Under the pieces are notes generated by a model. It searched no databases and was not told the DNA's origin. It saw only the letters and a program-made list of their open reading frames with translations. The translations under genes were made by a program, and so were the position numbers. This document shows positions 1 to 64,000 of a DNA stretch of 64,000 nt, piece by piece (the first letter of the stretch is position 1; each line of letters starts with the position of its first letter). The stretch comes from Bacillota bacterium. GTDB taxonomy: Bacteria; Bacillota_I; Bacilli_A; RF39; UBA660. The stretch spans positions 89,951 to 153,950 of the forward strand of contig SVAK01000001.1 of assembly GCA_015059445.1 (NCBI GenBank). The letters are read 5' to 3'.

Positions 1-1146
1 AGAAACTTGAAGTTCAAATCCTTCGCGACGCATATTTTCTATTAAGATTGATAAATGAAGTTCACCACGACCTGACACTAAGAAATTTTCCGAATCAATT
101 TGTTCAACTCTTAGACTAACATCTTTTTGAGTTTCACGAATTAGTCTTTCAGCTATTTTTCTAGAGGTTAATAATTTTCCATCTTGGCCTGAAAATGGAG
201 AAGTATTAACACCAAAAGTCATTTGTAATGTTGGTTCATCGATATGTATGATTGGAAGTCTTTCATGATTATTAACTTCAGTTAATGTTTCGCCAACAGA
301 AATATCTTCAAGTCCTGCAATGGCACATATATTCCCAGCAGAAATTTCATCAACTTCAACGCGGCCCAATGCTGCAAAGGAATATAATTTTTGTACTCTA
401 AATTGTTTTTCAGTGCCATCTAATCTTAAACAATTAACCATTTGTCCAACTTTAACTTTTCCATTAAACACACGTCCAATTGCAATTCTTCCTACATAAT
501 CATTATAATCAAGTAGAGCAGGTTGAAATTGGAATGGTTTATTAATATCTCCAGATGGTTCATTAATTTCATTAACAATTAAATCTAATACACATTTAAA
601 TGATTTTTCTTGTGTGGAGATATTACTGTCTAAACTAGATGTTCCGTTCAATGCACTAGTATATGCAACTTTAAAATCTAATTGTTCGTCATTCGCTCCT
701 AAATCTAAGAATAACCCTAGAACTTCATCAACAACCTCTTTAATTCTAGCTGTTGGTTTATCAACTTTATTAATTACTACAATAGGTTTAACTCCAGCAT
801 CAATTGCTTTTTTTAATACAAATTTTGTTTGAGGCATTGGTCCTTCATAAGCATCTACAACAAGAATAACACCATCAACCATTTTCATAATTCTTTCAAC
901 TTCGCCACCAAAATCTGCATGCCCTGGAGTATCTAAAATATTAATTTTAATCCCATTATACATAACTGATGTAGTCTTAGCTAAAATTGTTATTCCACGT
1001 TCTCTTTCTATATCATTTGAGTCCATTGAAAAATTAGTTGCATCTTGATTCTCTCTGAATGTCCCGACAAATTTAATTATCTCATCAACTAAAGCTGTTT
1101 TTCCATGGTCTACGTGCGCAATAATTGCTACATTTCTTATTTCCAT
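1..1146 (-). CDS. typA: Translational GTPase TypA/BipA (3' part outside window)
   Basis: Ribosome-associated GTPase of the EF-G superfamily, involved in ribosome assembly and stress or cold adaptation. The reverse strand reads from an ATG at 1146 and stays open to the window edge, giving 382 of roughly 610 residues. Visible G motifs are the P-loop AHVDHGKT near residue 10, the switch I element [21 protein letters not shown] (G3) and NKVD (G4). A domain II beta-barrel follows, with the typical [13 protein letters not shown]. The sequence [20 protein letters not shown] near the window edge is diagnostic of TypA. The start has a GGGTGA ribosome site 6-7 bases upstream and a good promoter behind it. 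It is transcribed divergently from the surface-protein operon. Only the C-terminal part is missing, because of the window edge. Confidence 0.97.
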
Positions 1147-1171
1147 ATATATCACCCGTTTTAACCCAGAT

Positions 1172-1201
1172 ATTATAGCATTAAAATATTATAAATGTAA
1201 A
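1172..1201 (-). promoter_or_regulatory. Promoter of typA
   Basis: On the reverse strand, TTTACA (1196-1201) and TATAAT (1172-1177) are separated by 18 bases, with an extended TGC just before the -10. The predicted start leaves a leader of about 20 bases before the typA ribosome site. Confidence 0.7.
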
Positions 1202-1315
1202 CTAATAATCATTAAAAAAAAGCTTTAATAAACAAGAAAAATTCTATTATAAAATTATATTTTAATGTTGTTTCGTCCAAAATATTATGTTAAACTTAAA
1301 ATAAGGTGGCATAGG

Positions 1316-1966
1316 ATGAGATTAGGAAAAGAAATAAAACGTGATACTCAGCTTATAATTATATCAGTTCTTGTTCTAACTTTGTTGACGATGAATGTTT
1401 CATATTCAGCATTTTTTTCTGTGAAATCACAAACTACTGTCCAAAAAATAACAACAGGTAATTTAAATGTTTTAATAGATGGCTCAACTGGTATGAGTAA
1501 TAAGGAATTATATCCAACACCAGAAGAAGATTTACCAATTGCTGTAGATTCAGTAACAGAAGGTAATTATGCAACATTAAACTTATCAAATACAGGAGAT
1601 TTAGTAGCAGATTTTTCTATTACTCTAAGTTATGATGAAATACCTGCTGGTGAAACGGAGGATAATTTAATTTCGTTTAAGTATTTAAACATTGGCATTT
1701 TTGATGTAAATGAAAATGCATGGAAAAATTTTGGTACAGATACTAATGAAATTTATTATACGCGAGTTACAGGATTAACTCCAAGTGATACTAATGTTTA
1801 TCCAATATTAAGAGATCAATTAGCCATTGGAGCTAATAAACAATATAGAGTTTATGTTTGGTTAGCAGAAGACACTCCAATATCAGAAATAGGTAGATTA
1901 GTGTATTTAAAATTGGATGTAAAGAGTACAACTATTAATGGTGGAATTGAAAGTCAAGAGGGATAA
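1316..1966 (+). CDS. Secreted TasA/camelysin-like surface protein, SipW-type signal
   Basis: Small exported protein of about 216 residues. A basic N-terminus (RLGKEIKRD) is followed by one hydrophobic segment ending in VSYSAFFSVKSQTTVQKITTGNL. That layout is characteristic of SipW-dependent TasA/camelysin-type fibre or surface proteins, in which a beta-sandwich follows directly after a 'YSAFF' cleavage region. A later NTGDLVADFSITL segment also fits this family. The start at 1316 is chosen because AAGGTGG (1303-1309) sits 6 bases upstream. An in-frame ATG at 1265 lies almost on the predicted transcription start and has no ribosome site. It sits three bases upstream of the repeat protein, so the two are probably one operon. 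The fibre function is inferred from family resemblance only; no peptidase or enzymatic motif is seen. Confidence 0.6.
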   Translation: MRLGKEIKRDTQLIIISVLVLTLLTMNVSYSAFFSVKSQTTVQKITTGNLNVLIDGSTGMSNKELYPTPEEDLPIAVDSVTEGNYATLNLSNTGDLVADFSITLSYDEIPAGETEDNLISFKYLNIGIFDVNENAWKNFGTDTNEIYYTRVTGLTPSDTNVYPILRDQLAIGANKQYRVYVWLAEDTPISEIGRLVYLKLDVKSTTINGGIESQEG

Positions 1967-1969
1967 TAA

Positions 1970-4009
1970 ATGCAAGATGTAGAATTAAAAAAGAAAAAAG
2001 AACTTGCCATATTTTTAATGTTAACTATAACAATTTTAACGGCATTATTAATGGTGTCTACTTTTGTTTCAGAAAATATTTTTGGAATTATTATAGGTGA
2101 AAGCAATTATTTAATAAAAATTGATGGCGATGGAAAAGCCGATGTTAATATTGATGTTGATGGTGATGGAAAACCAGATACAGACATAGACGTAGATGGT
2201 GATTTAATACCAGATATTAATATTGACAGTAATAAAAACGGAAAACCAGATTTAAATATAGATATTGATTATGATGGTAAGGCAGAGCTTGATATTGATA
2301 CAAATGGTGATGGAAAACCAGATTTAAATATTGATAAAGATAATAATGGAGTGGCCGATTTAAATATTGATATCGATGGTGACGGTGTAGCCGATGTTAA
2401 TATTACTATTGATAATAATAACAAAGCCGATGAAAATATTACTCATAGAGATATAAATAATGATGGTAAGCCAGATTTAAATATCGATGTCAATAAAGAT
2501 GGTTATCCAGATATTAATATTGATATTAATGGAGATGGAAAAGCCGATATCAATATTGATACTGATAATAATAACAAAGCTGATACTAATATTGATATAG
2601 ATAAAGATGGAAAAGCTGATATCAATATTGATACCAATAATGACGGAGCAGCTGATAAAAATTTAATTAATACAGATATTGATGGAGATAAAACCCCAGA
2701 TATAAATGTTGATACCAATCACGATGGTTATCCAGAAGTCAATATTGATATTAATAGTGATGGTAAGGCTGATTTAAATATTGATAATAATAAAGATAAT
2801 CAACCGGATGTTAATGTAGATACAGATAGCGATGGAAGAGCCGATAAAAACATTGATATAGATAATAATGGAAAAGCCTATTTGAATATTGATATAGATA
2901 ATGATGGAAAAGCTGATTTAAATATTGATGTAGATAACGATAATCAAGCAGATCTCAACATTGATACAAATGGTGATGGAAAACCAGACGTTAATATAGA
3001 TACAGATAATAATGAAGTAGCAGATTTAAATATTGATATAGATGGTAATGGCAGTCCAGATGTCAATATCGATACAAATGGTGATGGAAAAGCCGATAAA
3101 AATAAAACAACTACTAAGAAAAATGGAAAAGGACAATTAAATATTGATTCAAATAAAGATGGTTATCCAGATGTAAATATCGATATAGATGGTGATGGTA
3201 TTCCTGATATAAATATTGATACTGACAATAATGTTATTGCAGATTTAAATATTGATATTGATATAAATGGAACGCCAGATGTAAATGTTGATACAAATGG
3301 AGATGGAAAAGCCGATAAAAATTTAACAAATACTGATTCGGATAATAATGGAAAAGCCGATTTAAATATTGATACGAATCGCGACGGTTATCCAGATATT
3401 AATATAGATATTAATGGCGATGGTGATGCTGACATAAATATTGACATTGATATTCTAAAAAAAGACACTTCTAAGGTAGAAGCATTAGTTACATTAATTA
3501 AGTCAAATGATGTAATTTTAAATGTAAAATCGGATGATTTGATGAAAGAAAAAGTTGGTAATAATGAATTTATTGAAATAACTAGTGAAACTGAGCATAT
3601 GACAATTTCGCTAAAGTCAACTGGTGATCTTACCACTTGTAGATATAATGTTGAATTCGTTGTTAATGAAAACAATTTTGAAAATAAGTATATTATTTCC
3701 AATGGGAATTATGGCATTTTAAAAAATCAGTTGCTTCTAAATTTAAAAGGATTTAAGTCCGAAAATACTGATACAAAAGAATATACTTATAATGTAGATA
3801 TAATAAATCATGATAATAATTCTTATAAAATAAATGATATATATATAAGCAATAGTGCTCGTGATAAAAATGCAACTTTGCAGAAATGGGATATTAATTT
3901 AATTTTTAGGAATTATAGAGATTTTAATCAAACAAATAACGCTAATAAAAAGCTTGTTGGCGAATTAAAATTTGAAGTTGTCGAATGTAGTAGAAAAGTA
4001 GAAAGATAG
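1970..4009 (+). CDS. Membrane-anchored protein with ~36 tandem 12-residue Ca-loop-like repeats
   Basis: 679-residue surface protein with three parts. Residues 1-40 hold a lysine-rich start and one hydrophobic segment. Residues 52-494 are a run of about 36 twelve-residue units close to NIDxDGDGKADL, whose DxDxDGxxD core resembles the calcium loops of dockerins, thrombospondin type-3 and EF-hands. Residues 495-679 form a non-repetitive C-terminal domain with two cysteines, including a TGDLTTCRYNVEF segment that echoes the beta-sandwich of the gene upstream. No sortase motif or second membrane span is seen. The ribosome site AGAGGG lies in the end of the previous gene, so the two are co-transcribed. 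A hairpin terminator overlaps the stop codon. Calcium binding and a stalk-like role are inferences from the repeat sequence. Confidence 0.75.
   Translation: MQDVELKKKKELAIFLMLTITILTALLMVSTFVSENIFGIIIGESNYLIKIDGDGKADVNIDVDGDGKPDTDIDVDGDLIPDINIDSNKNGKPDLNIDIDYDGKAELDIDTNGDGKPDLNIDKDNNGVADLNIDIDGDGVADVNITIDNNNKADENITHRDINNDGKPDLNIDVNKDGYPDINIDINGDGKADINIDTDNNNKADTNIDIDKDGKADINIDTNNDGAADKNLINTDIDGDKTPDINVDTNHDGYPEVNIDINSDGKADLNIDNNKDNQPDVNVDTDSDGRADKNIDIDNNGKAYLNIDIDNDGKADLNIDVDNDNQADLNIDTNGDGKPDVNIDTDNNEVADLNIDIDGNGSPDVNIDTNGDGKADKNKTTTKKNGKGQLNIDSNKDGYPDVNIDIDGDGIPDINIDTDNNVIADLNIDIDINGTPDVNVDTNGDGKADKNLTNTDSDNNGKADLNIDTNRDGYPDINIDINGDGDADINIDIDILKKDTSKVEALVTLIKSNDVILNVKSDDLMKEKVGNNEFIEITSETEHMTISLKSTGDLTTCRYNVEFVVNENNFENKYIISNGNYGILKNQLLLNLKGFKSENTDTKEYTYNVDIINHDNNSYKINDIYISNSARDKNATLQKWDINLIFRNYRDFNQTNNANKKLVGELKFEVVECSRKVER
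2123..3451 (+). repeat. 36-bp in-frame tandem repeats, about 36 copies
   Basis: A tandem array with a 36-base period encodes the 12-residue units of the surface protein. Most units are exactly 12 residues. Longer units carrying an insert (NITHR, NLINT, NKTTTK, NLTNT) occur at units 9, 15, 27 and 33. Each is followed by a DGKPDLNID-like unit and then a DGYPDINID-like unit. This spacing of 6, 12 and 6 units points to duplication of a six-unit block. Codon choice varies between copies, so the array is not a recent perfect expansion. Confidence 0.9.
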
Positions 4010-4030
4010 TTTAAATCTGTCTTTCTTTTT
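4000..4030 (+). terminator. Terminator of the surface-protein operon
   Basis: AGAAAGA (4000-4006) pairs with TCTTTCT (4020-4026), followed by a short T run. The left arm contains the end of the coding sequence and its stop codon. Confidence 0.6.
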
Positions 4031-4041
4031 AGTTATTGCTA

Positions 4042-4050
4042 TGTTATAAT
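4042..4050 (+). promoter_or_regulatory. Extended -10 promoter of the ZIP transporter operon
   Basis: TGT-TATAAT at 4042-4050 is a full extended -10 element without a good -35. It would give a leader of about 90 bases before the ZIP gene. That leader contains a perfect hairpin, GAAAAGT-AAAG-ACTTTTC (4088-4105). Confidence 0.55.
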
Positions 4051-4146
4051 ACGTCAATAAATAAGAGTTAAAATTAAATTGAAAAAAGAAAAGTAAAGAC
4101 TTTTCAATATTTTTAAATAATGGTAGAATTTAGTAGGTGATAATTT

Positions 4147-4872
4147 ATGTATATAGGATTATTTTTAACAATCATAACAGGTTTATTTTTCTTAATAGGG
4201 ATAATTAGTTTAATAAATAATAAAAATAAAGAAAAAACGTCTCTCTTCACAATATCTTTAGCTTTTATCGTGATGCTAGGATTATTAATGTTAGATTTAT
4301 TACCAGAATTAATTGAAACTAAAAATATTATGTTAGTAATTCCTTTTTTTATAGGATTTGTTATATTAATAGTTTTAGATAAATTAATACCGCATCATCA
4401 TCACGAACATAAAGAAGATGGATGTGACAAAGTAGACCATGACTTACATTTAAATCATATAAGTACTATTACAATTTTAGCTTTGGCTATTCATAACTTG
4501 ATAGAGGGATTAACATTATATAGTATTACATTGAATAGTGTTAAATCTGGAGTTTTAATGATGTTTAGCATTTCTTTGCACAATATACCTTTAGGATTTC
4601 AAATTGGTAATTCTTTAAAGAACAAAAAGTATAGTAAATTACTTATCTTTTTGTTATGTATTAGCTCTTTTATAGGTGCGTTAATAATTATCGTATTTGG
4701 TGCTTTAAATGAAACTATCATAAGTATATTGTTAGCATTAACATTTGGCATGCTTTTATATATTTTAATATTTGAGTTATTTAGCGAAATAAAATCAACT
4801 TTTAGAAAAAGAGAAACAATCTATGGTATAATATTAGGTGTAATAATCTTAATTATTACTTTTATGATATAA
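4147..4872 (+). CDS. ZIP family divalent metal transporter
   Basis: Membrane transporter of 241 residues with about eight hydrophobic segments, probably importing zinc, iron or manganese. Between the third and fourth helices is a histidine-rich cytoplasmic loop (HHHHEH and HDLHLNH). Helix 4 has HNLIEG and helix 5 HNIPLG, the paired metal-site motifs that define the ZIP family (ZupT/GufA type). AGGTGATA precedes the start. The SDR gene begins 12 bases after the stop, so the two probably share a transcript. The exact metal cannot be told from sequence. Confidence 0.88.
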   Translation: MYIGLFLTIITGLFFLIGIISLINNKNKEKTSLFTISLAFIVMLGLLMLDLLPELIETKNIMLVIPFFIGFVILIVLDKLIPHHHHEHKEDGCDKVDHDLHLNHISTITILALAIHNLIEGLTLYSITLNSVKSGVLMMFSISLHNIPLGFQIGNSLKNKKYSKLLIFLLCISSFIGALIIIVFGALNETIISILLALTFGMLLYILIFELFSEIKSTFRKRETIYGIILGVIILIITFMI

Positions 4873-4884
4873 GGAGAAGTATCC

Positions 4885-5814
4885 ATGAAGAAAGTTTTAG
4901 TTACTGGTGCAGCTGGAAGTGTAGGCTTATTGGTCATAAAATACTTATTAAGTGAAGGCAAATATGAAATCACAGCATTAGATTTAAAAAACAAAAAAGT
5001 TTCAAAAAAATTAAAAAAATATCGTAAACGTATTAATATAATACACGGTGATGTAACTGATTCTGTATTAATGGAAGCATTAGTTAGAGATCATAATATA
5101 ATAATTCATTTAGCCAGTGTTATGCCTCCTTTAGGTGAATTCAGCAAAAAAATTGGGGAAATAGTGGATTATAATGGGACTGAAAATATTATAAAAGCAA
5201 TTAATTATTATAATAAAGATTGTTTCTTGATATACGCATCAACAACTAGCTTATATGATAGTAGTTTAAGTGGTAACATTAAAGAAAAAGTAAATGAAAA
5301 AAATTTAACAAATTATAGTTTAAATAAATATAATACAGAAGTATTAATTAAGAAAAAATTAAAAAATTATACAATTTTAAGATTACCTTTAGTATTAAAT
5401 AATATCATTGATGAATCATTTATTTTTAATATCAAGAAGAACTTACTTATTGAAGTTACTACTAATGTAGATGCTGCCTATGCTTTTGTTAAAGCAATAG
5501 ATTATCAAAAAGAATTAAATAAGAAAATATTTAATGTTGGTTTGGGTAAAGAGGGAAGAGTTATATATAATGATATTTTGAAAAACATTTTAAAATATCA
5601 AGGAATTAGTTTTCGATACATTTTATCAAGAATATTTTTAGAAAAAGATTATCGTAGTCCGGTATTAACCGATAGTGATAATCTAGAGGAATTAATACAT
5701 TATCGGAATGATTCTTTATATAATTATTATAGAAGATTACAACGAGGGGGAAAAAGCAGAAGAATCAGAAAATTTTTGGCAAAGCCATTATTGTATTTAA
5801 AGAATAAAGAATAG
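4885..5814 (+). CDS. NAD(P)-dependent epimerase/dehydratase (extended SDR)
   Basis: Extended short-chain dehydrogenase/reductase of 309 residues. A Rossmann fold is shown by GAAGSVG at residues 8-14, an acidic residue after strand 2 (ALDLKN) and IIHLASVMPP. The active-site pair is YSLNK, the YxxxK motif, preceded by a serine/threonine-rich strand ASTTSLYD. The substrate is unknown; relatives act on nucleotide sugars or flavonoid-like substrates. Its C-terminus ends in a basic stretch. It has a strong AAGGAG site, follows the ZIP gene by 12 bases and precedes the patatin gene by 11 bases. Confidence 0.75.
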   Translation: MKKVLVTGAAGSVGLLVIKYLLSEGKYEITALDLKNKKVSKKLKKYRKRINIIHGDVTDSVLMEALVRDHNIIIHLASVMPPLGEFSKKIGEIVDYNGTENIIKAINYYNKDCFLIYASTTSLYDSSLSGNIKEKVNEKNLTNYSLNKYNTEVLIKKKLKNYTILRLPLVLNNIIDESFIFNIKKNLLIEVTTNVDAAYAFVKAIDYQKELNKKIFNVGLGKEGRVIYNDILKNILKYQGISFRYILSRIFLEKDYRSPVLTDSDNLEELIHYRNDSLYNYYRRLQRGGKSRRIRKFLAKPLLYLKNKE

Positions 5815-5825
5815 GATGGTTATTT

Positions 5826-6869
5826 ATGACTGGACTGGTACTGGCCGGTGGTGGCGTTAAAGGTTCATACCAAGTAGGAGCTTATTTAGCATTTAAAAAA
5901 TGTGGAATCAAAATTGATGGGGTAGTTGGGACTTCCATCGGTTCTTTTAATGGAGCAATGATTGCAAGCGGAATGGATGCTCAATTATATGATTTTTGGA
6001 AAAATGTAGATGTTGGAGCACTTTTAAATTTTAATTCTAAATATATTGAAAGTGTTAATGGAAAAGATAAGTTCAAAGAACTTATCTATGGTATTGAGCA
6101 AATGACTCTTATTGTTAAAAACAAAGGAATTAGTAACGCTAATTTAAAAAAATTATTAAATGAAATGATTGATGAAGAAAAAATTAGGAATAGTTATATG
6201 GATTATGGTTTGGTAACAGTTAGAGTTAATGATTTAAAACCCTTATATCTGTTTAAAGAAGATATGAAAAAAGGGAAAATTGCTGAATATATCTTAGCGA
6301 GTTGTAATTTACCTGTATTTAAAACAGAAAAACTAATTGATAATAAATATTATATTGATGGAGGATTTTTCGATAACAACCCAATTAATATGTTATTAAA
6401 TAAGGGATACAATAGAATATATTCTATAGAAATCCAAGGTTTAGGTTTTAGTCAAAAAGTGAAAGACACAAAGAAAGTTATTAAAATTACACCATCAAGA
6501 TTTTTAGGAAGTACATTAAATGTTAACAAGAAAAAGATTAATGAAAATATAAAAATAGGTTATTATGATACAATGAAAATATTAAAGAATTATGATGGTT
6601 ATAATTTTATCTTTAAAAAACATGTTAATTTGTTGTATAATACTTTAGCAAGGAAAATTGGCAAAGATTTATACAATAGATGCAAAAGATATTTCCAAGC
6701 AAAAAATAATAAAGAATTAATTATCAAATCATTAGAATATATTATGTTAAAAGAAGAAATTTCATATTTTAATGTTTATGATGTATTCGATATAATTAAA
6801 CATGTTAATGAAAATACTAAAAGTAAACACTTTGTATATGAATTTGTTAGGAAGTTAAGATTATTTTAG
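5826..6869 (+). CDS. Patatin-like phospholipase
   Basis: 347-residue lipid acyl hydrolase of the patatin/RssA family. The glycine-rich oxyanion loop GGGVKG is at residues 8-13. The nucleophile elbow GTSIG has Ser37, and the dyad aspartate lies in DGGFFDNNP (Asp178). All catalytic elements are intact. There is no signal peptide, so it should act in the cytoplasm, possibly on the inner membrane face. The C-terminal 110 residues are basic and not recognisable. It lies between the SDR gene and yebC with gaps of only 8-11 bases, implying one transcript. Confidence 0.88.
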   Translation: MTGLVLAGGGVKGSYQVGAYLAFKKCGIKIDGVVGTSIGSFNGAMIASGMDAQLYDFWKNVDVGALLNFNSKYIESVNGKDKFKELIYGIEQMTLIVKNKGISNANLKKLLNEMIDEEKIRNSYMDYGLVTVRVNDLKPLYLFKEDMKKGKIAEYILASCNLPVFKTEKLIDNKYYIDGGFFDNNPINMLLNKGYNRIYSIEIQGLGFSQKVKDTKKVIKITPSRFLGSTLNVNKKKINENIKIGYYDTMKILKNYDGYNFIFKKHVNLLYNTLARKIGKDLYNRCKRYFQAKNNKELIIKSLEYIMLKEEISYFNVYDVFDIIKHVNENTKSKHFVYEFVRKLRLF

Positions 6870-6877
6870 GAGGATTT

Positions 6878-7600
6878 ATGGGAAGAGCATATGAAGTAAG
6901 AAAAGCAAGTATTATGAAAACGGGAGCAGCAAAAGCAAAATTATATTCAAATTTTGCTAAAGAAATCTATTTAGCAGCAAAAAAAGGAGTGCCAGAAATA
7001 GAATCTAATATAGCTTTAAAAAGATTAGTAGAAAAAGCGAAAAAAAATCAAGTTCCAAGTGATATTATTAATAGAGCTATTGAAAAAGCTAAGGGTGTTG
7101 GAGGCGAAGATTATCAAGAAGTTGTTTATGAAGGATTTGGGCCTGGAGCATCTACTTTAATTATCAAAACTTTAACAGATAATGTTAATAGAACGGTGGG
7201 AGAAGTAAGAGCAGCATTTAATAAAGTTAATAAAAGTTTGGGGGTAACAAATTCTGTTTCCTATAATTATGATTATCTGGGGCTTTTGTCTTTCAAAAGT
7301 CAAAAGAGTGAAGAATTATTTGAAGCTTTATTAACTGAAGGTATAGAAATCATCGATTATGAGGATGAAGAAGGATACATAAATATTACTATGGATCCTA
7401 AAGATCATAATAAAGTTAAAGATGCAGTGGAAAAAATCATATCAGAAGTAGATTATGAAATAGATCAAATTGGCATGTTTCCTAAAGAAAAAACAACTCT
7501 TGAAGGAGAAGAGGCAGAAGTATTTAAAAAACTATATAATATGATTGATGCCATAGACGATGTTACTGAAATTTACCATAATGTAAATATTGATTTATAA
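6878..7600 (+). CDS. YebC/PmpR family translation or transcription factor
   Basis: 240-residue YebC family protein of normal length. It opens with the diagnostic MGRAYEVRKASIMKTGAAKA and continues with KRLVEKAKKNQVPSDIINRAIEKAKG and the YEGFGPGA motif. YebC proteins were first described as DNA-binding regulators; recent work links the family to relief of ribosome stalling at proline-rich stretches. AGGAGG sits 7 bases before the ATG. It ends the operon that starts with the ZIP gene. Confidence 0.95.
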   Translation: MGRAYEVRKASIMKTGAAKAKLYSNFAKEIYLAAKKGVPEIESNIALKRLVEKAKKNQVPSDIINRAIEKAKGVGGEDYQEVVYEGFGPGASTLIIKTLTDNVNRTVGEVRAAFNKVNKSLGVTNSVSYNYDYLGLLSFKSQKSEELFEALLTEGIEIIDYEDEEGYINITMDPKDHNKVKDAVEKIISEVDYEIDQIGMFPKEKTTLEGEEAEVFKKLYNMIDAIDDVTEIYHNVNIDL

Positions 7601-7601
7601 T

Positions 7602-7631
7602 TTGACACCAAATCCCTTTATATGCTAGAAT
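7602..7631 (+). promoter_or_regulatory. Promoter of the DUF3419 gene
   Basis: TTGACA (7602-7607), an 18-base spacer and TGC-TAGAAT (-10 at 7626-7631) directly follow the yebC stop. The AGAGGGGG ribosome site of the next gene lies about 10 bases after the predicted start. Confidence 0.75.
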
Positions 7632-7658
7632 AGCTTTCAATCAGAGGGGGTTTTTAAA

Positions 7659-8732
7659 ATGTATGAAATTAACCAATTAAAAAAAGGAATTAAGCAATTA
7701 TTAGATAGTGGTAATGAAGCGTTAGCTAAAGAAATATTAGCTCAAACACATCTTATTAGAAAAGAAATGCCGGGATTTTCTCAAATTGTTAAGGCACAAG
7801 ACATAATAAATAAAGATGGATTTGATTCTACAATATATAATGATAAGCCCTATTTAACTACTACTGAAAATCAAAGGTATCTTGATGTAACTATACCAGG
7901 AAATGCTAGTAGTGCTTGTGTAATTTTAGGAGCTGGCGATACCGTATTTGAACTATTATCTAGAGGTATTAATAAAATTGTAGCTTTAGATATTAATGAA
8001 TTACAATTGCTAATATATAGATTAAAAAAAGCAAGTATTATGACATTAAGTGCTAAGGATTATGAAAGTTTTTTAATAGATTGTAATAGTTCTAAGTTTT
8101 TATCTAAAAAGGTATTTGGAAACATTAAGGATGGTTTTAATCAAAGAGAAGAGGATGCTTATTATTTTTGGAAAACTATCTTAGAAGTAAATCCATCAGA
8201 GGATATAGCAAAACACTTATTTAAAGGACTAATTCAACCCGCTAGTAAAATTAGATTTGCTTTACCTTACTTAGGAAATAAAAAAAATTATTATGAACTA
8301 AGAAGCAAGTTAGAACAGGCTGATATTCAACTAGAACAAACAGATGTAATAAGTTATTTACAAAATACAGAATTAACTTTTGATTATATAGATATAACAA
8401 ATATATTATTATTTTATTTTCAATTAGATTGTTCCAAAAATTTTGATACTTTACAAAAGAGAATGCAAATGTTAAAAACAATATATAATGAAAGGTTAAA
8501 TTCTGGAGGTACATTTGTATTTGATTATTGGTTTGGTTTTACAATTGAAAGTATGTATACTTATGTTCCAACTAATGAAATACAAAAAATGAGTGTTAAT
8601 TTATATAGAAGTATTTATGAAAACTTACTAGAAATGTTTGAAATAGAAACTCATACTATTTCAGGAATAATTGAAGGAATTCGCCCTGATAAAGATACAA
8701 TATTATTAACAAGAAAAAAGAATAATCAATAA
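7659..8732 (+). CDS. DUF3419/BtaA-like SAM-dependent enzyme
   Basis: 357-residue protein with a class I methyltransferase-like core. VILGAGDTVFELLSRG is followed by IVALDINELQLLIYRLKKASI, the glycine-rich loop and the acidic ribose-binding strand of the DUF3419 family. Family members such as BtaA transfer the 3-amino-3-carboxypropyl group of S-adenosylmethionine to diacylglycerol, making betaine-lipid precursors. A late GGTFVFDYWFG strand fits the same fold. No BtaB-like methyltransferase is adjacent, so betaine lipid synthesis is not demonstrated. The gene is a single-gene unit with its own promoter; the tyrS promoter follows. Confidence 0.6.
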   Translation: MYEINQLKKGIKQLLDSGNEALAKEILAQTHLIRKEMPGFSQIVKAQDIINKDGFDSTIYNDKPYLTTTENQRYLDVTIPGNASSACVILGAGDTVFELLSRGINKIVALDINELQLLIYRLKKASIMTLSAKDYESFLIDCNSSKFLSKKVFGNIKDGFNQREEDAYYFWKTILEVNPSEDIAKHLFKGLIQPASKIRFALPYLGNKKNYYELRSKLEQADIQLEQTDVISYLQNTELTFDYIDITNILLFYFQLDCSKNFDTLQKRMQMLKTIYNERLNSGGTFVFDYWFGFTIESMYTYVPTNEIQKMSVNLYRSIYENLLEMFEIETHTISGIIEGIRPDKDTILLTRKKNNQ

Positions 8733-8743
8733 AAGCTATTTTA

Positions 8744-8772
8744 TTGATTTATAAAAATAAAAATTGTATAAT
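8744..8772 (+). promoter_or_regulatory. Promoter of the tyrS T-box leader
   Basis: TTGATT (8744-8749) and a perfect TATAAT (8767-8772) have the ideal 17-base spacing. Transcription is predicted to start near 8779. Confidence 0.8.
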
Positions 8773-8778
8773 TTAAGT

Positions 8779-8930
8779 GTTAGTGATGAAGGAATTTACA
8801 ACTCTGGAGCTAAATCGTTAATACAGCGTTAAAGTATCAAGTGTATGAATAAATTCATAAATTAAGGTGGTACCGCGGGTTTTCTCGTCCTTAACCTTAT
8901 TTTTGAATTTTTTTAATTTTATGGAGGAAA
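8779..8930 (+). promoter_or_regulatory. T-box riboswitch leader (tyrosine), compact
   Basis: The T-box core AAGGTGGTACCGCG lies at 8864-8877, followed by CTCGTCCTT (8884-8892), the standard 3' partner of the antiterminator. A hairpin TATGAA-TAAA-TTCATA just upstream fits stem III. T-boxes sense uncharged tRNA; tyrS downstream makes tRNA-Tyr the expected ligand. UAC triplets that could be the specifier occur at 8797-8799 and 8822-8824. Only about 85 bases separate the predicted start from the core, much less than usual, so stem I must be short. A classical competing terminator is not obvious; control at the GGAGG site at 8923-8927 is possible. Confidence 0.88.
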
Positions 8931-8932
8931 AA

Positions 8933-10159
8933 ATGAAAATATTTGATGAATTAAAATGGCGTGGACTTATAAAAGATATAACTAGTCCAGAATTAGAAGA
9001 AAAATTAAATGGTGGAGGGATGACTTTTTATATTGGGACTGATCCTACTGGTGATAGTCTTCATTTAGGTCATCTATCTTCATTCTTAATTTCTAAAAGA
9101 TTAAAAGATGCTGGTCATAATCCGATTCTTTTAATTGGCGGAGCTACTGGAAGAATTGGAGATCCGAGACCTACAAGTGAAAGAGAAATGAAATCTATTG
9201 AAGAAGTTGAACATAATATTGAATGTTTAACAAAACAAGTAACAGATTTATTTGGTTTTGAAGTAGTAAATAACTATGATTGGATTAAAGATATAAATAC
9301 TCTAGATTTTTTAAGGGATTACGGAAAATTCTTCAATATTAACTACATGCTTGATAAAGACATCATTAGAAGAAGATTAGAAACTGGAATTACTTACACA
9401 GAATTTTCTTACATGATTTTACAAGCATTAGACTTCTTACATTTATATGAAGAAAAGAATTGTACAATGCAAGTAGCAGGATCAGATCAATGGGGTAATA
9501 TTACTGCTGGTATTGATTTAATTAAAAGAAAAATAGGTAAAGATGCCTATGCATTTACAATGCCATTAGTAACTACTAAAGATGGTAAAAAATTTGGTAA
9601 GAGCGAAGGTAATGCCTTATGGCTTGATAAGCATAAGACAAGTAGTTATGAATTATATCAATATTTAATAAATGTTGAAGATGATATGGTCATTGATTAT
9701 TTAAAAATATTTACATTCTTATCAAAAGATGAAATTGAAAAATTAGAAATAGAAAACAATCTTCATCCTGAATTAAGATTGGCACACAAAACTTTAGCAA
9801 GAGAAATTATAACTTTTCTTCATGGAGAAGATGAAGCGAATAAAGCTGAAAAAATAAGTAGAGCTTTATTTACTGAAGACATTAAGAATTTATCTAGTGA
9901 AGATATTTTAAATAATTTTAAAGATATAGAAAAAGTTATTTTAAATGAAGAAATAATGTTAGAAGAGCTACTTGTAACTGGTAATATTTGTTCAAGCAAA
10001 AGAGAAGCAAGAGAATTAATTAAGGGAAATGCCATTAGTTTAAATAATATTAAAATTGCAGAACCAACGTTTATAGTCACTAAAGAAAATGCTATTGACA
10101 ATAAAGTATATTTAATTAAAAAGGGGAAGAAAAAATATTATTTAGGAATATTTGAATAG
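8933..10159 (+). CDS. tyrS: Tyrosyl-tRNA synthetase
   Basis: Class I aminoacyl-tRNA synthetase of 408 residues that charges tRNA-Tyr. The HIGH-type motif is HLGH at 44-47 and the KMSKS-type motif is KFGKS at 221-225. The tyrosine/ATP pocket signatures YIGTDPTGDSLHLGH and QVAGSDQWGNITAG are intact. A C-terminal S4 RNA-binding domain (SKREARELIKGNAISLN) is present, and the length is standard. The start at 8933 has GGAGG at 8923-8927. A longer frame reaching back to a GTG at 8867 starts inside the T-box and is rejected. Confidence 0.97.
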   Translation: MKIFDELKWRGLIKDITSPELEEKLNGGGMTFYIGTDPTGDSLHLGHLSSFLISKRLKDAGHNPILLIGGATGRIGDPRPTSEREMKSIEEVEHNIECLTKQVTDLFGFEVVNNYDWIKDINTLDFLRDYGKFFNINYMLDKDIIRRRLETGITYTEFSYMILQALDFLHLYEEKNCTMQVAGSDQWGNITAGIDLIKRKIGKDAYAFTMPLVTTKDGKKFGKSEGNALWLDKHKTSSYELYQYLINVEDDMVIDYLKIFTFLSKDEIEKLEIENNLHPELRLAHKTLAREIITFLHGEDEANKAEKISRALFTEDIKNLSSEDILNNFKDIEKVILNEEIMLEELLVTGNICSSKREARELIKGNAISLNNIKIAEPTFIVTKENAIDNKVYLIKKGKKKYYLGIFE

Positions 10160-10171
10160 TAAGGGATTTTT

Positions 10172-10726
10172 ATGAGTATTGGAAGAATATCTTATCATAA
10201 ATTAAAAGATTATTTTGAATTAAAAAAATACAGAAAGTTTAATATACCTATTAAAGTAAAAAACAAGTGGACTATAAAATCTAAAGATTTTATAAATAAA
10301 GAAGAATTTATTTTTAGTAGTAGTATAATTAATACATTTAGTGAGTATGTTAAAGATAATCTTATATATTATTTTGGTTATGGTGATATAGAAAAACTTG
10401 ATAAAGAGCATTATCTAAGTCATACTCATGAATTTGATGCTGTGATTGAAAAATTATACGAATATCCTGAAACTTTCTATATACCGAAAAATTGTAAAGA
10501 TGATTATTCTAAAAGAGAATTGGAATTTTTAAAAAGTATTCAAAAACAATTATTAAAAGATGGATTAAAAGATATCGGAGTATTTTATAAAGAACACTCA
10601 TTAAAAAAAGATTATGAATATCTATATTTGGAGTACAACTATGATGAACTTAGAAAAAGAAATATAAAAAAAGTACAAGGTATAAATATAAAAAAACATG
10701 AAAAAATTTATAAAAAAAATTACTAA
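10172..10726 (+). CDS. Hypothetical protein, lysine/tyrosine-rich
   Basis: 184-residue cytoplasmic protein that I do not recognise. It is basic, rich in Lys and Tyr, and shows no membrane span or signal peptide. A HTHEFDAVIEKLYEYPETFYIP segment followed by a helical, charged C-terminus is the most distinctive part. It begins 12 bases after tyrS with an AAGGGA ribosome site, so it would be co-regulated by the tyrosine T-box. A bidirectional terminator overlaps its stop codon. Confidence 0.6.
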   Translation: MSIGRISYHKLKDYFELKKYRKFNIPIKVKNKWTIKSKDFINKEEFIFSSSIINTFSEYVKDNLIYYFGYGDIEKLDKEHYLSHTHEFDAVIEKLYEYPETFYIPKNCKDDYSKRELEFLKSIQKQLLKDGLKDIGVFYKEHSLKKDYEYLYLEYNYDELRKRNIKKVQGINIKKHEKIYKKNY

Positions 10727-10747
10727 TTAAATATTAGTAATTTTTTT
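10712..10747. terminator. Bidirectional terminator between tyrS unit and uppP
   Basis: ATTACTAAT (10719-10727) pairs with ATTAGTAAT (10733-10741). It is flanked by seven A on the left and seven T on the right, so it can serve both convergent transcripts. Confidence 0.85.
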
Positions 10748-11552
10748 ATCTAAACCAAATAAATATAAAAAATGCTAAGCATAAACAATAAATTGAAAAT
10801 TTCCAAAGCTTTCCTTTTTTTACTAAATTACTTAACCATTTATATGAGAAGTAAGTAATTATAAGGGCCGCTACCATTCCACATAAGTAAGGCAATAATA
10901 GAGAAGTAGGTGTACTAATTAATTCTGGTGCTTTCAATAACATTGTTCCTAAACTGACTGGAAAGTATAACATAAAAGTATATTTTAATGCATCCTCTCT
11001 TTTTAATTTACAAATTAGACAAGCTACTAAAACAGTACCGCTACGACTTATACCAGGGATAATAGTTATAGCTTGAAATAACCCAATTATAATAGCGTCT
11101 TTAATAGTTATTCCGTTACTATCTTTTTCTCCTTTAATATTTCTAACAATATATAGCATCAATGCTGTAAATAAGAAAGAAAATCCCAGCATTTTTAATG
11201 AATTATAATGAGATTCCAAATAATCGTTAAATAATATACCTGTAATTCCTACGGGAATAGTACTTATTATCATTTTGATTACATACATAAATCCATTTTT
11301 ATTAGAATTTCTTTTTTCTTTGCTAAATATAAAGGTAAAGAAATTTTTAATAAGTTCAATAATATCTTTTCTAAAAATAAAAAGTATTGCTAGAAAAGAA
11401 CCAAAATTAGAAATAATTTCAAAATTAAAAGTATTAAACATTTCTGTATTAAATAAATTTTTAAATAAATAGATATGCCCACTGCTAGAAACGGGTAATG
11501 GTTCACTTATACCTTGAACAATACCTAATATTATATATTTTATATAGTCCAT
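10746..11552 (-). CDS. uppP: Undecaprenyl-diphosphatase UppP/BacA
   Basis: 268-residue integral membrane enzyme that dephosphorylates undecaprenyl pyrophosphate to recycle the lipid carrier for wall and capsule synthesis, and confers bacitracin tolerance. The signature EPLPVSSSGH at residues 17-26 corresponds to the usual EFLPISSTGH, and PGISRSG is the second conserved motif. Multiple hydrophobic helices and normal length support the call. The start has an AGGTGA ribosome site and a TATAAT lies about 20 bases further upstream. It is functionally linked to the TagO/capsule locus a few kilobases away. Confidence 0.95.
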   Translation of the reverse strand: MDYIKYIILGIVQGISEPLPVSSSGHIYLFKNLFNTEMFNTFNFEIISNFGSFLAILFIFRKDIIELIKNFFTFIFSKEKRNSNKNGFMYVIKMIISTIPVGITGILFNDYLESHYNSLKMLGFSFLFTALMLYIVRNIKGEKDSNGITIKDAIIIGLFQAITIIPGISRSGTVLVACLICKLKREDALKYTFMLYFPVSLGTMLLKAPELISTPTSLLLPYLCGMVAALIITYFSYKWLSNLVKKGKLWKFSIYCLCLAFFIFIWFR

Positions 11553-11616
11553 AATTTATCACCTAATTAATTATATAATATTTTTGGTAAATTATAAATA
11601 AAATATAGAGATAAGT

Positions 11617-11832
11617 ATGTTAAGTATATGTTTATTTATATTTGGATTTATATTGGCAGTAGTAGGATTATTTTTTATCTTATTATACTTAAATTTATTA
11701 GTTATAGGGTATACTTTTTTTGAATTTGTCTATTTTATTATTAGAAGTATCTATTGCGATTTGTTTTTTATAGGAATTATTCTTATTTATCTCTCTTTAG
11801 GAAGGAAGAAAAAACATGAACTACTATTATGA
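11617..11832 (+). CDS. Small membrane protein, unknown
   Basis: 71-residue, almost entirely hydrophobic protein with two predicted membrane helices joined by a short loop, ending in the basic tail SLGRKKKHELLL. Family unknown. It overlaps the YjbA-like gene by 17 bases; the GGAAGGAAG ribosome site of that gene lies inside this frame. Coupled translation is therefore likely. The upstream ribosome site (GAGATAAG) is weak. Confidence 0.45.
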   Translation: MLSICLFIFGFILAVVGLFFILLYLNLLVIGYTFFEFVYFIIRSIYCDLFFIGIILIYLSLGRKKKHELLL

Positions 11833-12448
11833 TTTATTACTAAATTTTCAAGATAAGTATTGTATGTTTTATGAATGGGATCAAGAAGATAGTATTGAAT
11901 TTATAAAAAAGATTCCCCTTTTTCATATCGATTCAAAAGCTTATATAGATCTACTAACTAAAAGAGTCATATTAAATGAAAATTTTTTACAATCTATTGA
12001 AAATAAAACTAAAATTAAACAAAACAATTATTTAAAATATACTAGTATTTTTAGTGATGGTAAAAATAGTATTGTTTTAGAATTTAATGATGATGGCTTA
12101 GTTATTAATAAGAGTAGTTTGATGTTAGAAGATGAACTTAATATTAATGAGTTTATGTATAGTATTAAATTAAGTCCCATAGATTATAAAGTTGTTGATG
12201 AAGACAAAATATCGAAAGAAACAAGGCAAGAATTAAAAATAAAGAGATTGTTAAAAATAGAAATAGAAAATATGTATCAGAAAAAAGAGTTTAGTAAACT
12301 TAAATATATTTATTTAGAGTGGTTTAATGAACTAATAGATAATATTGATAAAATGTATAATAAAATGTTAACTAAAATCGGTGAGGATTTAACCGAAAAA
12401 GAATATGCTATTTATGAATTAATAAAATTATCTTATAACAATGTATAA
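11816..12448 (+). CDS. YjbA-like protein (DUF3603)
   Basis: 210-residue cytoplasmic protein. The N-terminal pattern CMFYEWDQEDSIEFIKKIPLF aligns by eye with the HEWRKxDxxELLDQVPLL signature of Bacillus YjbA (DUF3603). The later KYIYLEWFNELIDNIDKMY resembles the family's RYWYTEWNP region. The molecular function of the family is unknown. A strong GGAAGGAAG site lies in the end of the preceding membrane-protein gene, indicating an operon. The assignment rests on remembered family features and is moderate. Confidence 0.55.
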   Translation: MNYYYDLLLNFQDKYCMFYEWDQEDSIEFIKKIPLFHIDSKAYIDLLTKRVILNENFLQSIENKTKIKQNNYLKYTSIFSDGKNSIVLEFNDDGLVINKSSLMLEDELNINEFMYSIKLSPIDYKVVDEDKISKETRQELKIKRLLKIEIENMYQKKEFSKLKYIYLEWFNELIDNIDKMYNKMLTKIGEDLTEKEYAIYELIKLSYNNV

Positions 12449-12489
12449 ATAAACTAATATTCGGTAATAATAAAAACAGGAGTGATAAA

Positions 12490-13029
12490 ATGAAAAAAAT
12501 ACTATCTTTATTATTATTGTTATTATTATTAACAGGTTGTGGAGGCAATAATGCTAGAAATGCTGTTGATAGTTATCTAAAAAAATATCGTAATTTATCT
12601 AGTGAAGTTTTAGTAGATTTAGAAAATACAATTACTAAAGAAAATTTAACTAACGAACAACAAGAAAAATATCGTGATGTATTAAAAAAACAATATAAAG
12701 ATTTAACTTATGAAATTGTGGAAGAGCAATATGATGATGATGCTAGTTATGTAACAGTTAAAGTTTCTGTTTATGATTTATACAAAGCCCAAAGTGATGC
12801 ATCTATTTATTTAGCAAATAATCCTGATGAATTTAATGATAATACTGGAGTTTATGATAATGATAAATATACTGATTATAAATTAGATAGAATGAAAAAT
12901 ATAACTGAAAAAGTAGATTATACTATTACATTTACTGTAACAAAAGAAAATGACAAGTATGTAGTGGAACAACCAACAGAAATAGATTTACAAAAAATAC
13001 ATGGTGTTTATAATTATGAATTAGATTAG
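12490..13029 (+). CDS. Lipoprotein, unknown
   Basis: 179-residue lipoprotein. A leucine-rich signal peptide ends in the lipobox LTGC with the modified cysteine at about residue 17, followed by GGNNARNAVDSYLKKYRNL. The rest is hydrophilic with a helix-then-strand pattern (YDDDASYVTVKVSVYDL and KVDYTITFTVTKEND), resembling small DUF4878/NTF2-like lipoproteins, although I cannot assign a family. It has its own AGGAG site. A bidirectional terminator follows. Confidence 0.75.
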   Translation: MKKILSLLLLLLLLTGCGGNNARNAVDSYLKKYRNLSSEVLVDLENTITKENLTNEQQEKYRDVLKKQYKDLTYEIVEEQYDDDASYVTVKVSVYDLYKAQSDASIYLANNPDEFNDNTGVYDNDKYTDYKLDRMKNITEKVDYTITFTVTKENDKYVVEQPTEIDLQKIHGVYNYELD

Positions 13030-13038
13030 TAAACAATA

Positions 13039-13068
13039 AAAACCTCTGAATTTATTTTCAGAGGTTTT
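13039..13068. terminator. Bidirectional terminator
   Basis: AAAACCTCTGAA (13039-13050) pairs perfectly with TTCAGAGGTTTT (13057-13068) around a six-base loop. It lies between the convergent lipoprotein gene and the lysine-rich membrane-protein gene. Confidence 0.9.
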
Positions 13069-13084
13069 TATTATTTAAATTAAC

Positions 13085-13384
13085 TCATTTTTTTCTTTTT
13101 TTATTAGAAGCTTTTGAAGCATTTTTCTTTGCCGTTTTTGTTTTTGATTTTTTATTTTTTTTAGAAGTTGCCGCTTTTTTCTTATCTTCTTTTTTGGGAG
13201 ATTTTCTTTTTTGTTCAGTTTCTTTTTTTTGATTTGTCTCTAAAATAGCCTCGGGATTAGTTTCTTGTTTTTTTAATTCAAAATATTTTATTAAAAAAAT
13301 AGTTATGAAAATTATTAACACTAACAAGTAAATGGCAATAATAACTATAAAAAATATATCTATTTTATCAAACGTTTTTTCCAT
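13085..13384 (-). CDS. Single-span membrane protein with lysine-rich histone-H1-like tail
   Basis: 99-residue protein with one N-terminal membrane helix (IDIFFIVIIAIYLLVLIIFITIF). It is followed by a strongly basic, low-complexity cytoplasmic tail (AATSKKNKKSK, NASKASNKKRKK). The tail composition resembles histone H1-like or ribosomal extension tails and could bind nucleic acid or teichoic acids; this is inference only. The start at 13384 is preferred because the AAGGAAG site touches the upstream ATG at 13393 but lies 9 bases from this one. Confidence 0.6.
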   Translation of the reverse strand: MEKTFDKIDIFFIVIIAIYLLVLIIFITIFLIKYFELKKQETNPEAILETNQKKETEQKRKSPKKEDKKKAATSKKNKKSKTKTAKKNASKASNKKRKK

Positions 13385-13538
13385 TGCACTCATCTTCCTT
13401 TAAGAATATTATATTATAGGTTTGTAAAAAAGAATAGTTAAAAAATGTCAATAATTTAGTTATATTTGACAATATATTTAGTTAAAAAGAATATATATCT
13501 TTAATTTGTGTTAAAATATACTTAGAAAGTAGGCAAAA

Positions 13539-15272
13539 ATGAAAAATAAATATTTCTATTTAGTTATATTTATGTTATTATTATTCATTGTAAATATGAA
13601 TATTTCTTTTGCTGCAACTTATAAAGGAAAAATAACCGGAACTGGGGTTCGCTTAAGAAGTGGTCCAGGCACAAATTATGAATATTTAAAGACAATAAGT
13701 AAAGATAATGAATATATGCTTGTTAATGATACAATTCACCCTAGTGAAGAAGGCTGTAGTAATGGATGGTATAAAATATATTATGAAGGTTCTGCTACTG
13801 GGTATGTATGCAGCGATTTTATCAGTGTTTCTACTTTAGTATTTAATGAAACACCTACTAATGAATGTGAAAAAGCACTGTCTGATTTAGGATTTCCATC
13901 AAGTTATTGGCCAGAACTATGCACGCTTAAAGAGAAATATCCTAATTGGCAATTTAAAGCATTACTTACAGGTCTTGATTGGAGTGAAGCTGTTAATAAT
14001 GAGAGCGCTTGTGGTACTAGTTATATAGCCAGTACAGTTGCCACTAACATTGATAGTTCTTGTAAAAATGATTACACAAAAACATGGTATCCTGCTTCGT
14101 CTACAGCAGTAGCCTATTATATGGATCCAAGAAACTGGTTAACAGAAAAATATATATTTCAATTTGAATATTTAAAATATGATGATAGCATTACTACTTT
14201 ATATCCAAGTGCAGTAGAATCTGCCATTAGTCATGCTGATTTTTATAAATACCATTTAAATATTGGTAACAACTTATCGACAATAATTGATGAAGTTGGT
14301 AAAGAAACTAATGTAAGTCCAATATTTATTGCTTCTAGAATTTTACAGGAATTAGGTAGTAAAAATAGTTTATATAATTTATATAGTGGAATATATGATG
14401 GAGCAGAAGGTATTTATGTCGGATATTACAATTTCTATAATTTTGGAGTAACTGATTCATGTGCAACTTCTAAAGGAACAACTGCTTGTGGACTTGATTA
14501 TGCTATTGAAAGAAATTGGTTTGGTTTGAAGACAGCTATAAAAGGTGGTGCAAGTCAGATTGCTAATAGTTATATTTCCCAAGGACAATATACGGGATAT
14601 TTACAAAAGTATAACGTGACACCGCTTAATAGCAATAGTTTATATACGCATCAATATATGGCTAATGTGGCAGCGCCTTCAAGTGAATCAAAAACTACTT
14701 ACAATACTTATAAAGAATTAGGACTATTAGAAAAAACTTCATTTGTATTTTATATACCTATTTATAATAATATGGATAATACAAATTATTCTGAAAATAA
14801 TGGTGCTGTTGAGGTTCCTGATGAAGAAGTTATCACTACAATAGATATTAGTACTATTATAACTAGTAGTGGATACAAATATAGTGAAGATTATATTACT
14901 GGTATTACTTCAGAAACCAGTGTAAAAGATGTAAAAAGTGCAATTGAAAGTATTTCAGGTAGTAAATCCGTTACTATAAAAAATAAAGATGATATTTTAG
15001 TAACAGAAGGTTTGATTGGCACTGGATTCAAAGTGACAGTTAGTAATTCTGATACTTCAAAAACTTTAACAGTAGTTATAAATGGTGACACTTCCGGTGA
15101 TGGTCAAATTAATGCATTAGACTTATTACATGTTCAAAAGAGTATTTTAGGTACTTATACATTAAGTGGTGTATATTCTTTAGCAGGTGATACATCTGAT
15201 GATGGTAAAGTTAATGCAGTAGATTTATTACAAATTCAAAAAAGTATTTTAGGCACTTATGAAATAAAATAA
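13539..15272 (+). CDS. Secreted SH3b / glucosaminidase cell-wall hydrolase with C-terminal dockerin
   Basis: 577-residue exported wall hydrolase. The signal peptide ends around NISFAATYKG. An SH3b domain (GVRLRSGPGTNYEYLK) covers roughly residues 30-95. The central domain, about 130-420, resembles GH73-type endo-N-acetylglucosaminidases: the likely catalytic glutamate is in FIASRILQELGSK and a GYYNFYNFG motif follows. A spacer domain is followed by a type I dockerin at about 518-577. Its two calcium-loop repeats start GDTSGDGQINALDLL and GDTSDDGKVNAVDLL. The next gene encodes a cohesin-like membrane protein, a natural partner. Substrate and cleavage site are inferred from family resemblance. 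Confidence 0.82.
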   Translation: MKNKYFYLVIFMLLLFIVNMNISFAATYKGKITGTGVRLRSGPGTNYEYLKTISKDNEYMLVNDTIHPSEEGCSNGWYKIYYEGSATGYVCSDFISVSTLVFNETPTNECEKALSDLGFPSSYWPELCTLKEKYPNWQFKALLTGLDWSEAVNNESACGTSYIASTVATNIDSSCKNDYTKTWYPASSTAVAYYMDPRNWLTEKYIFQFEYLKYDDSITTLYPSAVESAISHADFYKYHLNIGNNLSTIIDEVGKETNVSPIFIASRILQELGSKNSLYNLYSGIYDGAEGIYVGYYNFYNFGVTDSCATSKGTTACGLDYAIERNWFGLKTAIKGGASQIANSYISQGQYTGYLQKYNVTPLNSNSLYTHQYMANVAAPSSESKTTYNTYKELGLLEKTSFVFYIPIYNNMDNTNYSENNGAVEVPDEEVITTIDISTIITSSGYKYSEDYITGITSETSVKDVKSAIESISGSKSVTIKNKDDILVTEGLIGTGFKVTVSNSDTSKTLTVVINGDTSGDGQINALDLLHVQKSILGTYTLSGVYSLAGDTSDDGKVNAVDLLQIQKSILGTYEIK

Positions 15273-15291
15273 TAGAAAGGATTTGAAATTT

Positions 15292-16764
15292 ATGAAAAGA
15301 TTAAAATTATTTATAGTTACATTATTAAGTTTAATAATTTTGCCTGGTGTTGTAAACGCTGCTTCTGGTAAGATTACAGTAAGTAGTACTAGTACGATAG
15401 TTGTAGGCAACAAAGTAACAGTGACGGTTAAATTGTCTGCAGGAGCTAGTTGGGAAATGAATCTTAATTATGACAAAAATTATTTACAACTAGTTAGCGG
15501 CGGTGGCGAAGCTGGCGGAACAAAAATGGTTAATACTTCAACTGGTAAGCCCAATAGAACTTATACATTTACATTTAAAACATTGAAAAAAGGAAGTACC
15601 ACAGTTAAAGTTGGAAGTTATTATATTGTAGATGATAATTTTAATACAATGAGTATAACTAATAATTCTAAAACTATTAAAATTATTACTCAAGCAGAAT
15701 TAGAAGCTAGTTATTCTAAAGATAATAATTTAAAAAGCTTAGAAGTAGAAGGTTATGAACTAATTCCTGAATTTAAAAAAGATACTTTAGATTATAGTGT
15801 CAATGTTCCAGAAGGCACTACGAGCATTACGGTTAAAGCTAAAGAAAATGATAGTAAAGCTAGTGTTAGTGGTGACGGCGCAATTGAAGTTACAGAAGGA
15901 ATTAACAATGTAAGTGTAGTTGTAAGAGCAGAAAATGGTAGTGAAAAAACCTATAATTTAATAGTTAATGTTATTGATCAAAATCCTATTAATGTTGAGG
16001 TGAATGATATAAATTATACTGTTATTAAACTTCGAAAAAATTATACTTGTCCAGATTTATTTTCAGAAAGTGAAATTACAATTAATGAGTTTCAAATCCC
16101 AGCATGTGTTAATGAGAAGATTAATTATACTTTGGTTGGATTAAAACAAGAAGATGGGACAATCGAAAATTTTATTTATGAAAATGGTAAATATACTAAG
16201 TATTCAGAAATCGTTGGAACATCACTTAGAATAATTGCTCAAGATTATAATGGAGAAATTGATGGATTAACTAAATCGACAGAAAATATTAACGATAAAG
16301 AATATCAAGTATTTAAATTTAATGAGTCTTCTAGATTCTATGTTGTTTATGGTACGAATGTAGAAACAGGTGAAAAAGATTTTTATGTTTATGATAGTAA
16401 AAACAATACATTTAATCTTTATGATACGGAATATATTGATTATTTAAAAGATTTAAATAAAACTTATTTATATGTAATAATAGCTTTTGGTTTGGGCTTA
16501 TTCTTATCTCTAATATGTATAATTTCAATAAGCAGAAGTAAAAGTAAGTTGAAGAAAAAGTATAAAAAAGAAAAATTTAATAATAAACCATCAAAGAAAA
16601 GTCAAAAAGAAAAGCTGGAAAAAATAGAGAAAGAAATTGAAGAAAAGATTATAAAAGAGAATGTAAATGAGTTAAAAGAAGAAATTAATAAAAAAGATGA
16701 TACGTTAGTTTATGATTTGTTTGAGGATGATAAAAAGAAAACGACTAAAAGAACAAAAAAATAA
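15292..16764 (+). CDS. Membrane-anchored cohesin-like protein with cadherin-like beta-sandwich domain
   Basis: 490-residue surface protein. The signal peptide ends near VVNAASGK. Residues about 22-130 (starting GKITVSSTSTIVVGN) have the all-beta pattern of cohesins, including a VTVTVKLSAG strand and a glycine-rich loop. A cadherin-like beta-sandwich follows (NNLKSLEVEGYELIPEF, then YSVNVPEGTTSITVKAKEND). Near residue 400 a membrane helix (YLYVIIAFGLGLFLSLICII) is followed by a long charged cytoplasmic tail. The start at 15292 has GAAAGG 11 bases upstream; a TTG nine bases earlier is rejected. The gene lies 19 bases after the dockerin hydrolase, suggesting it displays that enzyme on the cell surface. 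Confidence 0.7.
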   Translation: MKRLKLFIVTLLSLIILPGVVNAASGKITVSSTSTIVVGNKVTVTVKLSAGASWEMNLNYDKNYLQLVSGGGEAGGTKMVNTSTGKPNRTYTFTFKTLKKGSTTVKVGSYYIVDDNFNTMSITNNSKTIKIITQAELEASYSKDNNLKSLEVEGYELIPEFKKDTLDYSVNVPEGTTSITVKAKENDSKASVSGDGAIEVTEGINNVSVVVRAENGSEKTYNLIVNVIDQNPINVEVNDINYTVIKLRKNYTCPDLFSESEITINEFQIPACVNEKINYTLVGLKQEDGTIENFIYENGKYTKYSEIVGTSLRIIAQDYNGEIDGLTKSTENINDKEYQVFKFNESSRFYVVYGTNVETGEKDFYVYDSKNNTFNLYDTEYIDYLKDLNKTYLYVIIAFGLGLFLSLICIISISRSKSKLKKKYKKEKFNNKPSKKSQKEKLEKIEKEIEEKIIKENVNELKEEINKKDDTLVYDLFEDDKKKTTKRTKK

Positions 16765-16783
16765 AAAATTTTGTTCTTTTTTT
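16749..16783 (+). terminator. Terminator after the cohesin-like gene
   Basis: AAGAACAAAA (16749-16758) pairs with TTTTGTTCTT (16769-16778), followed by five more T. The left arm is inside the coding sequence. Confidence 0.85.
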
Positions 16784-16823
16784 GATAAATATACATTTTC
16801 TTTCTTTTTTGTTATTTATCAGT

Positions 16824-16829
16824 TATAAT
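16824..16829 (+). promoter_or_regulatory. -10 element of the tagO gene
   Basis: TATAAT at 16824-16829 would start transcription near 16836, only about 10 bases before the preferred ATG. The mRNA leader would then consist of little more than the GGGTG ribosome site. No good -35 is seen. Confidence 0.45.
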
Positions 16830-16845
16830 ATGTATGGGTGTTTTT

Positions 16846-17898
16846 ATGAATTGGGTAGTTAATGGACATAATATATTGGGAATAATTTTTATAACTTTTT
16901 TAGTTAGTGTGATTTTAGTTCCTTTAGCAAAAAAAATTGCTATACATGTTGGGGCGTTAGATATACCTGATGCACGAAAAGTACATAAACATCCAACTCC
17001 AAGAATGGGTGGATTAGCTATTTATTGTGCGTTTTTATTAGGGTATATGTTGTTTGGAAAATTAAATATTCAAATAGTCTCTATATTAATTGGATCTTTT
17101 TTAATTGTAATTTTGGGTATGCTAGATGATATAAAACCAATTAGAGCATTATATAAATTTATAGTTCAAATAATAGCTGCTATAATTGTAGTGGTATATG
17201 GGCAAATATATTTTACTAAAATAACTTTTTTAGGTCTAAATTTAGAATTTAATTTAATCACAAGTTATGTTCTATCAGTATTTTTTATTGTATCAATAAC
17301 AAATGCAATAAATTTAATTGATGGTTTAGATGGTCTCTCTAGTGGTATAAGTTCAATTTATTTTTTAACAATTAGTATAATAGCTATGTTGCTAGGTAAG
17401 TTTTCTGGTTTAGACGTTACATTATCATTAATAATGTTAGGTGCAACTTTAGGATTTTTATTTCACAATTTTCCGCCAGCAAAAATATTTATGGGAGATT
17501 CAGGAAGTTTATTTTTAGGATTTATGATATCTGTTATTGCTTTAGTTAGTTATAAAGTGGCAACTCTTACATCATTAGTAATTCCAATTGTTATACTTGC
17601 AATTCCAATCTTTGATACAGTTCTTGCTATTTTTAGAAGACTTTTAAAAGGCGAAAGCATTGGAGCTCCTGATAAAGAACATTTTCATCATCAATTATTA
17701 AAACTAAAGTTTTCTCCAAGGGTAAGTATTATTATCATTTATTTAGTAAATATATTATTTTCTGCAGTGTCAATTTTTTATGTAATTGGTAATACTAAAG
17801 TTGCTATAGTGCTATATTTATTTTTAATGCTAGCATTATTATTCTTAATATTAAAAACAGATATTTTATACCAACATAAAGATAAAAATAAGAAATAA
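16846..17898 (+). CDS. tagO: Undecaprenyl-phosphate N-acetylglucosaminyl-1-phosphate transferase (TagO/WecA)
   Basis: 350-residue integral membrane enzyme that starts teichoic acid or polysaccharide synthesis by moving GlcNAc-1-P from UDP-GlcNAc to undecaprenyl phosphate. Conserved cytoplasmic loops are visible: RKVHKHPTPRMGG, GMLDDIKPIRA (catalytic DD), NLIDGLDGLSSG, FMGDSGSLFLGF and the HFHHQLLKL histidine loop. About ten hydrophobic helices and the length fit. The start at 16846 has GGGTG 5 bases upstream; an ATG 12 bases earlier lies at the predicted transcript start. It begins the polysaccharide locus. Confidence 0.93.
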   Translation: MNWVVNGHNILGIIFITFLVSVILVPLAKKIAIHVGALDIPDARKVHKHPTPRMGGLAIYCAFLLGYMLFGKLNIQIVSILIGSFLIVILGMLDDIKPIRALYKFIVQIIAAIIVVVYGQIYFTKITFLGLNLEFNLITSYVLSVFFIVSITNAINLIDGLDGLSSGISSIYFLTISIIAMLLGKFSGLDVTLSLIMLGATLGFLFHNFPPAKIFMGDSGSLFLGFMISVIALVSYKVATLTSLVIPIVILAIPIFDTVLAIFRRLLKGESIGAPDKEHFHHQLLKLKFSPRVSIIIIYLVNILFSAVSIFYVIGNTKVAIVLYLFLMLALLFLILKTDILYQHKDKNKK

Positions 17899-17964
17899 AA
17901 CAAGCTTTTGATGAAGTGACATCTATTTATTGTTTTATGTATTTATAGGACTATATCTAAATTA

Positions 17965-18005
17965 ATTGAGAATAATAAAATTATAGTTAGGCATTCTCAA
18001 TTTTT
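17965..18005 (+). terminator. Putative terminator after tagO
   Basis: ATTGAGAAT (17965-17973) pairs with ATTCTCAAT (17993-18001) around a long loop, followed by T residues. An additional wide inverted repeat ATAAAACAA/TTGTTTTAT lies upstream near 17895-17935. Confidence 0.6.
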
Positions 18006-18038
18006 AAAAAATTAAAGAATATGAAAAAATAAACTCAA

Positions 18039-19484
18039 ATGAAAAGAAGGTTTGATAATGTGAAGACAAAAAAAAGAAAAATAAAACAAATACTTATGAT
18101 TTTTATAGCAATTATTTTGTTATTTAGTATATATTTAAATACATTTTTGCTTATTAAATATAATGTGTTGCCATTAAAATATTTAATAATTTATTTTGTT
18201 TTAGTAGGATTTATACCATTTGTATTGATTTATTTTACAGTTTTTCCAAGAATAAAACCACTATTAAAAAATATTTTGGCCATTATAGAAGTCATATATA
18301 TATTATTATTATTTATTGTATTTTCATATTTAAATCAAACGTTTAATTTCTTAGATGATTTTACAAGTGGCTTCAAATATGAAACAAAGAATTATTATGT
18401 TTTAGTTGCAAGCGATAATAAGTATGATGAAATAAACGATTTAAATAATAAATCAATTGGATATGCTAGTGGTTTAGATATAAGTGTCAATCATGCTATA
18501 GAAAAAATAGACGACATAATTACGTTAAATCATGTAGAACATGATGGTTTTAGTTTGATGCTTAATGAGTTATACGATGGCACGTTAGATAGTATATTAA
18601 TTGTACAAAGTTATTACGATTTGTTAACAGAAAATGATGAAACGATTGAGGAAAATACAAAAATCATTTATAAATTTTCTATTAAAGAAAAAGTAAATGA
18701 AATAGTTAAAGATGTTGATGTAACTAAAGAAAATTTTAATGTTTATGTATCAGGAATTGATTCTTATGGTAATGTTACTGATAAAACTAGAAGTGATGTT
18801 AACATAGTTATGAGTGTTAATCCAGTTACTAATAAAATATTAATGATTAATATCCCTAGGGACTATTACGTTGAGTTAGATGGATTTGCTCAAAAAGATA
18901 AACTTACACATGCAGGTATGTATGGAGTTGAAGTGAGTGCTAAAACAATTGAAAATCTCCTAGGTATAGAAATTAATTATTATGTAAAAGTTAATTACAA
19001 CGCATTGATAAAATTAGTAGATGCTTTAGGCGGAGTAAATGTATATTCTAAATATGCATTTAATACACATGAAAATCATTATCCAATTAGAGAGGGATAT
19101 AACTACGTAAATGGCGAAAAAGCCTTAGACTTTGTAAGAACAAGAAAAGCTTTTTTAGATGGTGATAGGGTTCGTGGAGAAAATCAGCAAGCAATGATTA
19201 AAGCAATTATTGAAAAGGCTAGTGACGTTTCAATATTATTAAAATATGATGAGATTTTAAAATCTTTAGATGGAAGTTTTAGTACAAATATTTCTACCAA
19301 TAAAATAATGAGTTTAGTAAACATGCAACTCGATTCAATGCCAAGTTGGAAAATAGATTCAGTTAGTTTAAATGGTAGTGATGCTCACGGTTTAACTTAT
19401 ACTTATCCTGGTCAAGAATTGTATATTATGATTCCTGATGAAGCAGTATTAGAGGATGTCAAAAATAAACTTGATAATATGTAA
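18039..19484 (+). CDS. LCP (LytR-CpsA-Psr) family ligase with SBP-like accessory domain
   Basis: 481-residue membrane protein that attaches undecaprenyl-linked teichoic acid or capsule polymers to peptidoglycan. Three to four N-terminal hydrophobic segments come first. Residues about 125-225 (YYVLVASDNKYDEINDL, then NNKSIGYASG) resemble a solute-binding-protein lobe seen in some CpsA-type LCPs. The LCP catalytic core follows, with TRSDVNIVMSVNP, INIPRDYYVEL, KLTHAGMYG and FVRTRKAFLDGDRVRGENQQ, which carries the conserved arginines. The start is uncertain: ATG 18039 lacks a ribosome site, while GTG 18060 has AGAAGG 9 bases upstream. It lies between tagO and the capsule genes, matching its role. 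Confidence 0.88.
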   Translation: MKRRFDNVKTKKRKIKQILMIFIAIILLFSIYLNTFLLIKYNVLPLKYLIIYFVLVGFIPFVLIYFTVFPRIKPLLKNILAIIEVIYILLLFIVFSYLNQTFNFLDDFTSGFKYETKNYYVLVASDNKYDEINDLNNKSIGYASGLDISVNHAIEKIDDIITLNHVEHDGFSLMLNELYDGTLDSILIVQSYYDLLTENDETIEENTKIIYKFSIKEKVNEIVKDVDVTKENFNVYVSGIDSYGNVTDKTRSDVNIVMSVNPVTNKILMINIPRDYYVELDGFAQKDKLTHAGMYGVEVSAKTIENLLGIEINYYVKVNYNALIKLVDALGGVNVYSKYAFNTHENHYPIREGYNYVNGEKALDFVRTRKAFLDGDRVRGENQQAMIKAIIEKASDVSILLKYDEILKSLDGSFSTNISTNKIMSLVNMQLDSMPSWKIDSVSLNGSDAHGLTYTYPGQELYIMIPDEAVLEDVKNKLDNM

Positions 19485-19496
19485 CAATATAGTCAG

Positions 19497-19533
19497 AAAA
19501 TGATTTCTATATAAATTTAGAAGTCATTTTTTT
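19497..19533 (+). terminator. Terminator after the LCP gene
   Basis: AAATGATTTCT (19498-19508) pairs with AGAAGTCATTT (19519-19529) apart from one G-T position, and is followed by a T run. Confidence 0.8.
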
Positions 19534-19584
19534 AGTTTGATTTGTAAAATTCTGTCGTAATTTGTAGAAATAAGACTAATGCTA

Positions 19585-19593
19585 TGGTATAAT
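19585..19593 (+). promoter_or_regulatory. Extended -10 promoter of the capsule operon
   Basis: TGG-TATAAT at 19585-19593 lies 30 bases before the start of ugd, with a CGGAGGAG ribosome site between. No terminator is seen from here to 31140, so one long capsule transcript is likely. Confidence 0.6.
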
Positions 19594-19622
19594 CTAATTA
19601 AAACAAACGGAGGAGAAAACAT

Positions 19623-20828
19623 ATGAAAATTGCAGTAGCTGGAACAGGTTATGTTGGCTTATCTTTAGCATGTTTGCTAAGTCAAAAAAATACTGTTAAA
19701 GCAGTAGATATTATAAAAGACAAAGTAGAGATGATAAACAATCGCATCTCTCCAATTAAAGACGAAGAAATAGAAAGATTTTTTGCCGAAAAAAAATTAG
19801 ATTTGGTTGCAACCCTGGATAGCGAAGATGCTTATAAATGGGCAGACGTAGTAATAATTGCCACTCCGACTAATTACGATGTAGAAAAAAATTACTTTGA
19901 TACTAGTAGTGTTGAAAATGTTATAGAGACAGTTTTGAAAGTAAATCCGGAAGCTAAGATGATTATTAAATCGACAATCCCAGTTGGATATACAAAAAGT
20001 GTAATAGAAAAATACAATTGTCAAAATTTAATATTTAGTCCTGAATTTTTAAGAGAAGGTCATGCTCTATATGACAATTTATATCCAAGTAGAATTGTTG
20101 TTGGAAGAGAATCCACCAACGAATCAATGTTAGAGTTTGCAAAAGTTTTTGCACATCTTCTAGAAGAAGGGGCATATAAAGAAAATATTGATATTTTATT
20201 TACTGAACCAACTGAAGCTGAAGCAATAAAATTATTTGCTAATACATATTTAGCTCTAAGAGTTGCATATTTTAATGAATTAGATACTTATGCTGAATCA
20301 AAAGGTCTAGATACAAGACAAATAATTGATGGAATAGGATTGGATCCTAGAATTGGCTCACATTATAATAATCCGAGTTTTGGTTATGGTGGATATTGTT
20401 TACCAAAAGACACAAAACAATTATTATCAAATTATGCTGATATTCCTCAAAATTTGATAAGAGCTATAGTAGATAGTAACGAAACAAGAAAAGGTTTTAT
20501 TTCATCAACAATAATGAAAAAATTAGTAGAAAATAACAAAGATTCAAATCATGTTGCAGGAGTATATCGTTTAACTATGAAATCTGGAAGCGACAACTTT
20601 AGACAAAGCGCTATTCAAGACGTTATAAAAAATCTTACAAAAATGGGAATAGAAATAATTATTTACGAACCAACTTTAACAGAAGATTTATTTGAAGGTT
20701 ACAAAGTAGTGCATAGTTTAGAAGAATTTAAAGAAAAAGCTGATGTTATTATTGCTAATCGTTTTGTTGATGAATTAGCAGATGTAGAATCTAAAGTTTA
20801 TACAAGAGATTTATATAGAAGAGATTAA
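19623..20828 (+). CDS. ugd: UDP-glucose 6-dehydrogenase
   Basis: 401-residue enzyme that oxidises UDP-glucose twice with NAD+ to UDP-glucuronate, a capsule precursor. The Rossmann motif AGTGYVG is at residues 6-12. KSTIPVGYT and [24 protein letters not shown] are family signatures. The catalytic cysteine is Cys259 in GGYCLPKD, and the conserved lysine in [14 protein letters not shown] is present. It is the first gene of the capsule operon. The epimerase at the other end (30181-31140) would use its product, so the polymer probably contains glucuronic or galacturonic acid. Confidence 0.95.
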
Positions 20829-20851
20829 TTAAGTAAAAATAGGGTGTTTGT

Positions 20852-22693
20852 ATGGGAATAAAAAAAAATAAAATAAAACCTTTGGTTAGCATTGTTACAC
20901 CAAGTTATAACTGCGAAAAATATATCGCTAGTACAATAGAATCGGTATTAAACCAAACTTATAGTAATTTTGAAATGATAATTGTAGATGATATATCAAC
21001 AGATAAAACTACAGATATTATAAAGAAATATCAAAAAAAAGATAAGCGTATAAAACTTATTGTATTAGATAAAAAAGGTGGAGCTAGTATTGCCAGAAAT
21101 AGAGCAATAAAAGAAGCTAAAGGTAAGTATATTGCTTTTTTGGATAGCGATGATATGTGGTATGAAGAAAAGTTAGAAAAACAAATTACATGGATGGAAA
21201 ACAATAGCATAAACTTTTCTTATACTGATTATGAATATATTAATGAAAATAATGAAAAACTTAACATAAAAAGAGTTTGTCCTAAAAAAATGTCATATTT
21301 TAGAATGTTATTGGGAGATTCAATTGGTTGCTTAACTGTAGTATATAATAGAGAAAAAACAGGTCTTATTCAAATACCTAGAATAGATAAAAGAAATGAT
21401 TATGCATTATGGTGTGTAATTTTAAAAAAACTAGAAAAAGGATATAAATATGATGAGATACTAGCAAAATATCGAAAAACAAACTCGGGTACTTTATCAT
21501 CTGGTAGCAAATTTAAGCTGATAAAATATCATTATCAACTTCATCATGAGATAAATAAATTTAATTCTATTATGTCATGTTTATTTACATTCACTAATAT
21601 AATAAATTTTATTTTAAATAAAAAAGTGAGAGAGAAAAATTTATGTTTAAAAAAGAAAATAGGGATAGTTGGACATTTTGCTGTTGGAAAAAATAATAAC
21701 GATGGTCAAACAGTAAAAACTCAAAATTTATATCGTGAATTAGAAAGAACATATGGTAAAAAAAATATTCAAATAATTGATACTTGCAACTGGAAAAAAC
21801 ATCCTTTTAAATTGTTATTTAATTGTTTTGAAATGGCAAAAAATTGTGAAAATATTATTATTTTGCCAGCTAAAAATGGTGTTAAAGTGTTTGTACCTTT
21901 GTTTAATTTTATTAATAAAAGGTCTAAAATACAATTGCATTATGTTTTAATTGGATCTTGGTTATATGACTTAGTTTGTGCGGATAATAAATTAATATCT
22001 AATTTAAAAAAGTTTAATGGAATTTATGTTGAAAATAGTACATTGTTAAAAAAACTAAAGACATTGAATTTAGAAAATGTATTTTTAATGTATAATTTCA
22101 AAGATATTAAACCAATATCAAAAGATAAAATTAAATTAACTAAAGATAAGATTATAAAAACTTGTATATTTTCTAGAATAATGCGTGAAAAAGGTGTGGA
22201 AGATGCAATTTCTTGTATCCAACAAATTTCTAGTGAGCATAAAAATATTAAAATAGCATTAGATATCTATGGTCCAATAGATAAAAAGTATGAAAATGAT
22301 TTTTTGAAAATTTGTAATGAATTTCCAAGCAATATAAAATATTGTGGTGTAATTGATAATAGAAAAACAGTAGAAACATTAAAAAATTATGATCTTTTGC
22401 TTTTTCCAACGCATTTTAAAACTGAAGGAATTCCAGGGACAATATTAGATGCTTATGCATCGGGGGTGCCAGTATTAGCTTCAAAATGGGAAAATTATAA
22501 AGAAATAATAAATGAAGAAACCGGAGTTGTTTTTGAAATAAATAATAATAAAGACTTTTATGAAAAATTAGAAGCTTTAATCACGAATACAGATAAAATA
22601 AATGATTTGAAATTAGGTGCTTTAAAAAAATATGAGGAATATTCTCCTAATAAAGCGATTAAAGTGCTAATTGAAAATATAGAAAGAAAGTAG
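20852..22693 (+). CDS. Two-domain glycosyltransferase, GT2-GT4 fusion
   Basis: 613-residue cytoplasmic protein joining two glycosyltransferases in one intact frame. Residues about 10-235 are a GT2 (GT-A) domain with VSIVTPSYNCEKYI, IIVDDISTDKT, ASIARNRAI and FLDSDD (the DxD metal site). Residues about 265-613 are a GT4 (GT-B) domain. It begins KKIGIVGHFAVGKNNNDGQT, and the donor site shows FSRIMREKGVEDAI, LDIYGPI and the EGIPGTILDAYASGVPVLAS motif with its conserved glutamate. Two consecutive sugar transfers by one protein are likely. It lies 23 bases after ugd. Acceptor and donor sugars cannot be read from sequence. Confidence 0.85.
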   Translation: MGIKKNKIKPLVSIVTPSYNCEKYIASTIESVLNQTYSNFEMIIVDDISTDKTTDIIKKYQKKDKRIKLIVLDKKGGASIARNRAIKEAKGKYIAFLDSDDMWYEEKLEKQITWMENNSINFSYTDYEYINENNEKLNIKRVCPKKMSYFRMLLGDSIGCLTVVYNREKTGLIQIPRIDKRNDYALWCVILKKLEKGYKYDEILAKYRKTNSGTLSSGSKFKLIKYHYQLHHEINKFNSIMSCLFTFTNIINFILNKKVREKNLCLKKKIGIVGHFAVGKNNNDGQTVKTQNLYRELERTYGKKNIQIIDTCNWKKHPFKLLFNCFEMAKNCENIIILPAKNGVKVFVPLFNFINKRSKIQLHYVLIGSWLYDLVCADNKLISNLKKFNGIYVENSTLLKKLKTLNLENVFLMYNFKDIKPISKDKIKLTKDKIIKTCIFSRIMREKGVEDAISCIQQISSEHKNIKIALDIYGPIDKKYENDFLKICNEFPSNIKYCGVIDNRKTVETLKNYDLLLFPTHFKTEGIPGTILDAYASGVPVLASKWENYKEIINEETGVVFEINNNKDFYEKLEALITNTDKINDLKLGALKKYEEYSPNKAIKVLIENIERK

Positions 22694-22698
22694 TATTG

Positions 22699-23790
22699 AT
22701 GAAAAGATTGTTATGCATAGTTAGTAGTATGGATAGAGGTGGAGCAGAAACCTTTTTAATGAAGGTTTATAGATCACTTGATAGAAGCAAATATCAAATG
22801 GATTTTTGCGTTTTTAAACCCAAAGAAGGATTTTATGACGCTGAAATAAAAAAAATGGGTGGGAAAATTTTTGTTTTACCCCCTAAATCTAAAAATCCAT
22901 TCAAGACGTTTTGGAGAATATTAAAACTAGTAAAAAAAGAAAAATATTTATCAGTGCTTAGGACCAGTCAACAATCATTAGCAACGTTAGATCTTTTAGC
23001 AGCAAAATTAGGTGGAGCCAAAAAATTGATTTATAGATCAAGCAATGCCAATATTACTGGTGGAATAATGATGCGCATAATCAATACTATATTTTCATTT
23101 CTACCCAAAATTATACCTAATGTAAAGTTGGCGCCATCTACAGAATCAGCTGTATTTGTTTTTGGCAAAAGACAAGTTAAAAATGGTAAAGTAACTATTT
23201 TACCAAATGGTTTAGATTATAATAAATTTAAATTTAATGAAGGTGTTAGAGATAAAATAAGAAAAGAATTGCATTTTAATAACAATACTATATATGGTCA
23301 TATTGGTAGGTTTAATGTTCAAAAAAATCATTCTTTTTTGCTAGATATATTTAGTGAAATATATAAAAAGGATCCTAATGCTAGATTAATCCTAATTGGA
23401 GAAGGAGAATTAGAACAAGAAGTAAAAGCTAAAATAAAAAAATTAAATTTAGAAAATGTTGTGTTACTATTAGGAGTAAAAGAAAATGCTAATGAATATT
23501 ACATGGCAATGGATTATATGATATTTCCATCATTTTTTGAAGGGATGCCCAATGTAGTAATCGAAGCTCAAGCGGCAGGTTTGAAATGTACTTTATCAGA
23601 TACTATTACAAAAGAGGCTGACTTAACCGGTTTGTTAACATATATGGGTATAAACAATTCATCAAAAGAGTGGGCAAATCAAATTTTAAATAATTTAGAT
23701 TATAAAAGAAAATCATACGAAAAAGAATTTTTAAATAAAGGATACATTATTTCGAAAAATATTCAAATATATATTAATAAATTCTTTTAA
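22699..23790 (+). CDS. Glycosyltransferase family 4 (EpsF-like)
   Basis: 363-residue GT-B glycosyltransferase. The N-terminal motif MDRGGAETFLMKVYRSLDR is typical of EpsF/CapM-like capsule enzymes. The donor-binding C-terminal half shows GRFNVQKNHSFLLDIF, LILIGEGELEQEV and FPSFFEGMPNVVIEAQAAGLKC with the conserved glutamate pair. The ATG at 22699 overlaps the preceding stop region by a few bases; a TTG three bases earlier is rejected. It acts in the cytoplasm on the lipid-linked repeat unit. Confidence 0.9.
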   Translation: MKRLLCIVSSMDRGGAETFLMKVYRSLDRSKYQMDFCVFKPKEGFYDAEIKKMGGKIFVLPPKSKNPFKTFWRILKLVKKEKYLSVLRTSQQSLATLDLLAAKLGGAKKLIYRSSNANITGGIMMRIINTIFSFLPKIIPNVKLAPSTESAVFVFGKRQVKNGKVTILPNGLDYNKFKFNEGVRDKIRKELHFNNNTIYGHIGRFNVQKNHSFLLDIFSEIYKKDPNARLILIGEGELEQEVKAKIKKLNLENVVLLLGVKENANEYYMAMDYMIFPSFFEGMPNVVIEAQAAGLKCTLSDTITKEADLTGLLTYMGINNSSKEWANQILNNLDYKRKSYEKEFLNKGYIISKNIQIYINKFF

Positions 23791-23804
23791 AGGAGGTAAA
23801 TCAA

Positions 23805-24965
23805 ATGTCATCGTTAGCAATATCGAAAATATTAACATTATTAATATATTTAGGTTTATCATTGTTAATCGCTGTTTTATTTAAATTGTCGATAAAAGCA
23901 AAAAATCAAGATAAACAAATTCATTTTTTCAACAAAAAAATAAATAATAAAATAATTTATTATTTTATTATTTATTTCGTTTTTATAATTTTTGCATGTT
24001 TTAGAACTATTGCTCCGGGAATAGGCGGCGCAGATACCCAAACCTACATTAATTATTTTAATATGTTTCAATATACGCCATTTTTCTCTTTAAATAATTT
24101 GTTATTAAATAGTTATGAATATTTATTTTATAATTTAATGTTTTTAATTAGAACATTAGGAGGAAATTTTTTTGTTTTTTCTTTTATAATATATTCTATA
24201 ATCATAATTGCTTTAATTTATGTTGTAGATAAAAACATAAAAAATGAAAAACAATGGATGTGGTTAATTTTATTATTTTTGCCGCTTTTAAAAAGTTTAA
24301 ATATAGTTAGAAATATTGTATCAGCATCGATAGGATTTGTTGCACTTGAATTTTTAAAGGACAATAATAGCAAAAATTTTTGGATATTAGCTATTGCAGC
24401 ATTTTTAAATCATTACATTGCTATCATATTAATAATTTTTTATTTTTTCTGCAAATATTTTCCTGAAAAAATTTTGCTTGATAACAAAAAAGTTTTATTT
24501 TTAAATGGTTTAATTATAATCGCTTCCATTACATTTTTACCTTTGGCAAAACTAATATTAAGCATATCCGGTTTTTCTGGATATTTAAATAAAATTGAAA
24601 TTTCACTATGGGGATATATACCAATTGTATTTTTCTATATCTTAATGTTATACGATTCTAAATTCAAAAATTATTTAAAAGATATTAAACACTTTATTTA
24701 TTATAAAATGATGATTTTTTTAAGTTTTATTTTACCAATATTTATTTTACTAAACGGTGCTAGTAGAATACTATTATTTTTTGAAATACCTAGATATATT
24801 TTATATTCTGATATGTATATGTTTTTTAAATCTAAAATTTCATCAAATTATTTAAAAGTATACGAAATATTAACGACTATATTTATTGTTTTATGGTTAA
24901 TATTTAGAATTGTACGGATGTGGGAAGGTTATGATTTAGTACCTTATTATAATAATTTATTTTAA
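23805..24965 (+). CDS. EpsG-like capsule polymerase (Wzy-type)
   Basis: 386-residue membrane protein with about eleven hydrophobic segments. The segment CFRTIAPGIGGADTQTYINYF is the EpsG family signature (R...GxDTxxY), followed by SYEYLFYNLMFL and a helix with LNHYIAIILII. EpsG/Wzy proteins join lipid-linked repeat units outside the membrane. It has a strong AAAGGAGG site and sits between glycosyltransferase and flippase genes, as expected for a Wzx/Wzy-dependent capsule. Confidence 0.85.
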   Translation: MSSLAISKILTLLIYLGLSLLIAVLFKLSIKAKNQDKQIHFFNKKINNKIIYYFIIYFVFIIFACFRTIAPGIGGADTQTYINYFNMFQYTPFFSLNNLLLNSYEYLFYNLMFLIRTLGGNFFVFSFIIYSIIIIALIYVVDKNIKNEKQWMWLILLFLPLLKSLNIVRNIVSASIGFVALEFLKDNNSKNFWILAIAAFLNHYIAIILIIFYFFCKYFPEKILLDNKKVLFLNGLIIIASITFLPLAKLILSISGFSGYLNKIEISLWGYIPIVFFYILMLYDSKFKNYLKDIKHFIYYKMMIFLSFILPIFILLNGASRILLFFEIPRYILYSDMYMFFKSKISSNYLKVYEILTTIFIVLWLIFRIVRMWEGYDLVPYYNNLF

Positions 24966-24999
24966 ATAAATTTTTAGTTATTTACGAAAGGAAATTTAT

Positions 25000-26517
25000 A
25001 TGCGAAAGAAAAATATAATAAAAAATACTATTAGTATATTATTATATCAGATAATATATATATTATGTGGTTTATTGATTCCTAAGGTGTTAATGAAAGG
25101 ATATGGTTCAGAAACTTATGCATTAACAACGTCCATTACACAATTTTTAGCTTATATAACATTATTAGAATCAGGTTTAGGCATAGTTGTAAAATCTATT
25201 TTATATAAACCGATTGCTAAAAAAAACGATGAAGAAATTGCAACTATATTAAAAAATACCCAAAAATTTTTTAATAAAATATTAATAGTATTTATATTTT
25301 ATATAGTTTTATTATGTTTTATGTATCCTCATACAACTGCTGCCAATGGATTTGATAAAAGTTTAACAATTTCGTTAATTGTAATTATATCGTTAAGTAC
25401 GTTTTTTGAATATTTTTTTGGCATGACTTATAAATTATTTTTACAAGCTGATCAAAAATCATATATTGTATCAAATATTCAATTGATAACTTATATAGCT
25501 AATACTATTGCAATTGTTGTTATGGTTTATTTAGGATTTGATATTGTTATTGTTAAATTAATAAGTTCTTTAATATTTGTTTTAAGACCAACAATTCAAA
25601 ATATTTATGTGAAGAGAAGATATAATATTAATTTAAGAAATGGAAAAGATAATTTCAAAATACCTAACAGATATGATGGACTATCTCAACATATTGCTGG
25701 AATCATTAATAGTAATTCTGATATAACATTATTAACAATATTTACGGATATAGCAAATGTAGCAATATATTCAGTTTATAATATGATTTTAACTAATATT
25801 AAAGCATTAATTAATAGTTTTACTTTAGGGACTGATGCTGCTTTTGGAGACATGTATGCTAAACAAGAATATGAGAAGCTAAATAAAAGTTTTGATATTT
25901 ACGAAACAATTTATTTACAAATAATTACTATATTATTTGGATGTACACTAATACTTATAGTACCATTCATATCTGTTTATACAAAAGGAATTAGTGATGT
26001 TAATTATATAAATTATTCTTTTGCATTTCTGATTGTATTAGCAAGTTATTTTCATTGTATAAAAACTCCGTATAATTCATTAGCTTATGATGCTGGAAAA
26101 TTTAAAGAAACAAAACATGGTGCTTGGATAGAAGCTATTATCAATATAGTTGTATCTTTAATTTTAGTATTTAAATTTGGGCTAATAGGAGTACTAATAG
26201 GTACGTTGATGTCTGTTATATATAGGGGTGTAGAATTTATCATATATGTATCTAAACACATTTTAAAAAGGAAAGTATTAGAAAGCGCAAAAAAAATTTT
26301 TATATGTTTTTTACAAATAATAATAATAATAGTTGTTAGCAATTATATTGATTTAAGTTTTGTAGATAATTATTATGAATGGGTATTAGCAGCTTTGGTA
26401 GCTTTTATAACTATTTCTATTTTAGTATTTGCAATATCGTGTGTTTTCTACAGAGATAATATTAAAGAAATAATAACAAAATTGAAGATGAAGTTTACTA
26501 AGAAATCTAATTTGTAG
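25000..26517 (+). CDS. Polysaccharide repeat-unit flippase (Wzx/MOP superfamily)
   Basis: 505-residue membrane protein with 12-14 hydrophobic helices, the usual size and layout of Wzx exporters. The N-terminus has IPKVLMKGYGSETYALTTS, a typical 'G...YG.....' entry motif. Conserved central charged residues (RPTIQNIYVKRRYNINL) and the GTLMSVIYRGVEF helix are also present. It should flip undecaprenyl-linked repeat units across the membrane for the EpsG-like polymerase upstream. Confidence 0.9.
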   Translation: MRKKNIIKNTISILLYQIIYILCGLLIPKVLMKGYGSETYALTTSITQFLAYITLLESGLGIVVKSILYKPIAKKNDEEIATILKNTQKFFNKILIVFIFYIVLLCFMYPHTTAANGFDKSLTISLIVIISLSTFFEYFFGMTYKLFLQADQKSYIVSNIQLITYIANTIAIVVMVYLGFDIVIVKLISSLIFVLRPTIQNIYVKRRYNINLRNGKDNFKIPNRYDGLSQHIAGIINSNSDITLLTIFTDIANVAIYSVYNMILTNIKALINSFTLGTDAAFGDMYAKQEYEKLNKSFDIYETIYLQIITILFGCTLILIVPFISVYTKGISDVNYINYSFAFLIVLASYFHCIKTPYNSLAYDAGKFKETKHGAWIEAIINIVVSLILVFKFGLIGVLIGTLMSVIYRGVEFIIYVSKHILKRKVLESAKKIFICFLQIIIIIVVSNYIDLSFVDNYYEWVLAALVAFITISILVFAISCVFYRDNIKEIITKLKMKFTKKSNL

Positions 26518-26528
26518 GAGAAATAAAT

Positions 26529-27698
26529 ATGAAAAAAATATGTATGTTGACAGATAATATAACTTCAGTTGGAGGAATTCAGAGATGTGTATGTATGCTA
26601 TCTAATGAATTAATAAAGAATAACATGGAAGTTACGATATTATGTATAAATAAGTTTAATGACGGAAATGTTCCATTCAATTTATCCTCTAAAGTTAAAG
26701 TAGAATATGTAAAAAAAGTTAGCGTATTAAATAAGATCCTTTTTTGGTGGACTAAAATAATAACTAAGTTAGATATAAAAAAAGGAATTTTAAAAAATTT
26801 GAAAAAAATTCAGACTGCAGTATCTTTTAAAAGTAAATATAGTCGTAATAACGATTTACTAAAAAAAATAAATGATGGTAAATATGATTATGTTATCGTA
26901 AATGGTGGAAGTTTAGTTTTATTAGTGGGAATATATGCCGATAAAATTAATAGCAAATTGATTGGGTGGCAACATAGTAGTTGTGCATCTTATTTCGAAG
27001 ATAAAAAAGATAATTTGAAATATTATAAAAGGTTATATAAGGATTGTTTAAATAAACTAAATAATTATGTAGTATTGACTAATAATGATAAAAAATGGTT
27101 TTTAGACAATATGAATTACAAATGTGAAACAATTTATCATATGAAACCATTTACAACAACAAAAACAGCAAATATAAATAATAAAGTATTTATATCAGTA
27201 GGTAGACTAGTAGATGATAAGAACTATGAATTATTAATAGAAGCATTTAATATTTTTGCTGCTAAAGAACCAGATTGGCGTTTAGTAATATATGGTGAAG
27301 GACCTAAATATCAAGAATTAAATGATCTAATATTAAAATATAAATTAGAAAATAGAGTTTTTATAAAAAAATTTAAAAATGACATATCAGAAGCATATTT
27401 AGATAGTTCGATTTTTATAACTTCGTCCAAAATAGAAGGATTTGGATTAGTATTGATTGAAGCTATGGAATGCGGATTACCAATTATAGCTACGAATATT
27501 CCAGCATTTAATGAATTGGTAAAAAAAGATAATGGTATTATAATTAAGAAAAATACCGCACAAAGCTTAGCTGAAGAAATGTATAAGTTATGTTTAAATA
27601 AAAAAGAGATAAAAAAATATTCTGAGAATAATAAAAAGGAAGCATTAAATTTTTCTAAAGAATCGGTTACCCATAAATGGTTAAATTTAATGAAGTAA
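26529..27698 (+). CDS. Glycosyltransferase family 4
   Basis: 389-residue GT-B enzyme. The N-terminus has SVGGIQRCVCMLSNELIKN, the acceptor-side glycine-rich loop. The C-terminal donor site contains SVGRLVDDKNYELLIEAF, LVIYGEGPKYQELNDL and SKIEGFGLVLIEAMECGLPIIA with the conserved ExxxxxxxE pair. It resembles AmsD/EpsD-like capsule transferases. It has an AGGAG site and lies 11 bases after the flippase gene. Confidence 0.9.
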   Translation: MKKICMLTDNITSVGGIQRCVCMLSNELIKNNMEVTILCINKFNDGNVPFNLSSKVKVEYVKKVSVLNKILFWWTKIITKLDIKKGILKNLKKIQTAVSFKSKYSRNNDLLKKINDGKYDYVIVNGGSLVLLVGIYADKINSKLIGWQHSSCASYFEDKKDNLKYYKRLYKDCLNKLNNYVVLTNNDKKWFLDNMNYKCETIYHMKPFTTTKTANINNKVFISVGRLVDDKNYELLIEAFNIFAAKEPDWRLVIYGEGPKYQELNDLILKYKLENRVFIKKFKNDISEAYLDSSIFITSSKIEGFGLVLIEAMECGLPIIATNIPAFNELVKKDNGIIIKKNTAQSLAEEMYKLCLNKKEIKKYSENNKKEALNFSKESVTHKWLNLMK

Positions 27699-27709
27699 GG
27701 AGATAAAAA

Positions 27710-28477
27710 ATGAAAACTATTAAATATAAAAATAAGTTAAATTTAAATTGTGGAATAATTTGGTTTTGCAAAGATATTAAAGATTTAGGAAAAGATTTGG
27801 ATATAGTGGAATTAAATGGTTATCCTCATAAAATAAAAAATGCCAAAAAGCAATCATCTTTAATATTAAATTTAGAAATTTCTGAAGAAGAAATTTTTAA
27901 TGAAATAAAAAAGAATGTAAAATATGAGATAAATAGATGTTATAAAGAAAATGTTAAAGCGACAATTTATAATTCAAAAGAATTATCTAATGAAAAAGAA
28001 GAACTACTAAATTTTAAGGAAACATATAATAAAATGTATGAAGAAAAAAATTTATCTACTAGATTAGATTTGAAACTTGTTCAAAAATATATTGATAATA
28101 ATTTGTTTTATTTAACTAAATCTCATATGGATGAAAAAACGTTATCGTATCATGCTTATCTTAGTGATGGGAAGGAAACTAGATTATTATATTCATGTTC
28201 GACATTTAGAAGTGAAAAAGAAGAAAGTGCACTAATAGCTAGAGCAAATAAATTTCTTCATTGGGAAGATATTAAATATTTTAAATCTATAAAAGTTAAA
28301 GTTTATGATTTTGGTGGTATTAGTTCTTTTGAAAATCCAAATGGTATTGATAAATTTAAGATGGCATTTGGTGGCGAAAAAATTGAGTATTACAATATTA
28401 CATTTGGTAAAAATTTAAAAGGAAAATTATTTGTATTTGCTACAAAAATTAAGAAAATATTTAGGAGAAAACATTAA
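27710..28477 (+). CDS. FemAB/GNAT-like acyl or aminoacyl transferase
   Basis: 255-residue protein related to the FemX/FemAB and BioF2-type GNAT superfamily. The recognisable parts are VKYEINRCYKENV and the C-terminal VYDFGGISSFENPNGIDKFK with FGGEKIEYYNI. This 'YDFGG...FK..FGG' arrangement is conserved in FemAB-like enzymes. FemAB proteins use aminoacyl-tRNA; other members use acyl-CoA. In a capsule operon it may add an amino acid or acyl group to the repeat unit. Which donor it uses cannot be decided from sequence. Its stop overlaps the next start by one base. Confidence 0.65.
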   Translation: MKTIKYKNKLNLNCGIIWFCKDIKDLGKDLDIVELNGYPHKIKNAKKQSSLILNLEISEEEIFNEIKKNVKYEINRCYKENVKATIYNSKELSNEKEELLNFKETYNKMYEEKNLSTRLDLKLVQKYIDNNLFYLTKSHMDEKTLSYHAYLSDGKETRLLYSCSTFRSEKEESALIARANKFLHWEDIKYFKSIKVKVYDFGGISSFENPNGIDKFKMAFGGEKIEYYNITFGKNLKGKLFVFATKIKKIFRRKH

Positions 28478-29046
28478 TGAAAAATATTTATTTGAAAATT
28501 TTAAGATATTTGAATTTTAAAAAATATGCAATCAAAAAAGGTGTTAATATTTCTTCTGATTGTAGACTTATTGGCAGGGATATTGATTTTGGAAGTGAAC
28601 CTTATTTAATAAAAATAGGTAATCACGTAACTATATCAAACAATGTTCAATTTATAACACACGATGGTTCAACTTTTGTATTTAGAGAAAATAATAAATA
28701 TAAACACATTGTAAAATTTGGAAAAATTGAAATAGGAGATAATTGTTTTATTGGATCCAGAAGCATTATATTACCTAATATTAAGATTGGAGACAATGTA
28801 GTAGTTGCGGCAGGTAGTGTAGTAACTAAAAGTATACCTAACAATTGTGTAGTTGCTGGAAATCCTGCTAAATATATATGCCCACTAGATGAGTTTATTG
28901 AAAAAAGTGTTAAAGAAACACCTAATTATGACTTAGATAATTTTAAAAACAATAAGAAAAATGAAGTTATTAAAATTTGTGATAGTATAAACTTTAAAAA
29001 GGAATTAGAAACTAATGAAAAAATTAATAAAAAAAGTCTTAAATAA
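28477..29046 (+). CDS. Hexapeptide-repeat (LbH) O-acetyltransferase
   Basis: 189-residue acetyltransferase of the left-handed beta-helix family (CysE/WcaF/VatD-like). Hexapeptide turns are visible in IKIGNHVTISNNVQFITHD, IEIGDNCFIGSRSIILPN and IKIGDNVVVAAGSVVTKSI. The usual PNNCVVAGNPAKYI end is present, and the catalytic-type histidine is in FITHDG. It probably acetylates a sugar of the capsule repeat unit using acetyl-CoA. It is coupled to the upstream gene by a one-base TAATG overlap, and the next gene starts 32 bases before its end. Confidence 0.88.
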   Translation: MKNIYLKILRYLNFKKYAIKKGVNISSDCRLIGRDIDFGSEPYLIKIGNHVTISNNVQFITHDGSTFVFRENNKYKHIVKFGKIEIGDNCFIGSRSIILPNIKIGDNVVVAAGSVVTKSIPNNCVVAGNPAKYICPLDEFIEKSVKETPNYDLDNFKNNKKNEVIKICDSINFKKELETNEKINKKSLK

Positions 29047-30184
29047 TGAAATATTTAGAATTATATTTACAATGTTATTAATATTATTTGTGTTAGATAT
29101 GATTTTTTTGAAAAAAATTTTATTATTAACAATTCTTATTTTATTATTGTTAATAACTCTAATGATTTTTTATAAATTGTATTTTAAGGTTTCATTTATT
29201 AACATTAATAAAATTAAAGAATATCTTTTATATCTTAAATATAAAAAAATAAGTGGTGAATGTATTTATTCTCAAAATATAAAAATAAATACATTTGATG
29301 GTTCTGGATGTTTAACTCATCCATCAGTTTTATATTTTGAAAATGGATTTAATGGCTATAAATTTTGGATGGTACATACACCATATAATAATTGTGATAT
29401 ATCATTAGAAAACCCATGTATTGTAGTTTCTAATGATGGAATAAATTTTGAAGAATTAAAAGAAATCAATAATCCTTTACTACCTATTTTAAAAGAGAAA
29501 AATCCTAAAAAGTATTATAATGATCCTAATTTAGTTTATACAGATTGTTTAGAACTATGGTATAGATATACTATAGAACATGAGGCCGGAAAAATCGAAA
29601 ACTATGTATATCGAATGACATCTAAAGATGGTATCAAGTGGTCATCGCCAAAACTCATTTTAAAAGATGAACTAGGTGACAAATTATATATGAGTTTAAG
29701 TGTTTTATATGAAAAAGATATTTATAAATTATATTTCGTTAATAACAATTTATTATTGCGAGAAATAGAAAGTACAGATTTAAAAAAATGGACGAAAGAA
29801 AAAGATATTAATATAATTTCTGAATCTATTTGGCATGGAGAAATAAAATTAGATAATGATGGATTATATAAGTTGTTATTTATAGATAAAAATTATAATT
29901 TATGCATTTGTGAATCAATTGATGGTATAAATTTTAGTAATTTAAAAAAGATAAATTTATATTGTAAATGTAAGGATTACTTTTATTTTAAATCTTTAGT
30001 GTATAAATCAAGTATAGTATTTGTAGATGACGATATATATTTATATACACCATTTAGATACGATAAGGTCAAATTATTTGCAATTAATGATGTGATTTCA
30101 CACACATGGCATTTAAGTGTTACAAAATTAAGAAAAGAAAATTTAGAAGAAATTTGTACATTGTTAGATGAGGAGGAATTATGA
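29015..30184 (+). CDS. Membrane-anchored five-bladed beta-propeller protein (GH43/GH32-like)
   Basis: 389-residue protein. Two adjacent hydrophobic segments lie near residues 13-55. They are followed by a soluble domain with repeated blade motifs: LTHPSVLYFENGFNGYKFWM, PCIVVSNDGINFEEL, YRMTSKDGIKWSSPKLIL, REIESTDLKKWTK and CESIDGINFSNL. The 'S.DG..W' pattern is that of five-bladed glycoside hydrolase/phosphorylase propellers (GH43/GH32/GH130). Such proteins in capsule loci may trim or modify the polymer. The three catalytic acids cannot be assigned with certainty. It overlaps its neighbours at both ends (32 and 4 bases), so translation is coupled. Confidence 0.6.
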   Translation: MKKLIKKVLNNEIFRIIFTMLLILFVLDMIFLKKILLLTILILLLLITLMIFYKLYFKVSFININKIKEYLLYLKYKKISGECIYSQNIKINTFDGSGCLTHPSVLYFENGFNGYKFWMVHTPYNNCDISLENPCIVVSNDGINFEELKEINNPLLPILKEKNPKKYYNDPNLVYTDCLELWYRYTIEHEAGKIENYVYRMTSKDGIKWSSPKLILKDELGDKLYMSLSVLYEKDIYKLYFVNNNLLLREIESTDLKKWTKEKDINIISESIWHGEIKLDNDGLYKLLFIDKNYNLCICESIDGINFSNLKKINLYCKCKDYFYFKSLVYKSSIVFVDDDIYLYTPFRYDKVKLFAINDVISHTWHLSVTKLRKENLEEICTLLDEEEL

Positions 30185-31140
30185 AAACATATTTAATAAC
30201 AGGAGGAGCGGGTTTTATTGGTTCTACTTTAGCAGATTTTTTGTTAAAACAAAATTATAAAGTGGTAATAGTAGATAATTTTTGTGACTTTTATGATCCT
30301 AAAATAAAGGAAAAAAATGTGGAGCATAATTTAAATAATGAAAATTATAAATTATATCGTATAGATATTAGAAATAAAGAAGATTTAAAAAGAGCATTTG
30401 CGGAAAATGAAATAGATTGTATTATTCATTTAGCTGCAATGGCTGGGGTAAGACCTTCAATTGAAAATCCAATTTTATATCAAAATGTTAATTGTGTTGG
30501 TACTCAAAATATTTTAGAGTTAATGAAAGAATGTAATATTAAAAATTTAGTCATGGCGTCAAGTAGTAGTGTTTATGGCAACACAAAAGAAGTCCCATTC
30601 AACGAAGAGATGATTGTGGATTTTGCTATAAGTCCTTATGCTGCTACAAAAAAAGCTAATGAAGTTATGACTCATGTATATCATAAATTATTTGAATTTA
30701 ATGTTATTATGCTAAGATTCTTTACTGTATTTGGTCCTCGCCAAAGACCCGATTTAGCTATTAATAAATTTACAAGACTTATGCTAAATGAGGAAGAAAT
30801 TCCTATGTTTGGGGATGGCACAACATCAAGAGATTATACTTATATAGATGATATTGTTGATGGTATTTATAAAAGTATAAATTATATTGAAAGTAACGAT
30901 AATGTATACGAAATTATTAATTTAGGTAATTCTAGTCCAGTATCTTTAAAAGAGATGATTATGACTATAAGTAATGTATTAGAAGTAGAGCCTAAAATAA
31001 AGGAACTACCTATGCAACCAGGTGATGTTGAAAGAACTTTTGCTGATATTTCTAAAGCCCAAAAATTACTAGGATATAATCCAAAGACATCATTTGAAGA
31101 AGGAATTAGAAAGTTTGTGGAGTGGTACAAAGAAAAATAA
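30181..31140 (+). CDS. NAD-dependent UDP-glucuronate 4-epimerase-type enzyme
   Basis: 319-residue extended SDR. GGAGFIG is at residues 8-14. IIHLAAMAGVRPSIENP is a hallmark of UDP-glucuronate 4-epimerases and close relatives. The catalytic motif is YAATK with an upstream ASSSSVYG serine. FTVFGPRQRPDLAINKF and GDGTTSRDYTYIDDIVDGI complete the signature. Together with ugd at the start of the operon, it would make UDP-galacturonate from UDP-glucose. An ATGA overlap couples it to the propeller gene. A terminator follows, closing the capsule operon. A UDP-glucose 4-epimerase activity is the main alternative. Confidence 0.85.
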   Translation: MKTYLITGGAGFIGSTLADFLLKQNYKVVIVDNFCDFYDPKIKEKNVEHNLNNENYKLYRIDIRNKEDLKRAFAENEIDCIIHLAAMAGVRPSIENPILYQNVNCVGTQNILELMKECNIKNLVMASSSSVYGNTKEVPFNEEMIVDFAISPYAATKKANEVMTHVYHKLFEFNVIMLRFFTVFGPRQRPDLAINKFTRLMLNEEEIPMFGDGTTSRDYTYIDDIVDGIYKSINYIESNDNVYEIINLGNSSPVSLKEMIMTISNVLEVEPKIKELPMQPGDVERTFADISKAQKLLGYNPKTSFEEGIRKFVEWYKEK

Positions 31141-31141
31141 A

Positions 31142-31170
31142 AAAAGTTTATACTAAAATAAACTTTTTTT
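31142..31170 (+). terminator. Terminator of the capsule operon
   Basis: AAAAGTTTA (31142-31150) pairs with TAAACTTTT (31159-31167), followed by further T residues, directly after the stop codon. Confidence 0.85.
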
Positions 31171-31217
31171 ATTAGAAAATTTCAGTTATAATATTAGATA
31201 AAGAAGGATGTGAAAAA

Positions 31218-32231
31218 ATGAAAAAATTAAAAAGTTTATTAATAGTTTTTCTATTATTGCTACTATGTGGGTGTGGCAAAGAAGAAAATAAAGATTTAAA
31301 CAATAATACAAATAACAATCAGAATGTTGAAACAAAAAAAGTAACGATTGTTGATTTAAATAGTAATGAAAGACCAATTGCAGTCATGATTAATAATAAT
31401 AAAGCAGCTCGACCACAGTCAGGATTAACAGATGCTTATCTAGTTTATGAGATAATGGTTGAAGGTGGTATTACAAGAATGATGGCATTGTATACCCAAG
31501 ATGCTACTGAAGAAAAAATTGGTTCAATTAGAAGTTCAAGACATAATTATTTGGATTATGTATTAGAAAATGATGCTATTTATGTTCATTGGGGTGGTTC
31601 ACCTAAGGCATATGAAGATATAGACAGTTTAAATATAGATAATTTGGATGGTATGGTTTATGGTGGTAAATATTTTGTTACTGATAAAAATTTAAATAGA
31701 AGTCTAGAACATACCAGATTTACTAGTTCAAATCTTATAAGAGATGGAATAAAAAAATTAAAATTTAAAACTACTACTGATAATGGTTATTTATTAAATT
31801 ATACTGCAGAAACAGTTAATTTAGCCGAAAAAGAAGATAGTAAAGTAGCTAATAAAGTTACAATTAAATATTCAAAATATCAAACATCATCATACGAATA
31901 TAATAGCGAAGAACAAGTTTATTATCGTAGTATGAATGGAGATGCTCATACCGATTTAGTAACTGGAGAACATTATAAATTTAAAAATATAATAGCATAT
32001 GATGTGAAATATACTTCAATGGATAATAAAGATAGACAAGATTTAAGCAATGTAGGTTCAGGAGAAGGTGTTTATATAACAAATGGTTATAGTGTACCAA
32101 TTAAATGGACTAAAGAATCGAGAGCAGGAAAAACTAAATATACATATTTAGATGGTACTGAAATAGATGTATCTGATGGAAATACATTTATTCAAATTTA
32201 TCCTACTTCAGGAAAGTTAACAATTAGTTAA
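31218..32231 (+). CDS. DUF3048 lipoprotein (YerB-like)
   Basis: 337-residue lipoprotein. The signal peptide ends in the lipobox LLLCGC with the cysteine near residue 17, then a Asn/Glu-rich linker. The DUF3048 domain begins at RPIAVMINNNKAARPQSGL and includes AYLVYEIMVEGGITRMMALY, KIGSIRSSRHNYLDY and YVHWGGSPKAYE, all strong YerB signatures. Its biological role is not established. It is followed by spoVIF with a 47-base gap. Confidence 0.93.
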   Translation: MKKLKSLLIVFLLLLLCGCGKEENKDLNNNTNNNQNVETKKVTIVDLNSNERPIAVMINNNKAARPQSGLTDAYLVYEIMVEGGITRMMALYTQDATEEKIGSIRSSRHNYLDYVLENDAIYVHWGGSPKAYEDIDSLNIDNLDGMVYGGKYFVTDKNLNRSLEHTRFTSSNLIRDGIKKLKFKTTTDNGYLLNYTAETVNLAEKEDSKVANKVTIKYSKYQTSSYEYNSEEQVYYRSMNGDAHTDLVTGEHYKFKNIIAYDVKYTSMDNKDRQDLSNVGSGEGVYITNGYSVPIKWTKESRAGKTKYTYLDGTEIDVSDGNTFIQIYPTSGKLTIS

Positions 32232-32278
32232 TTGTCACTAAAGGATTACTTAATCATATAATTAATTAGAGGTGTTAT

Positions 32279-32521
32279 ATGAATTTAAGTGATTCTTTTT
32301 TTAATAAAGTAGAAAAAAAGACAAAAGTTGATAAAAAAACTATCATAGGACTTGCTGAAAAATTACAAAAGGGTAATATGAAAGATGAAAAAACTTTAAG
32401 AGAAATAATTGAAACATTAAGTCAAATGACCGGAAAAAAGATAAGCAAAGAACAAAGTGATAAAATAATATCTAAAGTTGTAGACGGTAATGTGCCAGAT
32501 AATATTGATAAAATGTTCTAG
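32279..32521 (+). CDS. spoVIF: Stage VI sporulation protein F (SpoVIF/YjcC)
   Basis: 80-residue protein of the SpoVIF family. The whole length matches the family pattern by eye: FFNKVEKKTKVDKKTIIGLAEKLQ, MKDEKTLREIIETLSQMTGKKISKEQSDKII and a terminal NIDKMF. In Bacillus this protein is needed for spore coat assembly and works with GerE. GerE itself is encoded at 61.0 kb in this window, which supports the reading. AGAGGTG lies 7 bases before the start. Confidence 0.8.
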   Translation: MNLSDSFFNKVEKKTKVDKKTIIGLAEKLQKGNMKDEKTLREIIETLSQMTGKKISKEQSDKIISKVVDGNVPDNIDKMF

Positions 32522-32600
32522 TTGACAAAGACATTACAAATTAATTGCATTAAGTCATATTTTGTGTTAATCTATTTATAGAATAAAGAGGTGCTTTCAC

Positions 32601-33548
32601 GTGGAAGAATTTTTAAATAAATTATATAGTTATGAGTATTTTGGAACATATTTAGTAATTTCTATTGTGGTATTAATTTTATTATTTTTCGTTATTTTGT
32701 TTTTTGGCAAAAAAGATCAAAGAGAAAGAGAAAAAACAGCTACATTAAAGTTACAACAAATAAATAATGATGCATTTAAAGAAGAAAGCATAATAGAGCA
32801 AGTAGAAGTTCCAAACATTACTCAAGAAATATTAGAAAATGATACAATAATTGTGCCAAATATTGGGGATATGTCCGGAGTTGTTGAAGAGGTATCTGAT
32901 GAAATACCGGAACCAGTATTACCAAATATTGAAGAAAGCATTCAATCTGTACCAGAAGAAAAAGCTGATGAAGCGTCTGTCGTAGAAACACCTATTCTAG
33001 AACCAGTTTTAGATATGCCAATAGTAGAACCAACTGCTGAAATAGAAATACAATCAGTAGTAGAAGAAAAAGAAGATGAGATAACTCCATTGTTGGAAAA
33101 AATAGAAGAAAAACCATTACTATTTAATGAATTTAATATAAATTATGAGGTTCCAAAAATAGAAGCTATTAATGAATCACCAAAACCTAATGAATCAACA
33201 GAAATACAATCTGAATTAGAAGTTCCAATATTTAATTTTGATGAAATTGTAAAAGACGTGGAAGAGACAAAAAAAGAACAAACTTATACCAAAGGCCCAG
33301 AAATATTTAGTTCAGTGTATGTTCCAAAAAAAGAAGAGGTAGAATTACCAAAGGTAGATATTCCAGAAGTTAAAGAACCTGTTAATAATGATTTGGATTT
33401 TGAATTACCAACATTAAAAAAAGATGTTGTAGCAGAACCTAAAGAAGAACCTGTTGAAGAAGTAAAAGAAGAAAAAATAGAAATGCCAGTTTTAAATGAT
33501 TATAATTTAGATAGCATTTTAGGCGAAACTTATAATATAAACAAATAA
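32601..33548 (+). CDS. Single-span membrane protein with long acidic Glu/Pro/Val tail
   Basis: 315-residue protein of unknown family. One membrane helix near residues 16-37 (GTYLVISIVVLILLFFVILFF) is followed by a long acidic, proline-containing, low-complexity tail. It contains repeated pieces such as EEVSDEIPEPVLPNIEE and PILEPVLDMPIVEPTAE. The tail should be cytoplasmic and largely disordered, like the linkers of EzrA/ZipA/FtsY-type proteins; no globular domain is recognised. It starts at a GTG with AAAGAGGTG 8 bases upstream. A terminator follows. Confidence 0.7.
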   Translation: MEEFLNKLYSYEYFGTYLVISIVVLILLFFVILFFGKKDQREREKTATLKLQQINNDAFKEESIIEQVEVPNITQEILENDTIIVPNIGDMSGVVEEVSDEIPEPVLPNIEESIQSVPEEKADEASVVETPILEPVLDMPIVEPTAEIEIQSVVEEKEDEITPLLEKIEEKPLLFNEFNINYEVPKIEAINESPKPNESTEIQSELEVPIFNFDEIVKDVEETKKEQTYTKGPEIFSSVYVPKKEEVELPKVDIPEVKEPVNNDLDFELPTLKKDVVAEPKEEPVEEVKEEKIEMPVLNDYNLDSILGETYNINK

Positions 33549-33551
33549 AAT

Positions 33552-33587
33552 AAAAAAATGTTACACAATTAGTGTGACATTTTTTTA
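33552..33587 (+). terminator. Terminator
   Basis: AAAAAATGT-ACAC pairs with GTGT-ACATTTTTT across 33553-33587, with a single T-G mismatch position and a long T run. Confidence 0.85.
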
Positions 33588-33676
33588 TTATAAAATATGA
33601 TTATTAATTTAATTCTCGTAAAAGAAATTAGTAAACATTATGTAATTTAGCTTTGTCAAAAAATGTCTAAGTTTGG

Positions 33677-33706
33677 TTGAATCACCAGCGTTTGTTGTGT
33701 TACAAT
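33677..33706 (+). promoter_or_regulatory. Promoter of parE-parC
   Basis: TTGAAT (33677-33682), an 18-base spacer and TGT-TACAAT (-10 at 33701-33706). The ribosome site GGTGA lies 7 bases after the -10, so the leader is very short. Confidence 0.65.
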
Positions 33707-33723
33707 GGTTATGGTGAATAGAT

Positions 33724-35631
33724 ATGACAAAATATGATGCATCATCAATTAAAATATTAGAAGGTTTAGAAGCTGTTCGAAAAAGACCAGGTATGTATAT
33801 TGGTAGTACCGATAAAAGAGGGCTTCATCATTTAGTATGGGAAATTGTTGATAATTCAATAGATGAAATTATTAATGGTCATGGTAATTATATAAAAATA
33901 GTTTTACATAAAGATGGTAGTATAACTATTGCCGATAATGGTCGTGGTGTACCAATTGGTATGCATGAAAGTGGTAAATCAACTCCTGAAGTTATTTATA
34001 CAATTTTACATGCAGGTGGTAAATTTGAAGAAGGAAACTACAAAGTAAGTGGTGGACTTCATGGTGTCGGTGGTTCAGTTGTTAATGCCCTCAGTAAAAA
34101 GATGGATGTAATTATTTATCGCGATGGAGTGATTTCTAACATTAGATTTGCAGATGGTGGAAAAGTAGAATCACCCTTAAAAACAATAGGCAATTCGAAT
34201 AAAACTGGTACAGTAGTAACTTTTTTACCAGACTATGAAATCTTTAAAAATTGTAGTTTTTCTTATACTACTATTTGTGAAAGAATGCAAGAGAGTGCTT
34301 TTTTAATTCCTAATATTACAATTGAAGTAATAGATGAAGATGGAAATAAACAAGTTAAATATCATTATGAAGAAGGATTAACAAATTTTGTAGAATATAT
34401 TAATGAAGATAAAAACACGTTACATAAAGTATTAAATTTTAGTGGAAATAAAAATAATATCGAAGTAAATGTTGCATTACAATATACAGACACGTATAAC
34501 GAAAATATTGTATCATTTGTTAATAATGTTAAAACTACTGATGGTGGAACTCATGAAGTTGGTTTTAAAACTGGTATTACAAAAGCATTCAATGATTATG
34601 TAAAAGCGAATAATGTTATTAAGGGAAAAGATAATACTTTTGATGGTAGTGATGTAAGAGAAGGATTAAGTGTTGTAATTAATTTGAGAATACCAGAAAA
34701 TTTATTGCAATTCGAAGGTCAAACTAAAGGCAAATTAGGAACGCCAGAAGCAAGAAGTATTACAGAAAGTGTTACTTATGAAAACATTAAATTCTTTTTA
34801 GAAGAAAATAAAGAAATAGCTTTAACAATTGTCGAAAAAGCTGCTAAAAGTAAAATAGCTAGAGAAGCTGCTAGAAAAGCAAGAGAAGATGCTCGTAATG
34901 GTAAAGGGAAAAATAAACTTGAAAAGAATTTATCTGGAAAATTAGCTCCAGCTACAAGTAGAAATGCTAAAATAAATGAACTGTTCTTAGTAGAAGGAGA
35001 TTCTGCTGGAGGGTCTGCCAAAAGTGGTAGAGATAGAAAATTTCAAGCTATTTTACCACTTAGAGGTAAAGTAATAAATGCTGAAAAAACTAGCTTAGCA
35101 GATATTTTAAAAAATGAAGAAATAAATACAATCATTCATACAATTGGAGCAGGTCTTGGTAATGAATTTATAGTTGAAGATTCTAACTATGACAAAGTAA
35201 TAATCATGACCGATGCCGATGTTGATGGATCACACATTCAAATTTTATTATTAACATTCTTTTATCGCTTTATGAGGCCATTAATTGAAGCCGGAAAACT
35301 TTATATTGCTAAACCACCTTTATATAAAATTGATTATGGTAAGAAACATTTTTATGCTTATTCAGATGATGAAAGATTTAGAATAGTTTCAGAAAATGTT
35401 GGAAAACCAGATATATCTAGAAATAAAGGTTTAGGTGAAATGAATGCTGATGAACTTTGGGATACAACTATGAATCCTGACACTAGAAGTTTAATAAGAG
35501 TAAATATTTACGATGCGGCTCTAGCAGAAAAAAGAGTAAATGTCTTAATGGGGGATAAAGTAGAACCAAGAAAAGAATGGATAGAAGAAAATATTGAATT
35601 TACTATGGAAGATAGTTATAGAGTAAACTAA
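33724..35631 (+). CDS. parE: DNA topoisomerase IV subunit B
   Basis: 635-residue ATPase subunit of topoisomerase IV, which decatenates daughter chromosomes. GHKL ATPase motifs are [20 protein letters not shown] and [15 protein letters not shown]. The transducer part includes [17 protein letters not shown]. The TOPRIM domain has [20 protein letters not shown] and [11 protein letters not shown]. ParE rather than GyrB is chosen from the Gram-positive ParE features [18 protein letters not shown] and [13 protein letters not shown], and from the ParC-type partner 13 bases downstream. Confidence 0.95.
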
Positions 35632-35644
35632 GCAAGGTGATATA

Positions 35645-38131
35645 ATGCAAGAAATATTAAAAAAAATTGAGGATTACGCATTAGAAGAAATAATGGGTGA
35701 AAGATTTGCCTCTTATGCTAAAGAAATTATTCAAGATAGGGCAATTCCGGATGTTAGAGATGGATTAAAACCTGTACAAAGAAGAATTCTTTATGCAATG
35801 TATAATGCTAATAATACGTATGATAAAAAATATATTAAAAGTGCTTCAACTGTTGGTGATGTATTAGGTAAATACCATCCTCATGGTGATTCATCCGTGT
35901 ATGATGCGATGGTTAGAATGAGTCAATGGTGGAAACAAAATGCTATTTTAATTGACATGAAGGGGAATAATGGTTCTATGGATGGGGATCCAGCCGCTGC
36001 CTATCGTTATACTGAAGCAAGGCTTTCTAAAATAAGTAATGAGTTGCTATGTGATTTAGAAAAAGAAACAGTAGAATGGGCTCCTAACTTTGATGATAGA
36101 ATGCTTGAACCAACAGTACTACCTGCTAAATTTCCAACACTTTTAGTAAATGGAACAATGGGGATTAGTGCAGGTTATGCAACAAATATTCCTCCCCATA
36201 ATTTAGGAGAAATTATTGATGCAACAATTAAAAGAATAGATTCACCAAATTGTTATTTAGATAGCATTATGGAAATAGTAAAAGGGCCAGATTTTCCTAC
36301 AGGAGGAATTGTCTGTGGTAAAAGTGGTATTAGGGATGCTTTTAAAACAGGCAAAGGACGCGTAATTGTCAAATCTAGATATGAGATTGTTAAAGAAAAG
36401 GGTAAAGAAAAAATAATTATTTCAGAAATTCCTTTTGATGTTAATAAGGCCTTACTTGTTAACAAAATCGATGCTATAAGAATTGATAAGAAAATCGATG
36501 GTATGGCTGAAGTAAGAGACGAATCTGATAGAGAAGGTTTACGCATTGCTATCGATTTAAAAAGTGGAGCTAATAGTGAATTAGTACTTAATTATTTATT
36601 AAAAAATACTGATTTACAAATATCATACAACTATAATATGGTTGCAATAGTTAATCGTTGTCCGAAAACATTAGGAATTTTAGAGATTCTAGATGCTTAT
36701 ATAGCACATCAAAAAGAAGTAATTGTAAAAAGGACTAACTTTGATTTGAAAGTTAAAGAAAAAAGATTGCATATTGTAGATGGATTAATTAAATGTATTT
36801 CAATTTTAGATGATGTAATTAAAACTATTAGAGCTAGTAAAAATAAGAGTGATGCTAAAAACAATTTAGTTGAAAAATATGGATTTACTTTAGAGCAAGC
36901 TGAAGCAATTGTAAGTCTCCAATTGTATAGATTAACTAATACAGATGTAGTGGCATTACAAGACGAAATGGAATTATTAAAAAAATTAATTGAAGGATTA
37001 AAAGCCATTTTAAGCGATGAAGAAGCTTTAAAATATGTAATGAAAAAAGAATTGAAAATATTAAAGAAAGAATATGCAACTCCAAGAAAAACAGAAATTG
37101 TTGATGAAATTACAGAAATTAAATTAGATATAACAAGTATGATACCTAAAGAAAATGTAAATGTTGTTGTAACTAATGAAGGGTACGTAAAAAGAGTTTC
37201 TACTAAATCATATAATTCATCTGATGGCGAAACTATGCTTAAACCAGGAGACTATATTACTAATTTATTTGAAACATCTACTTTAGATAATTTGGTATTA
37301 TTCACTAATTTGGGAAATTACTTATTTATTCCCGTACATAAAATATTTGAAGCAAAATGGAAAGAACTTGGTAAACACATTAGTAATATTGTTCCACTTC
37401 AAGAAACAGAAAAAATAATAGCTTCATTTATTTTAGAAGCAAATAAAACTTTAACATTATTTACTAAAAATGGTATGGTTAAAAATATCTTAATGCAAGA
37501 TTTAGTTGTAACTAGATTTACCAAAACTATGACTGCAATTAAATTAAAAGAAGATGATGAATTAGTAAGTGTATCTGAATCGTTAGAAGAAACAATAATA
37601 GTTACCAAAAATGGTTACTATTTAAGATATAGTACATCAGAAGTACCAGTAGTCGGTCCAAAAGCCAGTGGCGTAAAAGGAATTAACTTAAGTGATGATG
37701 AAGTTGTATATGGTGGATCATTCAATAAAGAAAGTGAATACTTAAATGTATTTACAAATAATAATACTGGTAAGAGAATTAAATTAAGTGATTTAAAGAG
37801 TTTAACTAGAGCTAAAAAAGGTAATATGTTAATTAAGAAAAATAAAACAGTTACTTACTTAATTGTTAATGCATATGTAACAAGTGCTAGAGATACGATT
37901 ATTATAAAAAGTGACAGTGAAATAAGAGAAATAAAAAATAGCGAAATTCCAATTATGGATTTAGCTAGTAATGGAAGCAGCGTTGGAAAAGGACATATTG
38001 ACAAATTTGACTTGAAATATATTTTAAAACATTGTATAGTAGAAAACATTAAAAAAGAAGAAAAGAATGATGTAGCAGAAAAAGATAAACAAGTATCTTT
38101 TGAAGATTTTGCTAAAGATTTCAAATTATAA
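35645..38131 (+). CDS. parC: DNA topoisomerase IV subunit A
   Basis: 828-residue breakage-reunion subunit. [25 protein letters not shown] opens the winged-helix domain. The quinolone-region sequence [20 protein letters not shown] is wild-type-like, with Ser83/Ser84 and Asp87. The catalytic tyrosine is Tyr122 in [32 protein letters not shown] is the ParC version of this region. The C-terminal pinwheel domain ([32 protein letters not shown]) shows degenerate blades. AAGGTGATA provides the ribosome site. Confidence 0.95.
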
Positions 38132-38144
38132 TTAGGTGATGGGT

Positions 38145-38447
38145 ATGGGATTACATCAAGAAATAGAGTTAAGAATCGAAAGTTTAAAAAGAGCAATAGT
38201 GCAAGCAATGGAAATTCCAGAAGTAGCAGCATATATTCAAACTTTAAAAAGATTTGCAAACATTAAGTTTCAGAAAGATCAAATGTCTATTGAAGCATAT
38301 AATAAACAAATAGATGAATTAATGAAAGAAACAGATAAAGCAAAAGAAGAACCAAACGTTAAATTATTCATAGGCCTTGTAGAAAGTCATCGTTCTTTAA
38401 TAGCGACTCAAAATGCATTAGTTCAAAATGGAGAAAGTCGTAAATAA
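38145..38447 (+). CDS. YlbF/YmcA family protein
   Basis: 100-residue all-helical protein. In Bacillus, YlbF with YmcA and YaaT forms the Y-complex that directs RNase Y. The recognisable parts are AIVQAMEIPEVAAYIQTLKRF and IDELMKETDKAKEEPNVKLFIGLVESH, a short helix pair with the family's 'Ls..P.v..y' pattern. The neighbourhood supports it strongly: ylbD and ylbE follow here, and ylbD-ylbE-ylbF are adjacent in Bacillus. The start at 38145 has AGGTG 6 bases upstream; earlier in-frame GTG and ATG codons lie inside that site. Confidence 0.6.
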   Translation: MGLHQEIELRIESLKRAIVQAMEIPEVAAYIQTLKRFANIKFQKDQMSIEAYNKQIDELMKETDKAKEEPNVKLFIGLVESHRSLIATQNALVQNGESRK

Positions 38448-38460
38448 TTTTTAAATAAAA

Positions 38461-38499
38461 TCACCTAGTATTACATAAAATTTACTAGGTGATTTTTTC
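38461..38499 (+). terminator. Terminator hairpin that also holds the ylbD ribosome site
   Basis: TCACCTAGTA (38461-38470) pairs perfectly with TACTAGGTGA (38483-38492), followed by six T (38494-38499). The 3' arm contains AGGTGA, the only ribosome site for the ATG at 38500. The hairpin therefore terminates most transcripts and hides the start in those that read through. Confidence 0.8.
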
Positions 38500-38868
38500 A
38501 TGAGTAAAAAAGAAGAATTTAAAGATTTCATTCGTAATAAGCCTGAATTAGTAGAGTATATAAAAAACAAAGAAATGACTATGCAAAAATTTTATGAAAT
38601 ATATGATGTTTATGGCAATGATGAAAATGCTTGGAAACCATATGAAAGAAGCAATCCAAATTCAACATCATCTAGTGGACTGAGCGTTAGCAAAATAACA
38701 GATTTAGTGAAGAATATTAATGTCGATGAATTACAAAAACATATTAATACCGCCCAAAAAGCTTTAGGCATTGTGGAAGAATTAACATCAAAAGGTACTA
38801 ATAATGTTAGTAACTTAGCAAAGGGACCTCTTACTAGTAGACCATTAAATAAATTTTTTGAGGATTAA
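38500..38868 (+). CDS. ylbD: YlbD-like putative spore coat protein
   Basis: 122-residue protein of the YlbD_coat family. The N-terminus has EFKDFIRNKPELVEYIKNKEM, then FYEIYDVYGNDENAWKPY. A serine-rich linker follows, then VKNINVDELQKHINTAQKALGIVEEL, which matches the family's 'D.....KHI.....AL..IQ' helix. In Bacillus the family is linked to the spore coat. The ribosome site lies inside the terminator hairpin upstream. ylbE follows after three bases. Confidence 0.78.
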   Translation: MSKKEEFKDFIRNKPELVEYIKNKEMTMQKFYEIYDVYGNDENAWKPYERSNPNSTSSSGLSVSKITDLVKNINVDELQKHINTAQKALGIVEELTSKGTNNVSNLAKGPLTSRPLNKFFED

Positions 38869-38871
38869 TTT

Positions 38872-39093
38872 ATGGAATATTTTTTGCAAGCTAAATATTT
38901 GGAAGATAAAAAATTTAAAAGATATTTAGATGAAAATTCTAATTATATAAAATATTTAAATAGAAATCCTGAATATTATAAAAATTTTATTAAAGAAATG
39001 AAAGAATTATATAAAGAAAGGACGTCAGATAAATTAAATGATGCCATTAATACCATAGATATAGTTAGTTCTATACTAGGAACTCTGCAATAA
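38872..39093 (+). CDS. ylbE: YlbE-like protein
   Basis: 73-residue YlbE family protein. The pattern KFKRYLDENSNYIKYLNRNPEYYKNF followed by MKELYKERTSDKLNDAINTIDIV matches the small YlbE family by eye. Function is unknown, but its gene is always near ylbD and ylbF. GAGG lies 9 bases before the start, at the very end of ylbD. A bidirectional terminator begins at its stop codon. Confidence 0.75.
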   Translation: MEYFLQAKYLEDKKFKRYLDENSNYIKYLNRNPEYYKNFIKEMKELYKERTSDKLNDAINTIDIVSSILGTLQ

Positions 39094-39129
39094 AAAATTG
39101 AAGATTTTTCTCTTCAATTTTATTTTTTT
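39094..39129. terminator. Bidirectional terminator
   Basis: AAAATTGAAGA (39094-39104) pairs with TCTTCAATTTT (39111-39121), followed by T residues on the + side and A residues on the other. It separates convergent ylbE and the DUF6512 gene. Confidence 0.85.
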
Positions 39130-39662
39130 ATTAGATAATCATTAATACCATATTTTTCTGCTTCGCTATCAAAGAATAATTCTAGTCTAGGTGGATTATA
39201 AGTAAGCACTCCCATAATTATGTAACCAATAATTATTAAAGCAATGCTAATTTCTTTTTGATATTTTATTTCTTCAAATTGTAGTAATTTATATCCAATA
39301 AGATTGACTAAAAGAATTGAGATTAACATAACAGAAATTGATATAAACATATTTTCACCAAAGTTATAGTATAGAGGTAAAAACATGATTAGATAGATTG
39401 GAATAATAATAACACTTTTAATAAAAGTAGTTAGTAAAAAATTATGATTATCTATATCAAATTTTTTCATAATAAAGTATTCAATAATACCATAAATTAA
39501 AACTACTGTATAAAGCATCTTCATATGTTCCCAAATACTTTCATTGACTGGAAAAAATATTGAGAAAACAGGATTAGGAAACCACTTATAAATAAAATGT
39601 GCTAAAAAACATAGTAAAAATGTTAATAAAGTATTAATCCATATCATTTTTTTGAGATTCAT
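39120..39662 (-). CDS. DUF6512 family membrane protein
   Basis: 180-residue membrane protein with five predicted helices. The conserved FFPVNESIWEHMKMLY segment after the first helix is characteristic of the DUF6512 family in Firmicutes. No catalytic function is known. It is a single-gene unit on the reverse strand with an AGGTGATAAA ribosome site, divergent from the TtcA-like gene. Confidence 0.65.
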   Translation of the reverse strand: MNLKKMIWINTLLTFLLCFLAHFIYKWFPNPVFSIFFPVNESIWEHMKMLYTVVLIYGIIEYFIMKKFDIDNHNFLLTTFIKSVIIIPIYLIMFLPLYYNFGENMFISISVMLISILLVNLIGYKLLQFEEIKYQKEISIALIIIGYIIMGVLTYNPPRLELFFDSEAEKYGINDYLIKK

Positions 39663-39762
39663 TTTATCACCTTAATATTAATATATATAAAATATTTAAA
39701 AATATACTTTATTTTGTTAATATGTTATAATTTAGGTGTTATTTTTAGGTGGGATTTAACGG

Positions 39763-40590
39763 ATGGAAAAATACAAAGAAGTTGAAAGAAGTATTATTAA
39801 AAAATTTAGAAAAGATATCTGGAGCCGTTTTATGGCTGCGATAAGTGATTACAATTTAATTAAAGAAAATGATAAAATTATGGTTTGCATAAGTGGGGGA
39901 AAAGATTCATTTTTATTAGCTAAATGTATTCAAGAGTTAAAAAGACATGGTAACGTAAATTTTGAAGCTTATTATGTAGCTATGGATCCTGGGTATAATG
40001 AAGAAAATCATAATTTAATTTTAGAAAATGCTAAAATGTTGAATATACCTATAGAAATTTTTAAAACAGACATTTTTGGAGTAGCCAGTAAATTAAATGA
40101 AGTAAATCCTTGTTATATGTGTGCTAGAATGCGAAGAGGATATTTGTATAGTAAAGCAGAAGAATTAGGATGTAATAAAATAGCTTTAGGACATCATTTT
40201 GATGATGTCATTGAAACAACCCTTTTATCTATGTTTTATGGGGCAGAAATAAAAACTATGCTGCCAAAGTTATATAGCGATAATTATCAAGGATTAGAAC
40301 TCATTAGACCACTATACTTAGTAAAAGAAGACGCCATTAATGCTTGGAAGAATTTTAATGAATTAAAATTTTTAAATTGCGCTTGTAAATTTACTGAAAA
40401 ATTAGAGTTAGATGAGACAGGCATAAGCAAAAGGCAGGAAATGAAAAAGTTGATAAGAGAATTAAGGAAAGAAAGAAAAAATATTGACAATAACATTTTT
40501 ACTGCTCTAAATAATATTAATATGAATTGTATTTTAGGCTATAAAAAAGATGGTAAATATACAAGTTTTTTAGATAATTATGAAAAATAA
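39763..40590 (+). CDS. TtcA-like tRNA 2-thiocytidine synthetase family protein
   Basis: 275-residue PP-loop ATPase. The ATP-binding SGGKDS motif is near residue 44. It is followed by a CxxC motif in NPCYMCARMRRGYLY, the GHHFDDVIETTLLSMFYG motif typical of TtcA/TtuA, and CxC in FLNCACKF. The family thiolates C32 of certain tRNAs through an iron-sulfur cluster; the nearby suf genes would supply such clusters. The protein is shorter at the C-terminus than Escherichia coli TtcA. AGGTGGG lies 9 bases upstream. Confidence 0.82.
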   Translation: MEKYKEVERSIIKKFRKDIWSRFMAAISDYNLIKENDKIMVCISGGKDSFLLAKCIQELKRHGNVNFEAYYVAMDPGYNEENHNLILENAKMLNIPIEIFKTDIFGVASKLNEVNPCYMCARMRRGYLYSKAEELGCNKIALGHHFDDVIETTLLSMFYGAEIKTMLPKLYSDNYQGLELIRPLYLVKEDAINAWKNFNELKFLNCACKFTEKLELDETGISKRQEMKKLIRELRKERKNIDNNIFTALNNINMNCILGYKKDGKYTSFLDNYEK

Positions 40591-40601
40591 AATAATAGGT
40601 G

Positions 40602-40630
40602 TTGACATTTTCTAAAAAGAGTGATAAATT
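40602..40630 (+). promoter_or_regulatory. Promoter of the 36-residue small ORF
   Basis: A perfect TTGACA (40602-40607), a 17-base spacer and TAAATT (40625-40630). Nothing but the small ORF and a terminator lies directly downstream. Confidence 0.7.
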
Positions 40631-40661
40631 GATAAAAATTAATTTTTTAAAGGGATCGCAT

Positions 40662-40772
40662 ATGAATAAGAACTTTTTTGAAAATTTATTTGAAAGAAAG
40701 TTTGATGTTAGAATTAGTTTAATGTCTAACATAATTTGTTGCGGTTTAAAAGGGAATAAAACGACAAGATAA
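40662..40772 (+). CDS. Small ORF, 36 residues, in its own promoter-terminator unit
   Basis: A 36-codon frame starts MNKNFFENLFERKFDV and contains a NIICCGLKG segment with adjacent cysteines, ending in NKTTR. AAAGGG lies 8 bases before the ATG. A consensus promoter is upstream and a strong terminator overlaps the stop codon. The unit looks like either a real small protein or a leader peptide whose translation affects termination ahead of rel. There is no run of a single amino acid as in classical attenuators. It has no recognised family. Confidence 0.4.
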   Translation: MNKNFFENLFERKFDVRISLMSNIICCGLKGNKTTR

Positions 40773-40802
40773 AACTGAAAAGTTTTGCTTGTCGTTTTTT
40801 TT
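40758..40802 (+). terminator. Strong terminator before rel
   Basis: AAAACGACAAG (40758-40768) pairs with CTTGTCGTTTT (40788-40798). An inner stem AAAACT-GAAA-AGTTTT (40771-40786) is stacked inside, and a T run extends to 40802. The rel ribosome site follows 8 bases later. Confidence 0.92.
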
Positions 40803-40820
40803 GTTATATGGAGGTGTAGT

Positions 40821-42272
40821 ATGGAAATAACATTAGAAACTTTAATAAAGGCAATTGGGCAATATAATTTGGATTTTTGGGGAATTGAAAAGGTTAGACA
40901 AGCATATAAGTTTGCCGAATTAATGCATGATAATCAAAAAAGAGAAAGCGGAGAACCATATATTATACATCCTATAAGTGTAGCCTTAATACTTGCTGAA
41001 ATGCATGCAGATATAGATACCATTTGTGCTGGTTTACTACATGATGTATTGGAAGATAGTGAAACAACTAAGAAAGACTTAGAAAGAGAATTTGGAAATG
41101 ATGTTGCCAATTTAGTTGATGGTGTAACAAAGTTAAAGAGAATGAATTTTTCATCTAAAGAAGCTCAAAATTTAGCAAACACCAGAAAAATAATTACTAG
41201 TATAAGTGAAGACGTTAGAATCATTATTATCAAACTTGCTGATAGACTTCATAATATGAGAACTCTCCATTTTAAAAAATCAGTATTTAAACAACAAGAA
41301 AATGCTGTGGAAACTATGGAAATATTTGTACCACTGGCTTATTATATTGGAGCGTATCGCATTAAAACAGAGTTAGAAGATTTATCTCTTCGATATACAG
41401 AACCAGATAAATATAAAAAAATGGAAGATTTAAAATTAAAAATCGAAGAAGAAAGTAAAGAGTGTTTACAAGAAATGTTATATAAAATAAAAGTTATTTT
41501 AAATGAACATGGTATTACTAATGAAATCAAAGTTAGAACAAAAAACATATATGGCATATATAAAAATTTAAATTCTGGTCATAAACTATCAGATATTCGA
41601 GACTTAATTGCATTAAAAATAATGGTAGACGAAATAGACGAATGCTATAGAGCAATTCGATGGATACATCTCGCATATCATCCAATGCCAAAAACCTTTG
41701 GAGATTATATATGTAATCCGAAACCGAATATGTACCAAGGGCTTCATACTACATTAATTGGTCCCGAAGGAAGACTAGCTCATGCTCAAATAAGAACTCA
41801 TGACATGGATAGAGTGGCATCTCATGGTATTGCAACATATTGGGATATAAACAAAGGTGATACGAGAACTATAATGCAAGAAGCCTTAAGAACTCGAACT
41901 CAGTTTGTAGATTGTTTAACCGAAATAGATTCTAACTTTGATAATAATAAAGATTTTGTAGAAAGAGTTAAAAAAGAACTATTTTCGGATATAATTGAGG
42001 TTTATACAAAAGATGGTGAAAGAATAACTTTGCCTAAAGGCGCAACTCCAATAGATTTTGCTTATCATATTCATACTGCTGTTGGAAATCAAGCTGAAGA
42101 AGCTTTTGTTAACGATGAAAGAGTACTTTTAAATTATTGCTTAAATAATTATGATCGAGTTAGAATAGTTACTAATCCTAATGCTAATGGACCAACTCAA
42201 GAATGGTTAAAAATGGTTTGTACTTCAAGAGCTAGAACTAGAATAAAGAATTATTTAAAAGTAAGAGCGTAA
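40821..42272 (+). CDS. RelA/SpoT (p)ppGpp synthetase/hydrolase lacking the C-terminal regulatory domains
   Basis: 483-residue Rel homologue. The hydrolase HD domain is intact (KRESGEPYIIHPISVALILAEM, LLHDVLEDS, KLADRLHNMRTL). The synthetase domain is intact (DIRDLIALKIMV, PKPNMYQGLHTTLIGPEG). A TGS domain follows (IEVYTKDGERITLPKGATPIDFAYHIHT). The protein stops just after TGS at TSRARTRIKNYLK, where full-length Rel continues with helical, zinc-finger and ACT/RRM domains to about 730 residues. No remnant follows in the next 190 bases. The start at 40821 has GGAGGTG; an upstream in-frame extension runs into the terminator and is rejected. Confidence 0.9.
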   Translation: MEITLETLIKAIGQYNLDFWGIEKVRQAYKFAELMHDNQKRESGEPYIIHPISVALILAEMHADIDTICAGLLHDVLEDSETTKKDLEREFGNDVANLVDGVTKLKRMNFSSKEAQNLANTRKIITSISEDVRIIIIKLADRLHNMRTLHFKKSVFKQQENAVETMEIFVPLAYYIGAYRIKTELEDLSLRYTEPDKYKKMEDLKLKIEEESKECLQEMLYKIKVILNEHGITNEIKVRTKNIYGIYKNLNSGHKLSDIRDLIALKIMVDEIDECYRAIRWIHLAYHPMPKTFGDYICNPKPNMYQGLHTTLIGPEGRLAHAQIRTHDMDRVASHGIATYWDINKGDTRTIMQEALRTRTQFVDCLTEIDSNFDNNKDFVERVKKELFSDIIEVYTKDGERITLPKGATPIDFAYHIHTAVGNQAEEAFVNDERVLLNYCLNNYDRVRIVTNPNANGPTQEWLKMVCTSRARTRIKNYLKVRA

Positions 42273-42399
42273 AATCAATTTAGTTTATCTTATAAGTTTA
42301 AAGAATGATATTAAAACCAGAAAAATTAAAAAATAGGATAAAATAAAATGTTATACGAAAAATATATTACTTTTTAATAATCAGCTCTTCTAAAGAATT

Positions 42400-42430
42400 A
42401 AAACAAAAGAACTTAATGTTCTTTTGTTTT
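42400..42430. terminator. 13-bp hairpin upstream of suf operon
   Basis: AAAACAAAAGAAC (42400-42412) pairs perfectly with GTTCTTTTGTTTT (42418-42430) around a five-base loop. The T residues that would aid termination are part of the stem. It probably ends the rel transcript. The rest of 42273-42399 shows no gene. Confidence 0.65.
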
Positions 42431-42436
42431 AGTATA

Positions 42437-42445
42437 TGGTATAAT
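42437..42445 (+). promoter_or_regulatory. Extended -10 promoter of the suf operon
   Basis: TGG-TATAAT at 42437-42445 directly follows the hairpin. The predicted start near 42452 coincides with the AGGTGG ribosome site, so the mRNA would have almost no leader. Confidence 0.55.
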
Positions 42446-42461
42446 TGATGCAGGTGGTTTT

Positions 42462-43211
42462 ATGTTAAATATTAAAAATTTAAATTTAAAAATAAATGAT
42501 AAAACTTTATTTGAAAAATTAAACTTAGACATTAATGCTGGTGAAATCCATGTTTTAATGGGTAAAAATGGTGTAGGTAAAAGTAGTATTGCTAAAGCTA
42601 TCATTGGGGATACTAATTATAAAGTAGAAGGTAATATCACTTTTAATGATGAAGATATTACTAATTTAAATATTTATGAAAGAAGTAAAAGAGGAATTTA
42701 TTTACTTAATCAAAGTCCAATTCAAGTAGAGGGAGTTACTAATGCTGAAATGTTAAGGGTTGCCTTATCTGAAAAGACTGGTAAAGGTATAAATATTTTT
42801 GAATTCAATAAAGAATTAGAAAGCATTTGTAAAAAATTAGAACTTGATAAAAGTTTTATTCATCGTGAAATAAATGTTGGTGCATCAGGTGGAGAACGCA
42901 AAAAGGTAGAATTAATGCATATGTGGATGCTTAAACCTTCTCTTATCATTTTAGATGAAATTGATTCTGGATTAGATGTTGACGCTAATAAATTGGTGGC
43001 TAACTCTATTAAAGAATATTTTGATGAATATAAACCTGCTATTATAATTATTACTCATTCGAGTGCTTTAATTAATACTTTTGATGATTTTTATGTTCAT
43101 TTATTAGATGATAAAAAATTAGTGAAAAGTGGTAATAAAGAATTAGCAAAAGATATATTAAATAAAGGTTTTAGAGAAATATCTGATACATTTGTTATAA
43201 GTGAGAACTAG
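42462..43211 (+). CDS. sufC: Fe-S cluster assembly ATPase SufC
   Basis: 249-residue ABC-type ATPase without membrane partner, energising the SufBCD scaffold. Walker A is GKNGVGKSS, the signature is VGASGGERKK, Walker B is LIILDEIDSGLD and the switch histidine is in IIITHSS. The SufC-specific LNQSPIQVEGV region (Q-loop) is present. Normal length. It is the first gene of the suf operon; AGGTGG is the ribosome site. Confidence 0.95.
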   Translation: MLNIKNLNLKINDKTLFEKLNLDINAGEIHVLMGKNGVGKSSIAKAIIGDTNYKVEGNITFNDEDITNLNIYERSKRGIYLLNQSPIQVEGVTNAEMLRVALSEKTGKGINIFEFNKELESICKKLELDKSFIHREINVGASGGERKKVELMHMWMLKPSLIILDEIDSGLDVDANKLVANSIKEYFDEYKPAIIIITHSSALINTFDDFYVHLLDDKKLVKSGNKELAKDILNKGFREISDTFVISEN

Positions 43212-43215
43212 AATT

Positions 43216-43878
43216 ATGAATAAGTTATTAGTAAGTGATATTATAGATTTAAATAATGGTAATTATAAATTAGCGTGTCAAAGTACTAAATTAATAATTA
43301 GGATAAATGGGGAAGTGAATATTTATTTTAATAATGAAGTTTTAGAATATTTAGATATATATTTAAATGATAATAGTATATTAAATATATATAAGTTTAA
43401 TAATAAAAAAGAGAATAATTTAATTATTAATATATATCAAAATAATAATTCAAAATTAAATTATAATGAAGCATTTATAAATGAACGTAACAATAAGTTA
43501 ATAATTAATAATCATATAAATGGCAACGATAATGAATCTTTAATTAATATTAGAAATATAAGTGATAAAAATAATAGTGAAATTATAATAAATGTTGAAG
43601 TAGCTAAAAATACAATTAATAATATCGCCTTAGAAGATTTAAAAGGAATAAATAATGGTGGATTTATCCATATTGAACCTAATATAGTATGTTTAAGTAA
43701 CGACGTATCTGCTAATCACTTAACTACTATAGGAAGTGTTGATAATGCTTCGATAGATTACTTGATGAGTAAAGGTATTAGTTTAGAGAATGCTAAAAAA
43801 ATATTATTAAAAGGATTTATTTATAGTAATATGGATGAATATGTAAAGAAAAATTTTGGAGGTGAAGATAATGTATAG
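43216..43878 (+). CDS. Short SufD/SufB-like scaffold protein
   Basis: 220-residue protein, about half the length of ordinary SufD or SufB. The middle is an asparagine/isoleucine-rich run of short strands consistent with the SufBD beta-helix. The C-terminal SANHLTTIGSVDNASIDYLMSKGISLENAKKILLKGF contains the SufBD hallmark: a histidine, then 'IG.vd...l.YL.srGi....A...l..gf'. The N-terminal helical domain of SufD is missing. The start at 43216 is preferred; a GTG at 43201 overlaps sufC. Position between sufC and sufS fits sufD. No sufB is found downstream. Confidence 0.8.
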   Translation: MNKLLVSDIIDLNNGNYKLACQSTKLIIRINGEVNIYFNNEVLEYLDIYLNDNSILNIYKFNNKKENNLIINIYQNNNSKLNYNEAFINERNNKLIINNHINGNDNESLINIRNISDKNNSEIIINVEVAKNTINNIALEDLKGINNGGFIHIEPNIVCLSNDVSANHLTTIGSVDNASIDYLMSKGISLENAKKILLKGFIYSNMDEYVKKNFGGEDNV

Positions 43879-45067
43879 AGAAGACTTTCCAATGTTGAAA
43901 CAGGATATTATATATTTAGATAATGGCGCAACTAGTTTAAAACCCCAATGTGTTATAGATAAAGTTGTTGATTATTATGAAAACTATAGTGCAAATGCCC
44001 ATAGAGGAGACTATGATATATCATATAAAGTTGATTTAGAGTATGAAAACACTAGAGACTTAGTTAAAGATTTTATTGGTGCCAAAAGGAAAGAGGAAAT
44101 TGTTTTTACCAGTGGTACTACGGATGCTCTAAATTTAATTGTAAATGGTTTTTTTGCAAATTATTTAGAACAAGGAGATGAAATTCTTCTAACTAAAATG
44201 GAACATGCTTCCAATATTATGCCTTGGTTTAGAGTAGCAGGTGAAACTGGTGCAATTATTAACTATATTCCTTTAGATGATAACAATTTTGTTACTTTAG
44301 AAAATATCAAAAAGAGTGTAACTCCTAACACAAAAGTAATAAGTCTAGCAGAAATTACGAATGTTGTTGGAGACATTAGACCAATAAAAGAAATATGCGA
44401 ATTTGCGCATGAGAGAGATATATTTGTTGTTGTTGATGGTGCCCAAAGCATACCTCATAAGAAATGTAATGTAGTTGATACTGATGTTGATTTTTTAGCG
44501 TTTTCCGCTCATAAAATGTTAGGTCCTACTGGTGTTGGTATTTTATATGCCAAATATGAATTGATGCAAAACATAGAACCAGTAAATTTAGGCGGGGGAA
44601 TGAATGAATCATTTGATACTCCCGAAAAAATGGTTTTAAAGGAGGTGCCAACTAGACTGGAAGCTGGTACACCAAATATTGCAGGAGTTATTGGGTTAGG
44701 AGAAGCTATTAGATATTTAAACAAAGTTGGTATGGATAAAATAGAAAAACAGGAGAAAAATTTAAGAGAGTATTTAATTGAAAAATTAATTAAAATTCCG
44801 CATATAGATATTTTAAATTTAGAATCAGATTCTGGCATAGTAGCTTTTAATGTCGAAGGGATTTTTTCAGAAGATGTAGCTTATTACCTAAATAAATATG
44901 GTATATGTGTAAGAGCAGGTAACCATTGTGCTAAACTTACTAAAGATATTTTAGGAGTAGCTAATTCTTTAAGAGTAAGTTTATATTTCTATAATACAGA
45001 AAGTGAAATAGACAGTTTAGTAGAACTTTTAAAAGATAAAGATAAAATAATGAAAGAGATGTTTTAA
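43871..45067 (+). CDS. sufS: Cysteine desulfurase SufS
   Basis: 398-residue PLP enzyme that takes sulfur from cysteine as a persulfide. The PLP lysine is Lys215 in SAHKMLGPTG. TSGTTDALNLI, VVVDGAQSIPH and the active-site cysteine Cys353 in RAGNHCAKL are intact. It is a group II (SufS) desulfurase by its short catalytic loop. GGAGGTG lies 6 bases before the ATG inside sufD, which it overlaps by 8 bases. It works with SufU, encoded next. Confidence 0.96.
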   Translation: MYREDFPMLKQDIIYLDNGATSLKPQCVIDKVVDYYENYSANAHRGDYDISYKVDLEYENTRDLVKDFIGAKRKEEIVFTSGTTDALNLIVNGFFANYLEQGDEILLTKMEHASNIMPWFRVAGETGAIINYIPLDDNNFVTLENIKKSVTPNTKVISLAEITNVVGDIRPIKEICEFAHERDIFVVVDGAQSIPHKKCNVVDTDVDFLAFSAHKMLGPTGVGILYAKYELMQNIEPVNLGGGMNESFDTPEKMVLKEVPTRLEAGTPNIAGVIGLGEAIRYLNKVGMDKIEKQEKNLREYLIEKLIKIPHIDILNLESDSGIVAFNVEGIFSEDVAYYLNKYGICVRAGNHCAKLTKDILGVANSLRVSLYFYNTESEIDSLVELLKDKDKIMKEMF

Positions 45068-45495
45068 TGGAAAGTGAATTAAAAAGAGAAATAATTTTAG
45101 AACATTTTCAAAATCCTTTAAATAAAGAAAATGTAAATGATGATAATTATAAATTAGTTAACACAAGAAATCCTAATTGCATAGATAATTTAGATATTTA
45201 TATATTATTTAAAGAAGATTTAATAAAGGATATAAAATTTACGGGAGAGGCATGTGCTATATCTACTGCATCTACATCAATTATGATAAAAAATTTAATT
45301 GGAAAAAGTTTGAAAGACGCTAAATTGTATATTACAAATTTTTACCATATGTGTGATGAATTAGAATATAATGAAGAGTTACTTAATGAAGCTTTAGCAT
45401 TTTCTGATATTTATAAACAAAACAATCGTAAAAATTGTGCACTTCTTCCTTATAAAGGCGTTTTGAAAGCATTAGAAGAATATGAAGAAAAATAG
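45067..45495 (+). CDS. sufU: Fe-S assembly sulfurtransferase SufU
   Basis: 142-residue zinc-dependent sulfur carrier that accepts persulfide from SufS. The metal ligands Cys38 and Asp40 (NPNCID), Cys63 (GEACAIS) and Cys124 (RKNCALLPYKG) are all present. The usual NPxCGD reads NPNCID here. It overlaps the sufS stop by one base (TAATG type). In most Bacilli sufB follows, but here an unrelated small membrane protein does. Confidence 0.94.
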   Translation: MESELKREIILEHFQNPLNKENVNDDNYKLVNTRNPNCIDNLDIYILFKEDLIKDIKFTGEACAISTASTSIMIKNLIGKSLKDAKLYITNFYHMCDELEYNEELLNEALAFSDIYKQNNRKNCALLPYKGVLKALEEYEEK

Positions 45496-46039
45496 TTTAA
45501 CATTCATTCTTATTCTAATTATAGTTTTATTGGTTGGATATATTATTTATGATAAGAGAAGTGAAAATAAACAAGTTAATAATGATTTAGAAGAAATGAT
45601 TACAATCGTTGATAGTATTACACTTGATTATGTTGATATCCATTTAAGTAGTGAAGGTCTAGGTTATATAATTCCAATTAGTAAAGAAGAAATATCAAAT
45701 TTAAATGTAGGTAATAATTTAAAAGAAAGATTAATTACATTGTATAACAGATCTTTCTATTATGATATTTTTATTAATAACAATAAATTAAAAGGTTTTA
45801 GAGTTAAATTAGATGATGATATTATTAAAATTAAAAAGTTAGAAATAGACGATAATATTTATATAATTTTTATTAAAGAAAATAATACCATAGGATTATT
45901 TAATTATGAAGAATATTATAATTTACTTTCTACAAATATAATAGATAATTATAATAATTATAAAAATATAAAAGATATATCTGATAATAAAATTATTTAT
46001 TTAGATGGAAGTATAGATGATTTTAAGGTGAAGCATTAA
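45482..46039 (+). CDS. Hypothetical single-span membrane protein at the end of the suf operon
   Basis: 185-residue protein of unknown family. One N-terminal membrane helix (LTFILILIIVLLVGYIIYD) is followed by an extracytoplasmic domain rich in Ile, Asn and Lys with many short predicted strands. It overlaps sufU by 14 bases, so translation is probably coupled, although a link to iron-sulfur assembly is not evident. The terminator hairpin overlaps its stop codon. Confidence 0.6.
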   Translation: MKKNSLTFILILIIVLLVGYIIYDKRSENKQVNNDLEEMITIVDSITLDYVDIHLSSEGLGYIIPISKEEISNLNVGNNLKERLITLYNRSFYYDIFINNNKLKGFRVKLDDDIIKIKKLEIDDNIYIIFIKENNTIGLFNYEEYYNLLSTNIIDNYNNYKNIKDISDNKIIYLDGSIDDFKVKH

Positions 46040-46055
46040 AAATGTTTCATTTTTT
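46029..46055 (+). terminator. Terminator of the suf operon
   Basis: TGAA-CATT pairs with AATG-TTCA across 46030-46049 with one internal mismatch, followed by six T. Confidence 0.65.
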
Positions 46056-46074
46056 GTTAAAATGATTTGTTTTA

Positions 46075-46103
46075 TTGATTATTGCAATTTTTAATATTAT
46101 AAT
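46075..46103 (+). promoter_or_regulatory. Consensus promoter of the aaRS-paralogue operon
   Basis: TTGATT (46075-46080) and TATAAT (46098-46103) have the ideal 17-base spacing. Transcription should begin near 46110, 30 bases before the first gene, which has an AAAGGAGG ribosome site. Confidence 0.8.
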
Positions 46104-46139
46104 TGTAATTAATTTATTTAATAATTAAAGGAGGTTGTC

Positions 46140-47279
46140 ATGTATATACGAATACTTTCTATAAGAAAACATAAAAATGTAGCTTTTATAAACGGTTATG
46201 GCAATGAGTTCGGTTCTTTGCAGTTTATGATTAAAAACGAAGTGTTTGGAGATTTAAAATGTGGAGATTTGATTAATATTAATTGTATTGACACAGTAAA
46301 TAAACACGGTGATAGAATAAAAGAAATTATTAAAATAAATTTTATTGTACCTTGTGCAAGTTTTGAATCTTATAAAGGTGTAAATTCTTTAGTTTCTGAT
46401 GTGAAATTTAATGATTACTTAGACGCTCGAAATTGTGGGTCTCAACTTAAAATATTAAAATTCAAACAAGAATTAATACGAAGTATAAAAGATATTTTAG
46501 ATAACCTTAGTTTTTTTGATGCTACATCATTATTAATAAGCGCAGAGCATTATAAAAATGGTAGTGGAATTATTGATGCAGAAATAGCAAATAGAAATGG
46601 AAATGTTCCTAAATATTTAAGAGTAACTTTAGAAAGCCAATTAAAACAAATGGTTGGTACAATTTTGCAGTCTTGTTACGCCATTGATAAAGTTTATCGT
46701 AATATGGGTGAAGATAACGCTCATATTAATGAATTTTTAATGTTTGAATTTGTGGCTATTTCCTTAACTCTTGATGAAATTATTGCTTTTGTTAAAAGAA
46801 TAGATGGACTATCTAGAGAAGTTGCTAGTAATCATGGATTAAATGTTCCAGGACTTAATAATATAGATGTTGTAGATTATAATGACTTAGCAAAATTTGG
46901 AATGAGTTTTGATAATTTAAAAAGGGATTTAAATAATTTTTTAGTTGTTAATTATCCTAGTAATTCTCCTTTCATTAAAAGCAATTTAGATACGGGGATG
47001 CAAACGGAAACAAGATGGTATATGCGTGGACATTGGATATCTCATTTTTATGAAGATGAAAACAACTTTAAGCATATACAAAATGCAATAAAAGCTCAAG
47101 ATGACGCAAATGCTAAAGAGGACACTAACCCATTAGATTATTTTATGTGGGGATTACCTTATACAACAAGTTTTGGATTAAGTATTGATAGATGGTTGCA
47201 AATGATATTAAATAAAGGTAGTATTACATCTGTCTCCAATCCAATAGGTTTAGATTATAGGAGAAGTAGATTAAAATGA
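46140..47279 (+). CDS. Class II aminoacyl-tRNA synthetase paralogue (LysRS-related), altered active site
   Basis: 379-residue relative of lysyl-tRNA synthetase, shorter than LysRS (about 490). Residues 1-70 look like a reduced OB-fold. NDYLDARN (91-98) matches the start of the LysRS catalytic core. Motif 2 is KVYRNMG with Arg187 kept but the usual glutamate replaced by Met189, then INEFLMFEF. The lysine-binding region EIANAFSELNDP of LysRS reads HWISHFYEDENN (298-309). Motif 3 GLSIDR (346-351) is intact after GLPYTTS. ATP binding is therefore plausible, but the amino acid or acceptor must differ. EpmA-like protein modification, free amino-acid activation or peptide synthesis are possible roles. 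It heads a four-gene operon. Confidence 0.85.
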   Translation: MYIRILSIRKHKNVAFINGYGNEFGSLQFMIKNEVFGDLKCGDLININCIDTVNKHGDRIKEIIKINFIVPCASFESYKGVNSLVSDVKFNDYLDARNCGSQLKILKFKQELIRSIKDILDNLSFFDATSLLISAEHYKNGSGIIDAEIANRNGNVPKYLRVTLESQLKQMVGTILQSCYAIDKVYRNMGEDNAHINEFLMFEFVAISLTLDEIIAFVKRIDGLSREVASNHGLNVPGLNNIDVVDYNDLAKFGMSFDNLKRDLNNFLVVNYPSNSPFIKSNLDTGMQTETRWYMRGHWISHFYEDENNFKHIQNAIKAQDDANAKEDTNPLDYFMWGLPYTTSFGLSIDRWLQMILNKGSITSVSNPIGLDYRRSRLK

Positions 47280-47974
47280 AATCGGTTTTATTAAGTGGTT
47301 CTTATAAAAAAATTGATATACCTTTAGAAATAATAAAATTTATTAAAAATAATTTAAATCACGAATATAACATTAGTTTTATAGCAGCTGATTTTAAGGG
47401 ATATTTTGATACAGACAAGTTTGTGAAAAAGTTACTTGATGCATTTCATAGCAATGGAATGTCATTTAACAATATATCAATACTTGATAGTAGATTAAAA
47501 AAATACGATATGATAGAAAATATTAAAAATAGTAATATTATATTTTTACTGGGCGGAGATACTTTAAAACAAATTAAATCAATTAAAAATTATGGTTTAA
47601 AAAAGTATATATATGATGCTAATAAAATAGTGATAGGAATATCTGCTGGAGCTATTAATATGGCAAAAAAAGTAATATTAGCTAAAGATGAAGATGACAA
47701 CATACCTAATTTATCGATTTATAATGGTATTGGTTTAACTGATATTAATATTGAACCACATTGTGAATTTAAAAATGAAAAGCATTGGAAAGATTTAGAA
47801 GAAGCATCAGAAATCGGAAAAATATTATTAATGCATGATAATTGTTATATCATTATTGATAATGATATAATTAGTTATTATGGGGATTATTGTTTTATAG
47901 AAAATAAAAAATTATATTATAAGAATAACACAATAAGTTTAGAAGAATTTATAAAGGAAATTAGTTATGATTAA
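47276..47974 (+). CDS. Peptidase S51 family protein (dipeptidase E / cyanophycinase type)
   Basis: 232-residue class I glutamine-amidotransferase-fold serine peptidase. The nucleophile is Ser123 in GISAGAINMA, following FLLGGDTLKQ. A histidine in INIEPHCEF (His162) fits the S51 catalytic site. S51 enzymes cleave dipeptides beginning with aspartate or beta-aspartyl links as in cyanophycin. The start overlaps the aaRS paralogue by four bases (ATGA) with an AGGAG site, so the two are translated together. In this context it may process a product of that enzyme; this is inference. Confidence 0.85.
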   Translation: MKSVLLSGSYKKIDIPLEIIKFIKNNLNHEYNISFIAADFKGYFDTDKFVKKLLDAFHSNGMSFNNISILDSRLKKYDMIENIKNSNIIFLLGGDTLKQIKSIKNYGLKKYIYDANKIVIGISAGAINMAKKVILAKDEDDNIPNLSIYNGIGLTDINIEPHCEFKNEKHWKDLEEASEIGKILLMHDNCYIIIDNDIISYYGDYCFIENKKLYYKNNTISLEEFIKEISYD

Positions 47975-48908
47975 AGAAGGAGAACATTTAGAAGGCGTAG
48001 AACCTATTAATGAAAAGATAATTAAAAATAGTGCATTTTTAAAAATAATGCAAAATAAAATAATTAATGATGAAGCGGTTTTAACTTATTTAACCAAATT
48101 ATTAAATGGACGTGATGTATTAGATAAATCCGGATATTCAGGGAGTTCTACTATAATAGTAAATACAGACGATATAAATAAGGAATCATTAGTTATTAAA
48201 ATTCAGCCTAAGGATAGTTTAAAAGAGGAATTTATAGCATATAACTATTTTTACAAGAATAAATTAGCTCCTAAACCTTTAAAATATTTTGATTGTGGCA
48301 AATATGAATTCATGATTGTAAAAAAAATAAATTTACCAACAGCAGGAAATTACTTTAATAATTTTCAAGAAATAGCATTATTTTTTGGAAAAGAATTAAG
48401 AAAGTTTCATGATTTAAATTTAAAAAAGGGAAAATTTACTAAAGAAGAACTTAAAGTGTTTAGTAAAAAATTTATTAAAAGTTTTGATGAGGCATTAAAA
48501 AATGAAACTGGATTAATATATTCAAGCATGTATATGGATGATTATGATTATGATAAAATGAAAAAAGATTTACAAGATAATAAAAATTATCTATTTGATG
48601 ATGCGGTGGTGGTACATGGAGACTTTAATCCAAATAATGTTTTTGTTGATAAAGAAGGAATTGCTTTAATTGATTTTAAAGATTCAGGTTTTGCCGATAG
48701 GCATTATGATATATTTTGGACAATGTTTATGTTAATTATTTTTTCAGGCATTTTGGCCGATAAAAAAGCTACTTTAGAATGCGAAAAAATCTTTTTAGAT
48801 TCATATGGAAGAGATTTAATAGTTGAAGAAAAACTAACTTTTTTCAAAAAATTTGCTTGTATGTATTGGAAAAGACATGATGAAATAACTAGGATTGATA
48901 TTTTATAA
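47967..48908 (+). CDS. Aminoglycoside phosphotransferase-family kinase
   Basis: 313-residue kinase-fold protein. The N-lobe lysine is likely in ESLVIKIQPKD. The catalytic Brenner motif HGDFNPNNVFVD (217-228) and the metal-binding DFKDSGFADRHYDIFW (236-251) are intact and typical of APH/choline/homoserine kinases. The substrate is a small molecule that cannot be named. It begins 8 bases inside the end of the S51 gene with an AAGGAA site. Antibiotic resistance is unlikely from this operon context. Confidence 0.85.
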   Translation: MIKEGEHLEGVEPINEKIIKNSAFLKIMQNKIINDEAVLTYLTKLLNGRDVLDKSGYSGSSTIIVNTDDINKESLVIKIQPKDSLKEEFIAYNYFYKNKLAPKPLKYFDCGKYEFMIVKKINLPTAGNYFNNFQEIALFFGKELRKFHDLNLKKGKFTKEELKVFSKKFIKSFDEALKNETGLIYSSMYMDDYDYDKMKKDLQDNKNYLFDDAVVVHGDFNPNNVFVDKEGIALIDFKDSGFADRHYDIFWTMFMLIIFSGILADKKATLECEKIFLDSYGRDLIVEEKLTFFKKFACMYWKRHDEITRIDIL

Positions 48909-48918
48909 GGAGAGCGCT

Positions 48919-49758
48919 ATGAAAAAAAACAATGTTACAAATAATATTTTTAATGGCGAAGTAATAGTGTCATTTGATCCAAATAAAACATGGACTATTA
49001 ATGTTAAGGAAAAAATTATTTTTTGTAAACGAACAATTGAAAATGAAATAAAGAATTTGAAGAAAATGAAGAAATTGTTATTAAAAAAAGAAATTAACAT
49101 TAATAATAAAAAATATGAAATAGTTGTTCCGGAAATTAGTTCATGGGATATTGAAAATAACATATTATATATGCAATATTGTGAAGGAAAAAATTTAGAA
49201 TTTTATTTAAGAAACGAAAAAACTCACAAAGAAGGTGTAGAATATTTAAATGCATTACTAAATTTTTTTATAGAAAATAGAATTTATTGGATAGATTTTG
49301 CTCCAAGAAATATTTTAATTGGAAAAGGAAAGATATATCTAGTTGATTTTGAGAAAGGAATAGCTCCTAAAAATATAAAAATTTATAATTATTTAAGAAA
49401 TCATGTCTATGAAGAATATTGTTTGTTTTTATTTGAAGATGAAAGAATATTTAATTTGGATTTTGTTTTTAAAATTAGAGATACTGAGAAGAATGATTTT
49501 TATTATTTAAAGGATATAAAATCATATCGTATCAAAGCAATTGCAAGACATTTAGGATATCATAATACTTTAACAAATGAAGAATACCTCAATATCTGGA
49601 AAATGCTTATATTAGTTGAAGAACCAAAATTGATAAATAATAACATTTATTTTGGTGGTGTTGATTTAGATAAGATATTTATTAATAAAGATTATTTTTT
49701 GGCTTTAGATGAATATTCATTAAAGATTATAGAAATGTATGAACGGTTATATAAATAA
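48919..49758 (+). CDS. Second kinase-fold protein, atypical
   Basis: 279-residue protein with a divergent protein-kinase-like fold. A catalytic loop IDFAPRNILIG (125-135) has the HxD-aspartate and asparagine in kinase spacing, and VDFEKG (142-147) serves as DFG. A likely ATP-lysine is in IIFCKRTIENEIKNL. It differs clearly from the APH gene before it and is nearer to Bud32/RIO/lipopolysaccharide-kinase-like families. The start at 48919 has AAGGAG 8 bases upstream. It is the last gene of the operon; no clear terminator follows. Confidence 0.7.
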   Translation: MKKNNVTNNIFNGEVIVSFDPNKTWTINVKEKIIFCKRTIENEIKNLKKMKKLLLKKEININNKKYEIVVPEISSWDIENNILYMQYCEGKNLEFYLRNEKTHKEGVEYLNALLNFFIENRIYWIDFAPRNILIGKGKIYLVDFEKGIAPKNIKIYNYLRNHVYEEYCLFLFEDERIFNLDFVFKIRDTEKNDFYYLKDIKSYRIKAIARHLGYHNTLTNEEYLNIWKMLILVEEPKLINNNIYFGGVDLDKIFINKDYFLALDEYSLKIIEMYERLYK

Positions 49759-49784
49759 TTTTTTACATTGTTTTAAAAAATCAT

Positions 49785-49813
49785 TTGACTTTACATTTTT
49801 TATAATTTAATAT
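49785..49813 (+). promoter_or_regulatory. Promoter of the AMP-ligase gene
   Basis: TTGACT (49785-49790), a 17-base spacer and TAATAT (49808-49813). The ribosome site GAGG lies at 49833-49836. Confidence 0.6.
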
Positions 49814-49841
49814 AAAAGTGTTAAAAGATTGTGAGGAAAAT

Positions 49842-51674
49842 ATGTCAATAAATTATTATGGAGAAGAAGCAGGAAAAAGAATTTTTGAAGGGGTTCAAAA
49901 AAATGCTTTTAGTTATATGGACGAAAAGACAATTTCGATAGGGAATCAAGTAGCATTAACATATTTGGGAACAAAAATTACTTATAATGAATTAAAAGCT
50001 AATGTGTATAAATATGTCAATAAATTAAAATCTTATGGCTTACAAAAAGGAGAATGTTTTTCTTTAGTAATGCCAAATACACCAGAAACAGTTTATTATA
50101 AATATGCCGCATGGGTAATGGGAGCTAAAGTTAACTTAATTGATCCAAGATTTAATCCAGAAGGTATACTATTTTCTATAAATATGAGTGTTTCAAAATT
50201 TGCAGTTGTAATAGTAGATAAATATTTGGAAAAAATTGTTCCAATTATAGACAGATTGCGAGTTGATCATATAGTCATCGTTAATCCAACAGATTCAATT
50301 GATTTAAATCAGGCCAAGGGATTAAAACCATATGTTGCAAAAAGTTTGTATGCTGCTAAAGATATAATATTAAATTTGAGAGATAAAGATTTTAGAAGCG
50401 ATAAAGTAATGTTAAATCAAACTTTTATGCGTGGCGCAATGAGTAGAGTGGTTCCGGCCGTTTATGAACCTTATATGGACGCATCGATTGTCTTTACCAG
50501 TGGAACTACAGGTTCTCCTAAGGGAGCAGTGTTAACCCATGATGCTTATAATATAAAAGTAAACCAAATAAAATATGCTGTACCAAAATTATATCCTGGA
50601 GATCGTTTCTTGGCAGCTATTCCGTTTTTTTCAGCTTATGGTTCATTTGCTGGAATGCATACAAATTTATCAAATGGTGAAAATTTAATTTTAATCCCAA
50701 ATTTTAAACCTGAAGAATTTGGTGATTTAGTATGTAAATATAGAGCTAATACATTCATCGGAGTGCCAAAATATATAGAAGATTTAGAAAAAAATCATGA
50801 GGCGCTTAAAGAAAAATATGGATTAGATGACTTGAGTTTTGTAATTAATCCAGTGACTGGTGGAGATAAAATTGCTCCAGAAGTAGTCGAAAGATCAAAT
50901 GATATGTATTGCGCTGAAAGAAGTTGTGCCGAAGTAATAGTTGGATATGGGAGTTCAGAAACTGCCGGGCCAGTAATGACTACAACAAATGGAAACGGAT
51001 ATTATGATCCAAAATCAACTGGTGTATTAATGCCAGGAGTAAAATACCTTTTCTTGGATCCAGAAACAGGAGAAATATTAGAAAATGGAACATCAGGTGA
51101 GTTATGTATTCATGATCCAGGAATGATGGATAGATATCTTGATGACCCTAAAGCGACAGAGGATATAACAATTTATTATAATGGTGATAAATATTATAAA
51201 ATGGGTGACTTGTTCAGCGTAAATCAAAAAGGTTTGTTTTATTTTATGGGTAGAACTAAAAGAGTAATGATGAGACCAGATGGTCATACAGTACATGCTA
51301 ATCCAATTGAAGAAGCAATTCAAACACATCCTGGAGTAGATGGCGTATGTGTAGTAGGACTATCTAAAAAAGATGGTTCATCTGGAACAATACCAACAGC
51401 ATTTATTGTATTAAAAGAAGGATTTATAGCATCTCAAGATTTAGTTAACGAAATAGATTCTTTACAACTGGCAAATTTATCTGAAAGAAATAGAGCATTA
51501 GCGGTATCATTTATTGATGAGTTACCATATACTTTAATGACGAAAGTAAATTACAAAGCGTTAGAAAAAATACCTTTTGAAGATATTGAAACTTATATTG
51601 TTGATTATACATTTTTTTCAAAAGATGATATGTCAAGAGTTCGAAAGGCTCAGCAAACAAAGAGAAGAAAATAA
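49842..51674 (+). CDS. AMP-forming acyl/aryl ligase (ANL superfamily)
   Basis: 610-residue adenylate-forming enzyme. The P-loop-like motif FTSGTTGSPKGAVLTHDAY lies near residue 225. GYGSSETAGPV and YKMGDLFSVNQKGLFYFMGRTKR are the A5 and A7-A8 core motifs. The adenylation lysine is probably in the terminal YTLMTKVNYKALEK. The ligase family is clear; the acid substrate is not, with long-chain fatty acids the best guess. No carrier-protein domain is attached. The start at 49842 has GAGG upstream; a TTG 24 bases earlier is rejected. It has its own promoter and terminator. Confidence 0.88.
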   Translation: MSINYYGEEAGKRIFEGVQKNAFSYMDEKTISIGNQVALTYLGTKITYNELKANVYKYVNKLKSYGLQKGECFSLVMPNTPETVYYKYAAWVMGAKVNLIDPRFNPEGILFSINMSVSKFAVVIVDKYLEKIVPIIDRLRVDHIVIVNPTDSIDLNQAKGLKPYVAKSLYAAKDIILNLRDKDFRSDKVMLNQTFMRGAMSRVVPAVYEPYMDASIVFTSGTTGSPKGAVLTHDAYNIKVNQIKYAVPKLYPGDRFLAAIPFFSAYGSFAGMHTNLSNGENLILIPNFKPEEFGDLVCKYRANTFIGVPKYIEDLEKNHEALKEKYGLDDLSFVINPVTGGDKIAPEVVERSNDMYCAERSCAEVIVGYGSSETAGPVMTTTNGNGYYDPKSTGVLMPGVKYLFLDPETGEILENGTSGELCIHDPGMMDRYLDDPKATEDITIYYNGDKYYKMGDLFSVNQKGLFYFMGRTKRVMMRPDGHTVHANPIEEAIQTHPGVDGVCVVGLSKKDGSSGTIPTAFIVLKEGFIASQDLVNEIDSLQLANLSERNRALAVSFIDELPYTLMTKVNYKALEKIPFEDIETYIVDYTFFSKDDMSRVRKAQQTKRRK

Positions 51675-51697
51675 TATTTCTCTTTGTCTTTTTTTTT
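51658..51697 (+). terminator. Terminator of the AMP-ligase gene
   Basis: CAAAGAGAA (51658-51666) pairs with TTCTCTTTG (51678-51686), followed by a nine-base T run (51689-51697). Confidence 0.9.
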
Positions 51698-51726
51698 GAT
51701 ATAATATAAAAAGAAAGTAGGCAGTT

Positions 51727-53547
51727 ATGAATATAGGTATATCATTTTCCGAGGCAGCTTTAATATTTTCATTGCTTGTAGCATTTGTATATTTTTATAA
51801 ACCAAAATTAGATACTATAGAAAATAAAATTTATAAGAATTTATTAATTGTAAGTATAATAGGATGTATTGTTTCTATTCCTACTTATTACTTAGTAAAG
51901 AATTATCCAGAAGTAAATATTTTTACTTCTATAATACCTCGACTTTACTTGTGTTACATACTTGCTTGGGTTTTTTTAATGACTCAGTACGTAGTTATAC
52001 TATGTTGTAAAGATAATGAAAAAAAGGTTTTTTCAAAAACTTCAAAAGTTTTTAAAATTTTATATTTATCTGCTGTAGTAATGACATTTGTATTGCCAAT
52101 GAAGTATTTTAATGAGTCTGGAGTTGTTTATACTTATGGCGCTTCAGTAACATTTACTTATATAGTATGCGCAATTCATATCATGTATTGGTTTGTAGCG
52201 CTGTTTATGAATTATAAGCTTATAAGATCAAAGAAATGTATACCTATAGTAAGTGTGTTTTTATTAGGGTCTTTAATGGCTATAATACAATGGATTGATC
52301 CAAGAATAAGGTTAATGACTCCAACTATATCATTTATTACAATGATAATGTATTTTACAATTGAAAATCCAGATTTAAAACTTATTAACGAACTTAATAT
52401 TGCTAAAGAACAAGCTGAAAAAGCAAATAAGGCTAAGACTGATTTTTTATCTAGCATGTCACATGAAATTAGAACTCCTTTGAATGCGATTGATGGTTTT
52501 AGTCAACTAATATTAGAAGAAAATGATATTAAAATAATTAAAGAAGAAGCAAGAGACATTATGGCTGCTAGTCAAAATTTATTGGAAATAGTAAATGGTA
52601 TATTAGATATATCTAAAATTGAAGCTAACAAATTAGAAATTGTAAAAGTAGAATATGAACCTCGTAAAATATTTGATGAGTTAATTAAACTGACTAAAGC
52701 GAGAATAGGTGAAAAACCTTTAGAATTTAAAATAAATATTGCTGACGATTTACCTGATTATTTAAATGGGGATTATATAAGACTTAAACAAATTGCAGTG
52801 AATTTACTTACAAATGCTGTTAAATACACAAAAAAAGGATTTATAGAATTAAATGTAAGTGTTGTAAAAAAAGATAAAGTATGTAGATTGATTATTAGTG
52901 TTAAAGATAGCGGTATTGGTATAAAGAAAGAAAATATTGAAAAATTATTTACAAAATTTGAAAGATTCGATTTAGAAAAGAATATGACTATTGAAGGAAC
53001 GGGATTAGGACTTGCTATTACCAAAAAGTTAGTTGAACTAATGAATGGTAAAATAGTAGTGGATTCTACGTATGGTAAAGGTTCTACATTTACAGTAGCA
53101 ATTGATCAAAAAATAGTTAATAAAACTAAGGTAATTCCTGCAGAAGCAAAAGTAGTGAAAAAATTAAGTATAAAAGGTAAAAAAATATTAATTGTAGACG
53201 ATAATTTAATTAATTTAAAAGTGGCATCTAGACTATTAGAATCTTATAAAGTTGAGACAGAATTAGTATCTAGTGGATTTGACTGTATTAAGAGGATAGA
53301 AGAAGGTAATAAATATGATTTAATCTTAATGGATGACATGATGCCTAAGATGAGTGGGGTAGAAACTTTCAAAAAATTAAGCCGAATGGATGACTTCGAT
53401 ATTCCGGTAGTAGCACTTACTGCTAATGCTATTGCTGGTATGAAAGAGAATTATTTGAAAGAAGGGTTTGATGATTATATTTCTAAACCAATAGATAAAA
53501 AAGAATTAGAAAGAGTATTAAAAACATATTTAAATGCAAAAAAATAA
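51727..53547 (+). CDS. Hybrid sensor histidine kinase with 7TM sensor
   Basis: 606-residue membrane sensor. Seven hydrophobic segments (about 8-210) form the sensor. HisKA has His246 in [14 protein letters not shown]. HATPase boxes are [17 protein letters not shown] and [13 protein letters not shown] receiver domain (about 484-606) has Asp536 in LILMDDMMP, with acidic pair VDD and SKPIDKKE. All phosphotransfer residues are intact. An HPt protein and a receiver follow within 40 and 10 bases, completing a His-Asp-His-Asp relay. The signal is unknown. AGTAGG is the ribosome site. Confidence 0.93.
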
Positions 53548-53584
53548 ATAATATGGTATACTTTTTATAGTAAGGAGTGGTTTT

Positions 53585-53941
53585 ATGAGAGATGTAAGTA
53601 TATTGACCGATAATGGTGTAGATTTGAATAGTGCTTTAGAACTTTTAGGGGATTTAAGTTTTTACGATGAAACACTAGAGGCTTTTTTAGCGGAGAACGA
53701 AAGTAGACTACCAAATATTGAAAAATATAAAAAAGAGCTAAATATGGAAGATTATGCAATATTAGTTCATGCCTTAAAAAGTGATTCTAAATATTTAGGA
53801 TTTAAATCTTTAGCTGATATAGCATATGCTCATGAACTTGCAAGCAAAGCAAATAATGTCGATGAAGTAAACAAAAAATATGAAGATTTAATTAAAGAAT
53901 TAGAAAAAGTTACCGATTTAGCTAAAAAATATCTAGGATAA
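53585..53941 (+). CDS. HPt domain phosphotransfer protein
   Basis: 118-residue stand-alone histidine phosphotransfer protein. The phospho-accepting His62 lies in ILVHALKSDSKYLGFKSLADIA, matching the HPt pattern H-x-LK. The rest is helical. It should carry phosphate from the receiver of the hybrid kinase to the receiver encoded next. AAGGAGTGG is the ribosome site. Confidence 0.88.
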   Translation: MRDVSILTDNGVDLNSALELLGDLSFYDETLEAFLAENESRLPNIEKYKKELNMEDYAILVHALKSDSKYLGFKSLADIAYAHELASKANNVDEVNKKYEDLIKELEKVTDLAKKYLG

Positions 53942-53951
53942 GGAGAAATTT

Positions 53952-54335
53952 ATGAAAAAAATATTAGTAGCAGATGATTCGAAAATTATTAGCAACATTG
54001 TTGAGAGGGCCTTTAGAGATGAATATGAAGTAATTGTAGCTTACAATGGGAGAGAAGCAATAGATGTTGTTAAAAATAATGTTGATGATTCAATCATTGG
54101 CGTTTTACTTGATTTAAATATGCCAGAAGTTGATGGATTTGCAGTATTAGATTATTTTAAAGAAAATAATTTATTTAGAAGAATTCCAGTTTGTATTATT
54201 ACTGGAGATGTTCAAAAAGAAAGAATTGATCGAGCTTTTAATTATGATATAGTAGACGTACTTGCTAAACCATTTACATTTGATAGTGTTAGAGAAGAAG
54301 TAGAAAAAATAATAAGTTTAAGTTCGTTAAGATAA
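53952..54335 (+). CDS. Single-domain response regulator (CheY-like)
   Basis: 127-residue receiver domain alone. The acidic pair is Asp8-Asp9 (VADDS), the phosphorylation site Asp54 is in LLDLNMPEVDGF, the switch threonine is in CIITGDV, and the conserved lysine is in LAKPFTF. There is no output domain, so it must act by protein contact or pass phosphate on. It lies 10 bases after the HPt gene with an AAGGAG site. Confidence 0.92.
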   Translation: MKKILVADDSKIISNIVERAFRDEYEVIVAYNGREAIDVVKNNVDDSIIGVLLDLNMPEVDGFAVLDYFKENNLFRRIPVCIITGDVQKERIDRAFNYDIVDVLAKPFTFDSVREEVEKIISLSSLR

Positions 54336-54342
54336 TTCAAGT

Positions 54343-54378
54343 CATAAAAAAAACTGATATTTTATCAGTTTTTTTATG
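54343..54378. terminator. Bidirectional terminator
   Basis: CATAAAAAAA-CTGATA pairs with TATCAG-TTTTTTTATG across 54343-54378, giving a long hairpin between the phosphorelay genes and convergent pbp1. Confidence 0.88.
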
Positions 54379-54380
54379 GT

Positions 54381-56936
54381 TTAATTAAGTCCTGTATCTT
54401 CTGTATTCTCTGAATCTTGAGTATTATCTTCAGGAACAGAAGGGTCAACTAAATCATTAATATTTACATCAATTGTTTTTGCTGTAATAGTTAATCCAGA
54501 ACTTCGATTATTTTTAAATATTGAATATGCGGATTTTATAACAAAGTTATATTCCCCACCAGCAGGAACAGTATAAGTAAAGTGGTTTATATTAGTTGAA
54601 CCAATATAATTTTCAGAACCATTTGTATTTAAATATACTTCATAGCCCAAAGTTCCAATATTTGTATTAATATAATCAATTCTTTTATTGTAATATTTAT
54701 CAGCATAATTATCGTAATAGTCATTAAAATGATTAGTTAAATATGTTGGGTTAATAGCATCTGGAGTAGCGATTGCATCCCATTTTAAAGTGATAATATT
54801 ACCACTATATGCATAACTTCCATTTGTTGGATTATCTAATGTACTGTATCTTTTTGACACTTCGGTTGGTTCAGTTCCTTTTACAAAATATTCTTCAACA
54901 CACATATCAGTTGGAGTATATGTGCTACATAATTGTGCAGGAAAAGTTTCTAACTCAACATTAGTTTTTACTATTGTTTTTGGAACTTTAAATTTTTCAT
55001 TTTTTTCGTGTATTTTGGTAGCTAAACCATTCATTATTTGTCTTCTAGCTTTACTACCATCAGTACTATTCAAATAGTATTTATTTTCTGATGCATCAGG
55101 TTCTATTTTGTCATATCCATACCATAGTGCAATAGAATAACTAGGTGAATAACTAACTAACCATACATCAAGCAAAGCAGTTCTAGGAAGATCATGTCTA
55201 TCTTTAGTATCTCCATCTAAATTAGTAGTACCAGTTTTACCAGCAACAGTAGTGCCTCCGGGACCTTTACCCCCATAAGCATCAATTAATATATCATTTA
55301 TCATATATGCTGTTGATTCTTCCATTACTTTTTCTTTAGTGTAACTATAATATTTTTCTTCATTAGTTATAGTATTAACTATTTTAGTAAATGAATAAGG
55401 TTCAATGTAATAACCACCTCTAGCAAATGTTGCATAAGCAGCTGATAATTCTAAAGGTGATATGCCTTCAGCTAATCCCCCAATCGCAGCAGACTCATAT
55501 AAATCACTTCCATAATCAATGCCAACACTATGTATAAAGTCTTTTATAATATTTTCATCTAAAGCATAAACCTCTTTGAATGCAAGTAGTGCAGGTATGT
55601 TTCTTGAATCATCTAAAGCGTATCTCATTGTTATTAATCCTCGAAACTCCCTATCATAATTGGATATGCTAGCACCATTCGAATAAGTTGTTTTTTCATC
55701 TAAGAACATATCATATGTACTTTGGCTTATATGTTCAATATACATCGCATAATCAAATAATGGCTTTGCAGTAGATCCTGGTTGTTGTCTAACAGTCGCA
55801 AAATTTGTTGCTTGAGCAGAATAGTTTCTTCCGCCTGATAAAGCTGTAATAGAACCATCATCTGTACTAGTAACAGCAATACCTTCTTGAACAACATCAT
55901 TTGGATATTTATAAAAATCGCCATTTTCAGCTTGTTCTAAAACACTTTGAATTTTTGGATCATATGTAGTATAAATTTTTAAAGATACTTGTCTTGGATT
56001 AACTCCATACTTTTCATTAACTTCAGTTAAAACATAATCTATGAATGCTTGGTTACTTTCTACAGTAATACCAGAGTTTTCTTGGGTAACTAACATACTA
56101 GAAATTGGAATTTCTAATACAGCGTTCATTTGTTCTTCATTAATATAACCATGTCTTACTAGTAATTTTAAGACTGTAGTTTGTCTGTTTCGACAACCTT
56201 CTGGATTTCTATATGGATTATATAAATATGGATTTTGAAACATCCCAGCCATCAGGGAAGCTTCAGCTAAATTAACATCTTTGACAGATTTACCAAAGTA
56301 ATATTGACTAGCTCGTTCAACGCCTTCGATACCTGATGTATTAACACTTCCAGAGTTAGCAAACCATTGACTATTTAAATAAAATTCGATAATTTCTTCT
56401 TTAGTATAATTTGCTTCTAATTTAAATACTGACATGTAAATATCTCTAAATTTTCTAACAAAGCTTTCTGCAGTACTTTCTGATTCACCTTTTTGAGTAT
56501 AAGTGTTTTTTATAACTTGCATCGATAGAGTAGAAGCGCCCCCGGCATAATCAGCTCCGACTAATTGTAAAACAGATGCTTTTAAAAATCTAAATAAGTC
56601 TAATCCATTATGTTGGAAAAAACGAGAATCTTCAGTAGCTACCAAAGCGTCAACCAATACATCTGGTAATTCATCATAAGTGATAATTGTACTATCTTCA
56701 GCACCAACTCTTGCAAATTCTTCTCCATATTTATCATACAAAATAGTAGGTTCTGTTTGATATAATTCTTCTTTTTTAAAATCTGGTGACGATATCACGA
56801 TGTATAATGCAAAAATTAAACAAATACTAATTACAAATATTGAAATTACAAAAAATATACTAAGTAATGTTTTCCATATACATTTTTTAGGTTTGTTTTT
56901 ATTTGCGGTTTTCTTTTTTATTTTAAATTTCTTCAT
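54381..56936 (-). CDS. Class A penicillin-binding protein (PBP1A family)
   Basis: 851-residue bifunctional wall synthase. A basic cytoplasmic start and one membrane helix (about 22-49) precede the GT51 transglycosylase, with catalytic Glu102 in ATEDSRFFQHNGLD and GGASTLSMQVIKN. The transpeptidase has the acyl-serine Ser388 in PGSTAKPLFDY and the KTGTTN motif. A C-terminal fibronectin-like module and an acidic tail follow. The start at 56936 is preferred because GGAGG lies 8 bases upstream; it overlaps recU by 14 bases. recU-pbp1 pairing is conserved in Bacilli. Confidence 0.94.
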   Translation of the reverse strand: MKKFKIKKKTANKNKPKKCIWKTLLSIFFVISIFVISICLIFALYIVISSPDFKKEELYQTEPTILYDKYGEEFARVGAEDSTIITYDELPDVLVDALVATEDSRFFQHNGLDLFRFLKASVLQLVGADYAGGASTLSMQVIKNTYTQKGESESTAESFVRKFRDIYMSVFKLEANYTKEEIIEFYLNSQWFANSGSVNTSGIEGVERASQYYFGKSVKDVNLAEASLMAGMFQNPYLYNPYRNPEGCRNRQTTVLKLLVRHGYINEEQMNAVLEIPISSMLVTQENSGITVESNQAFIDYVLTEVNEKYGVNPRQVSLKIYTTYDPKIQSVLEQAENGDFYKYPNDVVQEGIAVTSTDDGSITALSGGRNYSAQATNFATVRQQPGSTAKPLFDYAMYIEHISQSTYDMFLDEKTTYSNGASISNYDREFRGLITMRYALDDSRNIPALLAFKEVYALDENIIKDFIHSVGIDYGSDLYESAAIGGLAEGISPLELSAAYATFARGGYYIEPYSFTKIVNTITNEEKYYSYTKEKVMEESTAYMINDILIDAYGGKGPGGTTVAGKTGTTNLDGDTKDRHDLPRTALLDVWLVSYSPSYSIALWYGYDKIEPDASENKYYLNSTDGSKARRQIMNGLATKIHEKNEKFKVPKTIVKTNVELETFPAQLCSTYTPTDMCVEEYFVKGTEPTEVSKRYSTLDNPTNGSYAYSGNIITLKWDAIATPDAINPTYLTNHFNDYYDNYADKYYNKRIDYINTNIGTLGYEVYLNTNGSENYIGSTNINHFTYTVPAGGEYNFVIKSAYSIFKNNRSSGLTITAKTIDVNINDLVDPSVPEDNTQDSENTEDTGLN

Positions 56937-57492
56937 TTTTAAATCCTCCAATAATATCAACATATTTAAGATAATTTAAACCTTTAATATAATTATATTC
57001 TAATTCATAACCATATTCTTTAATGTAATCATATGGTATACTTTTTCTATCACTACTATCAATAAATGATATAAAATCTGTTCCATTTAATAAATAAAAT
57101 AATCCATTTATTCTAATTATTAAAAAAACAATTCCTTTATGTTTTATTACATTTCTAATATGCTTTATTTGATGTTCGTGAACATTACTTAGAGGAAAAG
57201 AAGTCTTTGATTCCGTATTTTTTGCATCAAATTCAATATATTTTCCTTTATAAAGTCCGTTGTAATCTAATGTTGATTGACTAGCAAAATATGCTTTATC
57301 AATAACTTGTTTATTATTATGATAACTAACCTTTACAACTCCAATGGGGGTAGGCTTTTTATAAATAAGCGCTATATCTTTTTCTAACAAATACTCATTA
57401 GTCTCATTAATAATATATTCTAAATCCATACCACGATTAGCGTAGTTAACATTTTTATGATATTCCCGTTTTATTTTATTAGGATAATTCAC
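56923..57492 (-). CDS. recU: Holliday junction resolvase RecU
   Basis: 189-residue resolvase that cuts Holliday junctions in recombinational repair and chromosome segregation. YANRGMDLEYIINETNEYL, the catalytic region STLDYNGLYKGKYIEFDAKN with its acidic and lysine residues, and TSFPLSNVHEHQIKHI are RecU signatures. The start is a GTG at 57492 giving MNYPNK, which matches the MIRYPNG opening of Bacillus RecU. AGGTG, 6 bases upstream, contains an alternative GTG at 57501. It overlaps pbp1 and is transcribed with it. Confidence 0.95.
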   Translation of the reverse strand: MNYPNKIKREYHKNVNYANRGMDLEYIINETNEYLLEKDIALIYKKPTPIGVVKVSYHNNKQVIDKAYFASQSTLDYNGLYKGKYIEFDAKNTESKTSFPLSNVHEHQIKHIRNVIKHKGIVFLIIRINGLFYLLNGTDFISFIDSSDRKSIPYDYIKEYGYELEYNYIKGLNYLKYVDIIGGFKNEEI

Positions 57493-57591
57493 ATATTTCA
57501 CCTGTTAATAATTATAGCAAATTTTTCTCTATTTTTAAACTATATTAGATATTAAAATAAATTATTTGACATGGTTATAAATTAATAATTA

Positions 57592-57621
57592 TTTACAAAA
57601 TGAAAATAATCGTGTTAGAAT
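57592..57621 (+). promoter_or_regulatory. Promoter of the metallophosphoesterase gene
   Basis: TTTACA (57592-57597), an 18-base spacer and TGT-TAGAAT (-10 at 57616-57621). Confidence 0.6.
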
Positions 57622-57645
57622 ATAGTCCCAAGGAGAGATAATAGC

Positions 57646-58488
57646 ATGAAAATTAAAAATCATGAATATTTCACAAGTAAAAATGTATCTGAAAAAACTT
57701 TGGCAATTGCATCTGATATTCATTTAAGTGAGACTACCAATATTAAAGATACTTTAGAATTATTGGATACATTGGATAGAATAAAACCTACTCACATTTT
57801 ACTGCCAGGTGATTTATATAATGTTGACAGTTCATTTCAAATTGAATCATCTAATATAGCAGACGAATTTATTAAATTTGCTAGTAGGATAGCTCCTATA
57901 ATTTATGTAAGGGGAAATTCGGAATTAAAAAGTGATTTTTTACCTTGTAGTTTTAGTCGAAATTCTCAATTACATGTTTTAAATAGTAGTAATTCTTTAA
58001 ATGTAGGTACAAAGTATATGGCCTCATTTGGTGATATGAATATAGCAGGAATAGACTTACCTTTAGATTTTTACGGTTTAACCGAAGATGAAAAAGTAAC
58101 CTTACTTTTAAATAAATATCAAGTATATATAAGAAATATTGCACGATTGTGTCAACAAAGTGATTTTAATATTTTATTATGCCATGATCCTATAATTATT
58201 AAAATTGCGGATGAATTAAAAGCTTTATCAAATTTTGATTTAGTTGTATCTGGACATAATCATGGCGGATTAGTCCCAGATGTTTTAAAGCCAATTTTTA
58301 AATTATTAGGAGCTGATTTAGATAAATTATATCCGACGTTTCGAAAAGGTGTAGTGGAAAAACAAAATACGAAATATTTAATTAGCGAAGGAGTTACTAA
58401 ATTTCACGCCGAATTTGGTGGATTAGCTAAATTAGAAAGATTTCATGAAGGCTCTATCGATGTTGTAAGAGTATTGAAAAAGAATTAA
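57646..58488 (+). CDS. Calcineurin-like metallophosphoesterase
   Basis: 280-residue metal-dependent phosphoesterase. The five metal motifs are visible: ASDIHLSE, LPGDLYN, VRGNSELK (normally GNHE), LLCHDP and VSGHNHGG. The change of the histidine in GNHE to serine is unusual and might alter activity. No signal peptide or membrane span is seen. The substrate is unknown; relatives include YkuE-like and cyclic-nucleotide or UDP-sugar phosphatases. AAGGAGAG is the ribosome site. Confidence 0.85.
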   Translation: MKIKNHEYFTSKNVSEKTLAIASDIHLSETTNIKDTLELLDTLDRIKPTHILLPGDLYNVDSSFQIESSNIADEFIKFASRIAPIIYVRGNSELKSDFLPCSFSRNSQLHVLNSSNSLNVGTKYMASFGDMNIAGIDLPLDFYGLTEDEKVTLLLNKYQVYIRNIARLCQQSDFNILLCHDPIIIKIADELKALSNFDLVVSGHNHGGLVPDVLKPIFKLLGADLDKLYPTFRKGVVEKQNTKYLISEGVTKFHAEFGGLAKLERFHEGSIDVVRVLKKN

Positions 58489-58491
58489 AAT

Positions 58492-58551
58492 AAAAAAAGC
58501 ACGTTATTAACGAATTCTAATTGAGAACCCATAATTATTTGTGCTTTTTTT
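58492..58551. terminator. Bidirectional terminator with long internal loop
   Basis: AAAAAAAGCAC (58492-58502) pairs with GTGCTTTTTTT (58541-58551). The 38 bases between have no strong stem. It separates convergent genes. Confidence 0.65.
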
Positions 58552-59515
58552 ATTTAACAAAATATGCATAATATTCATCAAAAGTAATTTTATTTTCATA
58601 AATATATGTGGCAGCTTCAACTCCAACATACCGATAATGCCAAGATTCAAATGAATATCCAGTTATATCTTCTTTATCTTCTGGATATCTTAATATAAAA
58701 CCATATTTATGCGCATTATTTATAAGCCAATTATAAGATTCAGAAGTATGGAAAGTTTTTTGAGTATATCCCATTTCAAACATATCTATAGTATATCCGG
58801 TTTGGTGTTCTGAAAATCCTGGTCGAGCAGCGATAGAATCAGCATATTCAGTTCCTCTTGAATCCTGATAATCTTTATAAACAGCCTCTTGTTTTTTATG
58901 AGTTCTATAAGAAGATGAAACCATTAAATAATAGCCTTGTTCATGTGATGCATTCCATAAGTTTAAAAACGCATCATAGGTTACTTTGTTAACTTTTTGA
59001 CTTCCATATTCACCCCAAGCATGACTAGTAGGAATGATTATTAATTCATCCGGTTCATAAGATGAATCTAAATAATAGTATTTATTAACTAACATTAATT
59101 CTTTTTTAGAAATATCTGTTTGATAAGTTTCTGAATAATATTCTTTATCTGTGTTTGTATTAACAAATTCCACAATGCTTGTTAGTGGTTTTTCTGAATT
59201 ATCTTTTAAATAGTTTAAATAATCATAAAACTTATCATAAATAAAATATTTTTCTTTTAATAAACTCAAATAGTAGTTATTTTTGTCATTGTTTAAAATA
59301 AATTCAAGTTCGGTATTTTCGAATTTGTCTAAAATAATTTTTGTTTCTTCTTCAGTGTATCCAATGGTTGTAAGCTTATATTCATAAGTTTTTTCATATT
59401 CTTTTTGTTTATAAATTTTAATGGAAGAGTAGATGACAACACTAAAAAAAAGAGACACTATAATAAAGATAATAAATAATTTTTTAATATTCTTTTTCAC
59501 TTTTAATTTTTTCAT
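58550..59515 (-). CDS. D-alanyl-D-alanine carboxypeptidase, VanY/M15 family
   Basis: 321-residue exported zinc peptidase. One N-terminal membrane anchor is near residues 13-33. The M15B domain occupies the C-terminal 180 residues. Zinc ligands and catalytic residues are in FSEHQTGYTIDM (HxxxxxxD) and ESWHYRYVG (ExxH). SSSYRTHKKQEAVY is a further family motif. It trims the terminal D-alanine from wall peptides. The middle region is helical and unknown. AAGGAGG is the ribosome site, and a TACAAT -10 lies about 35 bases upstream. Confidence 0.9.
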   Translation of the reverse strand: MKKLKVKKNIKKLFIIFIIVSLFFSVVIYSSIKIYKQKEYEKTYEYKLTTIGYTEEETKIILDKFENTELEFILNNDKNNYYLSLLKEKYFIYDKFYDYLNYLKDNSEKPLTSIVEFVNTNTDKEYYSETYQTDISKKELMLVNKYYYLDSSYEPDELIIIPTSHAWGEYGSQKVNKVTYDAFLNLWNASHEQGYYLMVSSSYRTHKKQEAVYKDYQDSRGTEYADSIAARPGFSEHQTGYTIDMFEMGYTQKTFHTSESYNWLINNAHKYGFILRYPEDKEDITGYSFESWHYRYVGVEAATYIYENKITFDEYYAYFVK

Positions 59516-59684
59516 AAATCCTCCTTATCATTTCATTTAAATTGTATCATATAAATTAAAAAGTTTCATTAAAATAACTAATGAAATTATCGCTTCGAAA
59601 ACATATGTTGATATAAAAATTTTGGAACTTTTAGTATCTAGGTGCTTTTAATCTTTAATTTATAAAAGTAGATTGGAGATTGCT

Positions 59685-59762
59685 ATGAGTAAAAAATATT
59701 TTATAATCCGATTAATAATCATAATAATATATTTTCTATTATCAATATTAATTGAATTATAA
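59685..59762 (+). CDS. Small hydrophobic peptide, 25 residues
   Basis: A 25-codon frame, starting MSKKYFIIRLIIIIIYF and ending in LIEL, encodes a short basic head and one membrane helix. TTGGAGA lies 7 bases before the ATG. The size and shape resemble type I toxin peptides (Ibs/Ldr/Fst-like). It lies between vanY and tRNA-Arg, in a 350-base stretch without other genes. The opposite strand carries a hairpin AATTTCATT-AATGAAAC followed by T at 59561-59590. AT-rich DNA can produce such frames by chance, so support is limited. Confidence 0.3.
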   Translation: MSKKYFIIRLIIIIIYFLLSILIEL

Positions 59763-59830
59763 AAAAAAGCGCCATCATCTTTTATTGACATGAACCACGT
59801 TTTAATTTTATAAGTTATATCATATACAAT

Positions 59831-59860
59831 ATAAAAACGACTTTTTAACAAGCCGTTTTA
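59831..59860 (-). terminator. Terminator after tRNA-Arg
   Basis: On the reverse strand AAAACGGCTT pairs with AAGTCGTTTT with one mismatch, followed by T residues, about 10 bases after the tRNA 3' end. Confidence 0.65.
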
Positions 59861-59868
59861 TATACAAA

Positions 59869-59945
59869 TGGTGTCTCCGAGGTGATTCGAACACCTGACC
59901 GATCGCTTAGAAGGCGATTGCTCTATCCAGCTGAGCTACGGGGAC
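59869..59945 (-). tRNA. tRNA-Arg (anticodon TCT)
   Basis: On the reverse strand the sequence folds into a complete cloverleaf: GTCCCCG acceptor arm, AGCTCAGCTGGATAGAGC D-arm, ATCGC-CTTCTAA-GCGAT anticodon arm and GGTGTTCGAATCACC T-arm. The 3' CCA is encoded. Anticodon TCT reads AGA, the main arginine codon of an AT-rich genome. One acceptor pair is mismatched. Confidence 0.96.
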
Positions 59946-59991
59946 AACTTGAACAATTAAAATTATATAACAATATTTTAAATATTTCAAC

Positions 59992-60018
59992 AAAAAACAG
60001 CTAAATTTGTAGCTGTTT
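59992..60018 (-). terminator. Terminator after gerM
   Basis: On the reverse strand AAACAGCTA (60018-60010) pairs with TAGCTGTTT (60003-59995), followed by T residues to 59992. Confidence 0.85.
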
Positions 60019-60949
60019 AAATAAAAAAAGCATCTATTAACATATTATCAACATAAAAAATAGTCTCATTTATATTATAAGTGTCTCTTATTGATAGAGC
60101 GATAGAATATTTAACTTCTTCGATTATTTCATTTTCATCTAAACTCAATACTTGATTATTGAAACTTAAATTAACTGAGTTTTCTAGTATTTCATAATCT
60201 AGTAGTTCTGCTGAGGAAGCTAAGTAACTAATCAGATTTGTTTGGTAAGTAGGAGAGGATTTTAATTTTTCAATAATTACTTCAACTTTTTCATTTTTTA
60301 AATTAGTTACAGTTGTAACTGGTGTAAAATACGAATAACCATCCATTTTACTAACATAATAAGTTGTTATTTTAGAAATATCTTTCATACTTTCAATTTC
60401 ATATACTTTGTTTATACCATAAGATCGATCTAAGGTATTAGGAAGAATTTTTTTGCTATTAGGAAGTTCTTTTAAAGTTTTTCCTTCAACGAAAATCATT
60501 ATTTTAGTAATATCTTTAATTTCAGTAAGGGAAAAAATAATAGCTTCAATCATTTTTTCTTCATTTTCTTTACTGACATTTAAAAGTTCTTTAGAAAAGT
60601 TAATTTTAAGTAAACCTTCTTTTAATTCTTTACTAATTATCTTAGTGTTTTTTGGAATTATTTTTTTGAAATTACTAGGTATATGACTACTATTTTTACT
60701 ATCAACAGTTAAATTGTTAATAATTTCATCAATTAAGTTAGATGTTTCATTATTTTGTTTTATTACTTCAAATCTTGAAACTAAGTCATTATTGTCTATT
60801 AAATAAATAGGAATAGTTTCGGGCTCAATATAGGTAAGTGTTGTATTAACGTTATAACTATCGGAACTTGGGAAAAAGTAAATAATTAAAAGAATCAAAA
60901 AAGAAAGAGAGGTAATAATAATTTTTTTTAGAGCAAGCCTTTTCAGCAT
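60017..60949 (-). CDS. gerM: GerMN-domain sporulation/germination protein (GerM-like)
   Basis: 310-residue protein with one N-terminal membrane helix (IIITSLSFLILLIIYFF) and two GerMN modules. The first contains IPKNTKIISKELKEGLLKINFSKELL and ITKIMIFVEGKTLKELPN. The second contains VEVIIEKLKSSPTYQ and SAELLDYEILENSVNLSFNN. In Bacillus, GerM is needed for engulfment-stage sporulation and for germination. The start at 60949 has AGGTGG 5 bases upstream. It lies downstream of gerE on the same strand, with a terminator between. Confidence 0.8.
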   Translation of the reverse strand: MLKRLALKKIIITSLSFLILLIIYFFPSSDSYNVNTTLTYIEPETIPIYLIDNNDLVSRFEVIKQNNETSNLIDEIINNLTVDSKNSSHIPSNFKKIIPKNTKIISKELKEGLLKINFSKELLNVSKENEEKMIEAIIFSLTEIKDITKIMIFVEGKTLKELPNSKKILPNTLDRSYGINKVYEIESMKDISKITTYYVSKMDGYSYFTPVTTVTNLKNEKVEVIIEKLKSSPTYQTNLISYLASSAELLDYEILENSVNLSFNNQVLSLDENEIIEEVKYSIALSIRDTYNINETIFYVDNMLIDAFFI

Positions 60950-60993
60950 TCTAACCACCTAATTAATTATATTTTTAAAAAATATTTCTAACA

Positions 60994-61017
60994 CAAAAAA
61001 AGCCATAATGGCTTTTA
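60994..61017 (-). terminator. Terminator after gerE
   Basis: On the reverse strand AAAAGCCAT (61016-61008) pairs with ATGGCTTTT, followed by a T run to 60995. It overlaps the gerE stop codon. Confidence 0.85.
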
Positions 61018-61221
61018 AATTGATAATTCACCTAATTTTAATAATTCAACAACAGCTTGAGCTCGACTTTTAACTCCTAATTTTTGCATAGTATTAGAAA
61101 TATGATTACGAACAGTTTTTTCGCTTATTCCTAGAAATTCTGCAATTTCTTTAGTGCTTTTATTTAATACCAGTAATTCAAAAACTTCTTGTTCTCGTGC
61201 TGTTAATATTCCTTTTGTCAT
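61015..61221 (-). CDS. gerE: Spore coat regulator GerE
   Basis: 68-residue LuxR/FixJ-type helix-turn-helix protein, the size of Bacillus GerE (about 74). LTAREQEVFELLVLNKSTKEIAEFLGISEKTVRNHISNTMQKLGVKSRAQAVVELLKLGEL corresponds almost residue by residue to GerE. GerE acts late in the mother cell with sigma-K to control coat genes. AAGGAAGG precedes the ATG. The high similarity suggests it is under selection and that sporulation is functional. Confidence 0.92.
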   Translation of the reverse strand: MTKGILTAREQEVFELLVLNKSTKEIAEFLGISEKTVRNHISNTMQKLGVKSRAQAVVELLKLGELSI

Positions 61222-61282
61222 TAAACCTTCCTTTCATGCTTCATAGTATTTTATGAATAGTGAAGGTTTTTGGTGTGGTATC

Positions 61283-61720
61283 TTAATTGTTTTTGTCGAT
61301 TTTTCCTAAAAGATAATCCATGGAATAATGATATTTTTTGGCTAATGCCAAAAGCAAAAGAGTAGGAATTAGATAATTACCATGTTCATATCCAGTCCAG
61401 GTACTTCTGGAAGTATTTAAAATTTTAGCAATCTCAAACTGTGTCAATTTATTCTTTTTACGAAGAATTTTAAGTCTTTCTTTTAAAATATTTTTGTCTA
61501 TTTCAGGCCTAGAATCTTTATATTGTTTTTTATTTGATAATCCCATTGCATAGTCAACTGAGATATTAAAATAATTACATAATTTGTTTAAATGAGTTAT
61601 TGGAATTGTATCTCTTTCAATTTCATAAGAAGTATAAGTGGTTCGATCTATACCTAAAATATTAGCAATGTCTGTCTGTCTTAAGTTATGTTCTTCACGT
61701 ATGCTTCTTAATTGTTCCAT
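61283..61720 (-). CDS. XRE-family regulator with two tandem helix-turn-helix domains
   Basis: 145-residue DNA-binding protein made of two Cro/C1-type domains. The first (1-60) has LRQTDIANILGIDRTTYTSYEIERDTIP and ends FNISVDYAMGLS. The second (78-140) has LTQFEIAKILNTSRSTWTGYEHGNYLIP and ends YHYSMDYLLGK. Such a covalent pseudo-dimer should bind an inverted repeat. A perfect one, TTCGGAC-11-GTCCGAA, lies 66 bases upstream, over the promoter of the divergent RNA. Autoregulation and control of that RNA are likely but inferred. AGAAAGGA is the ribosome site. Confidence 0.88.
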   Translation of the reverse strand: MEQLRSIREEHNLRQTDIANILGIDRTTYTSYEIERDTIPITHLNKLCNYFNISVDYAMGLSNKKQYKDSRPEIDKNILKERLKILRKKNKLTQFEIAKILNTSRSTWTGYEHGNYLIPTLLLLALAKKYHYSMDYLLGKIDKNN

Positions 61721-61785
61721 CCCTATATTCCTTTCTGATGATATTATAAATATTAAAAGATACGAGAAAATAAAATGTGTATATA

Positions 61786-61810
61786 TTCGGACAATTTTCT
61801 TGCGTCCGAA
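61786..61810. promoter_or_regulatory. Inverted-repeat operator between XRE gene and ncRNA
   Basis: TTCGGAC (61786-61792) and GTCCGAA (61804-61810) form a perfect 7-base inverted repeat with an 11-base centre. It covers the -35 of the rightward promoter. The G+C content stands out from the surrounding AT-rich DNA. Confidence 0.65.
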
Positions 61811-61828
61811 ATTTATGTATGCTATACT
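61800..61828 (+). promoter_or_regulatory. Promoter of the structured RNA
   Basis: TTGCGT (61800-61805), a 17-base spacer and TGC-TATACT (-10 at 61823-61828). Start is predicted at about 61835, exactly at the first base of hairpin 1. Confidence 0.78.
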
Positions 61829-61834
61829 TTTTTT

Positions 61835-61951
61835 GTTAAGTAAGAAATTACTTAACGTCTGTGGTCAGATGATAAAGACTTTAAAACATAATCACATCAG
61901 ACATTTGTCGCGTGTCTGATAATTTTTGCAAAAGGGCATAAAGCCCTTTTT
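61835..61951 (+). ncRNA. Candidate structured non-coding RNA, about 117 nt
   Basis: Three hairpins follow the promoter. Hairpin 1 is GTTAAGTAA-GAAA-TTACTTAAC (61835-61856). Hairpin 2 is ATCAGACA-TTTGTCGCG-TGTCTGAT (61896-61920), followed by AATTTTT. Hairpin 3, AAAGGGC-ATAAA-GCCCTTT (61931-61949), with T residues is a standard terminator. GTCAGATG (61864-61871) can pair with CATCAGAC (61895-61902), which would break hairpin 2, and GTCTG at 61857-61861 can also pair with CAGAC. No open frame with a ribosome site is present. It matches no RNA family that I recognise. It occupies the 309-base gap between the XRE gene and rlmN. Confidence 0.65.
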
Positions 61952-62029
61952 ATGTTTGGATTAATAAAATTTGTCAAATAAATAACGTATTTTAGTTCCA
62001 ATTTATTAAATTTATAGTAAAATTAAAGT

Positions 62030-63040
62030 ATGAAGAATTTAATGAGTTTAAGTATTAGTGAATTAGAAAATTATTTTATAAGTATAGGTGAAAAGAAATT
62101 TAAAGCTATACAAGTTTTTGAATGGCTGTATGTACATAAAGAAAAAAATATTAATAATTTTACTAATTTAAAAAAAGAAGTAAGAGATAAGCTAGCTTCG
62201 GATTTTAATTTGGAATTTATTTCAATAAAAAGAAAAGAAGAGGGGCAATTAGTAAAAAAATATTTATTTGAACTAAATGATAATAATTACGTAGAAGCGG
62301 TTTTAATGGAGCACGATTATGGTTTAAGTGTTTGTGTTTCTAGTCAAGTTGGCTGTAATATGGGATGTAAGTTTTGTGAAAGTGGAAGACTAAAAAAAGT
62401 GAGAAACTTAGAAACTTTTGAAATGGTTCAACAAATTATTTTAATTGAGGAAGATATTGGTAAAAAAATTCAAAGTGTAGTGGTTATGGGAATAGGAGAA
62501 CCGTTTGATAACTATGATAATGTTATTAATTTTGTTAAAATTATAAATCATGCCAAAGGTCTTTCAATTGGAGCTAGACATATAACTATCTCTACTTGCG
62601 GATTAGTGCCTAAGATAGAAGAATTCGGTAATCTTCCGCTTCAAGTTAATTTAGCTTTAAGTTTGCATGCATCAAATGATGAAGTTAGAAATAAAATAAT
62701 GCCAGTCAATAAAGCGTATAATATAAGTCAAGTAATGTCAGCTATAAAGAACTATATTAATAAAACTAATAGACGGGTTACTATAGAATATGTTATGCTT
62801 AATATGGTAAATGATAGCATAAATAATGCATTGGAACTTGCTCATATTTTAAAAGGAATGAATGTTTATGTTAACTTAATACCATATAATGAAACAAATA
62901 ATTTAGAATTTAAAAAAAGTGAAAGAATACAAGAATTTAAAGATGCATTATTAAAATGTGGAATTAATGTTACTGTAAGACGGGAATTTGGAGGTAACAT
63001 TAGTGCCGCTTGTGGACAACTTAGAAGTAAAGAGGTGTAA
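62030..63040 (+). CDS. rlmN: 23S rRNA (adenine-2503-C2)/tRNA methyltransferase RlmN
   Basis: 336-residue radical-SAM enzyme that methylates A2503 of 23S rRNA and A37 of some tRNAs. The cluster-binding cysteines are Cys109, Cys113 and Cys116 (GCNMGCKFC). GIGEPFDNYDNV, HITISTCGLVP and LALSLHASNDEVRNKIMP are family motifs. The C-terminal Cys328 in SAACGQL is present. ATG 62030 has no ribosome site and lies just after a TAAAAT -10, so it may be leaderless; an in-frame ATG at 62042 is an alternative. The rlmN-prpC-prkC order matches Bacillus. Confidence 0.95.
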   Translation: MKNLMSLSISELENYFISIGEKKFKAIQVFEWLYVHKEKNINNFTNLKKEVRDKLASDFNLEFISIKRKEEGQLVKKYLFELNDNNYVEAVLMEHDYGLSVCVSSQVGCNMGCKFCESGRLKKVRNLETFEMVQQIILIEEDIGKKIQSVVVMGIGEPFDNYDNVINFVKIINHAKGLSIGARHITISTCGLVPKIEEFGNLPLQVNLALSLHASNDEVRNKIMPVNKAYNISQVMSAIKNYINKTNRRVTIEYVMLNMVNDSINNALELAHILKGMNVYVNLIPYNETNNLEFKKSERIQEFKDALLKCGINVTVRREFGGNISAACGQLRSKEV

Positions 63041-63042
63041 AG

Positions 63043-63780
63043 ATGAAAGCATGTTATATGACTGACTCAGGACGTGTTAGAAGCCATAATGAAGATAGTG
63101 TCACCATATTAAAAAATGCTAATGATGAGTATTTATTAGTAGTGGCAGATGGCATGGGTGGTCATCGCAAAGGAGAAGTGGCATCAAGTATTGTGGTATC
63201 ACGACTTGGTAAAAGATTTAATGACACTCCAAGCATTGGAACAAAATTAGATGCTGTAAATTGGCTTAATGATAATATTAATGAAATAAATAAAGAAATA
63301 TTAGAATATGGAGAAAATAATATAGATTCTAAAGGCTTAGGTACTACAGTTGTAGTAGCATTATTAACTAAAACGTACTTAATTTTTGGAAATTTAGGAG
63401 ATTCTTCAGGATATGTTATTAAAAACAATAAGTTACATAAAGTAACTAAAGACCATACACTTGTTAATCTTTTAGTAGATGCTGGTAATTTAACTCTAGA
63501 TGAAGCTAAAACTCATCCGAAGAAAAATGTACTTATGAAGGCATTAGGCGCGGCAGAAAAAGCCGATTTGGATATTTTTGATGTTGATATGGAAAGTGAA
63601 GCAATTATGTTATGTAGTGATGGACTTACTAATATGTTAACTGAGGATCAAATTGAAAAAGTTCTAATTGATGAAGAATTAGAAATTGAAGAAAAAGTTG
63701 ATAAATTAATTAAGAAATGTAATGCCAGAGGCGGCAATGATAACATTTCAATTGCATATTTAACAAGGAATGGTGAGTAA
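63043..63780 (+). CDS. prpC: PP2C-type serine/threonine phosphatase (PrpC/Stp)
   Basis: 245-residue metal-dependent phosphatase that reverses PrkC phosphorylation. Metal and catalytic motifs are RSHNEDS, VVADGMGGHRKGEVAS, FGNLGDSSGYV, MLCSDGLTNML and GGNDNISIAYL. Length is standard. It starts 2 bases after rlmN with an AGAGGTG site and is followed after 2 bases by prkC, so all three are one operon. Confidence 0.95.
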   Translation: MKACYMTDSGRVRSHNEDSVTILKNANDEYLLVVADGMGGHRKGEVASSIVVSRLGKRFNDTPSIGTKLDAVNWLNDNINEINKEILEYGENNIDSKGLGTTVVVALLTKTYLIFGNLGDSSGYVIKNNKLHKVTKDHTLVNLLVDAGNLTLDEAKTHPKKNVLMKALGAAEKADLDIFDVDMESEAIMLCSDGLTNMLTEDQIEKVLIDEELEIEEKVDKLIKKCNARGGNDNISIAYLTRNGE

Positions 63781-63782
63781 AG

Positions 63783-64000
63783 ATGGTGATGAAAGGGCAA
63801 AAGATTAGTGATCGTTACCAAATAATTAAAAGTATTGGTGAAGGTGGAATGGCAAATGTTTACCTTGCTTATGATACCATTTTAGACAGAAATGTTGCAA
63901 TTAAAGTTTTAAGAGGGGATCTTGCTAATGATGAAAAATTTGTTAGGAGATTTCAGAGAGAAGCTTTAGCAGCAAGTTCTTTATCTAATCCTAACATTGT
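63783..64000 (+). CDS. prkC: Serine/threonine protein kinase PrkC (5' part only)
   Basis: The first 72 residues of a Hanks-type kinase, cut by the window end. ISDRYQIIKSIGEGGMANVYLAYD contains the glycine-rich loop, and VAIKVL holds the ATP lysine. DEKFVRRFQREALAASSLSNPNI is the C-helix with its conserved glutamate. PASTA repeats would be expected further on; PrkC senses muropeptides and can trigger spore germination. GGTGAG is the ribosome site; a second in-frame ATG at 63789 is possible. Confidence 0.93.
   Translation, partial: MVMKGQKISDRYQIIKSIGEGGMANVYLAYDTILDRNVAIKVLRGDLANDEKFVRRFQREALAASSLSNPNI

Follow-up and report, generated by a model that had tools for sequence, protein, structure and literature searches.

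A predicted small RNA of gut Bacilli, divergent from a tandem-HTH XRE regulator, shares a candidate pseudoknot with phage mRNA leaders

Small RNAs with a dedicated regulator have been described in which the regulator gene lies divergent from a discrete small-RNA gene and both use one regulatory region (PMC4423775). Short pseudoknots are in turn known as control elements at the start of messenger RNAs. The translational operator of phage T4 gene 32 is a pseudoknot of ~28 nt at the 5' end, behind which come an A/U-rich stretch and the ribosome-binding site (PMC535899). In the class I preQ1 riboswitch (RF00522) the cytosine that recognises preQ1 lies in L2 beside the 3' P1 strand, and L1 has a U (PMC11625349).

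The locus analysed here lies in a window of 64,000 nucleotides from an uncultured gut bacterium with a genome of 1.02 Mb, which belongs to a family of small-genome Bacilli whose named relatives are metagenome-assembled genomes from rabbit and goat gut. Its layout resembles that of the divergent-regulator small RNAs, as read from sequence alone: a discrete unit, a conserved divergent regulator and a shared site. It differs from them in that the regulator is a tandem-HTH XRE protein and the core is a knot common to phage mRNA leaders, and a base-pairing target was not found here. The phage leaders are like the gene 32 operator in that the ribosome-binding site directly follows a predicted pseudoknot at the 5' end, but they precede many different genes and occur several per phage, whereas the bacterial RNA carries the knot free, with no ribosome-binding site and no gene behind it. 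With preQ1-I the motif has in common a small H-type pseudoknot with a short P1, a 10-12 nt loop, an A-rich tail and P2, and in the leaders the Shine-Dalgarno sequence comes next. The leaders nevertheless have an invariant AAA instead of C before the 3' P1 strand, AG as L1, no link to queuosine genes, unrelated downstream genes and no Rfam match. Membership in the preQ1-I class was rejected because the preQ1-recognising base is absent.

A small-RNA gene and its divergent XRE partner

By its conservation, linkage, operator spacing, motif sharing and P1 and P2 covariation, the segment at 61835-61951 is a discrete, real and conserved small-RNA gene, predicted to be transcribed from its own promoter to its terminator as an RNA of ~117 nt. 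The features of the locus are as follows.

61283..61720, minus strand: tandem-HTH XRE regulator of 145 aa with two Cro/C1-type HTH domains (two HTH_3/HTH_19 in the domain search) and no other domain
61743..61748, minus strand: putative -10 of the XRE promoter (ATTATA on the plus strand, TATAAT on the minus strand), conserved, with no recognisable -35
61776..61793, no strand: conserved 18-bp putative operator TGTGTATATATTCGGACA, an imperfect dyad TGT...ACA at a fixed distance to both promoters
61800..61828, plus strand: RNA promoter, with -35 TTGCGT (61800-61805), a 17-nt spacer ending in TGC and -10 TATACT (61823-61828)
61835..61856, plus strand: 5'-terminal hairpin, a perfect 9 bp with a GAAA loop, its start 7 nt past the -10
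61864..61889, plus strand: conserved core, proposed H-type pseudoknot, with P1 61864-61866/61877-61879, P2 61869-61871/61887-61889 and an A-rich loop 61880-61886
61890..61895, plus strand: conserved single-stranded RRCCAC segment (here AATCAC)
61896..61920, plus strand: variable hairpin 2, its structure kept and its sequence changed in most species
61930..61952, plus strand: intrinsic terminator, AAAAGGGC/GCCCTTTT plus a T run, read from sequence and fold

A sequence-only reading of this DNA had already proposed the promoter, a transcript start exactly at the first hairpin, the strong terminator, the divergent double-HTH XRE gene and a regulated small RNA, and all of these were borne out at or close to the positions given, the start site and the regulated RNA as predictions: own promoter, 5' hairpin, conserved core, terminator, divergent dedicated regulator and conserved site are all in place. 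The RNA folds at -38.4 kcal/mol, compared with -19.7 kcal/mol for shuffled sequences (z -5.9; 0/200). Our first scan covered 38 genomes of one genus of gut Bacilli, with a pattern derived from the earliest relative that could be aligned, and found the core in most of them. Six more of the 38 have it with a loop 2 (L2) of 2-6 nt, and with these included about 31 of the 38 contain the core. Operator, promoter, 5' hairpin, core (GTCAGRTGNWAAAGACNNNAAAACAY), RRCCAC, variable hairpin and terminator make up the architecture common to the genus, and the transcribed part is rich in indels across species. The 5' hairpin is retained with changed sequence at all genus loci except L056 and L068 and is a probable transcript stabiliser. 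In L134 the core is rearranged or replaced and in L135 it is lost, the latter locus retaining the 5' hairpin, ACCAC and the terminator; judged by these two loci the core is not indispensable. The RRCCAC segment is retained even in both of them.

The fast-evolving XRE gene is divergent from the RNA in 23/23 first-round loci, and its products are only 55-79% identical across species whose RNA core is conserved. Since XRE is linked in every one of these loci and rlmN lies directly downstream in only 20 of them, the conserved unit is best described as XRE plus RNA, with XRE, on this linkage, as the dedicated partner of the RNA. The inverted repeat TTCGGAC-11-GTCCGAA over the -35, which had been taken for the operator, proved peculiar to the source genome; the conserved site is instead the 18-mer TGTGTATATATTYGGACA, which surrounds the left half of that repeat. 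This site is near single-copy per genome. It stands 27 nt from the XRE -10 in every locus with XRE-side sequence and 29 nt from the RNA -10 in 29/33 loci (30 in two, 28 in one and 17 in one). Two loci (L131 and L133) have two operator copies, one per promoter, and in genome G226 the XRE and the RNA are found on different contigs (L136 and L148), with one operator copy beside each. From this conservation and spacing, the XRE protein would be expected to bind the 18-bp operator between both promoters and to contact polymerase at one or both of them, and it would then govern both its own expression and the amount of RNA made, the latter by either activation or repression.

Other genera of the family (L006-L033) have tandem-HTH XRE paralogs in great number, 20 or more in genome G097, and these often diverge from genes for membrane or secreted proteins behind a shared AATACGACAAAATNTGATATAAT-like promoter motif; together they look like a set of local switches. 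Genomes G208 and G209 (L145 and L146) have an XRE region of prophage-like character, in which several TCGGACA sites resemble the operator half-site.

A motif shared with phage mRNA leaders

Beyond the genus, the core is found again in the leaders of phage mRNAs, as the motif GUC-AG-RUG-NWAAA-GAC-NNNAAAA-CAY, which spans ~30 bases and usually lies directly 3' of a consensus promoter and just 5' of the Shine-Dalgarno sequence. Scanning 2.9 million viral contigs for the exact core returned two contigs, in which it stands directly before the Shine-Dalgarno sequence and start codon, and a scan with three P1 bases freed on each side plus Shine-Dalgarno context returned the same two, again with GTC/GAC. 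Relaxed patterns led to leaders with other P1 sequences (AAAAG/CTTTT, TAAGAG/CTCTTA and GAC/GTC), and a single phage of 157 kb has three leaders, two with GAG/CTC and one with GGG/CCC. In all, such leaders were seen on no more than some ten contigs, of phage or mobile kind. Most of the loci first examined, to which the promoter tally refers, carry a consensus or near-consensus promoter (TTGACA-17-TATAAT) 16-18 nt before the loop (L077, L151 with three, L152, L155 and L156), which would place the knot at the very start of the mRNA; L123, L124 and L183 show no recognisable promoter of this kind 5' of the leader. PHROGs assignments mark the neighbours of the leaders as phage genes (portal, terminase, major head protein and NrdD), and the genes behind the leaders are diverse and unannotated. 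Short-query blastn against phage records gave chance matches only, and in phages related to one of the leader-bearing phages, among them the Enterococcus EF1 type, the stretches inspected showed no leader that was convincing.

Some observations on these contigs stand by themselves. In L183 and L228 a small gene follows the leader, together with the gene for an anaerobic ribonucleotide reductase (NrdD). A 5-bp P1 core on the viral contig L197 (677-705) has neither a Shine-Dalgarno sequence nor a reading frame behind it and may represent a free-standing phage RNA. One leader-bearing phage has a group I intron near the major head protein gene (L123, 737-1178), and the phage end region L151 (1-12691) is full of degenerate interspersed repeats of 30-40 nt and has many perfect-consensus promoters, only some of them with a pseudoknot leader.

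The pairings of the proposed knot covary. Across eight phage leaders, P1 shows both-sided changes in 4/5 pairs, occurring as GUC/GAC, GAC/GUC, GAG/CUC, GGG/CCC and AAAAG/CUUUU, and P2 (RUG:CAY) is 100% paired, its variable pair being A-U in some leaders and G-C in others. Covariation in this set scored 0.509 against a shuffled mean of 0.170 (0/500), and the score fell away in slid controls. Two pairs of homologous phage genes (L077/L155 and L152/L156) have leaders whose P1 sequences differ from each other and are each self-complementary, that is, compensated. When 61 distinct viral matches were collected blind to P1, eight had a P1 of at least 4 pairs, compared with 1.7 in shuffles (maximum 7). 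Within the genus P2 occurs as AUG-CAU (18), GUG-CAU (7), GUG-CAC (4) and AUG-CAC (0), with p 0.014 uncorrected for relatedness, and the GUG-CAC form requires two changes on the XRE tree. P1 of the genus is only 3 bp and never varies, and its pairing there is therefore read across from the phage leaders. As the sequence-only reading had anticipated for a structured RNA, compensatory changes are thus seen in the 5' hairpin, in hairpin 2 and in P1 and P2 of the phage leaders, those of P1 and P2 indicating an H-type pseudoknot that would form in solution.

A covariance model built from the phage leaders alone (R2, whose E-values are rough) was run blind on the 38 genus genomes and gave 19 matches at E <=0.01, of which 18 are the bacterial RNA and one lies elsewhere (G193:C20). 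On 386 family genomes its sole match in the source genome was the bacterial RNA, at 32.1 bits, and its strongest match was the L077 leader, itself in the model. Run on selected loci, R2 recovered most bacterial copies, and it also found leaders outside its training set (L183/L228 and a second leader in L152); a match within coding sequence (L234) scored as high as the bacterial RNA. Searches of 392 genomes of the phylum and 277 of the class gave no match at 1e-4, but they used strict cut-offs that the source genome's own RNA fails. A second model, R1, gave L077 as its sole convincing match outside the genus in the family search. At the R2 thresholds no convincing copy of the motif apart from this RNA turned up in the genus genomes, so no host mRNA with the knot is evident. 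Rfam matched neither the bacterial RNA nor the phage leaders at gathering or permissive thresholds, which agrees with the initial impression that no riboswitch, 6S, SRP or tmRNA feature is present, and a literature search found the motif described nowhere. Taking sequence, structure and context together, we regard the bacterial RNA and the phage leaders as the same motif, with the confidence that we give to the whole reading below, which is about even; convergence of two short knots could still account for some or all of the likeness.

Several other identities were considered and set aside. A small reading frame MxKTLKH, raised by phage leaders in which RTG and CAY look synonymous, is broken by stops; a stop follows RTG directly in L060, L129, L131 and L137, and the core is thus not a conserved peptide. 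Cas9 exceeded the cut-off in 4/38 genus genomes and is absent from the source genome, which argues against a tracrRNA. A type III toxin-antitoxin RNA was rejected because each RNA gene has one core, not tandem repeats, and no toxin gene follows the terminator; there is no gene between the terminator and rlmN.

Competing explanations and a possible role

We favour the reading of the gene as one for an XRE-controlled, trans-acting small RNA whose working part is the H-type pseudoknot of the phage leaders, and judge it about evenly balanced between right and wrong. Somewhat unlikely, in our estimate, is a conventional base-pairing small RNA whose core and CCAC segment serve as mRNA seeds and whose resemblance to phage leaders is convergent. 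Such an RNA would fit a discrete small-RNA gene beside its own regulator, a long invariant core stretch that is partly unpaired in the minimum-energy fold, and a CCAC that is conserved and single-stranded, but the tolerance of L2 to length (2-6 nt) and the R/Y covariation suit a fold better than a seed, and R2, trained on phage leaders only, recovers the bacterial RNA. Moreover, the recurrent antisense-like match examined as a target, AGATGTTAAAGAATTAAAAAAAT, turned out to be topA coding sequence in sense orientation. The locus might also be a domesticated remnant of phage immunity, in which XRE derives from a CI-like repressor, the promoter from an early lytic promoter and the knot from the first leader, all now in a secondary role. 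The phage-like layout, the prophage-like XRE region with its repeated TCGGACA sites and the abundance of tandem XRE genes in the family are in line with this descent; genus-wide fixed operator spacing and the terminators, on the other hand, point to a selected function and not to a relic. We consider the remnant explanation unlikely, and it accounts for origin more than for function, being compatible with our main reading.

Further down in probability, and in our view quite improbable, comes a ligand-sensing riboswitch in which the knot governs termination at hairpin 2 and the second terminator is a backstop. The preQ1-I-like architecture speaks for it, as does the fact that hairpin 2 is the only terminator in L060 and L067, but the downstream gene is not constant (L037, L049 and L066) and hairpin 2, although its structure is kept in most species, is absent in L043, L051, L130 and L132. 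The upstream segment GTCAGATG (61864-61871) is indeed complementary to CATCAGAC (61895-61902) in the left arm of hairpin 2 at 7/8 positions in this sequence, but other species do not conserve this pairing, nor do all of them have a second terminator, so that the suggestion of a switch-like RNA with two terminators finds no support across the genus. Where the hairpin is of the CAGACAT type, its right arm is in many species also able to pair with the core, some of the pairs being G-U, and a switch may therefore operate in a subset of species. Least credible of all, and rejected, is the idea that the RNA is merely the 5' leader of rlmN. The frequent position of rlmN directly downstream invites it, yet a strong terminator intervenes, the RNA occurs without adjacent rlmN in some species, and rlmN has its own conserved promoter, TATAGTAAAAT, just 5' of its ATG. 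In the window (61996-62032) and at equivalent loci this promoter ends ~8 nt before the ATG, suggesting an rlmN mRNA that is nearly leaderless throughout the genus.

For the trans-acting pseudoknot RNA that we favour, a mechanism can be sketched. On phage messengers the knot would come first, at the 5' end, with the Shine-Dalgarno sequence immediately behind it, a place suited to the control of translation start. In the bacterium the same knot would be set free on an RNA of its own, which is protected by a 5' hairpin, ends in a terminator and has no reading frame or ribosome-binding site. Acting in trans, this RNA could serve as a decoy or effector by offering the knot to whatever reads the phage leaders, for which a protein, a ribosomal factor or a small ligand are candidates. 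On this view the bacterium would produce, under its own dedicated regulator, a free-standing copy of an element by which phages exert control. More tentatively, and with rather less confidence than we place in the reading as a whole, the chromosomal RNA might mimic the phage leader knot and, under its XRE switch, titrate a phage or host factor, thus acting as a decoy on phage translation.

The structured motif described here is absent from Rfam, and leaders of phage mRNAs have it in common with a bacterial gene dedicated to a small RNA. The knot would constitute a new and very small class of regulatory pseudoknot, and the locus would offer a testable case, in uncultured gut bacteria, of a host RNA that copies a phage control element.
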